From Anaerolineales bacterium (GTDB taxonomy: Bacteria; Chloroflexota; Anaerolineae; Aggregatilineales; UBA2796), in NCBI GenBank assembly GCA_015075625.1, contig JABTTZ010000001.1, positions 930,001 through 994,000 on the forward strand: 64,000 nucleotides of DNA, written 5' to 3'. The position numbers and the translations under genes were made by a program. Of the stretch, positions 1 to 64,000 are shown one piece after another (position 1 is the first letter of the stretch; the number at the start of each line of letters is the position of its first letter). A model generated the notes under the pieces. It was not told the origin of the DNA, did not search any database, and was given only the letters and a program-made list of their open reading frames with translations.

Positions 1-2
1 CA

Positions 3-605
3 GACGATCATGCCGAATCGCACGCAGCAGGTCATGATGATCATGCCCACCACACGGCTCATGCAGCTTCAGGTGGGTCAGCCGCCGCCCTGACGACGCC
101 AGAGATCGTCCCCTCGATGGCGATTTCGGCAGCGGTGAGTCACGCCATTGTTGAAGCGGCAAAACCCGCCGAAGCGCCCGCTGCAAAAACGCCGGCGCCA
201 ACCTTCAGCGAGGCAAGCCCGATCAAAACACCTGATTACGCCCCCAACCTTCCGACTGTCCCAACCCAGACAGCCGAAGCCGCCGAACCAACACAGGCGG
301 TTCCCCCGAAAGCTGCTGATAAACCTGCTGAGGCAGAGGCGAAACCCGATGACCTGACGAAGGTCGAAGGAATTGGGAAGAAAATCGCCGGAGCGCTAAA
401 CGCCGCTGGCGTGACGACCTTTGCCCGCCTTGCTACAATGGACCCCGCCGCCATTGAAAAGATTGTCAAGGATGCCGGCGTGCGGATGGTTGGACATGCC
501 AACACCTTCCCCAAGCAGGCAAAACTTGCCGCCGAAGGAAAGTGGGACGAATTGGAACGCCTTCAGGGGGAATTGAAAGGCGGACGAGACGCCGCTGAGG
601 ATTAA
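3..605 (+). CDS. His-rich protein with C-terminal helix-hairpin-helix domain (5' partial)
   Basis: The frame is open from the first bases, so the gene begins upstream and only its last 200 residues are visible. They start with a histidine-rich stretch (seven His in the first 20 residues), continue through about 80 Ala/Pro/Glu-rich residues without clear fold, and end in a compact domain of about 75 residues containing KVEGIGKKIAGALNAAG, a helix-hairpin-helix signature. Similar C-terminal domains are appended to several otherwise unrelated Chloroflexota proteins and are assumed to bind nucleic acid or mediate contacts. The His-rich part could bind metal. No catalytic motif is seen, and the function depends on the missing N-terminus. 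A strong terminator follows. Confidence 0.7.
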   Translation, partial: DDHAESHAAGHDDHAHHTAHAASGGSAAALTTPEIVPSMAISAAVSHAIVEAAKPAEAPAAKTPAPTFSEASPIKTPDYAPNLPTVPTQTAEAAEPTQAVPPKAADKPAEAEAKPDDLTKVEGIGKKIAGALNAAGVTTFARLATMDPAAIEKIVKDAGVRMVGHANTFPKQAKLAAEGKWDELERLQGELKGGRDAAED

Positions 606-664
606 AAACGCGGTGTGCAGTGTGCTGCCCATTGTGGGCGCAGATTATCCTTGTGTTCACCACT

Positions 665-694
665 GGTGGACGGTCTGAGTACCGTCCGCCTTTT
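665..694 (+). terminator. Intrinsic terminator after the HhH gene
   Basis: A ten-pair stem (GGTGGACGGT / ACCGTCCGCC, one G-T pair) with a six-base loop is followed directly by TTTT. It lies between the HhH gene and mdh, so mdh must have its own promoter in the following 60 bases, although no clear one is seen. Confidence 0.7.
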
Positions 695-755
695 GTGCAA
701 ATGTGTTTCAAAACAGAATGCAAAAAGACAAACCAAAAAGGGAGATACGCAAAAA

Positions 756-1706
756 ATGCGTCGGAATAAAGTCACGATTGTTGGGGCGGGTGCCGTTGGT
801 TCAAGCGCCGCCCATTGGATCGCCAGCAAGGAACTTGCTGATGTCGTCTTGATCGATGTGATCAAAGGCGTCGCCGAAGGGGTTGCCCTTGATCTGTCTG
901 AGTCAGCGCCGGTTGAAAATTTCGACCTCAAGATCACCGGTGGCGATGATTACGCTCTGACCGCCGACTCGGATGTCATTTTGATCACGGCGGGCGTCCC
1001 GCGCCGCAAAGACCCCGTGACGGGGAAATTCCCCAGCCGCGATGAACTGGTGAAAATCAATCAGGATGTCGTTGCCCCGCTGACGGAAAAACTGGCAAAG
1101 TATTCCCCAAATTCGATCATTGTCGTCGTTACCAACCCGCTGGATGCCATGTGCCACGTGGTGAAGGAAGTTTCCGGCTTCCCCCGTGAGCGGGTGATCG
1201 GGCAAGCTGGCGCGTTGGACACCGCCCGTTACAAGACGTTCATTGGCATGGAATTGGGTGTGAGCGTGGAAGATGTGCATGGGATTGTCCTCGGTGGGCA
1301 TGGCGATGAAATGGTGCCGCTGCCCCGCCACACCTCGGTGGCAGGCATCCCAATCCGCGAACTGATTGCCGAGGACAGACTCCAAGCGATCATTGAGCGG
1401 GCGCGGAAGGGTGGCGGCGAACTCGTCAACCTGATGGGGCGCAGCGCCTACTACGCGCCCGCCTCGGCATCGGTCAGCATGATTGAGTCCATCCTAAAGG
1501 ACAAGAAACGGGTGATCGCCAGCGCCGTCTATTTGCAAGGGGAATATGGGTACAACGATTTGTTCATCGGCGTGCCGTGCGTCCTCGGCGCAAAGGGGAT
1601 GGAAAAGGTGATCGTCATGGACTTGGACGACAGCGAAAAGGCGATGCTGGAAGTTTCTGCCCGCGCTGTCCGCGCCGTCGTTGATGTGTTGGGGTACAAG
1701 AAGTAG
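756..1706 (+). CDS. mdh: Malate dehydrogenase (LDH-like type)
   Basis: The 316-residue product matches NAD-dependent malate dehydrogenase of the lactate-dehydrogenase-like type, which interconverts malate and oxaloacetate in the cytosolic TCA cycle. The Rossmann motif GAGAVGSS is at residues 8-15. The substrate-loop arginine pair is in VPRRKDP, NPLDAM follows, LDTARYK carries the conserved Asp-Thr-Ala-Arg, and the catalytic His is in GGHGDEMVP. The ATG at 756 is chosen because GGAG lies 11 bases upstream and the protein then begins two residues before the first beta strand. The frame is open for 47 more codons upstream, but these cross the terminator. It appears monocistronic. Confidence 0.95.
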   Translation: MRRNKVTIVGAGAVGSSAAHWIASKELADVVLIDVIKGVAEGVALDLSESAPVENFDLKITGGDDYALTADSDVILITAGVPRRKDPVTGKFPSRDELVKINQDVVAPLTEKLAKYSPNSIIVVVTNPLDAMCHVVKEVSGFPRERVIGQAGALDTARYKTFIGMELGVSVEDVHGIVLGGHGDEMVPLPRHTSVAGIPIRELIAEDRLQAIIERARKGGGELVNLMGRSAYYAPASASVSMIESILKDKKRVIASAVYLQGEYGYNDLFIGVPCVLGAKGMEKVIVMDLDDSEKAMLEVSARAVRAVVDVLGYKK

Positions 1707-1801
1707 TCAGAGGAACGCTGATCCTGACCTTCACCGTATAAAAGTTAGGTTATTTGATCGAGCGGCGCGAGGTACACCCCATTCCTCCTCGCACCTCGTA
1801 G

Positions 1802-1823
1802 GGGCGACCCCCTGTGGTCGCCC
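1802..1823. repeat. Short palindrome GGGCGACC...GGTCGCCC
   Basis: Perfect eight-base arms are separated by CCCTGT in the gap between mdh and the ABC exporter. The same arms recur at 16526-16547 with a different loop, and related hairpins are at 43446-43469 and 59414-59432. The rest of the 1707-1972 gap shows no gene. Confidence 0.6.
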
Positions 1824-1972
1824 GCCATACCCCTTTCAATTTCCCATTCGACGCGCTTGACTCGTCCCCCGTGCAACAGGATTACCCCCGCTGCGTACTG
1901 GAGTCACGTTCGCTGCGAGTATCTACTCTGACACCATCCGAAGGGTTTCTTTCACGAGGGGTTGATTTTTCT

Positions 1973-3808
1973 ATGGCACAACGAACCAGACGGCGGCGGC
2001 GCAACGCGTCGCAAACCGAGAACGACAAGGATAAGAACGAAAATCTTCCCCCGCCGATCCCGCGTGGATCGATCAACTGGCGGCGGTTATTCGCCTACCT
2101 CAGTCCCTTCAAGGCACGCTTGGGCTTCACCTTTTTGGCGCTGTTCATTGCCAACGGGATTGGGTTGGTGTTTCCGTTGGTGATCATCCGCCTGTTGGAG
2201 GCGGCGGCACAAGCCAGCGACGGCATGGCGACGCTGAATATGCTGGCGCTTGGCTTGATCGGGCTGTTCGCCTTGCAAGCGGTGTTCAGCTTCTTCCAAA
2301 ACTTCAACCTCAGCTATATTGGCGAAAAGATCGTCCTGAACATGCGAACGGCGCTTTATGACCACCTGACGCGCCTCTCGCTGACCTTTTACGAGAACCG
2401 CAAGGTGGGCGAACTGATCTCGCGCATCTCGAACGATGTCACCCTTGTTCGTTCGCTGCTGACCAGCGAGATCATCTCGGTGATTACCCAAGTGATCTCC
2501 CTTGTGGGGTCGGTTGTTATCGTCTTGTTCCTGAACACCTCGCTGACCGTGTTCATCTTGATTTTGATCCCGCTCATTTTGGTGGTTGCCTTCGTCTTTG
2601 GGACGCCGCTGGAGCGCTTTAGCACGAAGATTCAAGACGAAATCGCCGGGGCGACGGGCATTGCTGATGAAGGCTTGCAACTTGTGCGCATTGTCAAGAG
2701 CTTCGCCCGCGAGCGCTATGAAAGCCAACGCTACGAAACAGCGATGAAAAAGGGCTTTCAGGCATCCATTCGGCTGGCGATTTGGCGCGGGATGTTTGGG
2801 GCGCTCATGGCGTTTTTGGGCTTTGGGGCGCTTGGGGCGGTGCTGTGGTTTGGCGGGCGAGAAGTGATCGAAGGGCGGCTGACCCTGCCCGTGATCGCCG
2901 GCTTCCTCGTCTATGGCACGTCCATTGCGGCGGGGATGGGCAGTTTGGCATTTTTCTATTCGTCGTTCCGCACGGCGTTGGGGGCAATCCAGCGCGTCTT
3001 TGAGATCATGGACACCACGCCGACAATCCTTGATGCCCCTGCTGCGAAGGTGCTTCCCTCTGTGGCGGGGCGGATCACCTTCACCGATGTTCAGTTTAGC
3101 TATGACAACCGGACAACGGTTCTCCATGATCTGAATCTGGACATTGCGCCGGGGGAGATCGTCGCCCTTGTTGGACCCAGTGGGGCGGGAAAATCAACGA
3201 TCTTCAACCTGATTCCGCGCTTTTTTGATCCCACCAGCGGGATCGTGACGGTGGATGGGCATGACCTGCGAGGGGTGACTCAACTGAGCCTACGTGGGCA
3301 AATCGGGATCGTCCCCCAAGAGACGCAGCTTTTCAGCGGCTCTGTGCGGGAAAATATTGCCTATGGCAAACTGGACGCCAGTGAGGATGAGATTATAGCG
3401 GCGGCGCGGGCGGCGAACGCCGCAGACTTCATTGAGGCGCTCCCCGATACCTATGACACGGTGGTTGGCGAACGGGGTGTGAAACTGAGCGGCGGGCAGC
3501 GCCAGCGGATTGCCATTGCGCGGGCGATCTTGAAAGACCCCCGTATTCTGCTCTTGGACGAGGCGACCAGCGCGCTAGACAGCGAATCGGAGGAGGCTGT
3601 TCAAGAAGCGTTGGAACGGCTGATGCAGAACCGGACGACGGTGATCATCGCCCATCGCCTCAGCACAATCAAGATTGCCCACCGAATCGTTGTTTTGGAT
3701 CAGGGGCGGATTGTCGAACTTGGCACACACGATGACCTCATGGCGCTGAACGGACTCTATGCTAGACTGTACACGATGCAGTTCCGCGACATCGAGATGG
3801 GCATGTAA
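1973..3808 (+). CDS. ABC exporter half-transporter (MsbA/MdlB type)
   Basis: This 611-residue protein fuses one six-helix exporter membrane domain (about residues 40-330) to one ATPase domain (about 365-600) and should work as a homodimer that expels lipids, drugs or peptides. The ATPase shows Walker A GPSGAGKST, signature LSGGQRQR, Walker B ILLLDEATSALD and the H-loop in AHRLST. The N-terminal 35 residues are very basic and Arg-rich, then acidic, and cytosolic. The ATG at 1973 follows GAGGGG 12 bases upstream. An in-frame extension to 1814 is rejected as it has no ribosome site and reads through the palindrome at 1802. The propeller gene at 3835 starts 26 bases downstream, suggesting an operon. 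The substrate is unknown. Confidence 0.9.
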   Translation: MAQRTRRRRRNASQTENDKDKNENLPPPIPRGSINWRRLFAYLSPFKARLGFTFLALFIANGIGLVFPLVIIRLLEAAAQASDGMATLNMLALGLIGLFALQAVFSFFQNFNLSYIGEKIVLNMRTALYDHLTRLSLTFYENRKVGELISRISNDVTLVRSLLTSEIISVITQVISLVGSVVIVLFLNTSLTVFILILIPLILVVAFVFGTPLERFSTKIQDEIAGATGIADEGLQLVRIVKSFARERYESQRYETAMKKGFQASIRLAIWRGMFGALMAFLGFGALGAVLWFGGREVIEGRLTLPVIAGFLVYGTSIAAGMGSLAFFYSSFRTALGAIQRVFEIMDTTPTILDAPAAKVLPSVAGRITFTDVQFSYDNRTTVLHDLNLDIAPGEIVALVGPSGAGKSTIFNLIPRFFDPTSGIVTVDGHDLRGVTQLSLRGQIGIVPQETQLFSGSVRENIAYGKLDASEDEIIAAARAANAADFIEALPDTYDTVVGERGVKLSGGQRQRIAIARAILKDPRILLLDEATSALDSESEEAVQEALERLMQNRTTVIIAHRLSTIKIAHRIVVLDQGRIVELGTHDDLMALNGLYARLYTMQFRDIEMGM

Positions 3809-3834
3809 ATCGTCCATCGGAAAAGGATACATCC

Positions 3835-5034
3835 ATGCGCCGCGTTGGTCTCTTTTTCATGGTCATTGCTTTGGCGTTGTCGTTCATCGTACCGTCGTTT
3901 TCCCCAACGGCGCAGCCGGACGATCCCGCCTTAGTTCTGAATGTGCGTCCCGCGAATGGTGGCTATTATGAATCGGGCGATCATTACGAGTGGCGGGCGA
4001 GTGATCCGGCTACACTGCGGCAGCGCTCCACATGGGGTTACAACCGCAACCCCATCCTCTCTCCCGATGGGCAGTGGGTGACGTATCTCTCGGTGGCAGC
4101 GCTTGGCGTATCCGCCATTCGTGAGGGGCGTTTCCCGCGTGGGATGGGCGAGGTTGATCCCGTGAATATCTGGGTGATCAGCAACACCAGCCCTGATGAG
4201 GTGCGGACAGCCACCCAACCCGCCGATGGTGTGCTTGCCGACCCCAACGGACTTTCCGATAACATCATCACCCGTTCCGCGCCCGCATGGTCGCCGGATG
4301 CCAGCCAATTGGCGTGGGTGGAATGGGGCTTCGGATCGAATGATCCATCGAATCAGGTCAAATTGGTCGTCTATGATATGACTAAGCGCGAGGGAACGCC
4401 CGTCACCGTCTTGGTTGATACGCCCATCGGGTATGAAGGGTACATCCTTCCCCAAGTCCGTTGGGGGGAGACGGGCATAGCCGTCCTCGTCACGCAGATC
4501 GAATACAACCAAGCGGCGCAGAATTTTACGGATCGGCGGATCATCACCGTCTATTCGCCGGAAGGGTCGGTCATTTCGTCCAGCACCGTGCTGAACACCG
4601 CCCAACTCCCCTTTGATTACGACTTCATCTGGGTCGATGGCGTTGAGCATTTGTTTACTATTGGCACAGAGGTATTGATTGACCCGCGCACGGGCGTTCA
4701 ATCCGAACTCGTGGGCGATCCGTATTATGTCAGCGCGGTGTCTGCCGATACCCAGCTTGGCGCGTATATTGCCGGCGATGATGCCCGCACCTTTGGGGTG
4801 AATACGCAAAAAGGGTACATCCCGTTGGCAGCAACGGGCGTGGGGGCTGTGTATTCCGTGTACAGCCGCATCAGCGAGCGCGTTGCCATTGCCCCCGATG
4901 GGAAGCACCTTGTCTATGTGACCGATCAAGGCGAGGCATGGATCAGCGGGATGGCGCTTAACCAGAAGATTCCCACCACTGGGATGGTCACTGGGGTGGT
5001 GTGGGGTCCGATGCGGTGGGTGTTGATGAAGTAA
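3835..5034 (+). CDS. Secreted PD40/TolB-like beta-propeller protein
   Basis: The product has 399 residues and begins with a signal peptide (MRR, then a hydrophobic stretch to about residue 22, then PTAQP). The body has repeated propeller motifs: LSPDGQWVTYLS, WSPDASQLAWVEW and IAPDGKHLVYVT. It is predicted to be exported and to act by binding rather than catalysis, as no active-site motif is seen. AAGGA lies ten bases before the ATG. It probably shares a transcript with the ABC exporter upstream, so it could be an accessory of that transporter, but this is inference from spacing. A hairpin follows its stop. Confidence 0.75.
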   Translation: MRRVGLFFMVIALALSFIVPSFSPTAQPDDPALVLNVRPANGGYYESGDHYEWRASDPATLRQRSTWGYNRNPILSPDGQWVTYLSVAALGVSAIREGRFPRGMGEVDPVNIWVISNTSPDEVRTATQPADGVLADPNGLSDNIITRSAPAWSPDASQLAWVEWGFGSNDPSNQVKLVVYDMTKREGTPVTVLVDTPIGYEGYILPQVRWGETGIAVLVTQIEYNQAAQNFTDRRIITVYSPEGSVISSSTVLNTAQLPFDYDFIWVDGVEHLFTIGTEVLIDPRTGVQSELVGDPYYVSAVSADTQLGAYIAGDDARTFGVNTQKGYIPLAATGVGAVYSVYSRISERVAIAPDGKHLVYVTDQGEAWISGMALNQKIPTTGMVTGVVWGPMRWVLMK

Positions 5035-5090
5035 CCCCGCCCCTTTCTGCTGATGGAGAAGGGCGTTCATTCCCCTTTTCTATTCACGCT

Positions 5091-5124
5091 GGCGGCGGTG
5101 TATGTACCGCACCGCCGCCTTTCT
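5091..5124 (+). terminator. Probable terminator after the propeller gene
   Basis: GGCGGCGGTG and CACCGCCGCC form a ten-pair stem with a nine-base loop, followed by TTTCT. It sits between two convergent genes and best fits the plus strand. Confidence 0.5.
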
Positions 5125-5197
5125 CCGCCAATCAGTTCTCGCAAGGGGAAGGGTTCTACAATGCCGAGGGCGTTTTTCCCCTTAGAATGCGCCCACC

Positions 5198-5959
5198 CTA
5201 GCCCATCCCTTGCAGCGCCTTGACGATTACTGTAAACAACTGCGCATCGATCTGATCCGGTTGGTTTTCACCCTGATAGTACTGATCGGCAATGCCCACC
5301 TGAAGCCGCCAATAGCGTTCTGTCAGGGTGATCTCCCGAATATCGCTCAGTTTGTGCGACCAGTCTCGGCGCTGCCCCAAGAGGTGAATTTTTTTATCGG
5401 TCAGAAAGACGATCCCGCTGTCCATGATGCTTTCGCCCGTTTTCGATGCCTGTCCGATGATTGCCGTCGGGTATTCGACATAGACGAACTCATCGGGACT
5501 CATCAGTGGCGGAGGTGGGTCGCGCTGTTCCGGTTGAAGAAAACTGAGATCGCCCGCCTCTGCCTGCTGTACGCGCCGCCGTTGAACATAGGCGCGGCGG
5601 CTGATTGCCAATGCCTCATCTTCCACCAGCCAACCCGCCCCGCCGAGGTAGATAGACGCATAATAGTAGCGCTGGTGGCGGCTCGTCTTTTTGTAGCGAA
5701 TGCGCCAACCCTGTCCCCCTTCGCCTGCCGCGTCAAAAAGCGCCGCCGCCCCACACGCCCGACAGGTGATTGTTGGCAACCCCGACCCCAAGCCAAAAAC
5801 CTTTCGCCCCTCGGTGAGGGTGATTGTCCCTTCTTCGCCACAGAACAAGCACCCTAAGAGCGGCGCGGGCTGCTCCGAGGGCGGCACGGCGGGCGGCGCC
5901 TGTCGTGAAGGAGGCGGGGTAAGGGGAAGATCGTCGGGGTCGGGTGGGTAATCGGTCAT
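5198..5959 (-). CDS. Zinc-ribbon plus PH/GRAM-like protein, coupled to trpS
   Basis: The 253-residue product has a proline-rich N-terminus (about 30 residues). Next comes a probable zinc ribbon built from two Cys-x-x-Cys knuckles (CLFCGEEG and CRACGA, about 25 residues apart). The C-terminal half contains GIVFLTDKKIHLL, which resembles the strand pattern of bacterial PH/GRAM domains. There is no signal peptide or membrane helix. The start codon overlaps the trpS stop by four bases (ATGA), so it is the second gene of a trpS operon and probably translationally coupled. I do not recognise a named family. A cytosolic lipid- or protein-binding role is possible. Confidence 0.65.
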   Translation of the reverse strand: MTDYPPDPDDLPLTPPPSRQAPPAVPPSEQPAPLLGCLFCGEEGTITLTEGRKVFGLGSGLPTITCRACGAAALFDAAGEGGQGWRIRYKKTSRHQRYYYASIYLGGAGWLVEDEALAISRRAYVQRRRVQQAEAGDLSFLQPEQRDPPPPLMSPDEFVYVEYPTAIIGQASKTGESIMDSGIVFLTDKKIHLLGQRRDWSHKLSDIREITLTERYWRLQVGIADQYYQGENQPDQIDAQLFTVIVKALQGMG

Positions 5960-6987
5960 GTTGCTGCCAGCGGGGGAAGGAAGCCCACGCGCTCTTTCAC
6001 GTGTTTCAGGGTTTGCCCGGCAACCTCGTTGGCACGATCTGCGCCTTGTTTCAGCACCTCGTCAATGTAACCGCCTTCGCCAGTGAGCGCCTCGTACTTT
6101 GCCTGAATCGAGCGCAGCCCCTCTACAACAACCTCGGCAACAGCCTTCTTCAGATCGCCATACCCTTTTCCGGCAAAGTGCGCCTCAATCGCCTCGCTGC
6201 TCTCGCCAGTGAACGCTTGATAGATGCCCAAAAGGTTGTTCACGCCGGCTTTTTCATCGTCCGTGCTGAAATAAATCCCCGAACCAGAGTCCGTCACTGC
6301 CCGCATGATTTTCTTTCGCGCCTTGTCCGGCGGGTCAAGGAGGTAAACGGCGTGATTCTCGCTCGCCTCACTCTTACTCATCTTCATCAGGGGGTTATCC
6401 AAGCCCATAATCCGCGCCCCGGCTTTGGGAATAAACCCCGATGGGATGGTGAACGTTTCCCCGTACAGGCTGTTGAAGCGCTGCGCTAAATCACGGGTCA
6501 ATTCGATATGTTGGCGTTGATCATCGCCAACGGGAACCAGATTGGCGTGGTAAATGAGAATATCCGCCGCCATGAGGACAGGATAGGTGAATAATCCCGA
6601 TCCGACTGAATCGGCTTGCAACTTCGCCGCTTTGTCTTTGAATTGGGTCATGCGGTTCAGCCAACCCATTGGCGTGAACGTACCAAGAATCCAGCTTAGC
6701 TCGCTGTGTGCTGGAACGTGCGATTGGACAAAGACGGTGCTGTATTTCGTATCTAACCCACATGCCAGAAAGAGCGCCGCATTACGGCGCGTCCCCTCGC
6801 GCAGGGCGGCGGGGTCTTGTTGAACGGTGATCGCATGAAGATCGACAATGCAGTAAAAGGAGTCGTATTGGTCTTGCAGTTGCGCCCATTGCTTCAGCGC
6901 CCCCAAATAGTTCCCAATGGTCAGGTTGCCAGAGGGTTGAATCCCAGAGAGGATGCGCGGTGGACGCGGTGCTTTTGCTTCAGTCAT
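5956..6987 (-). CDS. trpS: Tryptophanyl-tRNA synthetase
   Basis: This 343-residue class I aminoacyl-tRNA synthetase charges tRNA-Trp. The HIGH-equivalent motif is in PSGNLTIGNYLGA near the N-terminus and the KMSKS loop is MKMSKSEASEN near residue 195. Length and the FTYPVLMAADILIY segment are typical of bacterial TrpRS. The ATG at 6987 is preceded only by a weak AAAGAG. On its own strand TACAAT lies about 45 bases upstream, without a good -35 box. It leads a two-gene operon with the zinc-ribbon/PH gene, whose start overlaps this stop. Confidence 0.97.
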   Translation of the reverse strand: MTEAKAPRPPRILSGIQPSGNLTIGNYLGALKQWAQLQDQYDSFYCIVDLHAITVQQDPAALREGTRRNAALFLACGLDTKYSTVFVQSHVPAHSELSWILGTFTPMGWLNRMTQFKDKAAKLQADSVGSGLFTYPVLMAADILIYHANLVPVGDDQRQHIELTRDLAQRFNSLYGETFTIPSGFIPKAGARIMGLDNPLMKMSKSEASENHAVYLLDPPDKARKKIMRAVTDSGSGIYFSTDDEKAGVNNLLGIYQAFTGESSEAIEAHFAGKGYGDLKKAVAEVVVEGLRSIQAKYEALTGEGGYIDEVLKQGADRANEVAGQTLKHVKERVGFLPPLAAT

Positions 6988-7189
6988 GATGCTCTTTGCT
7001 TGGTCTTATTTGGTGCTTACCCGCCGTGCATTGTAGCAGATGGGGGGCAGTGCGGCTAGGCGATGCTAAAGGTAAGGGGTGGGGGTTTGAAATGACTCGT
7101 CAAAATCGCTGTCAGCGTCACCGACAACGTTTGCCCAAATACTCTGCTTATATTGCCTTCAACCAGACCTAACCCATACCAGTGAGGGC

Positions 7190-7235
7190 TTGACAGGTTT
7201 GAAAATGGTCACTATACTGTTTCATTGAATGAAAC
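7190..7235 (+). promoter_or_regulatory. Consensus sigma-70 promoter with palindromic operator at the start site
   Basis: TTGACA (7190-7195) and TATACT (7213-7218) are separated by exactly 17 bases, the best promoter in the window. Immediately after the -10 box, a perfect 17-base palindrome, GTTTCATTGAATGAAAC (7219-7235), covers the expected start site near 7225. A repressor bound there would block initiation. The transcript leads through two hairpins to the acetyltransferase at 7365. Confidence 0.75.
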
Positions 7236-7237
7236 TT

Positions 7238-7312
7238 AGCAACCCCTCCGCAAGGTTGCTATGCACCTCACCCGCGAAAACGCCACCTTCCGCAGTGGCG
7301 TTTTCGGTTTGT
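7238..7312 (+). terminator. Leader hairpins including an intrinsic-terminator-like stem
   Basis: Within the 140-base leader, AGCAACC (7238-7244) pairs with GGTTGCT (7254-7260). A perfect twelve-pair stem follows (7275-7286 with 7295-7306, eight-base loop) whose 3' arm is GTGGCGTTTTCG, then GTTTGT. Either the promoter makes a short RNA of about 85 bases ending here, or the stem is an attenuator for the acetyltransferase. The rest of 6988-7364 shows no gene. Confidence 0.55.
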
Positions 7313-7364
7313 ATGGGGGATAATGTCCTAGCATTTCACTAGGTATCCTACTGGGAGTGCGGTT

Positions 7365-7925
7365 ATGCCTTATGCGCTAGGTGATCTCTATACAGGAAAA
7401 CTCGCCCGCCTTACAGCCCCTCTTAGCGACGATAAAGATGCGCTTGCCCGCTGGAGTAACGACGCTGAATTTCAGCGACTGCTCTTTATGCGCTCCGTTC
7501 GCCCCCAAGCTCCTGATTTTTTCACGCTGCCCAAACCAGAAGATGAATCCAAATATATCACCTTCCACATTCGCACCAATTCTGAGAATAAATTCATCGG
7601 GTTTGTCACACTTTGGGGGATTGTGTGGTCTAACCAGGCGGCACTCTTGGCGGTGGGCATTGGCGAGCCAGAATATCGTGGACGTGGCTATGGCACAGAG
7701 GCAACAGATTTGGTCTTGGGCTATGGCTTTCGAGAAATGAATCTGCACCGCATTGGGTTGGTTGTTTTTGCCTTCAATGCGCCAGCGATTCGCTCCTATG
7801 AGAAATTGGGATTCGTCCGCGAGGGCGCTCAACGGGAAGCCGTCTACCGCGACGGCGCGTATCACGATCTGATCCAAATGGCGATTCTCCGCTCCGAGTG
7901 GGAGGCACGCAAAGCAAAGGAGTAG
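7365..7925 (+). CDS. GNAT acetyltransferase, RimJ/RimL-like
   Basis: The 186-residue product is a GCN5-related N-acetyltransferase that moves an acetyl group from acetyl-CoA to an amine. The acetyl-CoA loop is in EPEYRGRGYGTEAT, followed by the helix-strand NLHRIGLVVFAFNAPAIRSYEK and the typical GFVREG turn, placing it with the RimJ/RimL group that acetylates protein N-termini or small molecules. GGGAG lies nine bases before the ATG. It is transcribed alone from the strong promoter at 7190 through a structured, apparently repressible leader, so it is probably induced under a specific condition. The substrate cannot be predicted. Confidence 0.85.
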   Translation: MPYALGDLYTGKLARLTAPLSDDKDALARWSNDAEFQRLLFMRSVRPQAPDFFTLPKPEDESKYITFHIRTNSENKFIGFVTLWGIVWSNQAALLAVGIGEPEYRGRGYGTEATDLVLGYGFREMNLHRIGLVVFAFNAPAIRSYEKLGFVREGAQREAVYRDGAYHDLIQMAILRSEWEARKAKE

Positions 7926-8012
7926 GTGTTACCCTGTTCCCCTCATTCCCCTTTGCAAAGATATAGGAAGAACCTCCCTGCTGTCCTGAGGTCTATCATT
8001 GTATTTCATATT

Positions 8013-8062
8013 CCAAGCCCCAAAGGGGTGGTTACTCCTAGCCCGCTGCTTTAGCGGCGGGC
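8013..8062 (+). repeat. Palindromic dispersed repeat, copy A
   Basis: Family pattern: CCAAGCCCC-(G/A)AA-GGGGTGG, a short variable link, then AGCCCGC-CGCTTTAGCG-GCGGG, giving two adjacent hairpins. Copies occur at 33175, 50222, and, in reverse orientation, twice at 63085-63268. All are intergenic. Copy A lies between the acetyltransferase and the Wzt-like gene. Confidence 0.8.
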
Positions 8063-8106
8063 GCTCACGGGGGCGATGGGCGCAATGCCAGTTATTCAGC
8101 CAGTAC

Positions 8107-9429
8107 TCACCCACTGGATAGTTCCGATAGGGTGAGACTCTCGGCGCGTTCGGTGCGCCATGCGAGAATAGGAGCAACCACGCCCAAGCGCGTTTGTGCC
8201 AACTGCGAATCAACACTCCCATCGTCTAGCACCTCAAAGCCGAGACATTGGGGTTGTTCGTCAAGGTTTTCGCGGCTGGGGATGGTCGAAATCAGATCGA
8301 CCAAATAGCTCCCCGGACGAAGGTACTGGGAAGGAATCGGGCAGGTGGCGGTATAGTCCCCCACTTCGAGATCAATATTTCCGCGGTTTAGCTCGGCGTC
8401 AAAATCGGTACTGGTCAGTACGCAAATGCCTTCATTGTTCCACAGGCGAAAGGCAATTTGCGCCCCTTTGATCGGCTTCCGCACGCGATAATCAATTTCT
8501 ACAGTGCAGCCATGTGTAAGGCGAATCGTCGGGGTGAGCGCCCCTTCGCCATCACGTATCCGCGCTCCGGTAAAGGCAACTGCTCGCAGCCGTTCCCATG
8601 GGCGGGCGCTTAGGTCAAAGGTAACCGCTCCGGCAAGCTGTACGCTGTGCGCCATGTACTGCTGGACAGCAGAACCGGCATCGCCATAGTAGACCATGCG
8701 TCCATTTTTCAAGAGAACTCCCGTGTGGCACATGCGGACTATTGCTGACATGTTATGGCTGACGAATAAGACCGTTTTCCCTGAACGGGCAACATCACTC
8801 ATCTTATTCAAGCATTTTTTCTGGAAGGCAGCATCGCCAACCGCCAACACCTCATCAACAATTAAAATTTCCGGCTCAAGATGGGCGGCGACAGCGAATG
8901 CCAAGCGAAGGTACATCCCGCTCGAATAATGTTTTACGGGTGTGTCGATGTACTCTTTGACCTCGCTGAAAGCGACGATCTCATCAAAGCGGCGATCAAT
9001 CTCGTGGCGTTTCATCCCTAAGATAGCGCCGCTCAGGTAGGTGTTTTCGCGCCCGCTCAGTTCACCATGAAAGCCTGTCCCAACTTCCAAAAGCGACCCG
9101 ACCCGTCCGTCAATATCCGCGTACCCCTCGGTGGGATCGGTGATCCGCGAAAGAATCTTGAACAGGGTGCTTTTCCCTGCCCCATTATGCCCAATCACGC
9201 CCAAGACTTCCCCGCGTTTGACCTCAAACGAAATATCTTTCAGCGCCCAAACACGGGAGGCGGCACGCTTTCGTTTGGGATCAGCGCCTTTGTCAATCCG
9301 CTGGATTGCCCGCAAGGGACTACTCGCCATCTGACTGATCGCTTTGCCTAGCGTTTTATAGTTTTCTTTTGCCCCGGCAACGCGGAATTGCTTTCCCAAG
9401 CGCACAACACGGATGACAGTTTCAGACAT
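8107..9429 (-). CDS. Wzt-like polysaccharide-export ABC ATPase with C-terminal beta-sandwich
   Basis: The 440-residue product has an ATPase domain (about residues 1-270) with Walker A GHNGAGKST, the signature region HYSSGMYLRLAFA and Walker B EILIVDEVLAVGD, all typical of the Wzt/TagH group that exports O-antigen-type polysaccharides or teichoic acids. The C-terminal 170 residues resemble the Wzt carbohydrate-binding beta-sandwich that recognises the modified end of the glycan. The start at 9429 is chosen because AAGGGTG lies seven bases upstream; a longer frame to 9549 lacks a ribosome site. No partner permease (Wzm) is nearby, so it must work with a channel encoded elsewhere. A methyltransferase gene is divergent and could cap the glycan. 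Confidence 0.85.
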   Translation of the reverse strand: MSETVIRVVRLGKQFRVAGAKENYKTLGKAISQMASSPLRAIQRIDKGADPKRKRAASRVWALKDISFEVKRGEVLGVIGHNGAGKSTLFKILSRITDPTEGYADIDGRVGSLLEVGTGFHGELSGRENTYLSGAILGMKRHEIDRRFDEIVAFSEVKEYIDTPVKHYSSGMYLRLAFAVAAHLEPEILIVDEVLAVGDAAFQKKCLNKMSDVARSGKTVLFVSHNMSAIVRMCHTGVLLKNGRMVYYGDAGSAVQQYMAHSVQLAGAVTFDLSARPWERLRAVAFTGARIRDGEGALTPTIRLTHGCTVEIDYRVRKPIKGAQIAFRLWNNEGICVLTSTDFDAELNRGNIDLEVGDYTATCPIPSQYLRPGSYLVDLISTIPSRENLDEQPQCLGFEVLDDGSVDSQLAQTRLGVVAPILAWRTERAESLTLSELSSG

Positions 9430-9594
9430 GCACACACCCTTACATCGATCACGATAGGTCAAGATGGATAGTTCAATGATGTTGTTGTTATAGCGATTCT
9501 CGCCTTCGAGAGTATACAATATCCGATGCGCATTGGTCATCCCATCCATCTATACGCAGCATAACACTGAGTAAGGGCTTTCTTAGTAATCATC

Positions 9595-10482
9595 ATGAGC
9601 GATTCACCCACCTATAATGCGGATGCTGTGCAGAAGGCGTATGCCACGGACGACGCCCTTGCTTTACGGCAATCGATCCACGAATTATACAGCGTCCCGC
9701 GCACGAACTTCGCTGAATGGGTTTTGAACAAAACCGCTTGGCGGGGGGATGAGAGCGTCCTTGATGTGGGGAGTGGGCAGGGGATGTATTTCTCTGCGGT
9801 ACGCAAGCGAATCCCTCGTGGAAAATTGGTCGGCGCGGATTTCTCGTTAGGGATGATGCAGAAAGCGGCAAAACACAACCCACACGAGGCACGGCTTGTC
9901 AACACGGATGCCATGCGCCTGCCCTTTGGACGGAAAACATTCGATGTTGTCTTGGCAAACCACATGTTATTCCATGTTCCCGATGTGGATCGCACCCTTG
10001 CTGAAATCAAGCGCGTGATTCGCCCTACGGGCGTTTTACTGGCGTCTACAAACAGCCAGTTCAACCTCCCCGAACTGGATCAACTGATGCGCCGCACGTT
10101 GATGCTGCTTGGCGGGAAAGTTGGGGAGATGCCCTCTCCGGTGGCAACCTTCCCTCTGGAAGATGGCGCTCAGATCATGGCAAAGCATTTTTTTGCCGTT
10201 GCCCGCTACGATCTACCGGGGGCATTTGTCTTTCCCATTGCCCAGCCCGCCATCGACTATGTGAACAGCCTCCGCGCCCTGCGTGAACCCCTTTTACCCA
10301 AGAAAATCAGGTGGGAAGATTTTATTTCCACCCTCAGTGATCAGATTCACCGGATGGTCGATTACTTCGGAGAGATCGTTTTCACCAAACTCTCAGGGGT
10401 GATTATTGCTACCGATGCTGGCGGCTTTATCAACGACTACGTGAATCGGATCATTGTTAACCGGCGGCGGCGTGGTGGGTAG
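9595..10482 (+). CDS. Class I SAM-dependent methyltransferase
   Basis: The 295-residue product carries the SAM-binding signature VLDVGSGQGMYFSAV (about residues 52-66), the acidic loop GADFS after the second strand, and VLANHMLFHVPD for motif IV/post-II. The fold is class I Rossmann of the Methyltransf_11/25 type. The substrate is unknown. It is divergent from the Wzt-like ATPase, so action on an exported glycan is possible but unproven. The ATG at 9595 has only a distant AAGGG 18 bases upstream. Confidence 0.85.
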   Translation: MSDSPTYNADAVQKAYATDDALALRQSIHELYSVPRTNFAEWVLNKTAWRGDESVLDVGSGQGMYFSAVRKRIPRGKLVGADFSLGMMQKAAKHNPHEARLVNTDAMRLPFGRKTFDVVLANHMLFHVPDVDRTLAEIKRVIRPTGVLLASTNSQFNLPELDQLMRRTLMLLGGKVGEMPSPVATFPLEDGAQIMAKHFFAVARYDLPGAFVFPIAQPAIDYVNSLRALREPLLPKKIRWEDFISTLSDQIHRMVDYFGEIVFTKLSGVIIATDAGGFINDYVNRIIVNRRRRGG

Positions 10483-10577
10483 GGGCATTGCCAATTGGCG
10501 GTGATCTTGCTAGGCTCACCTTGGGCAGGTTGTCTCTGTTCATGCCCAATGATGATGTAGGATGAAGGATCATCTTT

Positions 10578-11783
10578 ATGAAGCGCTGGACACGTTTTTT
10601 TCGCCTGACTACGGTCGCGCTCCTTGGCGCTGTTGTTTTTACACTGACATTTACCACGCTCTGGCGTAATGCCCTCGCCGACGTATCAGAACCGGCGATT
10701 AAGCCTCCCCCACTCAAGGTAAATTTCACGCTGGACACCCGTGAGGTGCTGCGCGGCTATACCTTACCTCTCTACCTCACCCATGCTGGCGATGGTAGCG
10801 AACGGCTGTTCATCCTTGAAAAAGTGGGGCGTATTCAGATTGCCCAAGCGGGGAAACCCCTTGCCACACCCTACCTTGATATTTCCGCCATTGTCGGCTC
10901 AACAAGCTATGAACAAGGGCTGCTTGGTCTTGCCTTCCACCCAGAGTACCGAACGAATGGCTTGTTTTATGTCAATTACACCAATAAGGAAGGGAATACC
11001 ATTGTCGCGGAATATCGCGTTTCGACAGCCGATCCCAACCGCGCCGATCCAAACTCAGGGCGGACGCTGCTGACCTTTACACAGCCCTTTCCGAACCATA
11101 ATGGTGGCATGGTCGCCTTTGGCGCAGATGGCTATCTGTATATCGGCGTTGGCGATGGTGGCAGCGCTGGCGATCCGCTCCGTGCCGGACAAGACAGCGG
11201 GACATGGCTAGGCAAGATTCTGCGGATTGATGTCAGTGGGATGCCCTACACCATTCCCCCAAGCAACCCCTATGCCGATGGAAAAGATGGCTTACCAGAG
11301 ATTTGGTCGCTTGGCTGGCGCAACCCCTGGCGCTTTTCCTTTGACCGGATGACGGGCGACCTATATGTTGGTGATGTCGGGCAAAACGCTTATGAAGAAG
11401 TCCATCTGGAAAAGGCGGGGTCGCCCGGCGGCTTGAACTATGGTTGGAACATTATGGAAGGCTTGCACTGCTTCCGCGCCGCCGCGTGTGATAAAAGCGG
11501 GCTGGTGATGCCCATTGCCGAATATGATCATGGCGAGGGAATTTCGATCACCGGCGGGTACGTCTACCGAGGGGAGCAGTTCCCTGCGCTGCAAGGCTAC
11601 TACTTCTTTGGCGATTTTGGCTCTACGAAGATTTGGGCGCTCAAAGCGAACGATGCTGGCGCTTGGGAGATGAGCGAAGTCCTTCAACCGGGCTTCCCGA
11701 TCAGCAGCTTTGGCGAAGATGAGGCGGGCGAACTCTATGTCGTTGATTTTGGGGGGAAGATTCACCAACTCATCGCCAAATAA
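10578..11783 (+). CDS. Exported PQQ-dependent aldose sugar dehydrogenase-like protein
   Basis: The 401-residue product belongs to the soluble glucose/aldose sugar dehydrogenase family (GSDH beta-propeller). Family motifs include LFILEKVGRI, GLLGLAFHPEY, PFPNHNGGMVAFGADGYLYIGVGDGGSAGDP, split here over the blade that carries the presumed catalytic His, and EIWSLGWRNPWRFSFD. The N-terminus has a basic start and a hydrophobic segment (about residues 12-30), so it is exported or anchored. Known members oxidise sugars with PQQ and calcium; PQQ synthesis genes are not in this window, and some homologues have no demonstrated activity. AAGGA lies nine bases before the ATG. Confidence 0.85.
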   Translation: MKRWTRFFRLTTVALLGAVVFTLTFTTLWRNALADVSEPAIKPPPLKVNFTLDTREVLRGYTLPLYLTHAGDGSERLFILEKVGRIQIAQAGKPLATPYLDISAIVGSTSYEQGLLGLAFHPEYRTNGLFYVNYTNKEGNTIVAEYRVSTADPNRADPNSGRTLLTFTQPFPNHNGGMVAFGADGYLYIGVGDGGSAGDPLRAGQDSGTWLGKILRIDVSGMPYTIPPSNPYADGKDGLPEIWSLGWRNPWRFSFDRMTGDLYVGDVGQNAYEEVHLEKAGSPGGLNYGWNIMEGLHCFRAAACDKSGLVMPIAEYDHGEGISITGGYVYRGEQFPALQGYYFFGDFGSTKIWALKANDAGAWEMSEVLQPGFPISSFGEDEAGELYVVDFGGKIHQLIAK

Positions 11784-11819
11784 CACATCACAAGGGAAAA
11801 TGATTCTCTGATACGATCT

Positions 11820-11865
11820 GGTGGGTCGTCTGCGTTCGTTTTCCATCGCCTTTCTACGACCCACC
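11820..11865. repeat. Inverted repeat ahead of the Gfo/Idh gene
   Basis: GGTGGGTCGT (11820-11829) and ACGACCCACC (11856-11865) are perfect ten-base arms around a 26-base loop. No T-run follows, so a terminator is unlikely. It could be a leader structure or binding site for the gene at 11917. Confidence 0.4.
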
Positions 11866-11916
11866 GGGCGTTCGCAAAACAAGAAAACCACCCATCAAAG
11901 GATTTGCCTCAACCTC

Positions 11917-13008
11917 ATGTCCACAAATACCATTCGTGCAGCTGTCATTGGTTTGGGCGTTGGCGGAGCGCACTTGCGCGGCTATCAGGTAGCGCCCGGC
12001 GTTGAGATTGTGGGGATTTGTGATAGCAACCCAGCACGCCTTGCCGAGATTGGCGAGAAACATAATCTTCCAGAGTCTGTGTACTTCACCGATTACGAAA
12101 CATTGTTCAAAGAGGCAAAGCCAACCCTCGTCAGCATCGCCCTTCCCAACGCCCTCCATGCTCCGGTGAGCATTGCCGCAATGGCGGCGGGCGCCGATGT
12201 CTTGTGTGAAAAGCCACTGGCAATGACCAGCGCCGAAGTCCATGAGATGGTGAAAACCGCCGAACACTATGGTCGCCGTCTCATGGTGTCCTATAACCAC
12301 CGCTACCGTGCTGATGTCTTTTGGATTCGCCGCTTGATGGCAGAGGGGCGCTTAGGACGCATCTATCAGATTGAGGCAAGTTGGCGACGCGAGACGGGCA
12401 TTCCGGGGTGGGGATGGTTTGGCTCGCAGGCAATGTCCGGCGGCGGGGCGATGATCGATCTCGGTGTTCATGTCCTTGACATGGCGCTCTGGCTGCTCGA
12501 TTATCCAAAGGTTGTCAGCGTGAACGGGGCAACCCGCTCGCTCTTTGGCAAGCGTGGGCAAAAGGTGTGGGGGGAGGCACGTTGGCTGAAAGATGCCTCT
12601 AGCGTCTTTGATGTCGATGACGGTGGGATTGGCTTTTTGCGTTTAGGAACAGGCGTGACGATGGTGCTTCAGGCGACATGGGCAGAACATAAAATGCCTA
12701 ACGAAGACCTCATCCGTCTCGAAATTCAGGGGAGCGAGGGGACAGCCATTCTGAGCGTTCCCAACTATACCAAGCAAGACACCGTAACGTTTTATACAGA
12801 GATTGGCGGCGCACCAGTCACTGTCACGCCGCACATCCGTTGGGATGGACACTGGTTTCATGAGCGGCTGATCGCAGAGATTGTGACCGCCATTCAAACG
12901 GACACTCCTCCGCCCACTACTGGCGAACAAGGGTTGGTTGGCGTACAGGTCATTGAGGCGATCTACCATGCCGCCCAAAGCGGACGTGAAGTCGTCTTTC
13001 CCGGTTGA
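11917..13008 (+). CDS. Gfo/Idh/MocA family NAD(P)-dependent oxidoreductase
   Basis: The 363-residue protein has the N-terminal Rossmann motif GLGVGGAHLRG and the family's CEKPLAMT loop containing the conserved Glu-Lys-Pro, whose lysine takes part in catalysis. The C-terminal alpha/beta domain shows GGGAMIDLGVHVLDMALWLL. Family members oxidise or reduce sugars and inositols with NAD(P). The ATG at 11917 is chosen because the Rossmann strand follows within six residues and AAGGA lies about 13 bases upstream. aroQ starts 27 bases downstream, so the two genes are probably cotranscribed although no pathway link is evident. Confidence 0.9.
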   Translation: MSTNTIRAAVIGLGVGGAHLRGYQVAPGVEIVGICDSNPARLAEIGEKHNLPESVYFTDYETLFKEAKPTLVSIALPNALHAPVSIAAMAAGADVLCEKPLAMTSAEVHEMVKTAEHYGRRLMVSYNHRYRADVFWIRRLMAEGRLGRIYQIEASWRRETGIPGWGWFGSQAMSGGGAMIDLGVHVLDMALWLLDYPKVVSVNGATRSLFGKRGQKVWGEARWLKDASSVFDVDDGGIGFLRLGTGVTMVLQATWAEHKMPNEDLIRLEIQGSEGTAILSVPNYTKQDTVTFYTEIGGAPVTVTPHIRWDGHWFHERLIAEIVTAIQTDTPPPTTGEQGLVGVQVIEAIYHAAQSGREVVFPG

Positions 13009-13035
13009 GTGGGTGCGTAGGGAATTTTCTATTCT

Positions 13036-13476
13036 ATGACGACGATCTTGCTCCTAAGCGGACCGAATCTGAATTTATTGGGCGTGCGTGAACCCTCGAT
13101 CTATGGAGGGGTGAGCTACCTTGAAATCGTTGCTCGCGCCCATGCTCATGCCGAGAAGCGAGGCGTCAGCCTACGCGATCAGCAGTCGAACCATGAAGGA
13201 GTCTTGATTGATGCCCTGCAAGGGGCAAGGGAATGGGCAGCCGGAGTCGTGTTCAACCCCGGCGCCTATACCCACACGTCCATTGCGCTGCGTGATGCGA
13301 TCACGGCGGTGGGACTTCCTGTTGTTGAAGTTCACCTCAGCAACATCCATGCACGGGAATCATTCCGCCACATATCGTACCTTGCACCCGTTTGCGTAGG
13401 GCAGATCAGCGGGTTTGGTTGGCATAGCTATATCCTAGGGATCGATGCCCTGCTGCTGCATCTTGGTGCGGGGTAA
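13036..13476 (+). CDS. aroQ: Type II 3-dehydroquinate dehydratase
   Basis: This 146-residue enzyme catalyses the third step of the shikimate pathway, dehydration of 3-dehydroquinate. All family signatures are present: [16 protein letters not shown] with the catalytic Tyr at the end, [15 protein letters not shown] and [14 protein letters not shown] with the catalytic His. Length is normal. It lies close behind the Gfo/Idh gene. A hairpin overlapping its stop serves the opposite strand. Confidence 0.96.
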
Positions 13477-13500
13477 AAACCCTGTTCTCAGCGTGAACAG
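13474..13500 (-). terminator. Probable terminator for the PspA-like gene
   Basis: On the minus strand, CTGTTC and GAACAG pair around a seven-base loop and are followed by GGTTTTTAC. It overlaps the aroQ stop codon and ends the convergent transcript. Confidence 0.4.
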
Positions 13501-13548
13501 AACGGTGCGGACATGCTGTAGCGCGTCCCTACTACGATGGCTCTAAGC

Positions 13549-14448
13549 CTATTCCGGTTTGCTCAGCCGTGAACGCCGCCGAGCAAGATCGGCATCAACA
13601 TCTGGATCACGTGCTGGATCAGATGGGGGAGGGCTGGTGGTGGTTTTCACAGGGATGGGCGCTGCTTTATCCGGCGATCCTTCCCCGCCAGTAACAGGGA
13701 TTTTTTGAACGATCTTTGGCGTTCCGCTAGTATCCACCTTCGGCGCGTCGGCGGGATGGCTTTCCCCTTCATGGGGGGGCTGTGCCTGCGTTTCAACCCG
13801 TATCGGCGTGATGAATTCCTCTACTTTCTCACGAACATTCTTCAACACATCGGAAAGAATCGCCGGAAATGCCGGACGCGGCGGGCTGCTATGGCTGTCA
13901 TGGCTATCATTACTAGGGGTGTCATGACTATGCGGGCTATGTGTCGCATCCTCAAGCGGTGCGGTTGAAGCCGGCGGTTGGCTGTGGGCTGATTCGCCAT
14001 GTTCAGCAGCACGCTCGGCTTGTTCGCGGCGGGCATCGCTGACGAGTGACTCCAGTGTGTTCACATGTTGAATGAGGTCAAAGGTAGCCCCCCGGTGGCG
14101 CTCCAATTCTGCTTCCCACTGGCGTCCTTTTGCTCGTCCCCGTTGGATAGCGCTGACGATTTGCCGCGCCCCCGCGTCGTCACCGCGTTCAAGGGCGGCA
14201 TCGGCTTTGGTATCTAGATCGGCATTTTCGGCATAAAGCGCCTCAAGCCGTGCTTTCAGACGATCTTCTTCGCTCAGGGCAATCTCCACCTGTTTTCGCA
14301 GGGCGGCGATCTCCCGATCCACATCTTTTCCCAACTTATCAGGTGTCAATGTTTCGGGAAGGGGAGGCAGGCGTTCTGTCCCCCCGCCGAGGAAATTTCG
14401 TAGATTGGCTTGGAGCAAGACATTCAGCTTATCGAGAAAATCAGACAT
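13549..14448 (-). CDS. PspA/IM30-like coiled-coil protein with low-complexity tail
   Basis: The 299-residue product begins with an amphipathic helix (FLDKLNVLLQANLRNFL) like that by which PspA/Vipp1 proteins sense stressed membranes. A charged coiled coil follows to about residue 165, including the PspA-like segment ALERGDDAGARQIVSA. The last 130 residues are His/Ser/Pro-rich, then Pro/Thr/Asp-rich and probably disordered, replacing the usual C-terminal helices. The ATG at 14448 is chosen because AGGGGGG lies six bases upstream; five residues more are possible. Assignment rests on pattern rather than a strict motif. A membrane-protecting role is inferred. Confidence 0.6.
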   Translation of the reverse strand: MSDFLDKLNVLLQANLRNFLGGGTERLPPLPETLTPDKLGKDVDREIAALRKQVEIALSEEDRLKARLEALYAENADLDTKADAALERGDDAGARQIVSAIQRGRAKGRQWEAELERHRGATFDLIQHVNTLESLVSDARREQAERAAEHGESAHSQPPASTAPLEDATHSPHSHDTPSNDSHDSHSSPPRPAFPAILSDVLKNVREKVEEFITPIRVETQAQPPHEGESHPADAPKVDTSGTPKIVQKIPVTGGEGSPDKAAPIPVKTTTSPPPSDPARDPDVDADLARRRSRLSKPE

Positions 14449-14845
14449 GACAGCCCCCCTCATTTCCTCTTATTGTAACATGCGCCTCTAAGTTTGTTCG
14501 CCCACCCCCCGTTCATTTCGTCCCCGTGAGCATTCTTAGAAGAGAATCAAACATACGTTCCGAAAAACTCTAACAAAATCTTGACAAATGACGTTGATGC
14601 CCGTTTGCAAGCGCCCCGTGAACCCTTTCGGGGTATGCCCTGATGGTGAGGAAGAAAACCTTGTTTACTGTCTCCCTGTCTTGGTGAACCGAGGTGTTTC
14701 TTGCTCTTTCCATAGCGCCATTCCAAAATTTTGCTAGGTATTCAAACTACACGTTTGTGAAAAAAAATACCGCCAAAGGTTAGAAATTTGAAATTGTTAA
14801 GCCCACAACAGGGGGATCACATGACCGGATCACCCCGATGGGTAC
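14449..14845. other. Long AT-rich intergenic region without a gene
   Basis: About 400 bases between the divergent PspA-like and HU genes show no convincing frame. A TTGACA at 14581 has only TTTGCA at the -10 position. The AT-rich part at 14720-14800 is a possible site for nucleoid proteins, HU included, but no defined site is seen. Confidence 0.4.
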
Positions 14846-14874
14846 TTGACAGGTAGGGCAATTCGGACAATGAT
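14846..14874 (+). promoter_or_regulatory. Promoter of the HU gene
   Basis: TTGACA (14846-14851) and AATGAT (14869-14874) are 17 bases apart, with a start expected near 14881, giving a leader of about 50 bases to the HU start codon. Confidence 0.65.
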
Positions 14875-14931
14875 AGTATGTGACGTTTTGTTAAGCGGGC
14901 GCACCCCGACAAAAGAAAGGCAAGCCAGACC

Positions 14932-15261
14932 ATGCAGAAGACCGAACTCATCAGCAAAGTGGCGAAAGACACGGAAATGACCCAAGATGCGACGGCGAAG
15001 GTTGTGAATGCAACCATCGACGCCATCGTCGCTGCCCTCAAGGGTGGTGATAAGGTCACACTCACGGGCTTCGGCACCTTCGAAGTTCGCAAGACAAAGG
15101 CGCGTGTTGGCACGAACCCTGCGACCCGTCAGAAGATTCAGATTCCCGCTGGCAAGCGTGTCAGCTTCAGCGCGGGCGCTGTCCTGAAGAAGGAAGTCAC
15201 GGGGAAAGGCGACACACCGAAAGCCAAAGGCGCCAAGAAACCGGCTGCCAAGAAGAAGTAA
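14932..15261 (+). CDS. hup: HU-family nucleoid protein with basic tail
   Basis: The 109-residue protein has the HU/IHF fold: helices to residue 40, GFGTFEVRKTKARVGTNPAT around the beta-arm, and GKRVSFSAGAVLKK. HU bends and compacts DNA as a dimer. After the usual end near residue 92 it carries a Lys/Ala-rich tail (AKGAKKPAAKKK), like histone H1, as found in some actinobacterial and other HU proteins, probably adding nonspecific DNA affinity. AAAGG precedes the ATG. A terminator follows, so it is monocistronic and probably highly expressed. Confidence 0.93.
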   Translation: MQKTELISKVAKDTEMTQDATAKVVNATIDAIVAALKGGDKVTLTGFGTFEVRKTKARVGTNPATRQKIQIPAGKRVSFSAGAVLKKEVTGKGDTPKAKGAKKPAAKKK

Positions 15262-15291
15262 CTTCGCCCTTGTCTGAGTCAGTCTAAAACA

Positions 15292-15327
15292 AGGGGGCAG
15301 GCATCTGGCTTGCCCCCTCTGTTGTTT
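15292..15327 (+). terminator. Intrinsic terminator after HU
   Basis: A G-C-rich stem of about ten pairs (AGGGGGCAGG with CTTGCCCCCT) is followed by a T-rich stretch, CTGTTGTTTC. Confidence 0.6.
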
Positions 15328-15410
15328 CTATGGGTTCTATCCCCTCCTTGCCCCGTGTATAATTGACCGCGAACTACCCATCTAAATCTCACGGAATTCA
15401 CAAAAACACG

Positions 15411-16484
15411 ATGAAACTTGGCATTATTGGCTTGCCGAACAGCGGCAAGACGACGATCTTCAACGCGCTCACCGGCTTGAATCGTCCAACAGGCGCATCC
15501 TCTGGAAAAATTGAGGTCGTCACCGCCGTCGTCTCCGTTCCCGACGAGCGGATCGACAAACTGAGCGCAATGTACAACCCCAAAAAGACAATTTACGCGA
15601 CGATCACCTACACCGATATTGGCGGCTTGGAAAAGGGGATCAGTGCCAGCGGCATTAGTGGGGAACTGCGGAATCACCTTCAACAAGTGGACGGCTATAT
15701 CCATGTGATCCGCACCTTTGCCGATGATACGGTACCGCACCCCGAAGGGGAGGTGAATCCCCTCCGCGATCTGGAGACGGTAGACAGCGAATTCCTCCTC
15801 TCCGATCTCGTTATTGTGGAGCGGCGCTTGGAGAAAATGGCGGAAGAACGGAAGCGCTCCAAGATTGTCAATGTCGTCCTCTTTGAGCGCGAAATTGACC
15901 TTCTGAATCGGTTTAAAGTGCAGTTGGATGCCCTGCAACCCCTGCGCAATAGTACCGTTACCGAGGAAGAAATGAAGATCATTCGGGGGTATGGGCTGCT
16001 CTCGCTGAAACCTGTTTTGGTCGTCTTTAATGCCGGAGACGCCCTGTACGATTTCAGCGCGATCCACTACCCCCATGAAGGATCGCGCCTCGCCAGCCTG
16101 CAAGGGAAAATTGAAGCAGAGATCGCTCAACTCTCCGGCGATGATCAGATGATGTTCTTGGCAGAATATGGGATTGATGAGCCGGGTGCGCGAAAGGTGA
16201 TCCGCGAATCCTACGAACTGATGCATATTCAAGCCTTTTTCACTGTTGGTCCTGATGAAGTGCGGGCGTGGACAATCCCGATTGGCTCAACAGCACAAGA
16301 GGCGGCGGGAACGATCCATTCCGATCTTGCGCGGGGATTCATTCGGGCAGAGGTAACCCCGCATCAGGAACTGCTTGCGCTTGGCAGCGAGGCAGAGGTG
16401 AAAAAACAAGGAAAGATGCGCCTTGAGGGGAAGGAATACATCGTCAAAGACGGGGACATTATGCACATTCGGGCAAACGTTTAA
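15411..16484 (+). CDS. YchF/OLA1-like translation-associated P-loop NTPase, divergent
   Basis: The 357-residue product has the YchF layout: P-loop GLPNSGKTT at residues 6-14, switch-region YTDIGGLEKG, a long coiled-coil insertion, and a C-terminal TGS-like domain ending GKEYIVKDGDIMHIR. YchF binds ATP/GTP and ribosomes and is linked to stress responses. The nucleotide-base motif, usually NxDE, appears here as VVFNAGDAL, and overall similarity to canonical YchF looks modest, so it may be a paralogue; I withhold the symbol. TATAAT is present at about 15358. The ATG at 15411 is chosen because the P-loop strand follows at once. Confidence 0.75.
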   Translation: MKLGIIGLPNSGKTTIFNALTGLNRPTGASSGKIEVVTAVVSVPDERIDKLSAMYNPKKTIYATITYTDIGGLEKGISASGISGELRNHLQQVDGYIHVIRTFADDTVPHPEGEVNPLRDLETVDSEFLLSDLVIVERRLEKMAEERKRSKIVNVVLFEREIDLLNRFKVQLDALQPLRNSTVTEEEMKIIRGYGLLSLKPVLVVFNAGDALYDFSAIHYPHEGSRLASLQGKIEAEIAQLSGDDQMMFLAEYGIDEPGARKVIRESYELMHIQAFFTVGPDEVRAWTIPIGSTAQEAAGTIHSDLARGFIRAEVTPHQELLALGSEAEVKKQGKMRLEGKEYIVKDGDIMHIRANV

Positions 16485-16525
16485 GCGTTTGGTTAACACG
16501 GTGTCCTAGTCCCCGCACCCTGTAG

Positions 16526-16547
16526 GGGCGACCCCACAAGGTCGCCC
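16526..16547. repeat. Short palindrome GGGCGACC...GGTCGCCC, second copy
   Basis: Arms identical to those at 1802-1823 surround CCACAA. Here the palindrome is flanked by direct repeats of GTCCTAGTCCCC (16503-16514 and 16553-16564). It lies between convergent genes. Confidence 0.6.
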
Positions 16548-16580
16548 ACTGCGTCCTAGTCCCCCTTTGACCCCACTCAC

Positions 16581-17444
16581 TCACAGATATGGCGCAAAGG
16601 CAGGTAATTCCCGCAGTGTCGTCCACAAGATGGGCGGCGTATCAGGGTGGGTGCGGAAGGCATCCAGAATCTCTTGGGCGGTCATACTCTCTTTCCCGCC
16701 CCACCAACACGCTTGCCCCAGAGGAAGCAGCGCCTCACGGAGGTATTCCAAGCCAACTAAAGGCACTAAGCGCTGCCGCAGCCATTCAATCGCCGGAATC
16801 AACATCGGGTCAAAAAGCGGTTCGTTGTAGTCATTCCAAATCTCCTTGAAACTTCCGTTATAGGCTGTAGGAGGGGCGTGAACCTTCCCACTGTTTAGGT
16901 CATAGTGCGTCACCGCAGGCGGCGCAGCGGGTGAAAGAGTCATCACTGCGACGCTTTGCACCTTTTGGCGGTGGAAAAAACCTCCAGAGGCTATCCCGCC
17001 CCCATTCACCAGCCACACATTATCATAGCAGTAGTGCATGGGGATGTGTAAATGCCCATAGACGACGATCTCTGCCCCATGCGGATGCGCCATCGTAACG
17101 AGATCAGCCAATTTTGAATCCCAAGTATCAACCTTGCGGCGAGCATATTCTTCGGCAAGATCGGGAAGATGTCCATGTGTCAAGATGAGGCGATGTCCGG
17201 CAATGACAAGGGTTTGCATAAAGGGGAGCGCCGCTTGCGCCGCCGCCGTCTCGTCGTTGCCATGTACCGCGACGACGGGCGCAATCCGGCTGAGTTCGTC
17301 CAATACCCATAATTCGCCAACATCCCCCGCATGAAGGATGAGATTCACCCCTCGGAAAATCTCGGTGAGCGATTCGTGAAGGCGATTCCAGCGCTGCGGC
17401 ATGTGCGTATCGGAGATAATCCCGATATAGGTTGGGTCAGGCAT
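16581..17444 (-). CDS. YfcE/MJ0936-like metallophosphoesterase
   Basis: The 287-residue product has every metal-site motif of the calcineurin-like phosphoesterases: ISDTH, HAGDVGE, HGNDE, LTHGH and YGHLHIP in order over the first 150 residues. Members close to YfcE and MJ0936 cleave phosphodiesters with Mn or Ni. It is longer than the usual 160-180 residues: from about residue 195 there is an unrecognised C-terminal region rich in Trp and Pro. The genes on either side are convergent or divergent, so context gives no clue to the substrate. Confidence 0.85.
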   Translation of the reverse strand: MPDPTYIGIISDTHMPQRWNRLHESLTEIFRGVNLILHAGDVGELWVLDELSRIAPVVAVHGNDETAAAQAALPFMQTLVIAGHRLILTHGHLPDLAEEYARRKVDTWDSKLADLVTMAHPHGAEIVVYGHLHIPMHYCYDNVWLVNGGGIASGGFFHRQKVQSVAVMTLSPAAPPAVTHYDLNSGKVHAPPTAYNGSFKEIWNDYNEPLFDPMLIPAIEWLRQRLVPLVGLEYLREALLPLGQACWWGGKESMTAQEILDAFRTHPDTPPILWTTLRELPAFAPYL

Positions 17445-17744
17445 AGCGGTGTGTATCCTTTCAAGGTGGCAATATCCCGACGGTTAAGCGTGGGCGAGAA
17501 AACTTTACACACGAAACATCCTAAAGGCGCAGCAAGGTCGCTATGCCCTCACCTCGGTTGTGCTGATGGGTAGCTTATTCAAGGGGAATATGACCTAGCA
17601 AAACGCTCATAAATTCCTTCAATTTCTGTTGAGGCAATTGCCATCAATACTGACAAGAAGATGGTTGCGCCAAAGCCTACCGTCAACTACACTATCTGCT
17701 AATTCTCTTGCCAGCGCTCACATGCACCCAACGTCGGAGTCTTG
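17445..17744. other. Intergenic region between divergent phosphoesterase and argF genes
   Basis: No gene is seen. The segment at 17532-17554 resembles the leader of the acetyltransferase gene (GCAAGGTCGCTATGC against GCAAGGTTGCTATGC at 7250, then CCTCACC in both). A weak promoter for argF may be TTGCGC/TACACT with 17-base spacing around 17665-17695. Confidence 0.4.
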
Positions 17745-18659
17745 ATGAATCACTTCCTTGATATTGCCGACCTCAACCCGTCGGAACTGGATCATCTGCT
17801 AAAACTCGCCGTCCAATTGAAGATCGAATGGCAATCCGGGGGCAATCGCCCCGTCCTCGGTGGTCAGGTCTTGGCGATGGTTTTTCAGAAACCCTCACTG
17901 CGTACCCGCGTCAGCTTTGATGTGGCGATGCTTCATCTCGGCGGGCATGGGCTGTACCTTAGTCCGGCAGAGATTGGGTTGGGGCAGCGTGAGAGCATTC
18001 CTGATGTGGCGCGTGTCCTCAGCGGCATGACACAAGGGATTATGGCGCGAGTCTTTGCCCATGATCATCTCAAGGCTTTGGCGGCGTGGTCAACCGTGCC
18101 GGTGATCAATGGTCTCAGCGACAAGAGTCACCCCTGTCAGGCGGTGGCGGATATGCTAACTATCTATGAACACTTTGGAGCATTGCGAGGGTTAACCCTT
18201 GCCTACGTGGGCGATAGCAACAACGTGACCTATTCCCTTGCCGAGGCAGCCGCACACTTAGGGGTGCGCTTGCGAATCGGGTCACCCGAAGGCTATCGTT
18301 TCGATGCCGCAGCTTTAGGTTATTTTCGGGAGTTGGGGCTTGATCTGACCGAAGCGCCTACTGCCGAGGATGCTGTACAGGGGGCTGATGTAATCTACAC
18401 AGACACTTGGACGAGCATGGGACAGGAAGCCGAGTCCGAAAAGCGGCGGGCAGTGTTTCCGCCCTTTCAGGTTAACGAGGCATTGTTACGCCAAGCGCCC
18501 GCTCATGCCGTCGTCCTTCATTGCCTTCCTGCCCACCGAGGGGAGGAAATCACTGATCCGGTGGCGGATGGGCGGCAGTCGCTCATCTTTGCACAGGCAG
18601 CAAACCGCCTTCATGCCCAAAAAGCAATTTTAGTGCGCTCTTTGGGGAAGAATCGCTAA
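17745..18659 (+). CDS. argF: Ornithine carbamoyltransferase
   Basis: The 304-residue protein joins carbamoyl phosphate and ornithine to give citrulline in arginine synthesis. Motifs are the carbamoyl-phosphate loop [10 protein letters not shown] (SLRTR in place of the commoner STRTR), [14 protein letters not shown] and the ornithine-site [12 protein letters not shown] with the conserved Cys. It lacks the aspartate transcarbamoylase pattern. ATG at 17745 is preferred over TTG at 17742 because GGAG then lies five bases upstream. No other arginine gene is adjacent. A short hairpin follows the stop. Confidence 0.93.
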
Positions 18660-18681
18660 AATTAGACAGAGACGAAAAATG

Positions 18682-18700
18682 ACACCCTACGGGGTGTTTC
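18682..18700 (+). terminator. Weak terminator after argF
   Basis: ACACCC pairs with GGGTGT around TACG, followed by TTTC and a T-rich stretch. Confidence 0.4.
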
Positions 18701-18778
18701 AACTGTGTTTTAAGTTACCCTGATCTCCGCCCGCCGCGTTCGCGTCGGGATACCGTGCGGAAAAGTGAGAGGTGTACT

Positions 18779-21010
18779 GTGGCGAGCCGAGAAGTCTACG
18801 AACACTTCATGAATATGGGGCATGATTTTGCTTGGAACAAAACATGGGATAAGGCAATTGCAGCCTATGCCCGTGCTTTGCAGGAAGTCCCCGAAGACCC
18901 CAACTCCCACAAGTATTTAGGGTTGGCGCTGTTGGAAAGCAAGCGCTATGCCGATGCCTTAAAGGTCTACACCCGCGCCCACCAACTTGCCCCCGATGAT
19001 CCCGTCCCGCTGGAAAAAAGTGCTGATGTTCTGGAGCGGTTGGGAAAACTGAAAGAAGCGGCACAGCAATACGTGAGTGTCGCCGATGTGTACCTTGCCC
19101 AACATGATATTGAGAAAGCCATTTCCAATTTCGAGCGGGCAACGCTGCTGACCTCTGGACTGCTCCCTATTCATTTTCGTTTGGCACAGCTTTATGAGCG
19201 CACTGGGCGCACCCGTGCCGCCATCCTTCAATACCTGACCCTCGGCTTTAATTTTCAACGAGCGAAAGACAAAGCAAAGGCACTTCAGGCAATTGACCGC
19301 GCCCTTCGCCTTGAACCGAGCAATCCCCAAGTGTTGAACGCGAAACGGGCGATTGAGGCGGGCGAATTTATGTCTATCCCACAGACAGACGCTCCAAGCG
19401 CTCCGAAACAAAGCGGGGGGATGTTTGACGAAGACCCCGACGCCGAACCGCTTGCCCCACCAACCGCAGATGCTCATCCGGGGGGACCAATGGGACAGGC
19501 GACGGATACGGCAATGGGCAACCTTGCCGAGTTTTTGTTAGATGGCGGGTTAACGCTTGCTGAGGCACGGGCTATTCAGGGTATTGAGTCCTTCAAGGTG
19601 GGCGATTTCAAAGGCGCTATGGAGAGCTTTACCCAAGCCGAGAAGATGGGCATCCGCCATCCCGCATTGTGGATGTGTATGGGTGCGGGCTATATCCATT
19701 TGAGCGAATACCAAGCGGCTATTCCTTACTTAGAGCGGGCGCAAACGGATGGTGACTATGCGGCGGGCGCGGCGCACGGTTTAGGGCAACTCTATATGGC
19801 GCTGCAAAAGCACCGTGAGGCGTGTGTGGCGCTCCTCCGTGCGCTGAAATTGGTCGATATTGCCCTTGCCATGAACCCCGACGAGGCAGACCAATTGAAC
19901 GCCGTCTACGATCAACTGTTGGGGACGACGGACGGCATGTTGGATGCAGATATTGCGGCGATGAACAGCCAGTTCAATAAATGGCTGGTGGGCAAGGATT
20001 GGAAGGTGCGTATCTCTGAGACGCGCCGCGCATTATCAGACCGCATCCGCAGCGGGGCGACAGAAGAATTAAAATACTATGTTGCCGATACCTCTATCGT
20101 AGATGCCGTGACGCGGATTGACCGCTATATCAAGCAGCGCCTTTTTACGCTGGCGTTGGATACCGCCTACACAGCGATTGAAAAAGAGCCAACCTCCCTG
20201 CCTGTTCACCAACGGATTGCCCAAATCCTTATGGAAGAAGGGCATACCCAAGAGGCGATCACCAAATACAACATCGTGGCAAACAGCTTTCTCGCCCGCG
20301 ATGACCGCCGCAACGCGGCAATGATCCTTGATGAGGTGATCAAGGTTGCCCCAATGGATACGGGCTTACGCCTCAGTTTGATCGACCTCTTGGAGCGGGA
20401 AGGTCAGCAAGAGCGTATGTTGGATGAATACATTGGCTTGGCGGGCGCATATTTCCAGCTTGCCGAGACCGATCAGGCGCGAGACACCTACAATGAGGCG
20501 CTCCGTTTGGCGCAGCGGGTGAATGCCCCTACCGAAAAGCGCGTTGAAATTCTCTACCACCTTGCCGATATTCACACAAACCGCTTGGATTTCCGGCAGG
20601 CGCTGCGTACCTACGAGCAAGTGCGCAGTCTTGCCCCAGAGGAACAACGCGCCCGCCGCGAATTGATCGACATTCATTACCGTCAAAACAACCCCCTAGA
20701 AGCCATTAAGGAACTTGATGGGCTGTTACAGGTCTACGCGAAACAAAAGCGCGGCGATCTGATCCTGCGGACGCTGGAAGAAATGGTTGCCGCCCGCACA
20801 GGGGATATGGCACTGCGGGCGCGGTTGGGCGCCGTCTACCGCCAAGTGAATCGGAAGATGGACGCTATTGCCCAACTTGATGCACTTGGGGCAATGCAGC
20901 TAGAAGCCGGAATGTACAATGAGGCACGGACAACGATCAAACAAATCATTGCCCTCGGACCCACTGATGTTGAGCAGTATAAACAACTCTTGTCCCAACT
21001 GGGCGCTTAG
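18779..21010 (+). CDS. Large TPR-repeat protein
   Basis: The 743-residue soluble protein consists of tetratricopeptide repeats in two blocks: about residues 5-200 and 250-740. The blocks are separated by a disordered linker rich in Pro, Asp and Ala, and typical repeat cores include AIAAYARALQEVPEDPNSH and ALRTYEQVRSLAPEEQRAR. Such proteins are scaffolds. The start is GTG at 18779 because GAGAGGTG lies five bases upstream; eight extra residues are possible from 18755. cdaA begins 17 bases after its stop with its ribosome site close to this gene's end, so the two are very likely cotranscribed, and a scaffold for c-di-AMP signalling is a reasonable guess. Confidence 0.85.
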   Translation: MASREVYEHFMNMGHDFAWNKTWDKAIAAYARALQEVPEDPNSHKYLGLALLESKRYADALKVYTRAHQLAPDDPVPLEKSADVLERLGKLKEAAQQYVSVADVYLAQHDIEKAISNFERATLLTSGLLPIHFRLAQLYERTGRTRAAILQYLTLGFNFQRAKDKAKALQAIDRALRLEPSNPQVLNAKRAIEAGEFMSIPQTDAPSAPKQSGGMFDEDPDAEPLAPPTADAHPGGPMGQATDTAMGNLAEFLLDGGLTLAEARAIQGIESFKVGDFKGAMESFTQAEKMGIRHPALWMCMGAGYIHLSEYQAAIPYLERAQTDGDYAAGAAHGLGQLYMALQKHREACVALLRALKLVDIALAMNPDEADQLNAVYDQLLGTTDGMLDADIAAMNSQFNKWLVGKDWKVRISETRRALSDRIRSGATEELKYYVADTSIVDAVTRIDRYIKQRLFTLALDTAYTAIEKEPTSLPVHQRIAQILMEEGHTQEAITKYNIVANSFLARDDRRNAAMILDEVIKVAPMDTGLRLSLIDLLEREGQQERMLDEYIGLAGAYFQLAETDQARDTYNEALRLAQRVNAPTEKRVEILYHLADIHTNRLDFRQALRTYEQVRSLAPEEQRARRELIDIHYRQNNPLEAIKELDGLLQVYAKQKRGDLILRTLEEMVAARTGDMALRARLGAVYRQVNRKMDAIAQLDALGAMQLEAGMYNEARTTIKQIIALGPTDVEQYKQLLSQLGA

Positions 21011-21027
21011 GGGCATGAGGCGTGATC

Positions 21028-21906
21028 ATGTGTGGTGAACTGTGCTGGCTTCTTGAGGCGCAGTTCAGCCTGACCGCTGTCCTCGATATTTTGATAGTGG
21101 CGGCGGTTTTCTTCGGCATTAGCCTCCTCTTGCGCAGCACCCAAGCCGTCCCTCTCCTGCGCGGAATTGTGATTCTTGTCATCCTTGCCGGGGCGCTGAC
21201 GACAATCATCCCGCTCACCGCCTTCCGATGGCTGATTGCCAACCTTTTGCCCCTTGTAGCAATCGCTGTTCCCGTTATTTTTCAACCTGAACTGCGGCGG
21301 ATGCTAGAGCGTTTGGGGCGGGCTAGTGCATGGTCTCGTCACACGTCTGAGGAAGCCGAACGGCACAAGGTAATTGATGCTATTTGCGCTGCTGTGGGGC
21401 GGCTCTCTGAACGGCGACATGGGGCGCTTATTGTCATTGAGCGGGAAACCAACCTACAAGAGTATGTCAACAGCGGTGTGGGGATGGACAGTGCGATCAG
21501 CCCGCAGCTTCTGCTGACGGTCTTTTATCCCAAAACTGAACTCCATGATGGTGCCGTGATCATTCGGGGCGATAAGGTGGCGGCAGCAGCCTCCGTTTTG
21601 CCCCTTTCTTCGGGAAGGCAGCTAACAGATCGGAAATTAGGGACGCGCCACCGCGCCGCGTTGGGCATTAGCGAGATTGGCGATGCGATCTGCGTTGTTG
21701 TGTCGGAGGAAACGGGGCAAATCTCTGTAGCCAACGGCGGACGGATGATCCGCCGCTTGGACGCCGAGCGCTTGCGCACCATCCTGATCGCTTTTTATGG
21801 CGAAAGCGAGCGAGTAGGGCGTTCGTTTTTGGGTTGGCTATGGCGGATTGCGCGTCGCTTTGTCGGTCAGGATGCCCCGTCCGGAGATAGGGTAATTTCT
21901 CCTTAA
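21028..21906 (+). CDS. cdaA: Membrane diadenylate cyclase CdaA
   Basis: The 292-residue protein has three N-terminal membrane helices (to about residue 90) and a DAC (DisA_N) domain that condenses two ATP into cyclic di-AMP. The two catalytic motifs are intact: DGAVIIRGD near residue 173 and RHRAALGISE near 207. c-di-AMP controls potassium, osmotic balance and wall homeostasis. ATG at 21028 is chosen over GTG at 21022 because GAGG is then seven bases away. The usual partner cdaR (YbbR) and glmM are not adjacent; the TPR gene upstream takes that place. Confidence 0.92.
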   Translation: MCGELCWLLEAQFSLTAVLDILIVAAVFFGISLLLRSTQAVPLLRGIVILVILAGALTTIIPLTAFRWLIANLLPLVAIAVPVIFQPELRRMLERLGRASAWSRHTSEEAERHKVIDAICAAVGRLSERRHGALIVIERETNLQEYVNSGVGMDSAISPQLLLTVFYPKTELHDGAVIIRGDKVAAAASVLPLSSGRQLTDRKLGTRHRAALGISEIGDAICVVVSEETGQISVANGGRMIRRLDAERLRTILIAFYGESERVGRSFLGWLWRIARRFVGQDAPSGDRVISP

Positions 21907-21984
21907 GGTTGGTTGAAGGATCGAAGCTGTTTGCGGTGCTATCACGTTCTTAACGCTTGAACATGAATCAAATGGAGTCACGCT

Positions 21985-22611
21985 GTGTCTACCCAAGACC
22001 CTTCCCCCAAAAAGCAAAAAGTCGTCGCCGTTTATGGGGGCGCGGCAATTCCTGTTGATCACCCCGATTACAAAGATGCCTTCGAGGTTGGACGCCTTCT
22101 CGCCCAAAACGGTCTTGCGCTCCTCACGGGGGGGTATGCGGGCATTATGGGGGCAGCTAGCGAGGGCGCTCATGCGGCGGGTGGGCGCGTCATTGGGGTC
22201 ACCGTTGGGCTGTTCCGCGAGCGCGGACTCGTCCCCAACCCCTACCTCCATGAGGAAGTCCATCTGCCGAGCCTCTCTGAGCGGACGATGTATCTGATCA
22301 CAGAACCAGATGCTTATATCGTGATGCGCGGCGGGATAGGGACACTGGCGGAATTGGGGATGGCGTGGAGTCTGATGCAAGTTCATGATATTCCCCCTCG
22401 CCCGTTGATCCTTGTTGGAGGGATGTGGCGGGAGACGATGGCAACCTTTGCCCGCGTCAGCACGATTGGCGAGAACGAGCATACCTACATCACTCTGGTG
22501 GATACCGTTGCTGAGGTGATTCCTATGCTCCAACAATGGTGGACAGCACCCCCCGCCTTGAAGCCGCGCCTCGGTGATGTTGCTCCGAATAAAGCGAATT
22601 TGAAGGGCTAG
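21985..22611 (+). CDS. LOG-family Rossmann protein (TIGR00725-like)
   Basis: The 208-residue product has the lysine-decarboxylase-like/LOG fold: VVAVYGGAA at the first strand, GGYAGIMGAASEGA as the nucleotide loop, and RGGIGTLAELGMAW in place of the LOG motif PGGxGTxxE. LOG enzymes split nucleoside monophosphates to free bases (cytokinin activation in plants). Its bacterial relatives are mostly uncharacterised, and the P-to-R change at the second motif is a variant. It starts with GTG, with GGAG seven bases upstream. The M20 peptidase begins 18 bases downstream, so they probably share a transcript. Confidence 0.8.
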   Translation: MSTQDPSPKKQKVVAVYGGAAIPVDHPDYKDAFEVGRLLAQNGLALLTGGYAGIMGAASEGAHAAGGRVIGVTVGLFRERGLVPNPYLHEEVHLPSLSERTMYLITEPDAYIVMRGGIGTLAELGMAWSLMQVHDIPPRPLILVGGMWRETMATFARVSTIGENEHTYITLVDTVAEVIPMLQQWWTAPPALKPRLGDVAPNKANLKG

Positions 22612-22629
22612 AAAGGTTCAAAGAAAAAA

Positions 22630-23991
22630 GTGGATTACGCAACCATTGACCGTTACATTCAGGATCATCTTGAGGAATCGTTGGCAGAGTTAAAACGGCT
22701 CTGCGCCCAACCCAGTATTTCGGCACAGGGGGTAGGCATTGCCGAATGTGCCGTCCTCGTTGGGGATATGCTGCGGGCGCGGGGATTCACCGTTGAGATC
22801 ATCAAAACAGAGGGGCACCCCATCGTTTACGCAGAGGCGGCGGGGGCGAGCGAGAAAACCCTTCTGTTTTACAACCATTATGATGTGCAGCCACCCGAAC
22901 CCCTCGAACTGTGGGACTCGCCCCCCTTTGAGCCAACCATCCGCGATGGAAAGCTGTATGCGCGGGGTGTCTCTGACGACAAGGGGCATATTATGTGCCG
23001 CCTTGCTGCCTTGGATGCGTTGAAAGCCGCCACCGGATCGTACCCCTGCCGGATCAAGTTTGTTATCGAGGGTGAGGAAGAAACAAGCAGTGCCGCCCTC
23101 CAACCCTTCGTCCGCGAAAACGGCGCAAAGCTTGCCGCTGACGCCTGTGTGTGGGAATTTGGGAGCGTGAATCATGAGGAACGCCCGCTCCAATACCTGG
23201 GCTTGCGGGGGATTTGCTATGTAGAACTGAGTGTAACGACAGCGAGTGATGATGCCCATTCTGGGCTGGCGGGATCGCTCTTTCCGAACGCCGCATGGCG
23301 TTTGGTTTGGGCGCTGAACACGCTCAAAGACCGCGACGAACGTATCCTCATCCCGGGTTTTTACGATTCTGTGGTCGCTCCCACCGCTCGCGATTTGGAA
23401 CTCCTTGCCGCGATGCCCGACGAAACATCTGATCTTCTGACGCGCTATGGGCTGACTCAAGGCTTTTTGCGCGGGCGGAGAGATGGTATTGACCTTCGCC
23501 GCGATGCTGTGTTCCAACCAACCTGCACCATCTGCGGACTGAATTCCGGCTATCAAGGGGTTGGCTCAAAAACCGTCCTTCCGGCGAAAGCCTCGGCAAA
23601 GGTCGATTTTCGTCTTGTCCCCAATCAAGCACCAGAGGACATTCTGCGCAAACTTCGCGCCTACCTTGACGAACAAGGATTCCGCGATATTCAGGTAGAT
23701 TACTTGGGCGGAGAACACCCTTCGCGCACCGATCCCGATCATCCGTTTGTGGCGTTGGCAGTTCGCACGGCGGCGGAAGTCTATGGCAAAGAAGTCATTG
23801 TTGCGCCGATGATTGGCGGCAGCGGACCGACCCATGTTTTTGAGGAAACACTCCATGTGCCGATTGTCATGGCGGGGTGTAGCTATCCGGGGGCGCTTGT
23901 TCATGCCCCGAACGAAAATTTGGTGATCGATCATTTCGTGCAAGGCGTCCGGCACACTGCCCGGATCGTAGGCGAATTCGCAGCGGGGTAA
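22630..23991 (+). CDS. M20-family metallodipeptidase
   Basis: The 453-residue product is an M20 zinc peptidase of the carnosinase/dipeptidase branch. Metal-site motifs are YNHYDVQPPEP (first His and the adjacent Asp), GVSDDKGH (bridging Asp), VIEGEEETSS (general-base and ligand Glu) and the late APNENL region with a ligand His just before it (LVHAPNE). A dimerisation domain separates these. There is no signal peptide, so it acts in the cytosol on dipeptides or related amides. It starts with GTG; the ribosome site is weak (AAGG 13 bases away). A strong hairpin follows the stop. Confidence 0.9.
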   Translation: MDYATIDRYIQDHLEESLAELKRLCAQPSISAQGVGIAECAVLVGDMLRARGFTVEIIKTEGHPIVYAEAAGASEKTLLFYNHYDVQPPEPLELWDSPPFEPTIRDGKLYARGVSDDKGHIMCRLAALDALKAATGSYPCRIKFVIEGEEETSSAALQPFVRENGAKLAADACVWEFGSVNHEERPLQYLGLRGICYVELSVTTASDDAHSGLAGSLFPNAAWRLVWALNTLKDRDERILIPGFYDSVVAPTARDLELLAAMPDETSDLLTRYGLTQGFLRGRRDGIDLRRDAVFQPTCTICGLNSGYQGVGSKTVLPAKASAKVDFRLVPNQAPEDILRKLRAYLDEQGFRDIQVDYLGGEHPSRTDPDHPFVALAVRTAAEVYGKEVIVAPMIGGSGPTHVFEETLHVPIVMAGCSYPGALVHAPNENLVIDHFVQGVRHTARIVGEFAAG

Positions 23992-24004
23992 CGCCACATC
24001 GCTC

Positions 24005-24044
24005 CCCTTTCCCCTTTCTGTACGCAGGCAGAGAGGGGAAAGGG
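24005..24044 (+). terminator. Sixteen-pair hairpin after the M20 gene
   Basis: Positions 24005-24020 pair with 24029-24044 (one G-T) around an eight-base loop. Few T residues follow, so termination is possible but the hairpin may instead belong to the CCCCTTTCC-type intergenic elements found elsewhere. Confidence 0.45.
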
Positions 24045-24160
24045 CTTGGGATAGTTCACCCTTGCCGTAGTGATAAAAGCAAGGATACACACAGCAAACG
24101 CCTTGCCGATTATCCCCATTCCCAAACCAAATCTCACACGTGGTAGATGAACAACCTCCT

Positions 24161-25675
24161 ATGACGGATACGCTCGACATCACGCCATTCACCGACACCG
24201 ACCCAGACGAATTCCTCACCTCGCCTCCTCTCCGTCGTTTGGGGCAGCGCCTTGCCCGTTTGGGTCTTGCCTTAGCCGCTCTGATCATCCTTCTCAGTGC
24301 GGGCGCTACCCCACCATCCCCAACGGAAGTCCCCCCACCGGTTGGCATTGTCCCCATCCCCACCTATGATTTTCGCCCTGTCGAGGCGCTCTGTGCCGAC
24401 CTGAACGCCGCGTGGGATCGGGATTGGCTGACGGTGATCGCCGCGCTGGAACGCCTTGACCAGATTGGCGGCGTCTGTGGCGACAAAATCCCCCGTGAGC
24501 AGCTTTACCCCGCTTATTTCAATTATGGCGCGTGGTTGGAGCGGCGCGGGGAGCTTGCCGAGGCAATCCTTGCCTACCAAAAGGCGCTTGATCTTCGCCC
24601 CGATGGAAAAGAGGCGGCGCTTGCTTTACAGCGTCACCGCGCCTTGCAGCCGCCCCCTCTGACAATCTGTACAGAGGCTGAGATCGACGCTGCGCTAAAT
24701 GTAGTTGGGGTATGGACGCCCGCTGCGGTGGGCGCGTTTCCCCGTTTGGAACAGGGGCGATTCATGATCAATGACGTGCCGTTCACCGTGCGCGGGGTGA
24801 ACTATTACCCATCGAATGCCCCCTGGCGACGTTTCCTCACCGAGGGTGATTTGGACTCCATCCGCGCTGAACTTGACCTTATTCGAGGGGCGGGATTCAA
24901 TACAATCCGTGTCTTTCTCTGGCACGATGCCCTCTTTCAATGCCCCGGCAGCGGGGCAGTTCCCAAGCCGGAAGGCTTCGCCCGCCTCGATGCTGTCTTG
25001 CGTATGGCGGCAGAACGCGGACTGCGCCTGATCGTCACCCTGAATGACCTCCCTGATCTCGTTGTTCGCCCACTCTACCTGCAAAGCGATCTCCCCAACG
25101 CCCAAGCGCTGTTCATCGTCCGCCGCTACCGAGACGAACCGGCAATTTTAGCGTGGGATGTGCGCAACGAGGGCGATATTGACGCCAGCCGCAAATACGT
25201 CACGTTGCGGGCGGTGATGGATTGGCTGAGGGCATTCGTTCCCCAAGTCCGCGCTGCCGACCCGAATCACCTGATCACGGCGGGGTGGAATGAGAGTTCC
25301 CATTTGACGGCGGGCGTTGTTGATTTTCTGAGTTTTCACCATTGGCGCTCGGCGGAGAATATGGCGGAGCGCATTGCCGGAATGCGGGCGGCGACAGCCC
25401 TCCCCATTCTGTTGGAGGAAGTGGGGTACGCCACACCCGGTGGAACAGAGGCGCGTCAGGTGGACTCCCTGCGGGCGGCGCTGCGTATGGCGGAAGGGCA
25501 GAACTTACTTGGCTGGTTGGTTTGGACTGCTTTTGATTTTCCCCGCACGGCGACCTGTATCCCCCCTGCCTGCCCTAGCCTTGATAACGCCGAACACCAT
25601 TACGGCATGTGGCGGACGGACTATTCGGAAAAACCTGCGCTCAGAATGTTGAAAGAGGAATTTTTGGGGCGGTGA
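24161..25675 (+). CDS. Membrane-anchored GH5-like glycoside hydrolase
   Basis: The 504-residue product has an acidic N-terminus, one membrane helix (about residues 27-45), a Pro-rich spacer, a TPR-like segment (AILAYQKALDLRPDGKEA) and a TIM barrel from about residue 200. The barrel begins FTVRGVNYYPSN and shows DVRNEGD, with the acid/base Glu after Asn at the end of strand 4, and ILLEEVGYAT, with the presumed nucleophile Glu at strand 7. This is the GH5/cellulase-superfamily pattern; substrate could be a mannan or other beta-glycan. The barrel probably faces outside. The start is uncertain: ATG at 24161 or GTG at 24140, neither with a good ribosome site. Confidence 0.8.
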   Translation: MTDTLDITPFTDTDPDEFLTSPPLRRLGQRLARLGLALAALIILLSAGATPPSPTEVPPPVGIVPIPTYDFRPVEALCADLNAAWDRDWLTVIAALERLDQIGGVCGDKIPREQLYPAYFNYGAWLERRGELAEAILAYQKALDLRPDGKEAALALQRHRALQPPPLTICTEAEIDAALNVVGVWTPAAVGAFPRLEQGRFMINDVPFTVRGVNYYPSNAPWRRFLTEGDLDSIRAELDLIRGAGFNTIRVFLWHDALFQCPGSGAVPKPEGFARLDAVLRMAAERGLRLIVTLNDLPDLVVRPLYLQSDLPNAQALFIVRRYRDEPAILAWDVRNEGDIDASRKYVTLRAVMDWLRAFVPQVRAADPNHLITAGWNESSHLTAGVVDFLSFHHWRSAENMAERIAGMRAATALPILLEEVGYATPGGTEARQVDSLRAALRMAEGQNLLGWLVWTAFDFPRTATCIPPACPSLDNAEHHYGMWRTDYSEKPALRMLKEEFLGR

Positions 25676-25745
25676 AAAAGAGGCAAGAGGGGATGGAACA
25701 TAAACCCCATACGCTAAAGCGCACGGGGTGAGATGAATTACTCAC

Positions 25746-25879
25746 CTTACGCAGTTGGGTTTGTTCACCCCGTATTTGTCGAAAGGGGCAGTTTAAGGGG
25801 GCTTCCCCCTCAAAAAAGTGCATTCCCCCTCTCCCGCCACGCGGGAGAGGGGGTTAGGGGGTGAGGGTCTGTGCGTAAG
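25746..25879. mobile_element. MITE-like element with CTTACGCA / TGCGTAAG ends
   Basis: A 134-base non-coding element is bounded by inverted ends CTTACGCA (25746) and TGCGTAAG (to 25879). It is enclosed by direct repeats of TGAGATGAATTA (25729-25740 and 25881-25892; the left one is five bases from the end). Inside are two hairpins, including CTCCCGC-cac-GCGGGAG. A related copy begins at 33301 and a fragment lies at 47857. It has no transposase, so it would depend on one elsewhere. Confidence 0.65.
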
Positions 25880-25966
25880 ATGAGATGAATTATTGAAAAG
25901 CCGCTGTGGGGATTCGTTTCCCGCCTTCACCCTATTTTGTAGTGAAGGCGAGAAAGTAAATTGACG

Positions 25967-28900
25967 TTACTGCACCCGTGCAAAGGCGATCTGGAGGATG
26001 CCCCATGCGGGCTGCGCATCGGATACCCCTGTACCACCCAAGCGGGTGATCGTGGTTTGTCCACCAAAGCCGAAGCGCAAGAGGTACACGGCTGGCTGCC
26101 CGTCTCGATCTGAGACGAACGCCAACGAACGCCCATCAAGTGACCACGCCGGATCGTCGTCGCGGGCGCTGCCACTCGTCAGACGTGTGATCGTCCCATT
26201 TTGGTACAGGTACAAATCGCCGCTGCCTTCCTTGAAGGAGGCAAAAGCAATCCGTGTTCCATCGGGCGACCACGCTGGATTCTGAACGCGCAAGCCGTTC
26301 GTTAGACGGGTAATGCCCGTCCCATCGGCGTTCATCGTAAAGAGGTCAAAGCTCCCCTCACCCACCGCTGCCACATAGGCAATTTGTCGCCCATTGGCAG
26401 ACCAAACAGGCTGCTGTGCTTCTGTGCCACCGCCAAGTTCGGTCAGGTTTTTGCCATTGGCATCAATCACAAACAAGCGCACACCGCCGCCGCCCCGCGC
26501 CGAGGCAAAGGCGATGCGCCGTCCATCGGGCGACCATGCCGGATATAAGTCAGCCGCTGGATCGTTCGTCAGACGGCGAGCGTTCGTCCCGTTCGCGTTC
26601 ATGACATAGATGTTCGCGTTTCCATCGCGGGTGCTGACGAAGGCGATCTGCTGTCCGTTTGGTGACCACGCCGGATGGTAATCATCTGTCGGGTCGTTCG
26701 TCAGGCGGATGAGATTCGACCCATCGGGGCGGACGGCGTAAAGGTCGCGGGTGGGGCTGGCAACCGTGTTCGGGGGTGAGTCAACCGCCGTGTTATTCGT
26801 TCCGTCGGGGTCAACCTGCAAGGCTGTAACACTGGCAGAGGCGACGAGCCGTGCGCCCGGGGTGTTCCCCACCCGCACAATCACCGTCACAGTGTCGATT
26901 ACGCCAACGGGGAAGCGCCGATCCCCATAGTCACAGGTGACCAACCCTGTTCCGGTGTTAAAGGCGCACGTCGCACCGATTGACGAGGTGGCTGAGACGA
27001 ACGCCGTCCCTGCCGGTAGGTGATAGGTCACACGCACGTTCCACGAGTCGCCCGCGCCGAGGTTCGTCACGGTCACGGCATAGCGGACTGTCTGCCCGGG
27101 CGTCAGGGTTGCTTCCGCTGGATAAGCGAGATGCGTCAGGGCGAGGTCGGCAGGGGTATTGATCACCGCATCGCTCACGGTGACGTTGATCCCGCCCCCA
27201 CCGTAACGCGAGTCGGCAACGCCCGTGATGTCGGAGGTCACGCTATGGGAGATGGATGCCGTGCCAGCGCTGTCGCGTTGGACGGTAATCCCTTGGGGGA
27301 GATTCCATGTCGCCCGCGTAAAGGTGCGGTTTGCTGGATTGGGATCGGTGATGGTGATCAAGCCGCCCGGAGTGGGCGCGTTGGCGCTCACCGTGACGAC
27401 TTCCGGTGCGTTTGGCTGCGTGTTGTAGAGGATCATCCCCGGTGGGGCGGTGAGGACAAGCGTGTATGTCCCTGTTGCCCCAATCGTGGGCAGGCTGAGC
27501 GTGGGCAAGCCACTAGGGGCAATGGCGACGCCCGGATCGTAGACACGCACGGTTTGGGTCTGGAAGCGTGCGCCAACGGGGTAGGCGGGGGCGTTGCTGC
27601 TCAGAACCTCGATGAAGACATTGTACGTCTGCGCTCCGGCGGGGTCAGCAGCGTTATCCGGCGCGTGGAAGTTCACCGCACGCGGCAGCAGCGAATTCGC
27701 CCCGCTGGTAAAGACGTAATCACGGACTTGCGTCGTTGTGAAGACGGGGAAGGTCTGCGTGACAAAGCGGAGTTGGCTGCTTGTGGCGTCCGTTGTCACC
27801 CGGAGGGTGATCGTCTCGCCCGCACCCAACGCCGTGCCGAGCGTCATCATGAAGCGATCCCCAATAGTTGCCCCTTCTGCCACATCATGGGCTTTGTCGG
27901 TGAAGATGGTCAGCGGGTCGGTGGCGTTCACCAAACCGGGGAAGGTGACACAGGTTGAGAACTCCGAGGTGTCGCCCGTTGTCAGGTCGGTTGCCGTCGC
28001 CACAATAAACTGTTTCAGGTTTACAATGCCCAAACTGGTGAAGTCCAGCGTGGCATTGCCAGAGGCGTTCGTGGTGAGCGTTGTGCTGCCAAGGTATGCC
28101 TCTGCCTGACGGGTGTTGATGCCCGTGCAGCTTTCGCTCCCGTAAAATTCAAGGCGGAAATTCCGGCTTGCCGTGCTGTTGAATGTTCCTGTGATCCGCG
28201 CCCCCCCGTTAAACAGGTTCGTCAGGACGGGGTTGTTCTGCAAGCGGTTCGGACCGGTATCCGGGTCTAAATTATCATTCGCGTTGTAGCCATCACCATT
28301 GTTATCAATCCCGCCGCCCGTGTTGTTATAGATGATGTTGCGGGAGATCGTGTTGCCAACGGTGTTTGCCGAGACGAGGATGACCCCCGACCCCATCGAG
28401 CCAACAATCGTGTTCCCCTCCAAATCATCGTTCTCCCCGTCGTTGTTTGAGCCGACAACGTTCCCCGTCCCGTTATTGGAGAGGACAACGCCGTAGGTGT
28501 TCCCTTCAACCGTCCCGTTGGGGCGGATGCCTAGCAAGTTACAAGACGTGCGCGTGTTGGTCGCGCCTTCAATCCAGATGCCGCGCCCGTTCAGGCTGTT
28601 ATAGCCAACGACGGAGAAGCCTTCTATGCGGCTGCCACTGGCGGTGGACTGAATACGGAAGCCGGGGCTGGTCACTGTTGCGGGGGTAGAGGCGATCACC
28701 ACAGTGGGGTTTGCCGGACACGCCGCCCCCGATTGGGTTGTCCCTAAAAGGAACACCTGCTCGGTGATGTTGGGCAGCGCAGCGGGTGTGGTGATCGTGC
28801 AAACGCCGCCAGCACAGCCGGGATCGTTGGAGGGAATGGCAAAGGTGATTGTATCCGGGGCAGCAAGGGTATTGGCGTCCGTTATTGCTTGCCGCAAACT

Positions 28901-30367
28901 TCCCGCCCCTGTATTGTTCGTGTTGACCACGATGAACGGCGAACGGCGCGTCACACTATCGGCTGTGGAAAGGGTTGTTCTTGTGAAACGATCTGTCGCC
29001 CTCGTTTGAATCGTGTTCACCCCCACATTCAGCGGGGTGGTGAAGCTATAGGTTTCCGTTTCCCCCCCATAGGGGGCGGTGGTGAGTGTCGTGGGAAGGA
29101 ACGCCCCACCGTTCGTTTGGGATTCGATCAGCGAGATCGTCGTGATATTCGTCGGGACATAGCTGGTATAGGTGGCGCTCCAGCTGCTCATGCCTAAATA
29201 GCGCCAAGCCGCTGTCGTCACCGTTTGTCCGGTGTAACTGATCTCTGGGGCACCGGTCGGGTCGGGGGTATATGCAGTGAGGTTCGTTGTCACTGTATCG
29301 GTGGCGTCCCATTGCCCATCCAAATCAGTATCTCGCCAGCCAATGGCATGACGGCTACTGGTGGAAGTGACATTCAGCGGATAGGCGGTTTGCTGAATGG
29401 TAGAATCTGCCATAATCGACAATTCGTTATCGTAAATCGGTCCGTTTTGGCAGTTTGTGTGCGCCCGCACGTAGTAGCCGTGTGTGTTATTAGAACTGCA
29501 CCCGCTCGTTGGGTATTCATCCAATGCCCCAAAGGTATGCCCCATCTCGTGAGATAACACCATATTGAAGCGCGACGGTCCCCACCCATCGTTATCATAG
29601 GTCAAGACCATGGCGGGACCGTTGATATAGGCATAGGCAAATCGCCCGTTGGCGAATACCCCATCGGCGTCATTTAGACTGTCAATAACGAACACAGAAA
29701 ACGCCCAATCTGTCCCGGCAGCGGTGCGCGTGGCGTTGTTTAATTGTTGGCGGAGAATCGTCAAATAGTTCGTGGAATTTGCTGTGGCGTAGCCCAGGTT
29801 TTGCAGGATGGGGACAATCCATTGATCCTCGTTCCCCCCCCCGCTGGGTTGTCCGCCGTTCAAGAGGATTGGCTCATTCGCCGTGCTGATAGTGACGATA
29901 GACGCGCCACTGTTGAAGGGCGTGTAGTAGTTCACCGTCGAAAAACTGAGTTCGCTGGCATTTAGCCCGTAATTCGTTGCTGTGTTACGCCACCATGTCA
30001 ACCCCTCATTGATCTCAGCAATAATCGTATTAACGCGGGTGCTGCTCCATGTCTCCGCGCCGGCACCCGCATAGGTGCTTTCAACGAAGAATACATTGAG
30101 CGCTACTGAGCCGATCATATAGGTGCTTGTGTTGTTGATATTTGGCGCGTCTGGCTCCAGGACAGGCGCAAGCATATTCATCAGGTTGACGAGCCATTGG
30201 TCATCGGGAACAAGCGCATCACCACCAGGGTAAAGGCTAGGTCCTTGGGGGGGGGTGCCACCTTGTGCTTGAGCAGGTGCGCTGTTCCCCCCAGCAAGTA
30301 CAAAGAGTACCAAAGCAATATTGGCTAGGATAGTTCCAGCGACGAATAGGGTAGAGCGGCGTGCCAT
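25967..30367 (-). CDS. Giant secreted metallopeptidase / beta-helix / DUF11 / propeller protein
   Basis: The 1466-residue product starts with a signal peptide (hydrophobic to about residue 26, then APAQAQ). A zinc-peptidase domain follows with HEMGHTFGALDEY near residues 272-284, an HExxHxxGxxD metzincin-like site closest in pattern to family M64. Then come a linker, a segment from about 480 with NTNNTGAGSLRQAITDAN typical of CSLREA/parallel beta-helix surface proteins, Calx-like and Ig-like regions, a DUF11 domain (about 1070-1190), and a C-terminal TolB/PD40 propeller (about 1205-1466) with repeats such as HPAWSPNGQQIAFVSTRDG. GAGG lies eight bases before the ATG. It probably digests or binds extracellular protein. 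It appears to be monocistronic. Confidence 0.85.
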   Translation of the reverse strand: MARRSTLFVAGTILANIALVLFVLAGGNSAPAQAQGGTPPQGPSLYPGGDALVPDDQWLVNLMNMLAPVLEPDAPNINNTSTYMIGSVALNVFFVESTYAGAGAETWSSTRVNTIIAEINEGLTWWRNTATNYGLNASELSFSTVNYYTPFNSGASIVTISTANEPILLNGGQPSGGGNEDQWIVPILQNLGYATANSTNYLTILRQQLNNATRTAAGTDWAFSVFVIDSLNDADGVFANGRFAYAYINGPAMVLTYDNDGWGPSRFNMVLSHEMGHTFGALDEYPTSGCSSNNTHGYYVRAHTNCQNGPIYDNELSIMADSTIQQTAYPLNVTSTSSRHAIGWRDTDLDGQWDATDTVTTNLTAYTPDPTGAPEISYTGQTVTTAAWRYLGMSSWSATYTSYVPTNITTISLIESQTNGGAFLPTTLTTAPYGGETETYSFTTPLNVGVNTIQTRATDRFTRTTLSTADSVTRRSPFIVVNTNNTGAGSLRQAITDANTLAAPDTITFAIPSNDPGCAGGVCTITTPAALPNITEQVFLLGTTQSGAACPANPTVVIASTPATVTSPGFRIQSTASGSRIEGFSVVGYNSLNGRGIWIEGATNTRTSCNLLGIRPNGTVEGNTYGVVLSNNGTGNVVGSNNDGENDDLEGNTIVGSMGSGVILVSANTVGNTISRNIIYNNTGGGIDNNGDGYNANDNLDPDTGPNRLQNNPVLTNLFNGGARITGTFNSTASRNFRLEFYGSESCTGINTRQAEAYLGSTTLTTNASGNATLDFTSLGIVNLKQFIVATATDLTTGDTSEFSTCVTFPGLVNATDPLTIFTDKAHDVAEGATIGDRFMMTLGTALGAGETITLRVTTDATSSQLRFVTQTFPVFTTTQVRDYVFTSGANSLLPRAVNFHAPDNAADPAGAQTYNVFIEVLSSNAPAYPVGARFQTQTVRVYDPGVAIAPSGLPTLSLPTIGATGTYTLVLTAPPGMILYNTQPNAPEVVTVSANAPTPGGLITITDPNPANRTFTRATWNLPQGITVQRDSAGTASISHSVTSDITGVADSRYGGGGINVTVSDAVINTPADLALTHLAYPAEATLTPGQTVRYAVTVTNLGAGDSWNVRVTYHLPAGTAFVSATSSIGATCAFNTGTGLVTCDYGDRRFPVGVIDTVTVIVRVGNTPGARLVASASVTALQVDPDGTNNTAVDSPPNTVASPTRDLYAVRPDGSNLIRLTNDPTDDYHPAWSPNGQQIAFVSTRDGNANIYVMNANGTNARRLTNDPAADLYPAWSPDGRRIAFASARGGGGVRLFVIDANGKNLTELGGGTEAQQPVWSANGRQIAYVAAVGEGSFDLFTMNADGTGITRLTNGLRVQNPAWSPDGTRIAFASFKEGSGDLYLYQNGTITRLTSGSARDDDPAWSLDGRSLAFVSDRDGQPAVYLLRFGFGGQTTITRLGGTGVSDAQPAWGILQIAFARVQ

Positions 30368-30529
30368 GAGAACCTCTACGAATCAAATGACGGGAAATAA
30401 TGCCATTACATCTAAATAGAGACTCTACAATGGGTTGAGGGGGAAAGCAAGTTAGGGGATTGTTCGGGGATTCAATGTGGTTTCGGGTTAACCTGTGATC
30501 TGTCCACGAGCTGCTTTTTACTTCCCATA

Positions 30530-30535
30530 TATAAT
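30530..30535 (+). promoter_or_regulatory. Probable -10 box for the P-type ATPase gene
   Basis: A perfect TATAAT lies 40 bases before the GTG start of the ATPase. No good -35 hexamer is seen at 16-18 bases, so an activator may be needed. Confidence 0.4.
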
Positions 30536-30575
30536 CTAGCAAAACAACCACCACCCATCAACGGAGATATTCCCT

Positions 30576-33110
30576 GTGACCCAGCACCCCCCCACAAACT
30601 ACCCCGGTCTCACCACTGCCCAAGTTGCCGAACGGATAGCGCGTGGCGAGGTCAACAACGTCAAAGTACAGGTGGGGCGCACCTACTGGCAGATTATCCG
30701 AGACAACATATTCAACCTATTTAATGTCGTTTTGGCGATTCTCTGCCTGATTTTGCTCTTTTTCGGGGATACAGCAAACGTTATTTTTGCCAGTTTTAGC
30801 GTCGTCTTGAACTCTGTGGTCGGGCTTGTTCAAGAGATTGCGGCGAAACGCGCCCTTGAACAGCTTGCCGCCATGTCCATCCAACAGGTAGGTGTATGGC
30901 GCGATGGAGGTCTTATTGAAATCCCCCTGACGGGCATTGTCAAAGACGATGTGATCCCCGTTGAACCCGGAGATCGCATTGCCGTTGACGGGCGGGTGAT
31001 TCATGCGGATGCCCTTGAGATGGACGAAGCCCTGCTCACGGGTGAATCGGACGCTGTTTATAAAGAATTAGAGGCAGCGCTCTTTTCGGGTTCGTTCGTT
31101 GTGGGCGGGTCGGGGGTTATGGTGGCGACGGCGGTGGGGACAGAAAGTACCCTCACCAAGCTGGCAATGACGGCGAAACAGTACCGCCACCCTTTGACCC
31201 CCACACAACAGCAAATCAACCGCTTGGTACGGATCGCCGTTGTGGTCATGGTACTGTTCGCGCCGATGACCGCCCTTGCTGGCTTGGTGACCCATCAGGC
31301 AACGATTGATATTGTGCGCAATACCGTCGTTTTGGTCACCAGTATGGTGCCGCAAGGGCTTGTTCTTGTCACCACGATTAGCCTGAGCCTCGGTGCGTTG
31401 GTAATCAGCCGCAACCGTACCCTTGTTCAACGTGTGAATGCCGTCGAATCGATGGCAAATGTGAATGTCCTGTGTTTCGATAAAACAGGGACGCTCACCC
31501 GCAATCAATTGACTGTGACGGAGATTATTCCGCTTAACGGGGCTTCTCCAGAGGCGATTCAAGACGCCCTCCGCTGGTATGTGGGTAATCTTTCGCACCA
31601 AAACAAGACCGCTGGAGCAATCACCACCTACCTGCACGCCGAAGATGCCGACATAACAGACCATCCCAAGATCGCGGAAATCCCCTTTACCTCAGGGCGA
31701 AAATGGGGGGCGGTGATCTTTCCCGACGGGGCGTACATCCTCGGTGCGCCGGAGCGCGTTCTTGATAGTGGCGGGGGTGATGCGCTTGAAACCTCAGCAG
31801 CTCTGGCGGCGGAGGGGCAGCGCGTCCTCGCCTTTGCCCGCACAGAGGGAACGCCCACCGCCGAAAAACTGACCGTTGCCCGCCAAGCGCTTGCTTTGAT
31901 TGTCATGAGCGACAAGGTGCGCCCTGAAATTGGCAAGACGATCCAACAGTTCACCGATCTAGGGGTAGCCTTGAAGGTGATCAGCGGCGATAACCTTGAA
32001 ACCGTTCGTGCCATTGCCCATGATGCCGGAATGCCAGAGGCAAAAGCCTTCACCGGCGATCAAATTGAGGCGATGAGCGCCTTAGAACTGGAAACAGCTC
32101 TTAAAGAAGCAAACGTATTTGCCCGTGTTGAGCCGGAGACGAAACGAAGGCTGATTCGCGCCTTGAAAGCAAGCGGGAATTATGTGGCGATGGTGGGCGA
32201 TGGGGTGAATGATGTTCCCGCCTTAAAAGAAGCAAATATGGCAGTTGCCATGAATGATGGGGCGCAGATCGCCAAAGATGTTGCCGATCTGGTGCTATTG
32301 GATAACTCCATGACGACTCTCCCCTTTGCCTTTGAGCGCGGAAAGACAATCACCCAGAAAATCTTCAGCACAACGCGCATCTTCCTCAGTAAGAATTTTT
32401 ACACCGTTTTGGCGTTCATCTTCATCGGGTTTATGGCGCTCCCCTTCCCCACAACACCCATCCTGATCAGTTGGCTGACCTTTGGCTTGGTCAATGTCCC
32501 CGGTGGGCTGATCACCTTTGACTTGATCAAGCCTGCCTACAGCCGTGATTTCACAAAGAATGTAATCCGCTATGTTTTGGCTGTCGTTTTAGTGGGCGGC
32601 TTGATCATGGCAGGGGTGTATATGCTGATGTACCTGACGCGCTATGATGGGGAATTTCGGGCAGCGCTTGGCGCGATCTCCCCGGAAGGGCTGGTACGTT
32701 ACGAAAGCGGTCAGGTGGCAGCCGACCCACTCCTAAGCCTTCAAGACGAAGGGGCAATCACCCGTGCAGAAAATGCCGCCCAACGCGCCACCCGTGATGC
32801 CACCCGCAGCGCCTTGTTGTTTTTCATGACGCTTTATGGGTTGATCATCTTTTGGAATACCATGGGCTTGGATGTTTTTAAACCGGAGACACTCCGCACC
32901 CACAAGGGGATCACTGCCCTAGGGATCGTTTTTGCGACGGTCACTGTCTTGCCTCCCTATTTTTTGCCCAATGTCTTTCAGGGATGGGTGAATCCGGCGC
33001 TTGATCTCTTGCTAATTGCCCTCATCGGTGCGGCGCTGGCGATCTTTGCCTTAAGCCGCTTAGAGCGCAGCGCCCTGATCGGCGGCTTGGTGGGCGCAAA
33101 CGAGGATTAG
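30576..33110 (+). CDS. CtpE-like P-type cation ATPase
   Basis: The 844-residue P-type ATPase has an actuator-domain TGES loop (LLTGESDAV), phosphorylation motif DKTGTLT with the aspartate at residue 302, and hinge MVGDGVNDVPALKEANM, so it should be active. The domain order and the sequence SMVPQGLVLVTTISLS in membrane helix 4 place it with CtpE, a calcium-uptake ATPase of mycobacteria. Helix 4 of calcium pumps and CtpE normally has PEGL; here residue 260 is Gln, removing the carboxylate. The C-terminal part has an extended loop (about residues 690-745) between membrane helices. Start is GTG with GGAG nine bases upstream. The transported ion is therefore uncertain. Confidence 0.88.
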   Translation: MTQHPPTNYPGLTTAQVAERIARGEVNNVKVQVGRTYWQIIRDNIFNLFNVVLAILCLILLFFGDTANVIFASFSVVLNSVVGLVQEIAAKRALEQLAAMSIQQVGVWRDGGLIEIPLTGIVKDDVIPVEPGDRIAVDGRVIHADALEMDEALLTGESDAVYKELEAALFSGSFVVGGSGVMVATAVGTESTLTKLAMTAKQYRHPLTPTQQQINRLVRIAVVVMVLFAPMTALAGLVTHQATIDIVRNTVVLVTSMVPQGLVLVTTISLSLGALVISRNRTLVQRVNAVESMANVNVLCFDKTGTLTRNQLTVTEIIPLNGASPEAIQDALRWYVGNLSHQNKTAGAITTYLHAEDADITDHPKIAEIPFTSGRKWGAVIFPDGAYILGAPERVLDSGGGDALETSAALAAEGQRVLAFARTEGTPTAEKLTVARQALALIVMSDKVRPEIGKTIQQFTDLGVALKVISGDNLETVRAIAHDAGMPEAKAFTGDQIEAMSALELETALKEANVFARVEPETKRRLIRALKASGNYVAMVGDGVNDVPALKEANMAVAMNDGAQIAKDVADLVLLDNSMTTLPFAFERGKTITQKIFSTTRIFLSKNFYTVLAFIFIGFMALPFPTTPILISWLTFGLVNVPGGLITFDLIKPAYSRDFTKNVIRYVLAVVLVGGLIMAGVYMLMYLTRYDGEFRAALGAISPEGLVRYESGQVAADPLLSLQDEGAITRAENAAQRATRDATRSALLFFMTLYGLIIFWNTMGLDVFKPETLRTHKGITALGIVFATVTVLPPYFLPNVFQGWVNPALDLLLIALIGAALAIFALSRLERSALIGGLVGANED

Positions 33111-33174
33111 ACAATTATCGCCACAAAAGTCCTTTGGGGTGAAGAAGGTAGAACAACCGGTGCGACGATGCCTT

Positions 33175-33223
33175 TCAAGCCCCGAAGGGGTGGCTGCTTT
33201 CAGCCCGCCGCTAAAGCGGCGGG
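33175..33223 (+). repeat. Palindromic dispersed repeat, copy B
   Basis: This copy matches the family described at 8013. Similarity to copy C at 50222 continues about 50 bases further (to about 33275), through GGGATCAT and TTGTRNTTAGG-like blocks, so the full element is about 100 bases in these two copies. Confidence 0.8.
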
Positions 33224-33300
33224 ATCATGCGCCATGCCGCCTGTTCATTGTGGTTGTACTTAGGGTGGGTCTACCAATAAATCGCCAATTGCTTTTAGGA

Positions 33301-33412
33301 CTTACGCAGTTGAACGTATTTACCCTGTATTCATCGAAAGGGGACGTTTGAGGGGAAAGCTCCCTCAAAAAATGGATTGCCCCTTCTCCCACTGGGAGAA
33401 GGAGAAGCAGAG
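33301..33412. mobile_element. Decayed copy of the CTTACGCA element
   Basis: It begins CTTACGCAGTTG like the element at 25746 and shares the order of GTATT-ATCGAAAGGGG, TTGAGGGG, CCCTCAAAAAA and a CTCCCACTGGGAG hairpin. The right-hand TGCGTAAG end is lost. It lies directly after repeat copy B; together they fill the 33111-33425 gap, which has no gene. Confidence 0.6.
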
Positions 33413-33425
33413 GTAAGAGCAAACC

Positions 33426-35102
33426 TTACTTTGTCTCGGTGAAGGTCAGGATGGTATAGCCACTCGGCGCGAGGGTTAGACTGTTCTCGCCGCTGAAGGT
33501 TGCCCCTTCTTGGAGCAATACCTCCCAACGCGGGGCAAAGGCGCGATCTGCCAACTGCCCAAAGGGGCGAACATCGGTAATCGATGCGGGGGCTGTCCCA
33601 AAGTTGATCACAATCACATAAAGGGTCGGATCGTCCGCCGCCCACCGCCGCAGAATGTAGGGCGAACGTTCCTCATAAAAGAAGTTTCCCCGCCGCAGTG
33701 CCGCCGACTTCTGCCGAAGTTTTCCAAGCGTGCGGTAGAGATTCAAGAGGGAATCAGGGGTGGTGTCTTGCTCCCCGACGCTCACCCCATCGTTGGGGGC
33801 ATTGTTCCGGTTAGGAGGGGTGAACCAGCGCGTTGTGGCGTCGTCATCGCCCGCTGCTGTCCATTCCAGGGGTTCACGGCGGTACTCATCATAGAAGGGA
33901 CCAATGCCCTTGACCCCACTCATCCCAATTTCCTCGCCATAATACAGGAACGGTACGCCCGGCGCGGTGAGCAGCCAAACCGCCGCAGCGCGGGCGCGGG
34001 GCATGTCCTCTTTCACGAAGCTCATGAGGCGATTCGTATCGTGGTTGTTCACAAAGCGAACAAGGCGCGTCTGCGGGGCGATACTCGTTTCCATAAGGTA
34101 AGTGATGAACGACAGGGTGGCGGTATTCTCCCCATTTAACGCCCCGCGCCCCACACTCGTTTCGTTGCCAGCAAGGGCATAAAAGGTGGGGAAATCAAAG
34201 GCGGCGTGCAAACTTGCCCCATTCAAAAAGCGGGCGATCAGGCTTGGCTCGTCCCAGACCTCGCCAAGCAAAAGTGCTTGTGGGTTGAGCGCACTCACTG
34301 CGCCGCGTAGTTCTGTCAGGTAGTTACTGGGGACAAACTTCACTGCATCAAGGCGGTAGCCATCGGCACCGTCGCTAAAGTCACCATCGGCGTTGGGGTC
34401 TAGCCAATAGCGGGCGAGTGCCGTTGTGTAGGCGCGGACGGCGGGCGTTGTGTAGTTCAATTGGGGAAGTTCACCAAAGCCCCCAAAGGTGTCGTACTGC
34501 GTGTGTGCCGCATTGCGCCAGCGGTAAAAGCTGCTGTAGGGGCTGTTCGGGTTGTTGTAAGCATCCTTGAAAAAAGGATGTTGGTTCGAGGAATGATTCA
34601 AGACGAAATCGAGGATGATATACATCCCCCGACGGTGCGCCTCTTTGAACAGAGCGATCAGATCATCGTTCGTCCCATACTGCGGATTCACGGCATAGTA
34701 ATCGGTCACCGCATACCCATGATAGGTTGGACCCGCCCAGACGGGCATCAACCAAATCAGGTTGACGCCCAACCCTTGGAGGTAATCCAGCCCTTCGATC
34801 ACACCCTTCAAATCGCCTATACCGTCGCCGTTCGTATCCCGAAAACTGCGAACGAACAGCAAATAACCTGTGCTGTTTTCAAACCATGAGGTTGCGGCAT
34901 CTGCTGCATGAACAGCGGGTGTTGCAGTGGCGGCGATGGTGGGAATCGCCTTGATCGCGGTCAAGGTCATTTGAAGGCGGTTCGGTGTTCCCGTTGCCCC
35001 GCCTTGCGCTTGAACAGCCGGAGACAGAGAAAGGGTCAGCCCTAGCAGGGCAACCAAAACGGCGGCACTGGCGATACCAAGCATCCGCATACGAGAGAAC
35101 AT
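33426..35102 (-). CDS. Secreted GH13 alpha-amylase
   Basis: The 558-residue enzyme hydrolyses alpha-1,4-glucans outside the cell. A signal peptide (about residues 8-32, AVQAQ) precedes a Thr/Pro-rich spacer. The GH13 conserved regions are all present: DFVLNH, GYRLDAVKF with the nucleophile Asp, LLGEVWDE with the acid/base Glu, and FVNNHDTNR with the stabilising Asp. The sequence FRDTNGDGIGDLKGV resembles the oligo-1,6-glucosidase/amylase calcium loop. GGGGAGG, six bases before the ATG, lies inside the last codons of the LysM gene, so translation is probably coupled to it. A pullulanase is encoded 8 kb away. Confidence 0.93.
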   Translation of the reverse strand: MFSRMRMLGIASAAVLVALLGLTLSLSPAVQAQGGATGTPNRLQMTLTAIKAIPTIAATATPAVHAADAATSWFENSTGYLLFVRSFRDTNGDGIGDLKGVIEGLDYLQGLGVNLIWLMPVWAGPTYHGYAVTDYYAVNPQYGTNDDLIALFKEAHRRGMYIILDFVLNHSSNQHPFFKDAYNNPNSPYSSFYRWRNAAHTQYDTFGGFGELPQLNYTTPAVRAYTTALARYWLDPNADGDFSDGADGYRLDAVKFVPSNYLTELRGAVSALNPQALLLGEVWDEPSLIARFLNGASLHAAFDFPTFYALAGNETSVGRGALNGENTATLSFITYLMETSIAPQTRLVRFVNNHDTNRLMSFVKEDMPRARAAAVWLLTAPGVPFLYYGEEIGMSGVKGIGPFYDEYRREPLEWTAAGDDDATTRWFTPPNRNNAPNDGVSVGEQDTTPDSLLNLYRTLGKLRQKSAALRRGNFFYEERSPYILRRWAADDPTLYVIVINFGTAPASITDVRPFGQLADRAFAPRWEVLLQEGATFSGENSLTLAPSGYTILTFTETK

Positions 35103-35105
35103 CAG

Positions 35106-36164
35106 CTACCTCCCCAAAAACAAAATCGGAATGCTCGCCGTTGTTCCTGATTGTCCAGCGTTGTTGCGTGCCACTGCCCACACCAACCCTGTTCCGCTTA
35201 AGCCAGTGGTGTTCCAGGTGATGCTTGCCTGCCCAAGCGGGTTGTTCACCTGCCCAATGAGAACGGGTGCTGAGGTAAAGCCCCCGGTTGCCGCATAGTA
35301 GAACTCCACCCGCGTGGCATTGAATGCCGTCGCTGAGACGACGATTCCCCCGGCGGGCAAAAGAATTGTGTTGGGGCGTGTGGGGTCTGTTGTCGAAGGC
35401 GACATAAACAAGCTGCTCACCGAGGGGGCTTGTGCCTGTGCTTGTACCGTCACCGCGACGGGGACGGTCTGCACGTTTTGGTTTTGGAAGCCCGTTGCCA
35501 CCGCCCACACCTGCCCATTCAGCGAAGCATCTGTCACTGCCCAGGTGATCGACGCGCCATCCTGAAGGAAGGTATCGCGCCCGATTTGCACAGCAGAGAA
35601 CTGCCCTGCTTGGAGGAGGTAAAAGGTCACCACAGAAGCGTTGCTAACCCCAGTCACGCTGACGGTGACGGTGCCAAAGGTGATGATGTAACCACCGCCA
35701 GAGGGGGTTGCGGGGGTGATCAACACTTGCCCAATGGTGGGGTTGTTGGCGACAGGGGGTGTATTCGTCACCACGACGGGAAGTGTCGGAACGCGCAAAA
35801 ACTGTCCGGCGACAATAAAATTGGCGTTGGCAAGGCAGTTCGCGGAAACCAAGACATCCACTGTCGTCCCGACCCGCGCCGCAATGCTGGCAAGGGTATC
35901 GCCCGTTTGTACTTGATAGAGTGGCCACGACGTTTGCGGAATACACGCCGAGGGCGAGGTGGGCGTTGGGAAATTGGGCTGCGGATTGATTGGGGTGATC
36001 GTTGGCAAGCGGTTGGGTGTTGCCGTGATGACAATGATCGGCGGAATCGTAGGGAGGGGGGTGGGCGTCGCTGGTGCGCTAAAGAGGCTGCACCCCATCA
36101 CGGCGATCACTACTGCCATGCACGGCACAACGCGGCGGAATCGAGACAACGTATGACCGAACAT
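35106..36164 (-). CDS. LysM lipoprotein
   Basis: The 352-residue product is a lipoprotein: a basic start, a hydrophobic core and lipobox AVMGC put the acylated Cys near residue 25. A Thr/Pro-rich spacer leads to one LysM domain, YQVQTGDTLASIAARVGTTV to FIVAGQFLRVP, which binds peptidoglycan or chitin-type glycans. The C-terminal 220 residues are beta-rich repeats that look Ig-like. ATG at 36164 is chosen because AAGGA is eight bases upstream and it gives a proper signal peptide. The stop is three bases before the amylase start, and the SDR gene ends 35 bases upstream, so all three form an operon. Confidence 0.85.
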   Translation of the reverse strand: MFGHTLSRFRRVVPCMAVVIAVMGCSLFSAPATPTPLPTIPPIIVITATPNRLPTITPINPQPNFPTPTSPSACIPQTSWPLYQVQTGDTLASIAARVGTTVDVLVSANCLANANFIVAGQFLRVPTLPVVVTNTPPVANNPTIGQVLITPATPSGGGYIITFGTVTVSVTGVSNASVVTFYLLQAGQFSAVQIGRDTFLQDGASITWAVTDASLNGQVWAVATGFQNQNVQTVPVAVTVQAQAQAPSVSSLFMSPSTTDPTRPNTILLPAGGIVVSATAFNATRVEFYYAATGGFTSAPVLIGQVNNPLGQASITWNTTGLSGTGLVWAVARNNAGQSGTTASIPILFLGR

Positions 36165-36199
36165 AAGGCGATCCTTGCTAAGTGCTGAGTCCATACCGT

Positions 36200-37180
36200 C
36201 TATACCAACGACAAACCACGCAGCCATGTCTCTTGTGCCGCCATCCCTTCAACAAGGCTATAGCGGGGACGCCAACCAAGCCGTTCGGCGGCGTGGGTCA
36301 TCCGGTAGGTGGCGCGTGTTCCAATATAATGGAGCATTCCGGCGGCATCGGTAGGGACACCGCGTAAACGGGTGATTCCTCCAATGAGTGCGGCGAGAAG
36401 TGCCGCCGCCGGAGGAAGATTCACATATGCCTTTGACGTGTCTTTTCCGGCAATCCGCGCATAATGACCGAGGTAGTCCGCCCATGTGGGAGCGGGGTCA
36501 GGGGCGGCATTGAAGGCGTTTCCCGGCGCGTTGGGATGGGTGGCGCTTGTGATGAGGAGATCAACGACATCCTCAACGAAAATCGGATGCGCATTTCCCC
36601 GCCCCTGGTTGACCATGGGGGCGCGGCGCGTTGCCACCAAACGGTAGAGTCCCCGTGACCAAAAGGCAGACCCTTCGCCGTAAATGAAGGCGGGGCGGAT
36701 GCTCACCGTAGGCAGTCCGCCCCGCCTTGCCTCATGCCAGAGAACCTGCTCGCCAAGTGCCTTGCTCTGCGTGTAATAATCGTTTGGCGAAGGGCGCATG
36801 GGCGTTTCTTCGGTCACATCCCCTGCAATGTGATAGCCATAGACAGCCACCGAACTGACATGAACCAGCCGCCCGACCTTTGCCGTCCGTGCCGCCGTAA
36901 CGACGTTTTGTGTGCCAATAACATTCACGTTGTAGGAGGTCGCCGCACTGCTGTGGACGGCGGCAGCATGGAAAACGACATCACACCCGCGCATGGGCGT
37001 TTCTAGCGTGGCGGGAAGTTGAATATCTCCCCTGATTACCTCTGCCCCAAGCGCCGCCAAGTGGTCGCCCTTATGCGGGTCGCGGCAGAGCGCACGAACA
37101 CTGATTCCTTCCCGCCGCAGGCGGCGGACGAGTACGCTCCCCAAAAAGCCATTCGCGCCAGTGACCAGTGCCGTTTTCAT
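36200..37180 (-). CDS. Extended SDR / NAD-dependent epimerase-dehydratase
   Basis: The 326-residue product has the extended short-chain-dehydrogenase signatures: TGANGFLGS at residues 7-15, conserved VFHAAA, VSSVAVYG with the catalytic Ser, and YYTQSK with the Tyr and Lys. The pattern fits sugar-nucleotide epimerases and 3-beta-hydroxysteroid-type dehydrogenases; the substrate cannot be assigned. ndk lies 17 bases upstream and the LysM lipoprotein 35 bases downstream, suggesting a shared transcript. Confidence 0.88.
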   Translation of the reverse strand: MKTALVTGANGFLGSVLVRRLRREGISVRALCRDPHKGDHLAALGAEVIRGDIQLPATLETPMRGCDVVFHAAAVHSSAATSYNVNVIGTQNVVTAARTAKVGRLVHVSSVAVYGYHIAGDVTEETPMRPSPNDYYTQSKALGEQVLWHEARRGGLPTVSIRPAFIYGEGSAFWSRGLYRLVATRRAPMVNQGRGNAHPIFVEDVVDLLITSATHPNAPGNAFNAAPDPAPTWADYLGHYARIAGKDTSKAYVNLPPAAALLAALIGGITRLRGVPTDAAGMLHYIGTRATYRMTHAAERLGWRPRYSLVEGMAAQETWLRGLSLV

Positions 37181-37197
37181 GCTGCTGCCCTATTACT

Positions 37198-37653
37198 CTA
37201 GGCGTTCTCAAAAATCCAAGCGTCGGTAGCACGCGTCCAGTTCGCCAGTTCAGAGGGGGCGAACCACAAGGCAATTTCTTTCTCGCCATTTTCGACCGTA
37301 TCTGAGCCATGAACGAGGTTGCGCCCAATCTCCAAGCCGTAATCCCCCCGGATGCTCCCCGGTGCGGCTTCATTCGGTTTTGTTGCCCCAATCGTATTCC
37401 GTGCGGCGAGGATGGCATTCGTGCCGGCGAAAGCGATCACCACAACCGGCGCCGAGATGATGTATTCCACCAAACCACTGAAAAAGGGTTTTGTTTTGTG
37501 TCCATCGTAATGTTGTTCAGCCAGTTGGCGGCTCACTTGGAGAAACTTCATGCCGACAATTTTCAATCCACGCTGTTCAAAACGGCGAATGATTTCGCCC
37601 GTCAACCCACGCTGAACGGCATCTGGCTTGACGATAATTAAGGTACGTTCCAC
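37198..37653 (-). CDS. ndk: Nucleoside diphosphate kinase
   Basis: This 151-residue enzyme transfers phosphate between nucleoside tri- and diphosphates through a phosphohistidine. The active-site motif NLVHGSDTVENGEKEIALWF carries the catalytic His, and the N-terminus ERTLIIVKPDAVQRGL is typical. The start is GTG at 37653, where AAGGAT is nine bases upstream and the known family N-terminus begins; the frame continues to 37710 without need. TATAAT lies at 37720-37725 on this strand. SDR, LysM and amylase genes follow closely. Confidence 0.95.
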   Translation of the reverse strand: MERTLIIVKPDAVQRGLTGEIIRRFEQRGLKIVGMKFLQVSRQLAEQHYDGHKTKPFFSGLVEYIISAPVVVIAFAGTNAILAARNTIGATKPNEAAPGSIRGDYGLEIGRNLVHGSDTVENGEKEIALWFAPSELANWTRATDAWIFENA

Positions 37654-37747
37654 GAGTGATCTATCCTTATTTGATTGATTGATCGGTTGTCTTTGTGTAG
37701 AAAGGAACAAGTCGATGAGATTATAGCGGGTTTTGGCAGTAGCGTGA

Positions 37748-38089
37748 TCACTTCCGCCACCCTCGCCACAAGGTGCTTATTCTGCGGCGTAAAAGGGAAA
37801 GGTAAAAACTGAGGATGAAGGTTTGCACCAAAACTGTGTTGAGGAGGGTGTAAAAGGTAACTTCTTCAAGGCGCAGCCCAAAAATCAGCGGGGGAGCGAC
37901 ACGTCCTTCCCCTACCAACGCCCATCCCTCCCCATCAAGAACCCCGACAAGGCACAACCACCCTGTGGTGAGGACGATGCTCGGAAGCCATACCCGCCAA
38001 CGGCTGAGCAGAAGATCAAGCCCGATCAGCCATTCGATCAGAATGACGGGCACTCCAATTAAGAGAATCAACATAAGATAAGCCGACAT
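37748..38089 (-). CDS. Single-domain lycopene-cyclase-like (CrtYc/d, CarR) membrane protein
   Basis: The 113-residue protein has three predicted membrane helices. The conserved pattern WLPSIVLTTGWLCLVGVLDG, GW, then FGLRLEEVTFYTLLNTVLV matches the lycopene-cyclase domain found as CrtYc and CrtYd, where paired Glu residues lie at the start of the third helix. Two such domains normally act together to cyclise lycopene ends; here only one is present and no carotenoid genes are nearby. The -10 box TATACT ends 11 bases before the ATG and there is no ribosome site, so the message may be nearly leaderless. Assignment is by pattern. Confidence 0.6.
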   Translation of the reverse strand: MSAYLMLILLIGVPVILIEWLIGLDLLLSRWRVWLPSIVLTTGWLCLVGVLDGEGWALVGEGRVAPPLIFGLRLEEVTFYTLLNTVLVQTFILSFYLSLLRRRISTLWRGWRK

Positions 38090-38099
38090 AGCGGCAAAT

Positions 38100-38105
38100 A
38101 GTATA
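38100..38105 (-). promoter_or_regulatory. -10 box close to the lycopene-cyclase-like start
   Basis: TATACT on the minus strand predicts a start near 38093, only four bases before the ATG at 38089. The -35 region is weak. Confidence 0.4.
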
Positions 38106-38229
38106 CCCCTTTCGGCTGTTTTATTGGCAGTCTCGTTAGAAATTGGATATAGTGTTCAGGTTATATTGCGGTGTTGCCCGCTTAATCATGTCATGAGGAC
38201 TTTTCCCGCAAGATCATTGGGGGGGATTG

Positions 38230-41001
38230 ATGTCGTTTCGCAGCTTGGTTGGACAAACACTCGGACAATACGAAATCAAAGAATTGCTAGGTAGGGGCGG
38301 CATGGCAGAGGTCTACCTTGCCTATCAGCCAAACCTAAAACGCTATGTGGCGGTGAAGGTTTTGCCGCCCCAATTCAGTACAGAAGAAGGATTCATCCAA
38401 CGCTTCGTGCGCGAGGCAGAAATCGCCGCTGCGCTGGAACACCCCCATATTGTGCCAATCATTGATTTTGGCAGCACCTCGCAAGGGTTGAATTATGTCG
38501 TGATGCGGCTGCTGCGCGGCGGCACCCTGGCTGACCGCATCCGTGAGCGGCGTACATCGGCACGCGGTGAGGCGATCATGTCGCTTGGCGAGATTGCCGA
38601 ACTGTTGAACCAGATTGCGGGTGCGCTTGACTATGCGCACTCGCGGGGGGTGATTCACCGCGACATCAAACCGAACAACCTGATGTTCGATACGAACGGG
38701 ACAGCGTTCCTTGTGGACTTTGGGATTGCCAAACCGATGGACGCGGCGGCGCAAATGACCTCCCCCGGAACATCGATGGGGACGGTGGCATACATGGCGC
38801 CGGAACAATGGCGCGGCGATAAACTGACCCCCGCCATCGATCAGTATGCGATGGGATTGGTCATTTATACGTTGGTCACCGGACGCACTGCCTTTGAAGT
38901 GCCGCCCGATGCGCCGTATGCGTTGATGAACAAGCATGTCAACGAAATGCCCACCCCGCCGCACCTTGTTCGCCCCGAACTCCCAGAGGTCGTTTCCTTC
39001 GCCATTGCCAAAGCCATTGCCAAAACCCCTGAAGGGCGTTTTCCGAAGGTGCAAGAATTTGCCGAGGCGTTTGAAAAAGGGATTCAACCAACGGGGCAGC
39101 AAAGCATCAAGACGGGGTTCTTCACCTTTCCGCTACCGCCCCGTCAAGATATTGCCACGCCCGGCTATATCCCGCCGCCCGCCCCAGTGAGCGCCACACC
39201 ACCAGCGCAGCAGCCGCCACAACCCGCGCCACAACCACAAGCCCCACCGCCAAGCCCGGATATGACCGCGCCAGCAATGTCCGCGTTTCAGCCTCCGGCG
39301 GGGCAGCCGCCACCGTCCTATATGCCGCCGTCTGCGCCATCGCCTTCAAGCGGCTTGGGCGTCACCCCCCTTAGCCAGATGCGCGATGAGGATGATAAGA
39401 AAAAACCAACGCGGGGAGGGTTACTCCCGCTCTTGTTGGCGGGCGGCTTGATTGCCGCTGCTGCCATTGTCATTATTTTGCTCGTTAGCCGCCCCACCGG
39501 ACCAAGTGTGGCGGAGCAAACGGCGACCAGCATTGCTCATCTTGCAGTGTTGGCAAATGCCACGCTGACAAAAGCAGCGGAGAGCATTGTTGCTACCCAA
39601 ACGGCAATTGCCGCTAATATCACACCGCTTCCCCCCGGCACCGCCTCCCAAGATTTGTTAACGCGGGTTTCTGAAACGCAAACGGCGGTTGCTTTTGGAC
39701 CGAATCCCGCTGATTTATCGGCGACAGCGGAGACAGTGAACGTACAAGGGACGTTGACGGCTGTTTTCATTGCCCTCCAACCCACCAGCGAAACACCCTT
39801 TACCGAAACGCCACCGGCAACGAATACCTTCACTCCAACGGTGACATTTACCCCTTCGCGGACGTTTACGGCAACGGCATCGCCAACGGTGACCCCTTCA
39901 CGGACATTCACCCCTAGCCCAACAAACACACCTACTGCCAATCTCACTGAGACGGCACGGGTCAAGGCTGCCAATACAACGACAGCCCAAGCGCTGATCA
40001 ATCTTGGCTTGACGCAGACGGCGACGCTTTTCACCAAGACACCCACCGCCACCTTCACCGCCTCTCCAACGCGCACGCCAACGAAGACGCTCACTCCGGC
40101 GCCGACAAATACGCCGACAAATACCGCCACCCCTTCTCGCACGCCTAGCCCAACGATCACCCCTACCCCAGTTGGCGGAGGAACGGGCAAAATCGCCTTC
40201 ATTGGCATTGTTGATGGCAGCAGTGATGTCTATCTCGCCAATGCTGATGGCACGGGTGTTACCAACCTCACGAAGAACGCCCCCTTCAACAAAGAGGTCT
40301 ACGCCGAGTTTTCGTGGTCGCCAGATGGTCAGTTCATCACCTTCCTCAGTGATCGCGGTGGCGCACGCGACCTATGGATGATCAGTGTTGAGGGGAGCGA
40401 CCTCTTGCAAATCACGGATGATGGACTGGATAAGAATCGTCCGGTCTGGTCGCCCGACGGCAAGACGATTGTCTTTGACTCAAACCGAGAGAATGGCTTC
40501 CAATTGTGGTCAGTCGATTTGACGACAAAGGTCAGCACACGCCTGACGGACGAGAAAGCGACGATTGCTGGTCCCGATTTCTTCCCCGATGGGTCACGCA
40601 TTTTGGCGATGTCCGAACGGACCGGCGCACGGCAGTTCTTCAGCTTGGGGCTGGATGGCAAATCCGATTTCGTCCAACTGACGAACCTCCCCGCCGCCGA
40701 TAATTTTGAAGGGGTTGTCTCCCCCGATGGACAATGGATTGCCTTCCGCTCAAATCTTGGTGGGCAGTTCCAGATTTATCTTGTGACGATTGAGGGTGGC
40801 GACTTGAAAACGCTCACCAACAGCACCGAGGCAAATTCTGTACCGGCGTGGTCGCCCGATGGCAAACAACTCACCTTCTCCCGTTCGGTGGATGGCGTTT
40901 CCACGCTGTTCATCATCAACGCCGATGGGACGGGTGAACGCAAATTCCTGAAAGAAACCTTCTTCCAAGGGGATTCTTTCTGGCAGCCCAAAGGCAAGTA
41001 A
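38230..41001 (+). CDS. Transmembrane Ser/Thr kinase with extracellular PD40 propeller
   Basis: The 923-residue protein begins with a Hanks-type kinase domain (about residues 10-275): glycine loop LGRGGMAEVY, ATP lysine in VAVKVL, catalytic VIHRDIKPNN near 141-150, DFGIAKP, and MAPEQWRG. A Pro-rich linker, one membrane helix (about 397-420) and a Thr/Pro-rich stalk of some 200 residues follow. The outside end (about 652-923) is a TolB/PD40 propeller with repeats such as FSWSPDGQFITFLSDRGG. It should sense something at the surface and phosphorylate Ser/Thr inside. The ATG at 38230 follows a G-run. A strong terminator follows, so it is monocistronic. Confidence 0.93.
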   Translation: MSFRSLVGQTLGQYEIKELLGRGGMAEVYLAYQPNLKRYVAVKVLPPQFSTEEGFIQRFVREAEIAAALEHPHIVPIIDFGSTSQGLNYVVMRLLRGGTLADRIRERRTSARGEAIMSLGEIAELLNQIAGALDYAHSRGVIHRDIKPNNLMFDTNGTAFLVDFGIAKPMDAAAQMTSPGTSMGTVAYMAPEQWRGDKLTPAIDQYAMGLVIYTLVTGRTAFEVPPDAPYALMNKHVNEMPTPPHLVRPELPEVVSFAIAKAIAKTPEGRFPKVQEFAEAFEKGIQPTGQQSIKTGFFTFPLPPRQDIATPGYIPPPAPVSATPPAQQPPQPAPQPQAPPPSPDMTAPAMSAFQPPAGQPPPSYMPPSAPSPSSGLGVTPLSQMRDEDDKKKPTRGGLLPLLLAGGLIAAAAIVIILLVSRPTGPSVAEQTATSIAHLAVLANATLTKAAESIVATQTAIAANITPLPPGTASQDLLTRVSETQTAVAFGPNPADLSATAETVNVQGTLTAVFIALQPTSETPFTETPPATNTFTPTVTFTPSRTFTATASPTVTPSRTFTPSPTNTPTANLTETARVKAANTTTAQALINLGLTQTATLFTKTPTATFTASPTRTPTKTLTPAPTNTPTNTATPSRTPSPTITPTPVGGGTGKIAFIGIVDGSSDVYLANADGTGVTNLTKNAPFNKEVYAEFSWSPDGQFITFLSDRGGARDLWMISVEGSDLLQITDDGLDKNRPVWSPDGKTIVFDSNRENGFQLWSVDLTTKVSTRLTDEKATIAGPDFFPDGSRILAMSERTGARQFFSLGLDGKSDFVQLTNLPAADNFEGVVSPDGQWIAFRSNLGGQFQIYLVTIEGGDLKTLTNSTEANSVPAWSPDGKQLTFSRSVDGVSTLFIINADGTGERKFLKETFFQGDSFWQPKGK

Positions 41002-41021
41002 GCCTGATCAGAAACACCGCA

Positions 41022-41056
41022 GGCGGGCATGGGCTAACCTCCCATGCCTGCCTTTT
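41022..41056 (+). terminator. Strong intrinsic terminator after the kinase
   Basis: GGCGGGCATGGG and CCCATGCCTGCC form twelve pairs (one G-T) with a seven-base loop, followed by TTTTCC. Confidence 0.85.
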
Positions 41057-41102
41057 CCTTCCCCTAATGTCACAGGCTGCCACAAGGCAATGAGGTGAAT
41101 GG

Positions 41103-42293
41103 ATGACTCCCCCTGCAAATGATAGCGAAAATAACCTCGAAACCGTCCGCCAAACGTGGGAGTATTGGGGAGAAACCGATCCCCTTTGGGCGATCCTCTC
41201 CGATCCGGCGAAAAAGGGGGGGCGTTGGGATGTTGAGACATTTTTTGCCAGTGGTGTTGCCGAGATTGAAGGGCTTGTTGCCTATTTGGGGATGCTCCCT
41301 ATTCCCTTACAGATGGGACGGGCGCTTGATTTTGGCTGCGGCGTGGGGCGCTTGACCCAGGCGCTCGCTGGCGTATATCAGGAAGCACATGGCGTTGATG
41401 TCTCTGCCCCCATGGTTGCCAGAGCCAGCACGATCAATCGCTACCCAGAACGGTGCTTTTACCACCACAATCCCGCCGATGATCTGCGTCTGTTTCCCGA
41501 CAACCATTTTGACCTGATTTATTCCAACCTTGTCTTTCAGCACATCCCTCCCCCCTTGACCAAAGGCTATCTTGCCGAGTGTCTCCGCATTTTGGCGTCC
41601 GGTGGGGTGTTTGTCTTTCAACTTCCCACCGATTTTTCCCCCTCCTATAAAGCCGATCAGCAGCGCAGTATCGAATTTTTACCGCCGCGCCGCCTGCCGC
41701 GAAAAGCATTTCGGGCGCAGATTGAAATCCAAAACCCGCCGCCGCGCCAGATGGCAGCCAGCGAACGCTTTCCCCTTACGGTGCGGGTGCGCAATCTGAG
41801 CCAATCCGTTTGGGCGGTCAAGGGGTCGGGTTCGATGCTGTGGATACATCTGGGGCAGCGTTGGTTTGATCGACGCGGTGATACACTCGTCACGGATATG
41901 GGCGAGCGCACTTTGCTTCCGAAAGACCTTTTTCCCGATGAAGAAGTTGATCTGCTCCTGAACCTCACCGCCCCACGCACCCCCGGCACCTATGTTGTTG
42001 AGATCGATCTTGTTCAAGAGTTTGTGGCGTGGTTTGCAGATCGCGGATCGCGCTCGGTGCGCTATACGATCACCGTCGCCCCCGCGGAAACGTCTCTTGC
42101 CCTTTCAACACCAACCCCGTCTCCGGCAGCAGACGTTCCCGCCGCCCCCGAACCCTCTATTCCGCTGTATGCCATCCCCAGAACAGAGGTGGAGGCGATC
42201 CTCACTAATGCCGGAGGACGTATTCTCGATGTGGTGGATAGCCCTGTAGCAGGGTGGGAATGGGTGAGCGTGCGCTATTGCGTCACAAAGTAG
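41103..42293 (+). CDS. SAM methyltransferase fused to a glycan-binding-type beta-sandwich
   Basis: The 396-residue product has a class I methyltransferase domain (about residues 60-190) with LDFGCGVGRLTQAL and the motif SNLVFQHIP. From about residue 215 a beta-rich domain contains VRVRNLSQSVW, HLGQRWFDRRGD, RTLLPKDLFPDEEV and EIDLVQEFVAWF. This Ig-like module recurs in bacterial methyltransferases and glycosyltransferases that act on polysaccharides and in Wzt-like ATPases. It probably modifies a surface glycan. GAGGTG lies seven bases before the ATG. Confidence 0.85.
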   Translation: MTPPANDSENNLETVRQTWEYWGETDPLWAILSDPAKKGGRWDVETFFASGVAEIEGLVAYLGMLPIPLQMGRALDFGCGVGRLTQALAGVYQEAHGVDVSAPMVARASTINRYPERCFYHHNPADDLRLFPDNHFDLIYSNLVFQHIPPPLTKGYLAECLRILASGGVFVFQLPTDFSPSYKADQQRSIEFLPPRRLPRKAFRAQIEIQNPPPRQMAASERFPLTVRVRNLSQSVWAVKGSGSMLWIHLGQRWFDRRGDTLVTDMGERTLLPKDLFPDEEVDLLLNLTAPRTPGTYVVEIDLVQEFVAWFADRGSRSVRYTITVAPAETSLALSTPTPSPAADVPAAPEPSIPLYAIPRTEVEAILTNAGGRILDVVDSPVAGWEWVSVRYCVTK

Positions 42294-42317
42294 TCCCCTA
42301 CCTGATTCTTCATCATG

Positions 42318-43373
42318 AGGGCTTTCGCTTTAGTTGATGCCAAAGGCAGAAAGGCGTGGTGAGCGTAACTCTGCCCGCAAATAGTCGCGGAATAAATCTC
42401 GCTGCGCCTCGTAAAGGCTCTTGCCTAATTGGTGAGCCTTAACTTTCAGCGAGAGCCAAGCGTGATAACAACAAGCCAGATGGTTGCGTTGTGAACGCGC
42501 TTTGCGGCACTCGCACTTTTCACTCCCGGTCAATGGTTTGAGTTCCCGATGCAGTTGCTCAATCTGCCAACGCACGGCATTCGCGTCTTGAATGTCGGAC
42601 TTGGAGAAAGTGCCTGGGGGCTGGTTTGTAATCACCCATTCAATGTCACCGTTTGGGGCAACTAGCTTGAATAACTGCACATAAAAGGGAACTTCCTTCA
42701 GCTTAACCGACAGACCATGCTCTACGGCGTCGCTTGTCCATTCAATCGCCTCCAAATGAATAGAGCCGCTCGCTTTACTCAAACTCACCATACGATTGGC
42801 TTTGAGCGTGGTCACAAAGTAACGACCAGCGCGATGAATCAACTTCAAATTATCCACGGAGGCATACCAGCTATCAAACAGTAGGGTCTTGGCGTGGATA
42901 CCCTTGTCCATCAGGGCATTTAAGACCATTTCACGGAAGTGATCCTTTTTGGTCTTGCCATCCGCTTCAGGAGCATAGATGCGGTAATCAATCGGGTAAA
43001 AGTCGGTACCATCGCTATGCACGAGATTCACGACGCCGATACCACGCACTAGACCATGTTCTGCGCCACTATATTGCTTTTTCACTCACTCTATCTTGCG
43101 CCAATACTGCTTATTCTGCACGCTATCATCGACGATCCAATAAGCCCTTTCACTGTCCTTCAACAAAGCCCCGACCAAATCCCACAAATGTCGGGCAGTC
43201 AGCTTGTCTCTTTGCCAATAATCACTGACAGCATCATGGCTCATCGCTTCCAGATGTTCAGCCAGATTACTGCATGTATAGTTGCCAGGTGTACTTATCA
43301 GGTACTCAATGTATTGGCGTTTGCTTATCGTGCTTCTACAATATCAGCAATTTGCCTTGCAAGCGAAAGTCCT
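42318..43373. mobile_element. IS4/IS701-type insertion sequence, inactive
   Basis: A transposase pseudogene fills this 1056-base region. The ends are inverted repeats AGGGCTTTCGCTT (42318-42330) and, on the other strand, AGGACTTTCGCTT (43361-43373), twelve of 13 matching, with the transposase stop touching the left end as in many IS4 relatives. No convincing target duplication was found outside, so it is an old insertion or the exact ends lie a few bases away. Confidence 0.7.
42330..43373 (-). pseudogene. DDE transposase pseudogene (frameshift and internal TGA)
   Basis: The readable C-terminal part (42330-43085) holds LLFDSWYAS with one catalytic Asp and RWQIEQLHRELK with the catalytic Glu in the Y/R-x-x-E-x6-K pattern of IS4-type DDE transposases. 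The upstream part is in the same frame as far as WRKIE, where a TGA (43086-43088) interrupts it. Further upstream, IADIVEAR continues in a different frame and stops near 43325, so a base was lost around 43327-43333. The two lesions make full-length transposase impossible. Confidence 0.85.
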
Positions 43374-43445
43374 AATAGCATAATTCAACGCTATGGGCTA
43401 GATGGTATTCAGGAGTCTAGGGAATACCCCCAAAGATCATAGAAT

Positions 43446-43469
43446 AGGGCGATCTGCTCAGATCGCCCT
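43446..43469. repeat. Ten-base-arm hairpin AGGGCGATCT / AGATCGCCCT
   Basis: A perfect inverted repeat with a four-base loop lies between the IS remnant and the pullulanase stop. It is related in sequence to the GGGCGACC palindromes at 1802 and 16526 and could terminate the pullulanase transcript, although no T-run is visible. Confidence 0.45.
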
Positions 43470-43513
43470 GTGGCTACGTACTTATTCCTTTGTGCGGTGA
43501 GACCGCTAAGTCC

Positions 43514-46500
43514 CTACTGCCGCCGCGTGATCAACGACACACCGAGCGCCAACCCCGCCAAGACCGCTCCCACCACAAAGGGAAGGGCGGTCTGGAAGGG
43601 TGATTCCGGCGCGGGCGGGTAGCCTGTGGAGGGCAGCACAGAGGGCGGCGTGCCGCCCGTCCCCGCTGCCGTGCTGCCACCGCCCCCTCTCCCTAACCCA
43701 TACACAAAGACCGCTACCGTGCGCGGGGCGACGTTTGCCGTTCCCGTCGTCCGCGCAAAGGTGGAGGCTTGGGTTGCCGGATCAAAGGACGCCGCCAAGA
43801 TCGGATGCAGTTCCAGAGGCAGGTTTACAAACGCCGCCTCGCTGTAGGTCAGCGCGGTATCTGCTGCGTTGATCACCACGAGCAAGATTTCGTTCGCCGC
43901 ACTCAGGCTGGCGGTATCTGCCAGCGTATAGACGATCACGCCCGGAACTTGGGTTGGACCATCGTTGTAGAAAGTAAGCCGCTCTTGCACCTGTGCCGCC
44001 GTTTGCAAGCGGAACAAGCCCGAACTACGCCGCACCTGAAGCATTTCAAGGAAGAAGCGCCGCGCTGCATCAATGTCGGAAGGCGCGGGGCGCAGCGAGG
44101 CATCCGCCAAAAGCGGTTGCATAATGCCCCACTGTCCGCTGTTATCGCCAGCAGGGGGCAAGCCTACACCCCAGTTGTTTGTTTGGTACGTCCAGTCAAG
44201 GCGGTTGAACCAATCCCCAGAGTTGTAGCTGTTGCGATCCATCGATTTGGAGCGCAGCAAGTCCGTTCCGGCATGGAAGAAGGGAATTCCCTGACTAAGC
44301 ATAACGACACTCAACGTGACATGATTCATCCGCACGCGATCTGCCATGCTGGTGCCGGCGGGCGCTTTGAATTGAACCCCATCAAAGAGCGTGTCGTTGT
44401 CGTGGGCATCGACATAGTTGATCACCTCTTGCGGATCGCTAGTGTAGCCAGCGTTTTGCCCCTGATAATCAACATTGATGGCGGCAACGGTGTTCCCGAA
44501 GCGATCTACAAAGGTGTAGTCGCGGAGCGTCCCGGCAATGCCGATTTTCACCCAATCCGTCCGCCGCAAAAGTTCATCCAGCGTGCTTGGCGAGACACCA
44601 TTGGGATCGTAATGGAGACCTGTGGCAAACCCTTGATAACGCGGATCGTCAAAGGGTCCACCGCCTCGATTGCCGTCGCGAAGGCGGTCGTTGAACGACC
44701 CAATACCCGTTCCATTCATGTTGCGTTGGATGGCGTTTTCGCCGCGGGCGTTATTCGCCACCTCGCCAAAGTTCCACGCCTCGCCATAGACATAGACAGA
44801 GCGCCCATCAATGCCGGAATTGGCGGGGGTCAGGCTGTTGAGCAAGGTGCGCAGTGCCTCCATATTCCGCTTCATGTGATGTCCCATCAGGTCAAAGCGG
44901 TAGCCATCGACCTTGTACTGCACCGTCCACGTCCGCAGCGTATCCAGCATGAGTTTTTCCATCATGTTGTGTTCGCTGGCGGTGTTCTCGCAGCACGAGG
45001 AACGTTCGACATCGCCTTGATTATTCAAGCGGTGGTAATAGCCCGGCACAATCCGATCCAAGACCGAATTCGTGTTCTGCCCGCTTGATGAGGTGTGGTT
45101 ATAGACCACATCCATGATCACCCGCAGACCTATTTGGTTAAGCGCCTGCACCATCTCGCGGAATTCGATCACCCGCGCCAAGCCATTCGGGTCGGTGGCG
45201 TAGCTTCCATCAGGAACGCCGTAGTGAACGGGGTCATAGCCCCAGTTGAACCCATCCGAATTCCGCAAGGGTTCGATGTCTGCCTGCTGTTGTTGACTAT
45301 CCGGCGCATAACTTGCCAACGTTGCGTAGTTCGGCACGGTATGGGTCGTTTTGTCCTCGTTGACAGAGGCAATATCAAAGGCGGGCAACAGGTGAATCGA
45401 GGTCAGCCCGGCATTCGCCAGCGCACGCAAGTGATTCACCCCATCCGAATTCGACACAGTGAACGCCTTGAATGTCCCTCGCCATGCCGCCGGAACGGTG
45501 GTATCGAAGATGCTGAAATCACGAACATGGAGTTCGTAGATCACGGTGTCTTCAGGGGCGGCAAGCGGCGGTTTCGCCAGTGAGTCCCATCCGGCGGGCT
45601 TTGTTGCCGGATCGTCCAGATTCACGATTTGGCTGCGCGTGGCGTTCATCGACAGGTTGATCGAATATGGATCGGTGACCCGATTCACCTCAATCTGGCG
45701 TGTTGTTGGCGCGTAGACGGTAACTTCAAATAGGTAGTACTGCCAGTTCCACGCTTCCAAGCCAACGATACTCCACACACCCGTTGCCGGATCATAGGTC
45801 ATGTCATAGCTGGTGGGCGGTGTTAGCGGATTCGCATCGGCAAAAAGCAGCAGGTTGACATCTTGTGCGGTGGGCGCCCAAACGCGGATCGTTGGCGGGC
45901 TGTTGAAGGTCAGCCCTAGATCGCCTGTGTAGGTGAACAGATCGTCCAAAACACCAGGGATTTGCAAACCGGTGGCATCCACAGGGACACTGCTCGCGTT
46001 CAGCGCAGAGACGGCGAACTGCCCCTTGAGGATGGTCGGCACTAGGGGTAGATCAGCGCTGCTGATCCGCCATGTGCGCAGTCCGGCAAGGTGCGGGAAT
46101 TTCGCCGCAACGTTGGCGGGAACGCCCGCCGGATCATAGGTGAGGGTGATTGCCGATCCACCCGTGACGCCTGTTGGATCCAAGCCCAAGCCAGCGTTGT
46201 AATCGTAGTGGAGTTGGACGGTATCCCCCGCCCCGGCGCCGCCCCAGGCGATGAGGTCTTCTTCCAACCAATAGGCACGCTGACGGCGAATATCGCCAAC
46301 GGGCGCACCCACCGTTGAGATGGTCAGGCAGTTTGAGGCGCTGTCAAAGGTAAAGGTGACGGTAGTCAGCGGCGCTGGCACATCAAAGGTGATGTTCCCG
46401 CCGTTGAACGCACAGGCGTCGCCATAGTTTTCTGCCCACCCCTCGTTGATGGCGGCTTTTGTTTGGTAGGTGCCGGGGGGAATCAGGCGGGTTTGAAAGA

Positions 46501-47638
46501 TGTAGATATCGTCGCCGTCGGGGTCTTGCAGCCAAGACCGTAAGCAGTCGGGCTGCCAATCGCCCGGACAGCCTATCTCGCTCTGGTAATCCCCCGGCGC
46601 GCTGACGATGCGGTCTGCTACATTGTTCGTGATCCAGTGGGTCACATCGCTGTAGTAAAACTTGACATTGCTCAGTGCGCCCAGGCTGAAGGGGATATTC
46701 CCCCCGTTAAAGCTGGCGTTTATGCCATAGTTTTCCGCCCAACTATCGTTGATCGCCGCCTTGAATTCGTAAGCTCCGGCGGGGAGGTTGAACGCCGCTT
46801 GGTAGATCAAGTCCGTCGTGTCATAGCCCAAGTGCGTCGTGGCACAGTCGGGCTGCCAATCGCCCGGACAGCCCGCTTCGCTTTGGAAATCCCCCACAGC
46901 AGTCACCGTGCGGGAGGGGATAAAGGGGCTGTCAACGGTAAGGCAGTTTGTCCCAGAAACAAACCTGAACCGCACCGGATCGCCGTTTGTCCCTACGGTG
47001 AAGGGGATGTTCGCGCCACCCGCGCTGCATCCCGCACCGTAGTTCTCGCCCCAACTCTCGTTGATGGCGGCTTTGACCTCGTAATTGCCAGCGGGAAGTT
47101 CTGCGGTGATGAATTCAAAGGTGCCGTCTTCGTCGGGGTCAACCATCCACGAGCGCAAGCAGTCTGGCTGCCAATCGCCCGGGCAGCCCAACTCGCTTTG
47201 GAAATCGCCCGGTGCGGTGACAATTCGATAAGTGAGGTTATCGGCAATCCAGTGAGTCTTGTCGTCATAGTAGAATTTGACCGCTGCCGCCCCTGCCAAG
47301 TTTAACGGGATATTGGGACCGTTGAACTGGGCATACCGTCCGTAGTTCTGTCCCCATCCATCATTCAGGGCAACTTTGTAATTGAACCCGCCAGCCGGAA
47401 GGCTGCCGCTGAACTGCCAGACATCATCATCGGTGTCATAGCCCATGTGGGTAATCGCGCAGTCGGGCTGCCAATCGCCCGGGCAGCCTAATTCGGATTG
47501 CAAATCGCCCGCCAATGTCACCGAAGTGGGTGGAGCGGCGTTCACAGTAAGGGTAGGTAGAAGGGTAATGAGCGGCATGAGGATAAGCGCGAGGACAGTA
47601 AATGCGATCACAAGACGTGATCGTCCCCTTAGAAACAT
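43514..47638 (-). CDS. Wall-anchored type I pullulanase with four N-terminal repeat domains
   Basis: The 1374-residue product starts with a signal peptide (to about residue 34, VNAA). Four domains of about 103 residues, each opening with G-D-x-Q-S-E-x-G-C-P-G-D-W-Q-P-D-C, begin near residues 38, 141, 247 and 347. These resemble the X25/SusE-type starch-binding modules. A CBM48-type region and the GH13 barrel follow: YELHVRDFSIFD, MDVVYNHTSSSGQ, DGYRFDLMGHHM with the nucleophile Asp, YGEAWNFGE with the acid Glu, and DAHDNDTLFD. It should cleave alpha-1,6 branches. The C-terminus has LPSTG (1335-1339), a membrane helix and RRQ, a sortase-type signal. GAGGAG lies seven bases before the ATG. Confidence 0.93.
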   Translation of the reverse strand: MFLRGRSRLVIAFTVLALILMPLITLLPTLTVNAAPPTSVTLAGDLQSELGCPGDWQPDCAITHMGYDTDDDVWQFSGSLPAGGFNYKVALNDGWGQNYGRYAQFNGPNIPLNLAGAAAVKFYYDDKTHWIADNLTYRIVTAPGDFQSELGCPGDWQPDCLRSWMVDPDEDGTFEFITAELPAGNYEVKAAINESWGENYGAGCSAGGANIPFTVGTNGDPVRFRFVSGTNCLTVDSPFIPSRTVTAVGDFQSEAGCPGDWQPDCATTHLGYDTTDLIYQAAFNLPAGAYEFKAAINDSWAENYGINASFNGGNIPFSLGALSNVKFYYSDVTHWITNNVADRIVSAPGDYQSEIGCPGDWQPDCLRSWLQDPDGDDIYIFQTRLIPPGTYQTKAAINEGWAENYGDACAFNGGNITFDVPAPLTTVTFTFDSASNCLTISTVGAPVGDIRRQRAYWLEEDLIAWGGAGAGDTVQLHYDYNAGLGLDPTGVTGGSAITLTYDPAGVPANVAAKFPHLAGLRTWRISSADLPLVPTILKGQFAVSALNASSVPVDATGLQIPGVLDDLFTYTGDLGLTFNSPPTIRVWAPTAQDVNLLLFADANPLTPPTSYDMTYDPATGVWSIVGLEAWNWQYYLFEVTVYAPTTRQIEVNRVTDPYSINLSMNATRSQIVNLDDPATKPAGWDSLAKPPLAAPEDTVIYELHVRDFSIFDTTVPAAWRGTFKAFTVSNSDGVNHLRALANAGLTSIHLLPAFDIASVNEDKTTHTVPNYATLASYAPDSQQQQADIEPLRNSDGFNWGYDPVHYGVPDGSYATDPNGLARVIEFREMVQALNQIGLRVIMDVVYNHTSSSGQNTNSVLDRIVPGYYHRLNNQGDVERSSCCENTASEHNMMEKLMLDTLRTWTVQYKVDGYRFDLMGHHMKRNMEALRTLLNSLTPANSGIDGRSVYVYGEAWNFGEVANNARGENAIQRNMNGTGIGSFNDRLRDGNRGGGPFDDPRYQGFATGLHYDPNGVSPSTLDELLRRTDWVKIGIAGTLRDYTFVDRFGNTVAAINVDYQGQNAGYTSDPQEVINYVDAHDNDTLFDGVQFKAPAGTSMADRVRMNHVTLSVVMLSQGIPFFHAGTDLLRSKSMDRNSYNSGDWFNRLDWTYQTNNWGVGLPPAGDNSGQWGIMQPLLADASLRPAPSDIDAARRFFLEMLQVRRSSGLFRLQTAAQVQERLTFYNDGPTQVPGVIVYTLADTASLSAANEILLVVINAADTALTYSEAAFVNLPLELHPILAASFDPATQASTFARTTGTANVAPRTVAVFVYGLGRGGGGSTAAGTGGTPPSVLPSTGYPPAPESPFQTALPFVVGAVLAGLALGVSLITRRQ

Positions 47639-47730
47639 GATCGACTCCTCGTTAAATGCGCGTAAAAAGTTTGGTCCAGCGCACGACACATACGCTATCT
47701 GTGGACCCGGCTGCGGATTGTAACCCACAA

Positions 47731-47751
47731 TTGATCAGATGATCCGATCAA
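47731..47751. promoter_or_regulatory. Possible operator upstream of the pullulanase gene
   Basis: TTGATC and GATCAA flank AGATGATCC, an imperfect palindrome beginning 93 bases before the start codon. On the minus strand TACAAT (47717-47722) follows it, so a repressor bound here would cover the -35 region. This is inference from layout. Confidence 0.35.
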
Positions 47752-47856
47752 TACCTGTTTGGGGGGAAATCTGTGCAAACCGACAAGATGAGGCAGATCA
47801 CCCACAGCGAGAAGTCCCACCCATTGCCCACACCAGGCGTGCTGTACAATTCTGCT

Positions 47857-47934
47857 GAGGGGTAGGGGGGGCAGCGCCCCTCCCCAAAAGATACTATTCC
47901 CCCGCACAGCGGGAGAGGGGGCTAGGGGGTGAGG
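47857..47934. repeat. Fragment related to the CTTACGCA element
   Basis: The segment with CCCCTCCCCAAAAGA, a GC-rich hairpin and GGGAGAGGGGGCTAGGGGGTG matches the right half of the element at 25746 without its ends. The remaining parts of 47639-48014 hold only the pullulanase promoter region. Confidence 0.5.
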
Positions 47935-48014
47935 AGTTGCCCCTACCGTTCACCTCGTCACTTTACGGAGAGATATTTAGGGAAAGGATCGTCTCCTGAT
48001 AACCTGCCCGCCAC

Positions 48015-48965
48015 TTACCCGTTCAATTGGAGTTTCACCGCCTCGTAGAGCGTCTCTGCCCGCAAATTTCCAAGCGTAAAGCAAGGACCGCCCAAGCGAT
48101 CTGCCAAGCGCTGCGCCAAGCCCGTATCAAAGGCGGCATGTTCCATGTTGATGGTCACGGTGCGGATTGTCTGGTGGTGCATCTGATCGGCGATGCGGTG
48201 CGCTTCTTCTTGCGGGGGCAAATCGGTCATGCTGACATTCCCCGCCCCATCCGTGAGCAGAATCATGAGGGGCATCACATCGGGGTGGAGGTGTTTTTCC
48301 TTATTGAACACAGAGAGCGCCAAAAACAAGCCAGCAGCGAGGGGCGTTTTCCCGCCGACGGGAATATCAGCAAGTGCCTTTTTTGCCAAGACGACGCTGT
48401 TTGTGGGCGGCAAGACGAGGCTGGCGCGGTCTTTTTGAAAAACGACCAACCCAACCCGATCCCGTCGTTGATAGGCATCTGTCAAAAGCGACATAATCGC
48501 CCCCTTCGTCGCTTGCATCCGCTCCGTCACTGCCATGCTCCACGAGGCATCAACAACGAACAAGATCAGGTTGGCGGCGCGTTTCACCCGCACCTTGCGC
48601 TGAAGGTCGCTCATCTCAATCGCATAGGCAAGTTGTTGGGGGGCGCGGCGGCGCTGGTAGGGGGCGGCGGCGCGAAGGGTGGCATCAAAGGCAATATCGT
48701 CTTTGCGTTCCCCGGCGGGGCGTGCCTGAATGTACCGTCCGCGTTTGCGATCTGTTTTTGTCTGGCTGCGCCGCCCCGCCATACGCCGCGTCAGCTTATC
48801 CAGAGGGGTATCCAGTTTGCGCGTGTCAAATTCTTGCTGCGCCTCGATCTTCTTGCCGCCCTCCCACCAGCGGGCGTTTTGCGAGGCAAAGGGCGTTTGA
48901 GGGGCGGGGAGCGCCTGCTCTTGCGTTGGCGCATCCTCCCCCTGTTCGCCTTCTACAGACTCACT
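48015..48965 (-). CDS. chlD: ChlD-type von Willebrand (VWA) module, reached by -1 frameshift
   Basis: This frame encodes 316 residues: an acidic/Pro/Gln-rich linker, a basic region and a VWA domain (from about residue 160 of this frame) with the MIDAS motif VVDASWSMA and a later LLTDGAGN. It matches the C-terminal half of chelatase subunit D, which joins the ChlI-like AAA ring to the catalytic subunit during Mg or Co insertion into a tetrapyrrole. No start codon exists in this frame until ATG at 48782, which has no ribosome site and would omit the conserved linker. The frame joins the upstream ChlI frame at nine A residues, so the product is probably a 682-residue fusion. Confidence 0.8.
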   Translation of the reverse strand, partial: SESVEGEQGEDAPTQEQALPAPQTPFASQNARWWEGGKKIEAQQEFDTRKLDTPLDKLTRRMAGRRSQTKTDRKRGRYIQARPAGERKDDIAFDATLRAAAPYQRRRAPQQLAYAIEMSDLQRKVRVKRAANLILFVVDASWSMAVTERMQATKGAIMSLLTDAYQRRDRVGLVVFQKDRASLVLPPTNSVVLAKKALADIPVGGKTPLAAGLFLALSVFNKEKHLHPDVMPLMILLTDGAGNVSMTDLPPQEEAHRIADQMHHQTIRTVTINMEHAAFDTGLAQRLADRLGGPCFTLGNLRAETLYEAVKLQLNG

Positions 48966-48980
48966 TTTTTTTTCACTGAA
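48953..48980 (-). other. Probable programmed -1 frameshift site (A9 slippery run)
   Basis: On the minus strand GTGAAAAAAAAAGTGA (nine A at 48973-48965) ends the shared part. In the zero frame translation stops at TAG (48955-48953) four codons later; one base back, the VWA frame stays open for 316 residues. The run contains A-AAA-AAA, an efficient slippery heptamer for ribosomes, and can also cause polymerase slippage. GGGGGAGG lies about 30 bases downstream. Confidence 0.75.
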
Positions 48981-50062
48981 TCCGTGTTGGTGGGCGTTGC
49001 ATTCTGAACGGCGTCGCCCTCGCGGTATTCGCTGGAAAACTGCTCCACCTTGTCACCGAGGTCGCTCAGGCTGCCCTGTACGTCATGGAAGGGACCACGC
49101 TTCAAACGGTGGGGGAGCGCCAACTCTGCCGCCAACATAATATCCCGTTCGGTGATGGCGTTGCGCCCCTCAAAGGCGGCGTGAGCGCGTGCTGTTTTCA
49201 AGATCACCAGATCGGCGCGATGTCCGTCAATGCGCAAGCTGGCGGTGAGGCTGGCAATCGTATACAAATCACGGGGGGTATAGCCAACGCGATCCACAAG
49301 TTCCCGCGCTTGGGCAATCTCGCGGCTCAGCCCATCTTCACGCAGCTGCCACTGGGTGCGGAAGGCATCGGCGTTCGTCTCGTAACCGATGTGTCGTTCC
49401 AGAATAGCAATCCGGTCACGCGGATCGGCAATGCCGTGAACATCGACCGAGAGGGCAAAACGATCTAGCAACTGCGGACGAAGGTCACCTTCTTCGGGGT
49501 TCATCGTCCCAACAAGGATAAAGCGTGCTGGATGTTGAAAGCTGATCCCCTCCCGCTCGACAACATTAATGCCCATCGCCGCTGAATCGAGCAGGAGATC
49601 GACAACGTGATCATCAAGCAGGTTCACCTCATCAACGTAAAGAATGCCCCGATTTGCCGCGGCTAAAATGCCCGGATCAAAATGCCGTTCGCCGCGCTTG
49701 ATCGCTTTTTCAAGGTCAAGCGTTCCCACCACGCGATCTTCCGTCGCGCTGACGGGCAGATCAACCAGTTGGATCGTGCGGCGGGTGGTGGCAAGTGTTT
49801 CGCCATTGGCAATGCGGTCACGACATTCATCGCAATATTGGTCTGGACGAAGGGGATCGCAGCCGAAACGACAGTTGACGACGACCTCAATTTCAGGCAG
49901 GAGCGCCGCCAATGCCCGTGCCGCTGTGGATTTTGCCGTCCCGCGCTCGCCGCGAATCAGCACGCCGCCGATACCCGGGTTAATTGCATTCAGAATCAGG
50001 GCGCGTTTCATGCGCTCTTGCCCGACAATTGCGGTGAAGGGGTAGACAGATCGTCTCGACAT
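48953..50062 (-). CDS. chlI: ChlI/BchI-like AAA+ chelatase subunit (zero-frame product of chlD)
   Basis: The 369-residue zero-frame product is an AAA+ ATPase of the Mg/Co-chelatase I family: Walker A GERGTAKSTAARAL, a Cys cluster (NCRFGCDPLRPDQYCDEC), SATEDRVVGTLDLEKAIKRG, Walker B GILYVDEVNLLDDHVVD and sensor GTMNPEEGDLRPQLLDRF. The C-terminal helical lid is complete, so this product can stand as a normal small subunit. Without phototrophy genes here, cobalt insertion for B12 is the likelier role. The start ATG at 50062 has no good ribosome site. Ribosomes that slip at 48965-48973 make the ChlI-ChlD fusion. Confidence 0.92.
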   Translation of the reverse strand: MSRRSVYPFTAIVGQERMKRALILNAINPGIGGVLIRGERGTAKSTAARALAALLPEIEVVVNCRFGCDPLRPDQYCDECRDRIANGETLATTRRTIQLVDLPVSATEDRVVGTLDLEKAIKRGERHFDPGILAAANRGILYVDEVNLLDDHVVDLLLDSAAMGINVVEREGISFQHPARFILVGTMNPEEGDLRPQLLDRFALSVDVHGIADPRDRIAILERHIGYETNADAFRTQWQLREDGLSREIAQARELVDRVGYTPRDLYTIASLTASLRIDGHRADLVILKTARAHAAFEGRNAITERDIMLAAELALPHRLKRGPFHDVQGSLSDLGDKVEQFSSEYREGDAVQNATPTNTDSVKKKVSL

Positions 50063-50221
50063 GATGGGGTGAACCCTGTGTTTGGTTGCGGTTAGAACGG
50101 TTGGAAAGTATAGCAGAGATTGCCGGAATGTGAAGATGAGAGGACGCTCAGCGCGAGTAGTCTATCAGGAATTCTGTGAACTCCTATCCTCTCGCCGTTT
50201 AGGAGGAGGTGGTTCGGGTTT

Positions 50222-50265
50222 CCAAGCCCTGAAGGGGTGGCTGCTTTCAGCCCGTTAGCGGCGGG
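50222..50265 (+). repeat. Palindromic dispersed repeat, copy C
   Basis: Belongs to the family described at 8013, with a shortened second hairpin (AGCCCGTTAGCGGCGGG). Similarity to copy B continues to about 50313, beside the DUF3352 stop. Confidence 0.75.
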
Positions 50266-50320
50266 ATCATAAGCGACCCCGCCCTTTCACTGTGTTTGTA
50301 TGTAGGTCTGCCGATTTTTC

Positions 50321-52168
50321 CTAGCGGGCTACGGTAACCACAAACCGGATTAGGGCATCCCCCTTCGGGCTTGCCGCTGTGCTGATTGTGCTGGTGCTAA
50401 GCACCGTTGCGATCTTCCGTCCATTTGCCAGCGCCTCTTGGAAGATGCGCCTGTCCTCCACCAATTCCGCGTCTGGCGATTCCGGCGTGGCGGTTGTTTG
50501 CAGGTTACGCATGATGCGCCGGAAAATGCGGTTCGTCCCCACTGCGCTGGCGGCATTCGCATCCATTAGAAAGGTTAGCCCTTCCTGATCCATATAGAAC
50601 ACGGAGGTTGCATTGGGGAGCGCGTATGCCCGTGCTTCCTCATAAAGGGGCGCTCTCCCAAAGATTTCCATATCATCAAAGGTATTCGCCGTTGCTATGA
50701 CGAAAGCCTCTCCAATGTAATCAACGACAACGCTCAGCGGTTCGGGCAGCCCCGCTGCGCTTATCGTGACCGTCTTTACCTCAACCGTTCCGATCTGTTT
50801 TGTCCCGAACTCAAGCGGTGCGCCGTTTGTTTTAGCTCTTTCTAGGGAGGTGTAAAGCGCCTTTTTCAGCGCCTCACCCTTTGCCGGGTCTTTGATCTGG
50901 AAAGCGATTCCGGTGGCGAAGTCTTTCAAAGATACCTTCGCTTGCGGATCAATTGCCCTATCAAAGAGGGTGGGCTGCCCCAGTGGGGGCGGAATGTAGC
51001 GAATGAACGAGGCGTAATCGGCATCGGCTAGGTTGGCTAAGACATCTGCGTTCAGGTCAAGACCTGTCGCCTCATGAAAGCGTTTGCTAAACTCGGCAAA
51101 TATCCCCTCGCGGGTCAATTCCAAGCCGCTTGTTCGCCGTGTCTGTGCGATCAGCGCCCCGATAATCAGATCAAGCTGCTTGGGAAAATCAGCGCTTTGG
51201 GCGATCAACCCTGACCGGGGAAGGATTTTCAAGAAGGCTTCGTTGATTGGGCGTGTGCCCGGGGTAATGCTCATCTCCGCTGCCATCTTTGGGTCAATTA
51301 CCTGCGCCACATCAAGGACGAACGAACGCCCATCGAGGATGGTCGCTCCTACCGCCAACTGCCCCAACGCCCCAAGATGGAGCAAGACGAGTTCGCTCGG
51401 TCCAAAATTGCCGCCCACTCCCTCAATATTCGCCCGCAGCAAGTTTCCCAACTGCGGCGTGTCCACATAGACAAGGGCATTGTAGGCGGGCGCACTAAGC
51501 AAGCCGAGTGCGTATTGGAAGGCGGGGTCTTGGTTCAACTTCCTATCGCGCATCAGCGTGCGGGAAATCCCTTGTGTCGTCCCAATGAGCAGCAGGTCTG
51601 AGGAAAGCTGCACCGCCACTGGCACAACATCAGCATCCCAGGCGATCACCTCACCGGGCGATTTTTCAAGCTCAATACGGGCGTTGGCAAGCAGCTTATC
51701 GATGAACGCCTCGGCTTTTGCTTTGTCTTTCACCTCAATGGCAAGCAAGATCGGCGCTTCGTAGAGGGTTAGTTTCGTGATCGTCTCTTTCGTGGCAAAG
51801 CGGCTTAGGTTGCCAATCCCAAAGGCAGCCTGATCGCCCACCCACGAACGAATGTCCTGTTGGTAATCGAACCCCGAATTCGCCAGCCCCAATTGAAGCA
51901 GCGTCTCCAACGGGGGCAGCGCCCGTCCGGTGGCTTTTAAGGTAATCGCCGAGGCAAGATCGCCAAGTTCCTTCAGATAGCCATCGTCCGTCCGCAGGGC
52001 AATGTAGAGCAGCGACCCGGCATCAAACAGACCGGCGAGGTCAGCGTTGGCGCTGGCAGAGGTGGAACGCCCGACGTGCGGGGACCCCCCCGCTTGTGCA
52101 GCGCTCATCGGAATCATCAGTGGAATTACCAACACGGCGCAGAGCAAAAGAAAGAGCAATCGCTTCAT
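50321..52168 (-). CDS. Exported DUF3352-type protein
   Basis: The 615-residue product has a clear signal peptide (MKRLLFLLLCAVLVIPLMIP to SAAQA). The body shows features of the DUF3352 family, for example YEAPILLAIEVKDKAKAEAF and LLLIGTTQGISRTLM, repeated alpha/beta segments in which the protein estimates differences between paired domains. No catalytic motif is recognised, and the family's function is unknown. ATG at 52168 is chosen because GGGAG is nine bases upstream and it starts the signal peptide exactly. It is monocistronic. Confidence 0.75.
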   Translation of the reverse strand: MKRLLFLLLCAVLVIPLMIPMSAAQAGGSPHVGRSTSASANADLAGLFDAGSLLYIALRTDDGYLKELGDLASAITLKATGRALPPLETLLQLGLANSGFDYQQDIRSWVGDQAAFGIGNLSRFATKETITKLTLYEAPILLAIEVKDKAKAEAFIDKLLANARIELEKSPGEVIAWDADVVPVAVQLSSDLLLIGTTQGISRTLMRDRKLNQDPAFQYALGLLSAPAYNALVYVDTPQLGNLLRANIEGVGGNFGPSELVLLHLGALGQLAVGATILDGRSFVLDVAQVIDPKMAAEMSITPGTRPINEAFLKILPRSGLIAQSADFPKQLDLIIGALIAQTRRTSGLELTREGIFAEFSKRFHEATGLDLNADVLANLADADYASFIRYIPPPLGQPTLFDRAIDPQAKVSLKDFATGIAFQIKDPAKGEALKKALYTSLERAKTNGAPLEFGTKQIGTVEVKTVTISAAGLPEPLSVVVDYIGEAFVIATANTFDDMEIFGRAPLYEEARAYALPNATSVFYMDQEGLTFLMDANAASAVGTNRIFRRIMRNLQTTATPESPDAELVEDRRIFQEALANGRKIATVLSTSTISTAASPKGDALIRFVVTVAR

Positions 52169-52278
52169 AATAACCATCTCCCTTATCGAACAAAACACCA
52201 ACGTGCGATGATCTAAAGCCTACCATGCAATCATTGGCGGGACGTTAACGGGCTGTTGCCAAAGTGAAAACAAACGGG

Positions 52279-53001
52279 CTAGACCCGCAAGGTGATCACC
52301 CGATAGTTTTCGACATAGATTGGTTCTGTCTCGCCAAAATCGGGTTCAAAACTGCCGCGCATCCGGCTCAGCAAACCTTCGGGGTCTTTCACTTGGCTAT
52401 GGTGTTCATTAATCGCCGCAATCTTCCGCTCAAAGACATCGGTGATGTTGATCTTATGGGTGGGATGCCATGTTCCAGAGAGGTACACCTGACGGACTTT
52501 GTGCGGTTCGAGTCCCTCATTGCGCCAAAGCTCCTCAAAGGTATGCCGATCACGCGCCGAGGGGTAAACGGCTGCCAGTGCCGCTGCGCCAATCGCCATA
52601 TGGTCGGGATGGTTGATTCCACCATTTTTAAAATAGTAGGTCGCTGGATCGTTCGTAATCACCACATCGGGGCGGTGTTGGCGGATCACGCGGGTGAGGT
52701 CGCGGCGGAGATCAAGGGTGTGCGCCAACGTCCCATCGCCATAACGCAAGAAGATCACTGTGCTATCCCCGGCACAGGCAGCTGCCGCACGTTGTTCCGC
52801 CTCGCGCAGGGCTGTCAACTGATCGGCGGTCATCGTTGGATCATCCGTCCCTTTGTCGCCGCTGGTGGCAAGCACATAAATGAGACGCTTACCTGCCATC
52901 CCCCATTTTGCCAGTAGCCCACCAGAGAAAAATTCAGGGTCGTCAGGGTGTGCATAAATTGCCATGACCGTTTTGATTTCAAGTGAAGGTTGGTCGCTCA
53001 T
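52279..53001 (-). CDS. PIG-L/LmbE-family deacetylase
   Basis: The 240-residue protein has the zinc-site motif AHPDDPEF near the N-terminus and NHPDHMAIG with the third ligand His, as in PIG-L deacetylases such as MshB, BshB and GlcNAc-PI deacetylase. Substrates are N-acetylglucosaminyl compounds or other acetamides. No thiol-biosynthesis partner is adjacent. A second PIG-L gene starts at 63500. It is divergent from tgt. Confidence 0.9.
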   Translation of the reverse strand: MSDQPSLEIKTVMAIYAHPDDPEFFSGGLLAKWGMAGKRLIYVLATSGDKGTDDPTMTADQLTALREAEQRAAAACAGDSTVIFLRYGDGTLAHTLDLRRDLTRVIRQHRPDVVITNDPATYYFKNGGINHPDHMAIGAAALAAVYPSARDRHTFEELWRNEGLEPHKVRQVYLSGTWHPTHKINITDVFERKIAAINEHHSQVKDPEGLLSRMRGSFEPDFGETEPIYVENYRVITLRV

Positions 53002-53087
53002 AGGTCAACTTGTCCCGATTTCCCAATGGTTTAACGAGAAACAATGATCCTAACTCAGGATGGGAAAAGCCGCCGTAGAATCAATAA

Positions 53088-54344
<1,257 letters not shown>

Positions 54345-54521
54345 GGATAAGCAGACACAGCCACAGATTACAGCGCGGGACGCCCCGCAACCCAAACCCA
54401 TGATGATCCTTGCGCGGGGCATTTGGTGACCCCGCGTGAACACCGCTTTAGGCATTGCCACACACCGAGAGGACGCGGGGGAAAGTTTGTTTTTGGTTCG
54501 CTGCAAGACACAAGGTACACA

Positions 54522-55370
54522 TTGATACGCTTACGACTCAGCGGGGCGAAACGCTCGCTGGTGGTGTTGTCGCTGGCGCTGGCGGGCTGTGGTACGCCGC
54601 TGCCTGCCAGCAACCCGACCCCCGAAGCGTATACCTTGCGCCTGATTACCGATAACGCCAGCGCCCCGCTGCTCTACGATTTAGTGAGCGCCTATACCTC
54701 CACCCGCGCCCTGATCGTCTGGGATATTCAGGTCAGTGACGGGGCGGCGGTGGCGGATTGGCTACAGGCAGGGCGTGCGCCTTACGCCTTTTGGGGAATG
54801 TTGCCCGATGCCGTCAACAATGCCCCCGATTATTGGTTAGCGCCGGTGGGTATTGGCGGGGTTGCCTTTGTCGTCCACCCAACAAACACGGTTAGCGATC
54901 TGTCCCCCGATCAGGTGCGCAATATTTTGAGTGGGCGCATTGTGAATTGGGCGGAACTGGGCGGAGCAGATCGTCCGATTGTGGTTGTGGCGCGGGGGGA
55001 GAGCAGCACAGAGGGGCAGCTTGTCCAGCGCATTGTCCTCGGTGATAGACGGATTCGCCCTGATGCACGCTTGGCGCTGACGGGCAAGGCGCTAATCGAC
55101 CTTGTGGCGGAAGAACCCGGCGCGGCGGGCTTTGTCTCGGTGGGCTATCTTTCTTCGGCGGTGCGCCCACTGGCATTGGAAGGAATCCCCCCTACGCCGC
55201 AGACGCTTGGCGAGGAAACCTATCCACTCCGCTCGCCCATTGTTATTGCCGGATTGGAAGCCCCCGGCGACGACGCCTACCGCGCTTTTTTCGCCTGGGT
55301 ACAAAGTCCGGCAGGGCAAGCGGTTGTCCAAGCGCAGCATGGTGGTATTCCGGCAGTGGAACGCCCGTAA
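54522..55370 (+). CDS. PstS-like substrate-binding lipoprotein
   Basis: The 282-residue product is a lipoprotein with lipobox LAGC near residue 20. It belongs to the PBP-like group of phosphate-binding PstS proteins: SDLSPDQVRNILSGRIVNWAELGG is spread over the typical hinge region (broken here by VRN) and PIVVVARGESS is the anion loop. No pst permease genes are near. TTG at 54522 is chosen because AAGGT is five bases upstream and it yields a compact lipoprotein signal; an upstream frame to 54423 has no ribosome site. It could serve a transporter elsewhere; a link to the permease at 57701 is possible but that transporter type normally uses another binding-protein family. Confidence 0.75.
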   Translation: MIRLRLSGAKRSLVVLSLALAGCGTPLPASNPTPEAYTLRLITDNASAPLLYDLVSAYTSTRALIVWDIQVSDGAAVADWLQAGRAPYAFWGMLPDAVNNAPDYWLAPVGIGGVAFVVHPTNTVSDLSPDQVRNILSGRIVNWAELGGADRPIVVVARGESSTEGQLVQRIVLGDRRIRPDARLALTGKALIDLVAEEPGAAGFVSVGYLSSAVRPLALEGIPPTPQTLGEETYPLRSPIVIAGLEAPGDDAYRAFFAWVQSPAGQAVVQAQHGGIPAVERP

Positions 55371-55399
55371 ACGACTGGCTGCTTTAGTGCAGCCCTTTC

Positions 55400-56014
55400 C
55401 TATGGCGTTTCATCCTCTCCCGTCAGCCAATAGCGCTTCCCACCCCGCTCCCGCCGTAGATAGCCAAACTCGATCAGGTTTCGGCGCAAGCTGACGTAAT
55501 CTTCCGCGTAGACCTCGCTAATCAGCCCATTCACCTCTTTTTCTGTGTAGAACACTCCGGCGTGAAAGCGGCTTGCCAACCAGCGCAGAATCGCCAGCAG
55601 TTTTTTTTGCTTCATCGGAATTTGGGTGAGCTTTCCCTCAACCGCGTAATCGCGCAGCACCTTCTTATCGTCCTCGCTCAGGTCGAGGGCATCTACCCAT
55701 CGCTGATCAGCCTCCACCACTGTGCTGGTATCGACTGCTTCCATGTCTCCGATCAGCTTTTTAAACCGCTTCAGCATCGCAGGATTCAGGCGGTAAAACC
55801 GCTGGTTCCCCTCGGTACGCAAGTTTAACAGCCCAACGCCGCGCAGCTTTCCCAGATGGTGTGAGGTCGTCGGCTCGCTGATCGTCAAAAGCGCCGCCAA
55901 CTCGCCCACATTCCGTTCCGCCCCGTTTAGCAAGGCAACCATCCGCAGGCGGTTTTCATCCGCCAAAACCTTCAGAAATTCGAGCAGCTCGCTCTGCTCA
56001 CGTCGTGTAATCAT
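55400..56014 (-). CDS. ArsR-type repressor fused to DUF2087
   Basis: The 204-residue protein starts with a winged-helix ArsR domain (EFLKVLADENRLRMVALL, then the recognition helix in SEPTTSHHLGKL and the wing EGNQRFYRL). From about residue 130 it has a DUF2087 domain (KQKKLLAILRWLASRF to RERGGKRYWL). It contains no cysteine, so the classical metal-thiolate sensing of ArsR proteins is excluded and an organic ligand is more likely. AGGGG lies four bases before the ATG. A perfect palindrome and its own promoter overlap upstream, indicating autorepression. It is divergent from the EthD-ABC-permease/MenA operon and may control it. Confidence 0.88.
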   Translation of the reverse strand: MITRREQSELLEFLKVLADENRLRMVALLNGAERNVGELAALLTISEPTTSHHLGKLRGVGLLNLRTEGNQRFYRLNPAMLKRFKKLIGDMEAVDTSTVVEADQRWVDALDLSEDDKKVLRDYAVEGKLTQIPMKQKKLLAILRWLASRFHAGVFYTEKEVNGLISEVYAEDYVSLRRNLIEFGYLRRERGGKRYWLTGEDETP

Positions 56015-56024
56015 GATACCCCTA

Positions 56025-56077
56025 AAATTAGATTTACATCTAATTTGAAGAATATCACAGCAGTCGAAGCCAGTCAA
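56025..56077 (-). promoter_or_regulatory. Promoter and palindromic operator of the ArsR gene
   Basis: On the minus strand TTGACT (56077-56072) and TATTCT (56054-56049) are 17 bases apart. The predicted start, near 56042, lies inside a perfect inverted repeat AAATTAGAT-TTAC-ATCTAATTT (56025-56046). The layout is that of a repressor blocking its own promoter. Confidence 0.75.
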
Positions 56078-56086
56078 GCCGGAAGG

Positions 56087-56116
56087 TTGCCCTTTAAGGC
56101 TGTCTTGCGCTATTGT
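56087..56116 (+). promoter_or_regulatory. Promoter of the EthD-ABC-MenA operon
   Basis: TTGCCC (56087-56092) and TATTGT (56111-56116) are 18 bases apart. The start expected seven bases on is 56123, exactly the ATG of the EthD-like gene, suggesting a leaderless message. Its -35 box lies nine bases from that of the divergent ArsR promoter. Confidence 0.5.
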
Positions 56117-56122
56117 ATGGGC

Positions 56123-56425
56123 ATGGTCAAACTTACCATTCTCTACAAAACCCCAATAAACAGCGCCGTTGATTTTGAGGCGCGTTATATAGGCAACCTT
56201 GCTCTGATGGAAGCGATGCCGGGGATCATGCGCCGGCAGGCGTGCCTCGTTTTGGGCGCTCCCGGTGGGCAATCCCCTTACCATCGGATGCTTGAACTTT
56301 ACTTTTCCGATTTCGAGATGCTCGATCAAGCGCTGCGCTCCCCACAGGGGCAGCGTGCCGGCGCAGATTTGATGAGCTTTGCCAAGGATTCTGAACTGAT
56401 CTTTGCCGAGGTGTGGGAGGAATAA
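56123..56425 (+). CDS. Small EthD-like dimeric alpha/beta-barrel protein
   Basis: The 100-residue product begins MVKLTILYKTP and contains FEARYIGNLALMEAMPGI, the EthD-type ferredoxin-like pattern; members form dimeric barrels that bind small aromatic or hydrophobic ligands, sometimes as monooxygenases or cyclases. No catalytic residue can be assigned. The start ATG at 56123 fits the family and the predicted transcription start; ATG at 56117 and an upstream frame to 56045 are less likely. The stop overlaps the next ATG by one base (TAATG) and its last codons hold the next ribosome site, so it is coupled to the ABC ATPase. Confidence 0.7.
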   Translation: MVKLTILYKTPINSAVDFEARYIGNLALMEAMPGIMRRQACLVLGAPGGQSPYHRMLELYFSDFEMLDQALRSPQGQRAGADLMSFAKDSELIFAEVWEE

Positions 56426-57210
56426 TGAGCGATTCCAGTCCCGTCGCCGCTAAGATCAGCGTGGAGGGCGTTACCATACGCTATGCTGGACGTGCCGGCA
56501 TAGGAGAAGTGACCGCCATTGAAGCCGTTGATCTGACGATTGCGGTGGGCGAATTCGTCGTCATTGTCGGTCCGAGCGGCTGCGGCAAGACGACTCTCTT
56601 ACGTGCCATCGGCGGGCTGCAGGGCGTCCTCAGCGGGCGGATCACCGTCGCCCACAGCGATCCGCAGCGCCCCGCTTCAGCGATGGTCTTTCAGGGGGCG
56701 TCCGTGTTTCCCTGGCTGACGGTGACCGAAAATGTCGCTTATGGGCTGCGAACACGCGGGCTGCCCTATGCCGAACGCATCGAACGGGCGCGGGAGTGGA
56801 TCGGGCGGGTGGGCTTGACGAAATTTGCCGAGGCATACCCCCACCAACTCTCCGGCGGGATGCGCCAGCGCGTTGGCTTGGCGCGGGCGTTTGCCTATGA
56901 TCCCGAAATATTGCTGATGGATGAGCCGTTTGGGGCGCTGGATGCCCAAACACGCCTGATCCTCCAAGAGACATTGCTTATGCTTTGGCAAAGCAGCGGG
57001 GCAACCGTTGTGTTTGTGACGCACAGCATTGATGAGGCGCTCTCGCTGGCGGATCGGGTGGTGATCATGTCGGCGCGTCCGGGGCGAATCATCGGGGAGG
57101 AACAGGTCACCCTTTCCCGCCCGCGCCAGACGGTCAGCCTGCGCCAAGACCCCCAATATGGCACGCTCTTTGGGCGCGTCTGGGCGCGTCTGCGGGACGA
57201 AGTAGGATGA
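56425..57210 (+). CDS. NitT/TauT-type ABC importer ATPase
   Basis: The 261-residue ATPase has Walker A GPSGCGKTT, Q-loop FQGASVFPWLTVTENVAYGL, signature LSGGMRQRVGLARAF, Walker B ILLMDEPFGALD and the H-loop in VTHSIDEAL. The VFPWLTV segment is characteristic of nitrate/taurine/aliphatic-sulfonate importers (SsuB, TauB, NrtD). GGGAGG lies inside the end of the EthD gene. Its membrane partner is the N-terminal half of the fusion protein at 57701. No NMT1-type binding protein is encoded here. Confidence 0.92.
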   Translation: MSDSSPVAAKISVEGVTIRYAGRAGIGEVTAIEAVDLTIAVGEFVVIVGPSGCGKTTLLRAIGGLQGVLSGRITVAHSDPQRPASAMVFQGASVFPWLTVTENVAYGLRTRGLPYAERIERAREWIGRVGLTKFAEAYPHQLSGGMRQRVGLARAFAYDPEILLMDEPFGALDAQTRLILQETLLMLWQSSGATVVFVTHSIDEALSLADRVVIMSARPGRIIGEEQVTLSRPRQTVSLRQDPQYGTLFGRVWARLRDEVG

Positions 57211-57272
57211 TTTCCGTGATTGCACTGATCAGAACAAAGCGAATGGCTGAACACGAAGGATGAACAAACCTC

Positions 57273-57701
57273 ATGCAACCCCCTCAACCTATCTATCAAC
57301 AAGAAACCTTGATCGGCGAATGGCGGCGGAGCATGTGGAGCATCGGCTTCTGGCTGCGCGTCGTCGGCACGGCAACGCTCTATTACTGGCTGCTGTGGAA
57401 GAAAAACCAGATCGTCCTCACGGATCGGCGCGTCACACAACGAATGGGCGGCATCCTCGGCGGCAAGGAAATTTCGATCACCATTGCCAATATCACGAAT
57501 GTCGAAATTGACACCCCGCCCCTCGGCGCGATCATGGGCTTTGCCGATATTCGGATCAGTTCGGCGGCGGGTGGGCGCACCGATCAGATCAACTTCAAGA
57601 CGCTCCATCGCCCCGATACCCTGAAAGCGGCAATCTATCGCCAGCAAGACACCATCCGCCGCAGCGCCACCTTTCCCGGACAGGAAGGAACGATGCGCTG
57701 A
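57273..57701 (+). CDS. Bacterial PH-domain (DUF304-like) protein
   Basis: The 142-residue product has a short hydrophobic segment (about residues 24-44) followed by a bPH_2-type domain: NQIVLTDRRVTQRMGGILGG is broken over two strands (only the first 19 quoted residues are contiguous with the domain start), then ITIANITNVEID and GFADIRISSA. Such proteins are membrane-associated and of unknown role. It starts 62 bases after the ATPase and its stop overlaps the start of the permease/MenA gene (TGATG), so it is an integral operon member. Confidence 0.75.
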   Translation: MQPPQPIYQQETLIGEWRRSMWSIGFWLRVVGTATLYYWLLWKKNQIVLTDRRVTQRMGGILGGKEISITIANITNVEIDTPPLGAIMGFADIRISSAAGGRTDQINFKTLHRPDTLKAAIYRQQDTIRRSATFPGQEGTMR

Positions 57702-59401
57702 TGAGTCGTTTACGCCTCAGCCGCCGTTGGCTTTCTGTCCTCTCGCCAGTGGTCGTCCTCCTTCTGTGGGAAGTTCTTGTTCAGTTGGGCGTGCTGAACC
57801 GTCGCTTCTTCCCGCAGCCCTCCCGCATCATCGAGACGCTCTACACCCTTGCCCAAAGCGGGCAGTTGTGGAATGAATTGGGGATCAGCACCCTACGGAT
57901 TATCTCAGGCTTTCTGATCGGCGCACTCCTCGGCATTTTCTTGGGGCTGCTGATTGGGATTAGCCAGACCGCCAGCGCCATCCTCCGCCCGCTGATCACG
58001 GCGATCAATCCGATCCCCAAAATCGCCCTGATTCCCTTCGTCGTTCTCGCCCTGGGCTTCACCGAATGGGCGCGCGTCCTTTCGATGGCGATCAGCGTCA
58101 TGCCGATCATGCTTTTGGACACGGCGGCGGCGGTGGGGCGCATTGATCCGACCTATTTTGAGGTGGCAAAAAGCTACCGTGCCTCGCGGTGGGCGGTGTT
58201 TTGGACGGTGGCACTTCCGGCAAGCCTGCCTAGCATCATGAACAGCGTGAAGTTAGGCTTATCCTATTCCCTAACGTTGATCATCGGCGTTGAACTCTTT
58301 GGCGCACAGCAAGGGATTGGAAAGTTCATCTGGGACAGCGCCAACCTTTATGCGGTGAACAAACTGGGCGCGGGGATTGTTGCCATTGCCATCACTGGCT
58401 GGCTGATCACCGCCCTCATCGACCTGATCACGCCGAGCCTGATCCCCTGGCAGCCGCGCCCGGTGGAGGCAGCCTTAGAGGAATCGCCTGTTCAACGCGC
58501 CCTGCGCATTTGGTGGCGTGCCGCCCGCCCCTGGAGCTATACCGCCGCCACCGTCCCCGCCCTTTTGGGGACGGTCATCGCCGCTTATCAGGGGCATTTC
58601 AACCTTGCCCATGCGGTGCTTGTCGTCGTTGGGTCGGTGGCGCTCCAAGCGGGGACGAACCTGATCAACGATTACTACGATCACCGCAAGGGCGCCGATA
58701 CCGAGAAATCACTGGGCGTTGGCGGGGCGATTCAACGCGGCGAACTAACTCCCCGTCAGGTGTTTTGGGGAGGCATTGCCGCCTTTGGTCTAGGATCGCT
58801 CATCGGGTTGTATTTCGTCAGCCAATATGGAGCGTTCATCCTCGCCTTGGGACTGCTCAGCGTCCTTGCTGGTTTTTTCTACACCGCCGGACCCTCCGCA
58901 TTGGCGTACATTGGCTTGGGCGAGATTACCGTGTTCGTCTTTATGGGACCGGTGATTGTTGTAGGGGCATATGTCGTGCAGGCGGGGCAGATTAGTTGGG
59001 AGGCGCTGATCGCCTCGCTACCCATTGGCTTTTTGGTTGCCGCTATTCTCCATGCCAACAACCTCCGTGATCTTGAGCAGGATCGGGCGATTGGCAAACG
59101 CACCCTAGCCACGATCTTGGGGCGGGAGCGGGCGACTATCGAATATTACATCCTTGTCGGGGGGACGTATGTGGCGCTGGCGATCAGTGTCCTTGTTGGC
59201 GGCGCCCCCCTTTCGGCGCTTTTAGGGATGCTCACCTTGCCGATGGCGTGGGGGCTGATGCAGCGCGTCTCGGTGACGAGTGAACCCGCCGCCCTGAACC
59301 CCATTTTGCGCAAGACGGCGCAGCTTCACGCTCGCTTTGGGATGCTGCTGGTCGGCGGGTGGCTGATCGCACTCTGTTTAGCGCTGCTGAACAAGAGCTA
59401 A
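57701..59401 (+). CDS. Fusion of NitT/TauT-type ABC permease and MenA/UbiA prenyltransferase
   Basis: One 566-residue frame encodes two enzymes. Residues 1 to about 262 are a complete ABC importer permease with six helices and the ATPase-contact loop FEVAKSYRASRWAVFW followed by TVALPASLPSIM. After a linker (PWQPRPVEAALEESPVQRA) residues about 275-566 are a UbiA-superfamily prenyltransferase with both Asp-rich sites: NDYYDHRKGAD at 323-333 and NNLRDLEQDRAIGKRTLA from 453, as in MenA, which joins dihydroxynaphthoate to a polyprenyl chain for menaquinone. No stop or start interrupts the junction. The ATG overlaps the upstream stop. The fusion suggests uptake coupled to prenylation. Confidence 0.9.
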   Translation: MSRLRLSRRWLSVLSPVVVLLLWEVLVQLGVLNRRFFPQPSRIIETLYTLAQSGQLWNELGISTLRIISGFLIGALLGIFLGLLIGISQTASAILRPLITAINPIPKIALIPFVVLALGFTEWARVLSMAISVMPIMLLDTAAAVGRIDPTYFEVAKSYRASRWAVFWTVALPASLPSIMNSVKLGLSYSLTLIIGVELFGAQQGIGKFIWDSANLYAVNKLGAGIVAIAITGWLITALIDLITPSLIPWQPRPVEAALEESPVQRALRIWWRAARPWSYTAATVPALLGTVIAAYQGHFNLAHAVLVVVGSVALQAGTNLINDYYDHRKGADTEKSLGVGGAIQRGELTPRQVFWGGIAAFGLGSLIGLYFVSQYGAFILALGLLSVLAGFFYTAGPSALAYIGLGEITVFVFMGPVIVVGAYVVQAGQISWEALIASLPIGFLVAAILHANNLRDLEQDRAIGKRTLATILGRERATIEYYILVGGTYVALAISVLVGGAPLSALLGMLTLPMAWGLMQRVSVTSEPAALNPILRKTAQLHARFGMLLVGGWLIALCLALLNKS

Positions 59402-59413
59402 AGCCGTCTCTGT

Positions 59414-59440
59414 GGCGACTACGCCAGTCGCCCCTTTCCC
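59414..59440. terminator. Hairpin between convergent genes
   Basis: GGCGACT and AGTCGCC pair around ACGCC, with CCCCTTTCCC after. It lies in the 49-base gap between the permease/MenA fusion and the carboxylase gene. Confidence 0.45.
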
Positions 59441-59450
59441 CTCTGCCGCT

Positions 59451-61061
59451 CTACATCCGAAATACCCCGTAGCGCGTCTCGGCAATCGGCGCGTTCAGAC
59501 ACGCAGAAAGCGCTAGAGCAACTACACGGCGTGTCTCTGGCGGGTCAATGATTCCGTCATCCCACAGGCGGGCGGTGGCATAATAGGGGCTGCCCTCCGC
59601 CTCATACTTCGCCAAGATTGGCTGTTTAAAGGCTGCCTGTGCCTCTGGCGAGAGCGGCGTTTCGCCCGCCCGTGTCTGCTGCTCCATCTTCACCGTCAAC
59701 AACACGTTCGCTGCTTGCTCACCCCCCATCACACTGATGCGGGCATTGGGGTACATGAACAAAAAGCGCGGCGAATAGGCACGCCCGCACATGGCGTAAT
59801 TGCCCGCCCCGAACGATCCGCCAATAATGACGGTGATTTTAGGGACGTTCGCGTTTGCCACCGCATGAACCATCTTTGCTCCGTCACGGGCGATTCCCTT
59901 GTTTTCCACCTCTTTACCAACCATAAAACCCGTGATGTTCTGCAAAAAGAGCAGGGGAATCCCCCGCGCCGTGCAAAGTTCAATGAAGTGCGCCCCTTTC
60001 AAGGCGCTCTCGCTGAACAGCACGCCATTGTTGGCAATGATCCCCACCGGATACCCCTCAATACGGGCGAACCCACAGACCAGCGTCTCGCCATAACGCG
60101 CTTTGAACTCACGGAATTTTCCCCCATCAATGATCCGCAGCAGCAGTTCGCGCACATCGTAGCTTTCGCGGAACGTCGTCGGGATCACCCCGTAGAGTTC
60201 ATCTGGATCGTAGGCAGGCGGTTCGGGTGGGGCAATATCCAATCCGATCTGTTTACGTGTGTTCAGCGCAGCGACAATATCGCGGCACTGCTCTAGGGCG
60301 TGATCATCATCCAGGGCGAAATGATCGGCAACGCCAGAAAGTCGCGTATGCACATCCGCCCCGCCGAGGTCTTCGGCGCTGACGTCCTCGCCCGTCGCCG
60401 CTTTCACCAGCGGCGGACCGCCGAGGAAAATCGTCCCCGTCCCTTTGACGATGATCGTCTCGTCGCTCATTGCCGGAATGTATGCCCCCCCCGCCGTACA
60501 CGACCCCATGACGACGGCAACTTGTGGGATTCCGGCGGCGCTCAGGCGTGCCTGATTGTAAAAAATCCGCCCGAAATGATCGCTGTTAGGAAATACCTCG
60601 TCTTGCAGCGGCAAAAACGCCCCGCCCGAATCGACCAAATACAGACAGGGAAGGCGATTTTCTTCGGCAATGGTTTGCGCCCGAAGGTGTTTTTTGACCG
60701 TGATCGGGTAATATGTGCCGCCTTTCACCGTCGCATCGTTGGCGATGATCAGGCATTCCCGCCCGCTGACGCGCCCAATTCCGGTGACAATTCCGGCGGC
60801 GGGCGCGTCCCCCTCGTACATACCCCATGCCGCTAGTGGCATCACCTCCAAAAAAGGGCTGCCTGGGTCGATCAGGCGATCAATCCGATCTCGAACAAAG
60901 AGCTTCCCTTGCTCGGCATGGCGTTTGCGATATTTTTCCCCGCCGCCGCCACGCACCAATACCAACCGTTCGCGCAGTTCGGCAGCAAGGGTGCGGTTGT
61001 GGGCGGCAGTCTCTTGAAAGTGTGCGTCGGCTGTGTTCAAATGTGATTCAAGGATGTCCAT
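59451..61061 (-). CDS. Acyl-CoA carboxylase carboxyltransferase subunit (methylcrotonyl-CoA type)
   Basis: The 536-residue product is a biotin-dependent carboxyltransferase beta subunit. [47 protein letters not shown] and [15 protein letters not shown] are closest to 3-methylcrotonyl-CoA carboxylase (leucine breakdown) and geranyl-CoA carboxylase. The biotin carboxylase/carrier subunit is not within the window, so the assignment of substrate is provisional. There is no ribosome site before the ATG. Confidence 0.9.
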
Positions 61062-61194
61062 AAGGTGTTTTCAATCGTTTCTTGCTTGTCTATCAAGGCG
61101 TGTGTGTAGGGCGAATTATAGCGTGTGCTGAAACCTCCCTCGCCTTTTTGCGTAGAACCATATGGTATACGATGTGCGTCTATAAGGTGACTCC

Positions 61195-61725
61195 ATGACC
61201 TTGCCAGAGCGAAAGTTAACCGATGCCTTAAGCGATGAGGACTTGATCCGCCTCGCTAGTGATCTTCCCGAAGTTTCCCCTACCCCAGACGATGCGCCCT
61301 TGCCCACTGCCGAACACACCGCACAAACTGGACACATGGCGCAGACGGTAGACATAAACCCTGAGAAAATCCCTGAGTCCACCGTTGAGCAAGATATTCA
61401 CGCCCGCGCTGAACGCCTTCGCCAGCAAGAAGACGCCCCCAAACTGCCGAACGCCGAAACGCCAACGCCGAGCGCCCGTCCGAAGGTGACAAATGCCGCC
61501 ACCGCCAAACCTCCCAAAGCAAAAGCTGTCTCAAAACCCTACGAACGGTATGAATTCACCTTACCGGAAACACGGGAAGATTGGATGGAATGGGGCATTA
61601 AAGCGGCAGTGTGCGTCATTGGGGCGTGGCTAATCGCCTCGGCAATCCCCATGCTGATGATGATCGCCTTTGTCGGCATTATGGGCTGGCTGCTCTACGA
61701 CACACGGCGGCGGGAAGGAAACTAA
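61195..61725 (+). CDS. Hypothetical membrane protein with disordered N-terminus
   Basis: The 176-residue product has an acidic start (LSDEDLIRLASDLPE), a Pro/Thr/Ala-rich disordered region to about residue 115, then KPYERYEFTLPETREDWMEW and two closely spaced hydrophobic segments (about 138-168). I do not recognise a family. AAGGTGACTCC precedes the ATG with good spacing. The following gene has its own promoter. Confidence 0.65.
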   Translation: MTLPERKLTDALSDEDLIRLASDLPEVSPTPDDAPLPTAEHTAQTGHMAQTVDINPEKIPESTVEQDIHARAERLRQQEDAPKLPNAETPTPSARPKVTNAATAKPPKAKAVSKPYERYEFTLPETREDWMEWGIKAAVCVIGAWLIASAIPMLMMIAFVGIMGWLLYDTRRREGN

Positions 61726-61769
61726 CCCCGAACCAAGACAGCGACGGTTTTAGGCGCGGGGTTTCGAGG

Positions 61770-61775
61770 TATAAT
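61770..61775 (+). promoter_or_regulatory. -10 box for a near-leaderless message
   Basis: TATAAT ends nine bases before the ATG at 61784, so transcription should begin about two bases before the codon. No ribosome site is present. Confidence 0.5.
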
Positions 61776-61783
61776 CGTCCTCT

Positions 61784-62182
61784 ATGCGACGACTTGTCCT
61801 CTCTTTGCTCATTGGTCTTCTCATCGGCGCGGCAATTGGTCTGACGCTCGGTTGGATCGTCCTCCCGGCAGCGACGGTAGAGGGCGATTTGCGATCCCTT
61901 TCCGCCCGCTATAAGGACGATTACACGGTGATGGTCGCCGCTGGCTTCATCGTGGATCGTGATGTGGCGGCGGCGGTGGATCGCCTTGCCCCATTGGGTA
62001 TGGCGAATGTCTTCACCTATGTGCGCGATGTCACCGAGCGCTATATCTCTCAAGCGGGAAAAGGGCGCGAGGCGGATATTCGCAACCTTGTTGAACTCTC
62101 TTGCGCCCTCGGCTATTGTTCCCCCCTCATGGAAGGCTTTCGTTTGCCAACACCAATTCCTTCCCCAACGCCCGGATCGTAA
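61784..62182 (+). CDS. Small anchored protein, paralogue of the next gene
   Basis: The 132-residue product has one N-terminal membrane helix (about residues 5-30) with LPA at its end and an outside domain of about 90 residues with Cys residues near the end, then a Pro/Thr tail. The pattern W-I-x-x-P at the end of the helix, KDDYTVMVAAGFIVDRDVAAAVDRL and a late alanine helix matches the N-terminal part of the next gene's product. No known family is recognised. The stop abuts the next ATG. Translation is probably leaderless. Confidence 0.7.
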   Translation: MRRLVLSLLIGLLIGAAIGLTLGWIVLPAATVEGDLRSLSARYKDDYTVMVAAGFIVDRDVAAAVDRLAPLGMANVFTYVRDVTERYISQAGKGREADIRNLVELSCALGYCSPLMEGFRLPTPIPSPTPGS

Positions 62183-63046
62183 ATGATGCGCCGTAACTCA
62201 TTGAACATTGCTCTGGGAGCGTTGGTTATAGGTATCTTCGCCGGTATTGCTGGTGGGCTGCTCTATGCATGGCGCATTGACCCTCGTGTGGAAACGGACA
62301 TTCGCCCCGCACAGCTTAACGAGGAAGGGCGGGCAAAGTACCTCGTTGCCCTCAGCCTTGCCTACAGCCGTGACCGCGACTTGCTGCGGGCGGCAGAGCG
62401 CCTCAACGAAATCGGCGTCGATTGGACAGCATTGGCGGCAGCCGCCTGCGATCTCGCCGGTTCAGGGTACGCCAGCACAAACACCGGGCTGACCGCCATC
62501 TCAGCGATGGTTTCCCTTGCCGCCTCACAGGGGGCGACAGGCTGTGCCTCGCTGCTCTTGCCCGGCGAGACACCCACCCCCGGCGGCGCAACGGCGACGG
62601 CAACCCTTCACCCAACGGCAACCTTCACCCCAGTGGCAACGAAAACGCCCACCGAAGTTCCCACACCGACGCTCACCCTCCCGCCTGTGGTGCTGCCAAC
62701 GCCCGTTGGTGAATTTACGATCACCCTCCAAGAATCGCTCTGCAATGCCGAATTGCAAAATATGATCCTCGTCAGCGTGCGCGATGCCAATGATCGTGGG
62801 CTTCCGGGGATGGCGGTGGAAGTCCTTTGGGGTGATGGACGGGAGACGTTTTACACCGGACTAAAACCAGAAGAAGACGCTGGCTACGCCGATTTTACAA
62901 TGACCCCCGGAACGCTTTATCAAGTTGCCTTGCCGGGCTTGAGTGACCGCACCCGTCGCCTAGAGGCGGGAAACTGCACAACCGCGAACGGTAGCACAGC
63001 GTTGGCGTCCTATCGGGTGGTGTTCAAGCGGGCGCGGGCGAACTAG
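62183..63046 (+). CDS. Anchored protein with paralogous domain, Thr/Pro stalk and beta-domain
   Basis: The 287-residue product begins directly after the previous stop. It shares that protein's plan: an N-terminal helix, then RAKYLVALSLAYSRDRDLLRAAERL. It adds a Thr/Pro-rich stalk (about residues 130-175) and a C-terminal domain of about 110 residues beginning GEFTITLQESLC, which looks like a small beta-sandwich with two cysteines. No catalytic motif is seen, and the family is unknown. Tandem duplication followed by extension is the simplest history. Confidence 0.7.
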   Translation: MMRRNSLNIALGALVIGIFAGIAGGLLYAWRIDPRVETDIRPAQLNEEGRAKYLVALSLAYSRDRDLLRAAERLNEIGVDWTALAAAACDLAGSGYASTNTGLTAISAMVSLAASQGATGCASLLLPGETPTPGGATATATLHPTATFTPVATKTPTEVPTPTLTLPPVVLPTPVGEFTITLQESLCNAELQNMILVSVRDANDRGLPGMAVEVLWGDGRETFYTGLKPEEDAGYADFTMTPGTLYQVALPGLSDRTRRLEAGNCTTANGSTALASYRVVFKRARAN

Positions 63047-63084
63047 GGTGATGAGGCGGTGGGGAGTTTCTGCGCAAGTGAGCG

Positions 63085-63341
63085 CCCGCCGCTAAAGCAG
63101 CGGGCTAAGGCTAACCACCCCTTCGGGGCTTGGAAGGCAAAAAATACCGTTCGTCTTTCCCCCTCTCCTCGCTTGCGTGGGAGAGGGGCTAGGGGTGAGG
63201 GGTTCTTTTCCTGACCCCGCCGCTAAAGCAGCGGGCTAAGGCTAACCACCCCTTCGGGGCTTGGAAGGCAAAAAATACCGTTCGTCTTTCCCCCTTTCTT
63301 CGCGTGCGGGGAAAGGGAGTAGGGAGGATAGGGGTTCTTCT
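63085..63341 (-). repeat. Two tandem 131-base units, each with a reverse copy of the palindromic repeat
   Basis: Units start at 63085 and 63216. Each has the reverse complement of the 8013-family repeat (63085-63137 and 63216-63268), then the shared AAAAAATACCGTTCGTCTTT and a CCCCTYTC hairpin. The first 85 bases are almost identical in both units; the hairpin arms differ. This accounts for most of the 63047-63499 gap, which has no gene. Confidence 0.8.
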
Positions 63342-63499
63342 AAAAATCGCTGTGGCAGTACTTAGGGTGTCGCTGAACTGTGCTGCGGCGTTGACAGCAC
63401 CGTTTGAAGGCAAGTCTTGCTCAATTGTTTGCTCAGGGGGCATACTTGCGCATCTTTCATCTTCTATCCATAGAATCAGGACTAATTTGTAGATTCCCT

Positions 63500-64000
63500 A
63501 TGCATGTTTATCTTGCCCCTCACCCAGACGACGCCGCCTTTAGCTGTGGCGCACAAATCGCGGAGCGCACCGGACGCGGCGAAAGCGTCCTGATCTATAC
63601 CGTCATGGCGGGTGCGCCGCCAGCACACCTTATCCCCAACCCGTTCATCAGCGAACACCATGAACGGTGGGGACTGGGCTTAGCGGGCGATCAGGTTGTT
63701 TCTGCCCGCCGGCAGGAAGACGCTGCCGCTGCCGCTGCCCTCGGTGCAATGATCCGTTACGGCGAGACACCGGAGGCGCTCTACCGCGCCGATAGGGAAA
63801 CGGGCGAGGGATTCTATCAGGATCGGGCGGCGCTCTTTGGCACCCCGCATCCCGCCGAGGCAGACTTGCCTAACGAATTGGTGGCAGCGTTCAGCGCCGC
63901 TATCTCAGAACCGCTTACCGCCCTGTATGCCCCGCTTGGCGTTGGCGGGCATGTCGATCACCAACTGACCCGCTCGCTTGGGCTGGCGCTGGCGCTGGCA
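63500..64000 (+). CDS. PIG-L/LmbE-family deacetylase (3' partial)
   Basis: The frame starting ATG at 63500 is open to the end of the window, giving the first 167 residues. It has the zinc-site motif LAPHPDDAAFSCGAQ at residues 5-19 and, close to the edge, PLGVGGHVDHQLT with the third ligand His, so the protein is a PIG-L-type deacetylase. It differs from the one at 52279: it has a longer insertion between the motifs (ISEHHERWGLG region). The C-terminus is missing. No ribosome site is evident. Confidence 0.85.
   Translation, partial: MHVYLAPHPDDAAFSCGAQIAERTGRGESVLIYTVMAGAPPAHLIPNPFISEHHERWGLGLAGDQVVSARRQEDAAAAAALGAMIRYGETPEALYRADRETGEGFYQDRAALFGTPHPAEADLPNELVAAFSAAISEPLTALYAPLGVGGHVDHQLTRSLGLALALA

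Follow-up and report, generated by a model that had tools for sequence, protein, structure and literature searches.

Why should the permease of an ABC importer be joined, in one protein, to an enzyme of menaquinone synthesis? The question is raised by a gene in the window, a 64,000-nucleotide stretch of an Anaerolineales genome (contig JABTTZ010000001.1, positions 930,001 to 994,000), which a first-pass annotation made from the letters of the DNA had described as a complete NitT/TauT-type permease running in a single frame into a MenA-type prenyltransferase with both Asp-rich motifs. To our knowledge, no characterised member of the NitT/TauT importers carries a prenyltransferase. A literature search of open-access papers found neither a description of a permease-UbiA fusion nor an importer of 1,4-dihydroxy-2-naphthoate (DHNA), including one with a binding protein, and a Phototrophicus paper contained no useful information about quinones.

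The fusion gene and its protein

The frame begins with ATG, ends with TAA and contains no internal stop codon, and profile searches recover both domains in its 566-residue product, so the architecture described in the annotation holds. With hmmscan against Pfam, BPD_transp_1 matches residues 78-245 (E 2.7e-21; 76.5 bits against a cut-off of 26.4) and UbiA matches residues 285-527 (E 1.8e-39). The UbiA half scores 172.3 bits with the NCBIfam menA model TIGR00751, for which the curated cut-off is 102.15, and the fusions at L115 and L119 likewise exceed that cut-off. The permease half resembles SsuC/TauC/NtrB and, among the matches listed, falls below each curated substrate-specific permease cut-off. 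Its EAA loop is the coupling helix through which such a permease contacts the ATPase. The features of the locus are collected in Table 1.

Table 1. Features of the fusion gene and the genes preceding it, in window coordinates
Feature	Coordinates	Strand	Basis
EthD-family protein preceding the ATPase; actual start probably internal	56045..56425	+	profile search
ABC ATPase, NitT/TauT (SsuB/TauB) type, partner of the permease half	56413..57210	+	profile search, neighbourhood
Small bacterial PH-domain protein between ATPase and fusion	57273..57701	+	profile search
Fusion gene, 566 aa: NitT/TauT-type ABC permease and MenA-type prenyltransferase	57701..59401	+	ORF, profile search
Permease half, aa 1-250, six predicted TM helices; best structural matches CmpB/NrtB, Z about 23	57701..58450	+	
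EAA loop of the permease, aa 154-177	58160..58231	+	sequence inspection; conserved in homologues
Linker, aa 251-263, low model confidence	58451..58489	+	AlphaFold model
Prenyltransferase half of the MenA type, aa 264-566; top structural match, human UBIAD1 (8djk, Z 25.3)	58490..59398	+	
First Asp-rich motif NLINDYYDHRKGAD, aa 320-333	58658..58699	+	alignment
Second Asp-rich motif NNLRDLEQDRAIGK, aa 453-466	59057..59098	+	alignment

The second Asp-rich motif reads NNLRDLxxDxxxGKRT over residues 453-468, and in an alignment of 34 fused homologues N320, N323, D327, D333, N453, N454, R456, D457, D461 and K466 are invariant. The AlphaFold model of the fusion (mean pLDDT 84.8, pTM 0.67) shows two helical domains separated by a poorly ordered linker near residues 251-262, and its permease half matches CmpB and NrtB with Z scores of about 21-23. 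The stretch corresponding to the linker comprises 12-25 residues in homologues and varies in length. The positive-inside pattern predicts a cytoplasmic location for the C-terminus of the permease, for the linker and for the two Asp motifs, so the catalytic site of MenA would lie on the side where the importer releases its cargo. The MenA half is predicted to act as a DHNA polyprenyltransferase, prenylating and decarboxylating its substrate, and the permease half together with the ATPase is predicted to perform ATP-driven import of a solute.

Distribution and origin of the fusion

The annotation had been concerned that a sequencing or assembly artefact might have joined two genes, and that close relatives might always carry them separately. 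Among 298 genomes sampled from this class, 12 others have a full-length fusion, at 45-53% identity. A scan of GTDB contigs with the permease-half alignment detected 36 more carriers, two of which are cut by a contig end, in Anaerolineae, Caldilineaceae, Roseilinea/Thermoflexales, Chloroflexaceae, Roseiflexaceae, Herpetosiphonaceae and Thermoflexus. The same domain order thus recurs in 48 further Chloroflexota genomes, at 44-77% identity, giving 49 carriers, which rules out a frameshift or a chimera. Nothing was found in favour of an artefact. The fusion is shared by 49 genomes, its linker differs in length among them and its copies have one origin; this refutes the artefact, to which we give a negligible probability. 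Split versions and versions without the MenA domain are rare, with one example of each described below.

Trees of the two halves were then compared. In a tree including stand-alone MenAs, 24 fused MenA halves form one clade (support 100/95), and the stand-alone MenAs, including the second MenA of the window genome, fall outside it. The fused permeases cluster as well, and two unfused permeases fall within this cluster or at its base. One of these, from Thermomicrobiales (L105), is accompanied by a separate, overlapping MenA gene. The other, from AL-N1 (L079, 7950-8828), has no MenA domain and occurs with an SBP and an ATPase in a genome that is positive for MenD and MenB. The pairwise distances of the permease and MenA halves correlate (r = 0.81). 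The single MenA clade, the grouping of the permeases and this correlation point to one fusion event followed by long co-inheritance of the halves.

Importer partners and gene neighbourhood

The order SBP-ATPase-fusion is found in about 29 of the 49 carriers. An ATPase adjoins the fusion in most relatives, and the ATPase of the window is about 48-75% identical to these fusion-adjacent proteins. The SBPs next to the fusion are of the NMT1/NrtA type, and most have a lipobox-like cysteine. The structural model of the SBP from Thermoflexus hugenholtzii matches CmpA, NrtA and SsuA with Z scores of 28-30, and PqqT and MqnD more weakly. In the window genome, the ATPase of the fusion is adjacent, and an NMT1/NrtA-type SBP is unlinked and stands alone on contig 3 (L162; L279:7415-8488), where its contig coordinates are given as 704504-705451. 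An SBP of the family was present in all 14 genomes tested. Several genomes of family f9 with a lone fusion have an SBP-ATPase pair elsewhere (L156-L161), and no permease of the fusion's family was found in the flanking stretch examined around these pairs.

A PstS-like SBP is encoded in the window at 54423-55370 and was considered as the missing binding protein. This assignment is unlikely, as the protein is of the PBP_like_2/PstS type, no homologue was found at the related loci compared, and the NMT1-type SBP of the right family lies on contig 3. Its gene is split from the importer genes by an opposite-strand ArsR-DUF2087 gene, and no phosphate transporter genes were seen beside it.

The stop codon of the PH-domain gene overlaps the ATG of the fusion (TGATG). 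No homologue of the PH-domain protein was found beside the fusion in the other genomes examined, which makes its role doubtful. The EthD-family gene heads the gene row both in the window and in the nearest relative (L071). In the fused system of another genome (G153, L038:9841-10584), a glyoxalase/dioxygenase-superfamily (VOC) protein is encoded between the SBP and the ATPase.

Menaquinone pathway genes in the carriers

MenD was used as the marker of the classical route and PF02621 (MqnA/MqnD) as that of the futalosine route, with the family cut-offs applied. Profile searches of the window genome (4.68 Mb, 98.5% complete) found no MenD or MenB over the cut-offs and no PF02621. The same genome keeps a second, stand-alone MenA, MenG and the complex I subunit NuoD.

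Both MenD and PF02621 are absent in 44 of the 49 carriers. MenD exceeds its cut-off in three carriers, two of which are also the carriers with MenB; PF02621 occurs in two, one match being a fragment at a contig end, and one carrier is counted as having MqnA/MqnD. MenG and NuoD are kept in nearly all 49. As a control, the same searches of the 298 class genomes detected MenD in 71 and PF02621 in 38, so the profiles work in this group.

Among the MenA-bearing genomes of the class sample, MenD is present in 0/13 carriers and 51/120 non-carriers (p = 0.0017, shared ancestry ignored); for the fusion against the union of MenD and Mqn, the value is p = 0.015, again with shared ancestry ignored. This absence argument is weak by itself, because 68 non-fused genomes with MenA also lack both routes. 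In genus g125, G172 has the fusion and lacks MenD and MenB; G185 and G248 have MenD and MenB and lack the fusion. Besides the fusion, at least 11 of the 13 carriers sampled, the window genome among them, have a stand-alone MenA, so the fusion is not needed merely for prenylation. The stand-alone enzyme may serve DHNA that enters the cell otherwise, or one of the two MenAs may take a different head.

A second importer beside MenA

Because so many non-carriers with MenA lack both routes, we surveyed, as an independent test, the genes around the best MenA in each of the 120 non-carriers that have this enzyme. In 12 of the 120, one or more components of a second NitT-type importer (SBP, ATPase or permease) are encoded within about 5 kb of MenA (L050, L171, L172, L178, L186, L187, L229, L235, L256, L257, L261 and, with SBPs only, L188). 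In the tree, the permeases of this second importer are far from the fused clade. MenD and PF02621 are absent in all 12 of these genomes, and a MenA-adjoining importer was found in 0/52 pathway-positive genomes (p = 0.0011, shared ancestry ignored). This unfused system is a candidate quinone-head importer in its own right.

At L050, L171 and L172, the genes run SBP-ATPase-permease-MenA on one strand. At most of the other loci, the importer stands tail to tail with MenA, which is a neighbourhood and not an operon. L261 contains a highly divergent UbiA gene (2447-3370) between the SBP and the ATPase, with a normal MenA next door. One locus (L034/L050, G062) was considered as a fusion with a TGA and was rejected, since it is the second, unfused system with the permease and MenA as separate genes.

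When both arrangements are taken together, MenD is found in 0/25 genomes with MenA fused to or beside an importer, compared with 51/108 otherwise (p = 1e-6, shared ancestry ignored). The trend holds within families f9 (p = 0.014) and f32 (p = 0.045), also with shared ancestry ignored. The genomes in these class-wide counts are not independent samples. In addition, 56 MenA-bearing genomes have neither pathway and show no importer gene within about 5 kb of MenA. The lack of upstream genes is therefore no proof of import by itself, and a third, unrecognised naphthoate pathway is possible. Three genomes of one f9 genus (G275, G099 and G238; L055, L058 and L060) have MenA and neither pathway, and lack both the fusion and a MenA-adjoining importer. 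A different fusion, in which a luciferase-like monooxygenase is followed by a MenA-type UbiA domain, occurs in three genomes from two families of the class (L173:4810-6861, L174:2986-5028 and L175:4916-6940).

Exchange of men genes for an importer in related genomes

The gene order around MenA was compared between members of the same genus. In genus g100, the MenD-positive genome G130 (L246) has MenG-MenA-MenH-DAHP synthase-MenE-MenB, in which the DAHP synthase was named by eye from its sequence. The MenD-negative genome G280 (L257) has MenG-MenA-permease-ATPase-SBP, with the same outer flank. The two loci share 94% identity in MenG, 80% in MenA and 89% in the flanking IleRS. In g40, G179 (L228) has MenB-MenE-DAHP synthase-MenH-MenA-MenG and G061 (L235) has MenG-MenA-importer, an arrangement around MenA and MenG like that of the g100 swap. 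The genes swapped out make DHNA and those retained use it, which is the strongest pointer to DHNA as the likely cargo. This exchange concerns the second importer, and by analogy it may extend to the fused one.

Proposed function and alternatives

The fused system is probably a salvage route for the menaquinone head, in which DHNA or a close relative of it is taken up and then prenylated at the membrane. In such a mechanism, the NMT1/NrtA-type SBP would catch the compound outside the cell, and a pair of fusion proteins with a pair of ATPase subunits would form the importer. The cargo would be released into the cytoplasm beside the tethered MenA half, which would prenylate the head group, and the product would be trapped in the membrane as demethylmenaquinone. 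Methylation by MenG, encoded elsewhere in the genome, would then yield menaquinone for use by complex I and the other parts of the respiratory chain. With the enzyme tethered in this way, a compound that is scarce and reactive could be captured rather than lost.

The first-pass annotation had likewise proposed that a scavenged aromatic head, for example a naphthoate, is imported and prenylated at the membrane. This reading is supported in part and has the best support of those considered: the window genome and most carriers have no MenD, MenB or MqnA/MqnD but keep MenG and complex I, and a second NitT-type importer takes the place of men genes beside MenA in relatives. The AL-N1 genome, which has MenD and MenB and a permease of the fused clade with no MenA domain, also speaks in its favour. 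These features, like the conservation of the fusion in one clade and its importer partners, are read directly from the genomes. The substrate, the direction of transport, the subunit stoichiometry and any direct hand-over from permease to prenyltransferase are what we infer from them. A stronger version, which we put forward tentatively, is group translocation by prenylation, in which the permease would feed the naphthoate straight to the fused MenA active site and import and trapping would be one process; Chloroflexota would then have evolved importers for quinone-head salvage at least twice, once fused and once unfused.

The MenA half may instead prenylate another aromatic compound or quinone brought in by the importer, such as menadione, an amino-naphthoquinone (for example ACNQ) or a benzenoid acid. 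Its clade is separate from the stand-alone MenAs of the same genomes, which could mean a different acceptor, and its closest solved relative is UBIAD1, an enzyme that prenylates menadione. However, nearly all carriers keep MenG, which an unmethylated product would call for, the MenA half scores above the NCBIfam menA cut-off, and in relatives importers replace the DHNA-forming genes beside MenA-MenG; we therefore consider another cargo rather improbable. It is also possible to suppose that the naphthoate comes from an unrecognised third pathway, that the importer carries an unrelated cargo, and that the fusion is accidental or a mere tether for the prenyltransferase. The 56 MenA-bearing class genomes with neither route nor an adjoining importer are in line with this, as are four carriers that possess upstream genes. 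Nevertheless, the fusion and the distinct second importer both go with missing MenD, also within single genera, and intact fusions have been retained in several groups of Chloroflexota, which makes this explanation very doubtful.

In summary, salvage of the menaquinone head assigns a defined candidate importer (SBP, ATPase and permease) to an enzyme that would use its cargo, the two being tied by fusion and neighbourhood. It predicts that a large part of Chloroflexota, known mostly from metagenomes, relies on neighbours for the head of its respiratory quinone, which becomes a testable growth factor for cultivation. A cultured test case is T. hugenholtzii: a MAG assigned to this species (L115) has the fused system, with its SBP at 5318-6385, and lacks MenD and MqnA/D. 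A NitT/TauT transporter has been reported for T. hugenholtzii, and its optimal growth is reported to need unknown compounds from mat extracts (PMC8129789).

Comparison with known systems

The fused system matches the NitT/TauT importers (NrtBCD, CmpBCD, SsuABC and TauABC) in the permease fold, the EAA loop, the ATPase and the NMT1/NrtA-type SBP. It differs from them in the added prenyltransferase and in a permease that scores below the listed substrate-specific cut-offs. With MenA, a member of the UbiA superfamily like UBIAD1, the fused half shares the TIGR00751 equivalog match, both Asp motifs and the fold; in contrast to MenA, it is part of a transporter subunit and forms a clade apart from the stand-alone enzymes. 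Lactiplantibacillus plantarum and Group B Streptococcus do not have the whole pathway and make use of external DHNA or of quinones supplied by neighbours, and the uptake route in L. plantarum is stated to be unidentified (PMC10746273). In the fused system, by comparison, the enzyme is joined to a candidate importer. PqqT (PDB 9b1u), which binds the soluble quinone PQQ, has the same fold as the SBPs (Z 22.7 with the T. hugenholtzii model) and is an earlier example of a protein that binds an aromatic quinone cofactor, although the identity is 15% and PQQ is used unprenylated.
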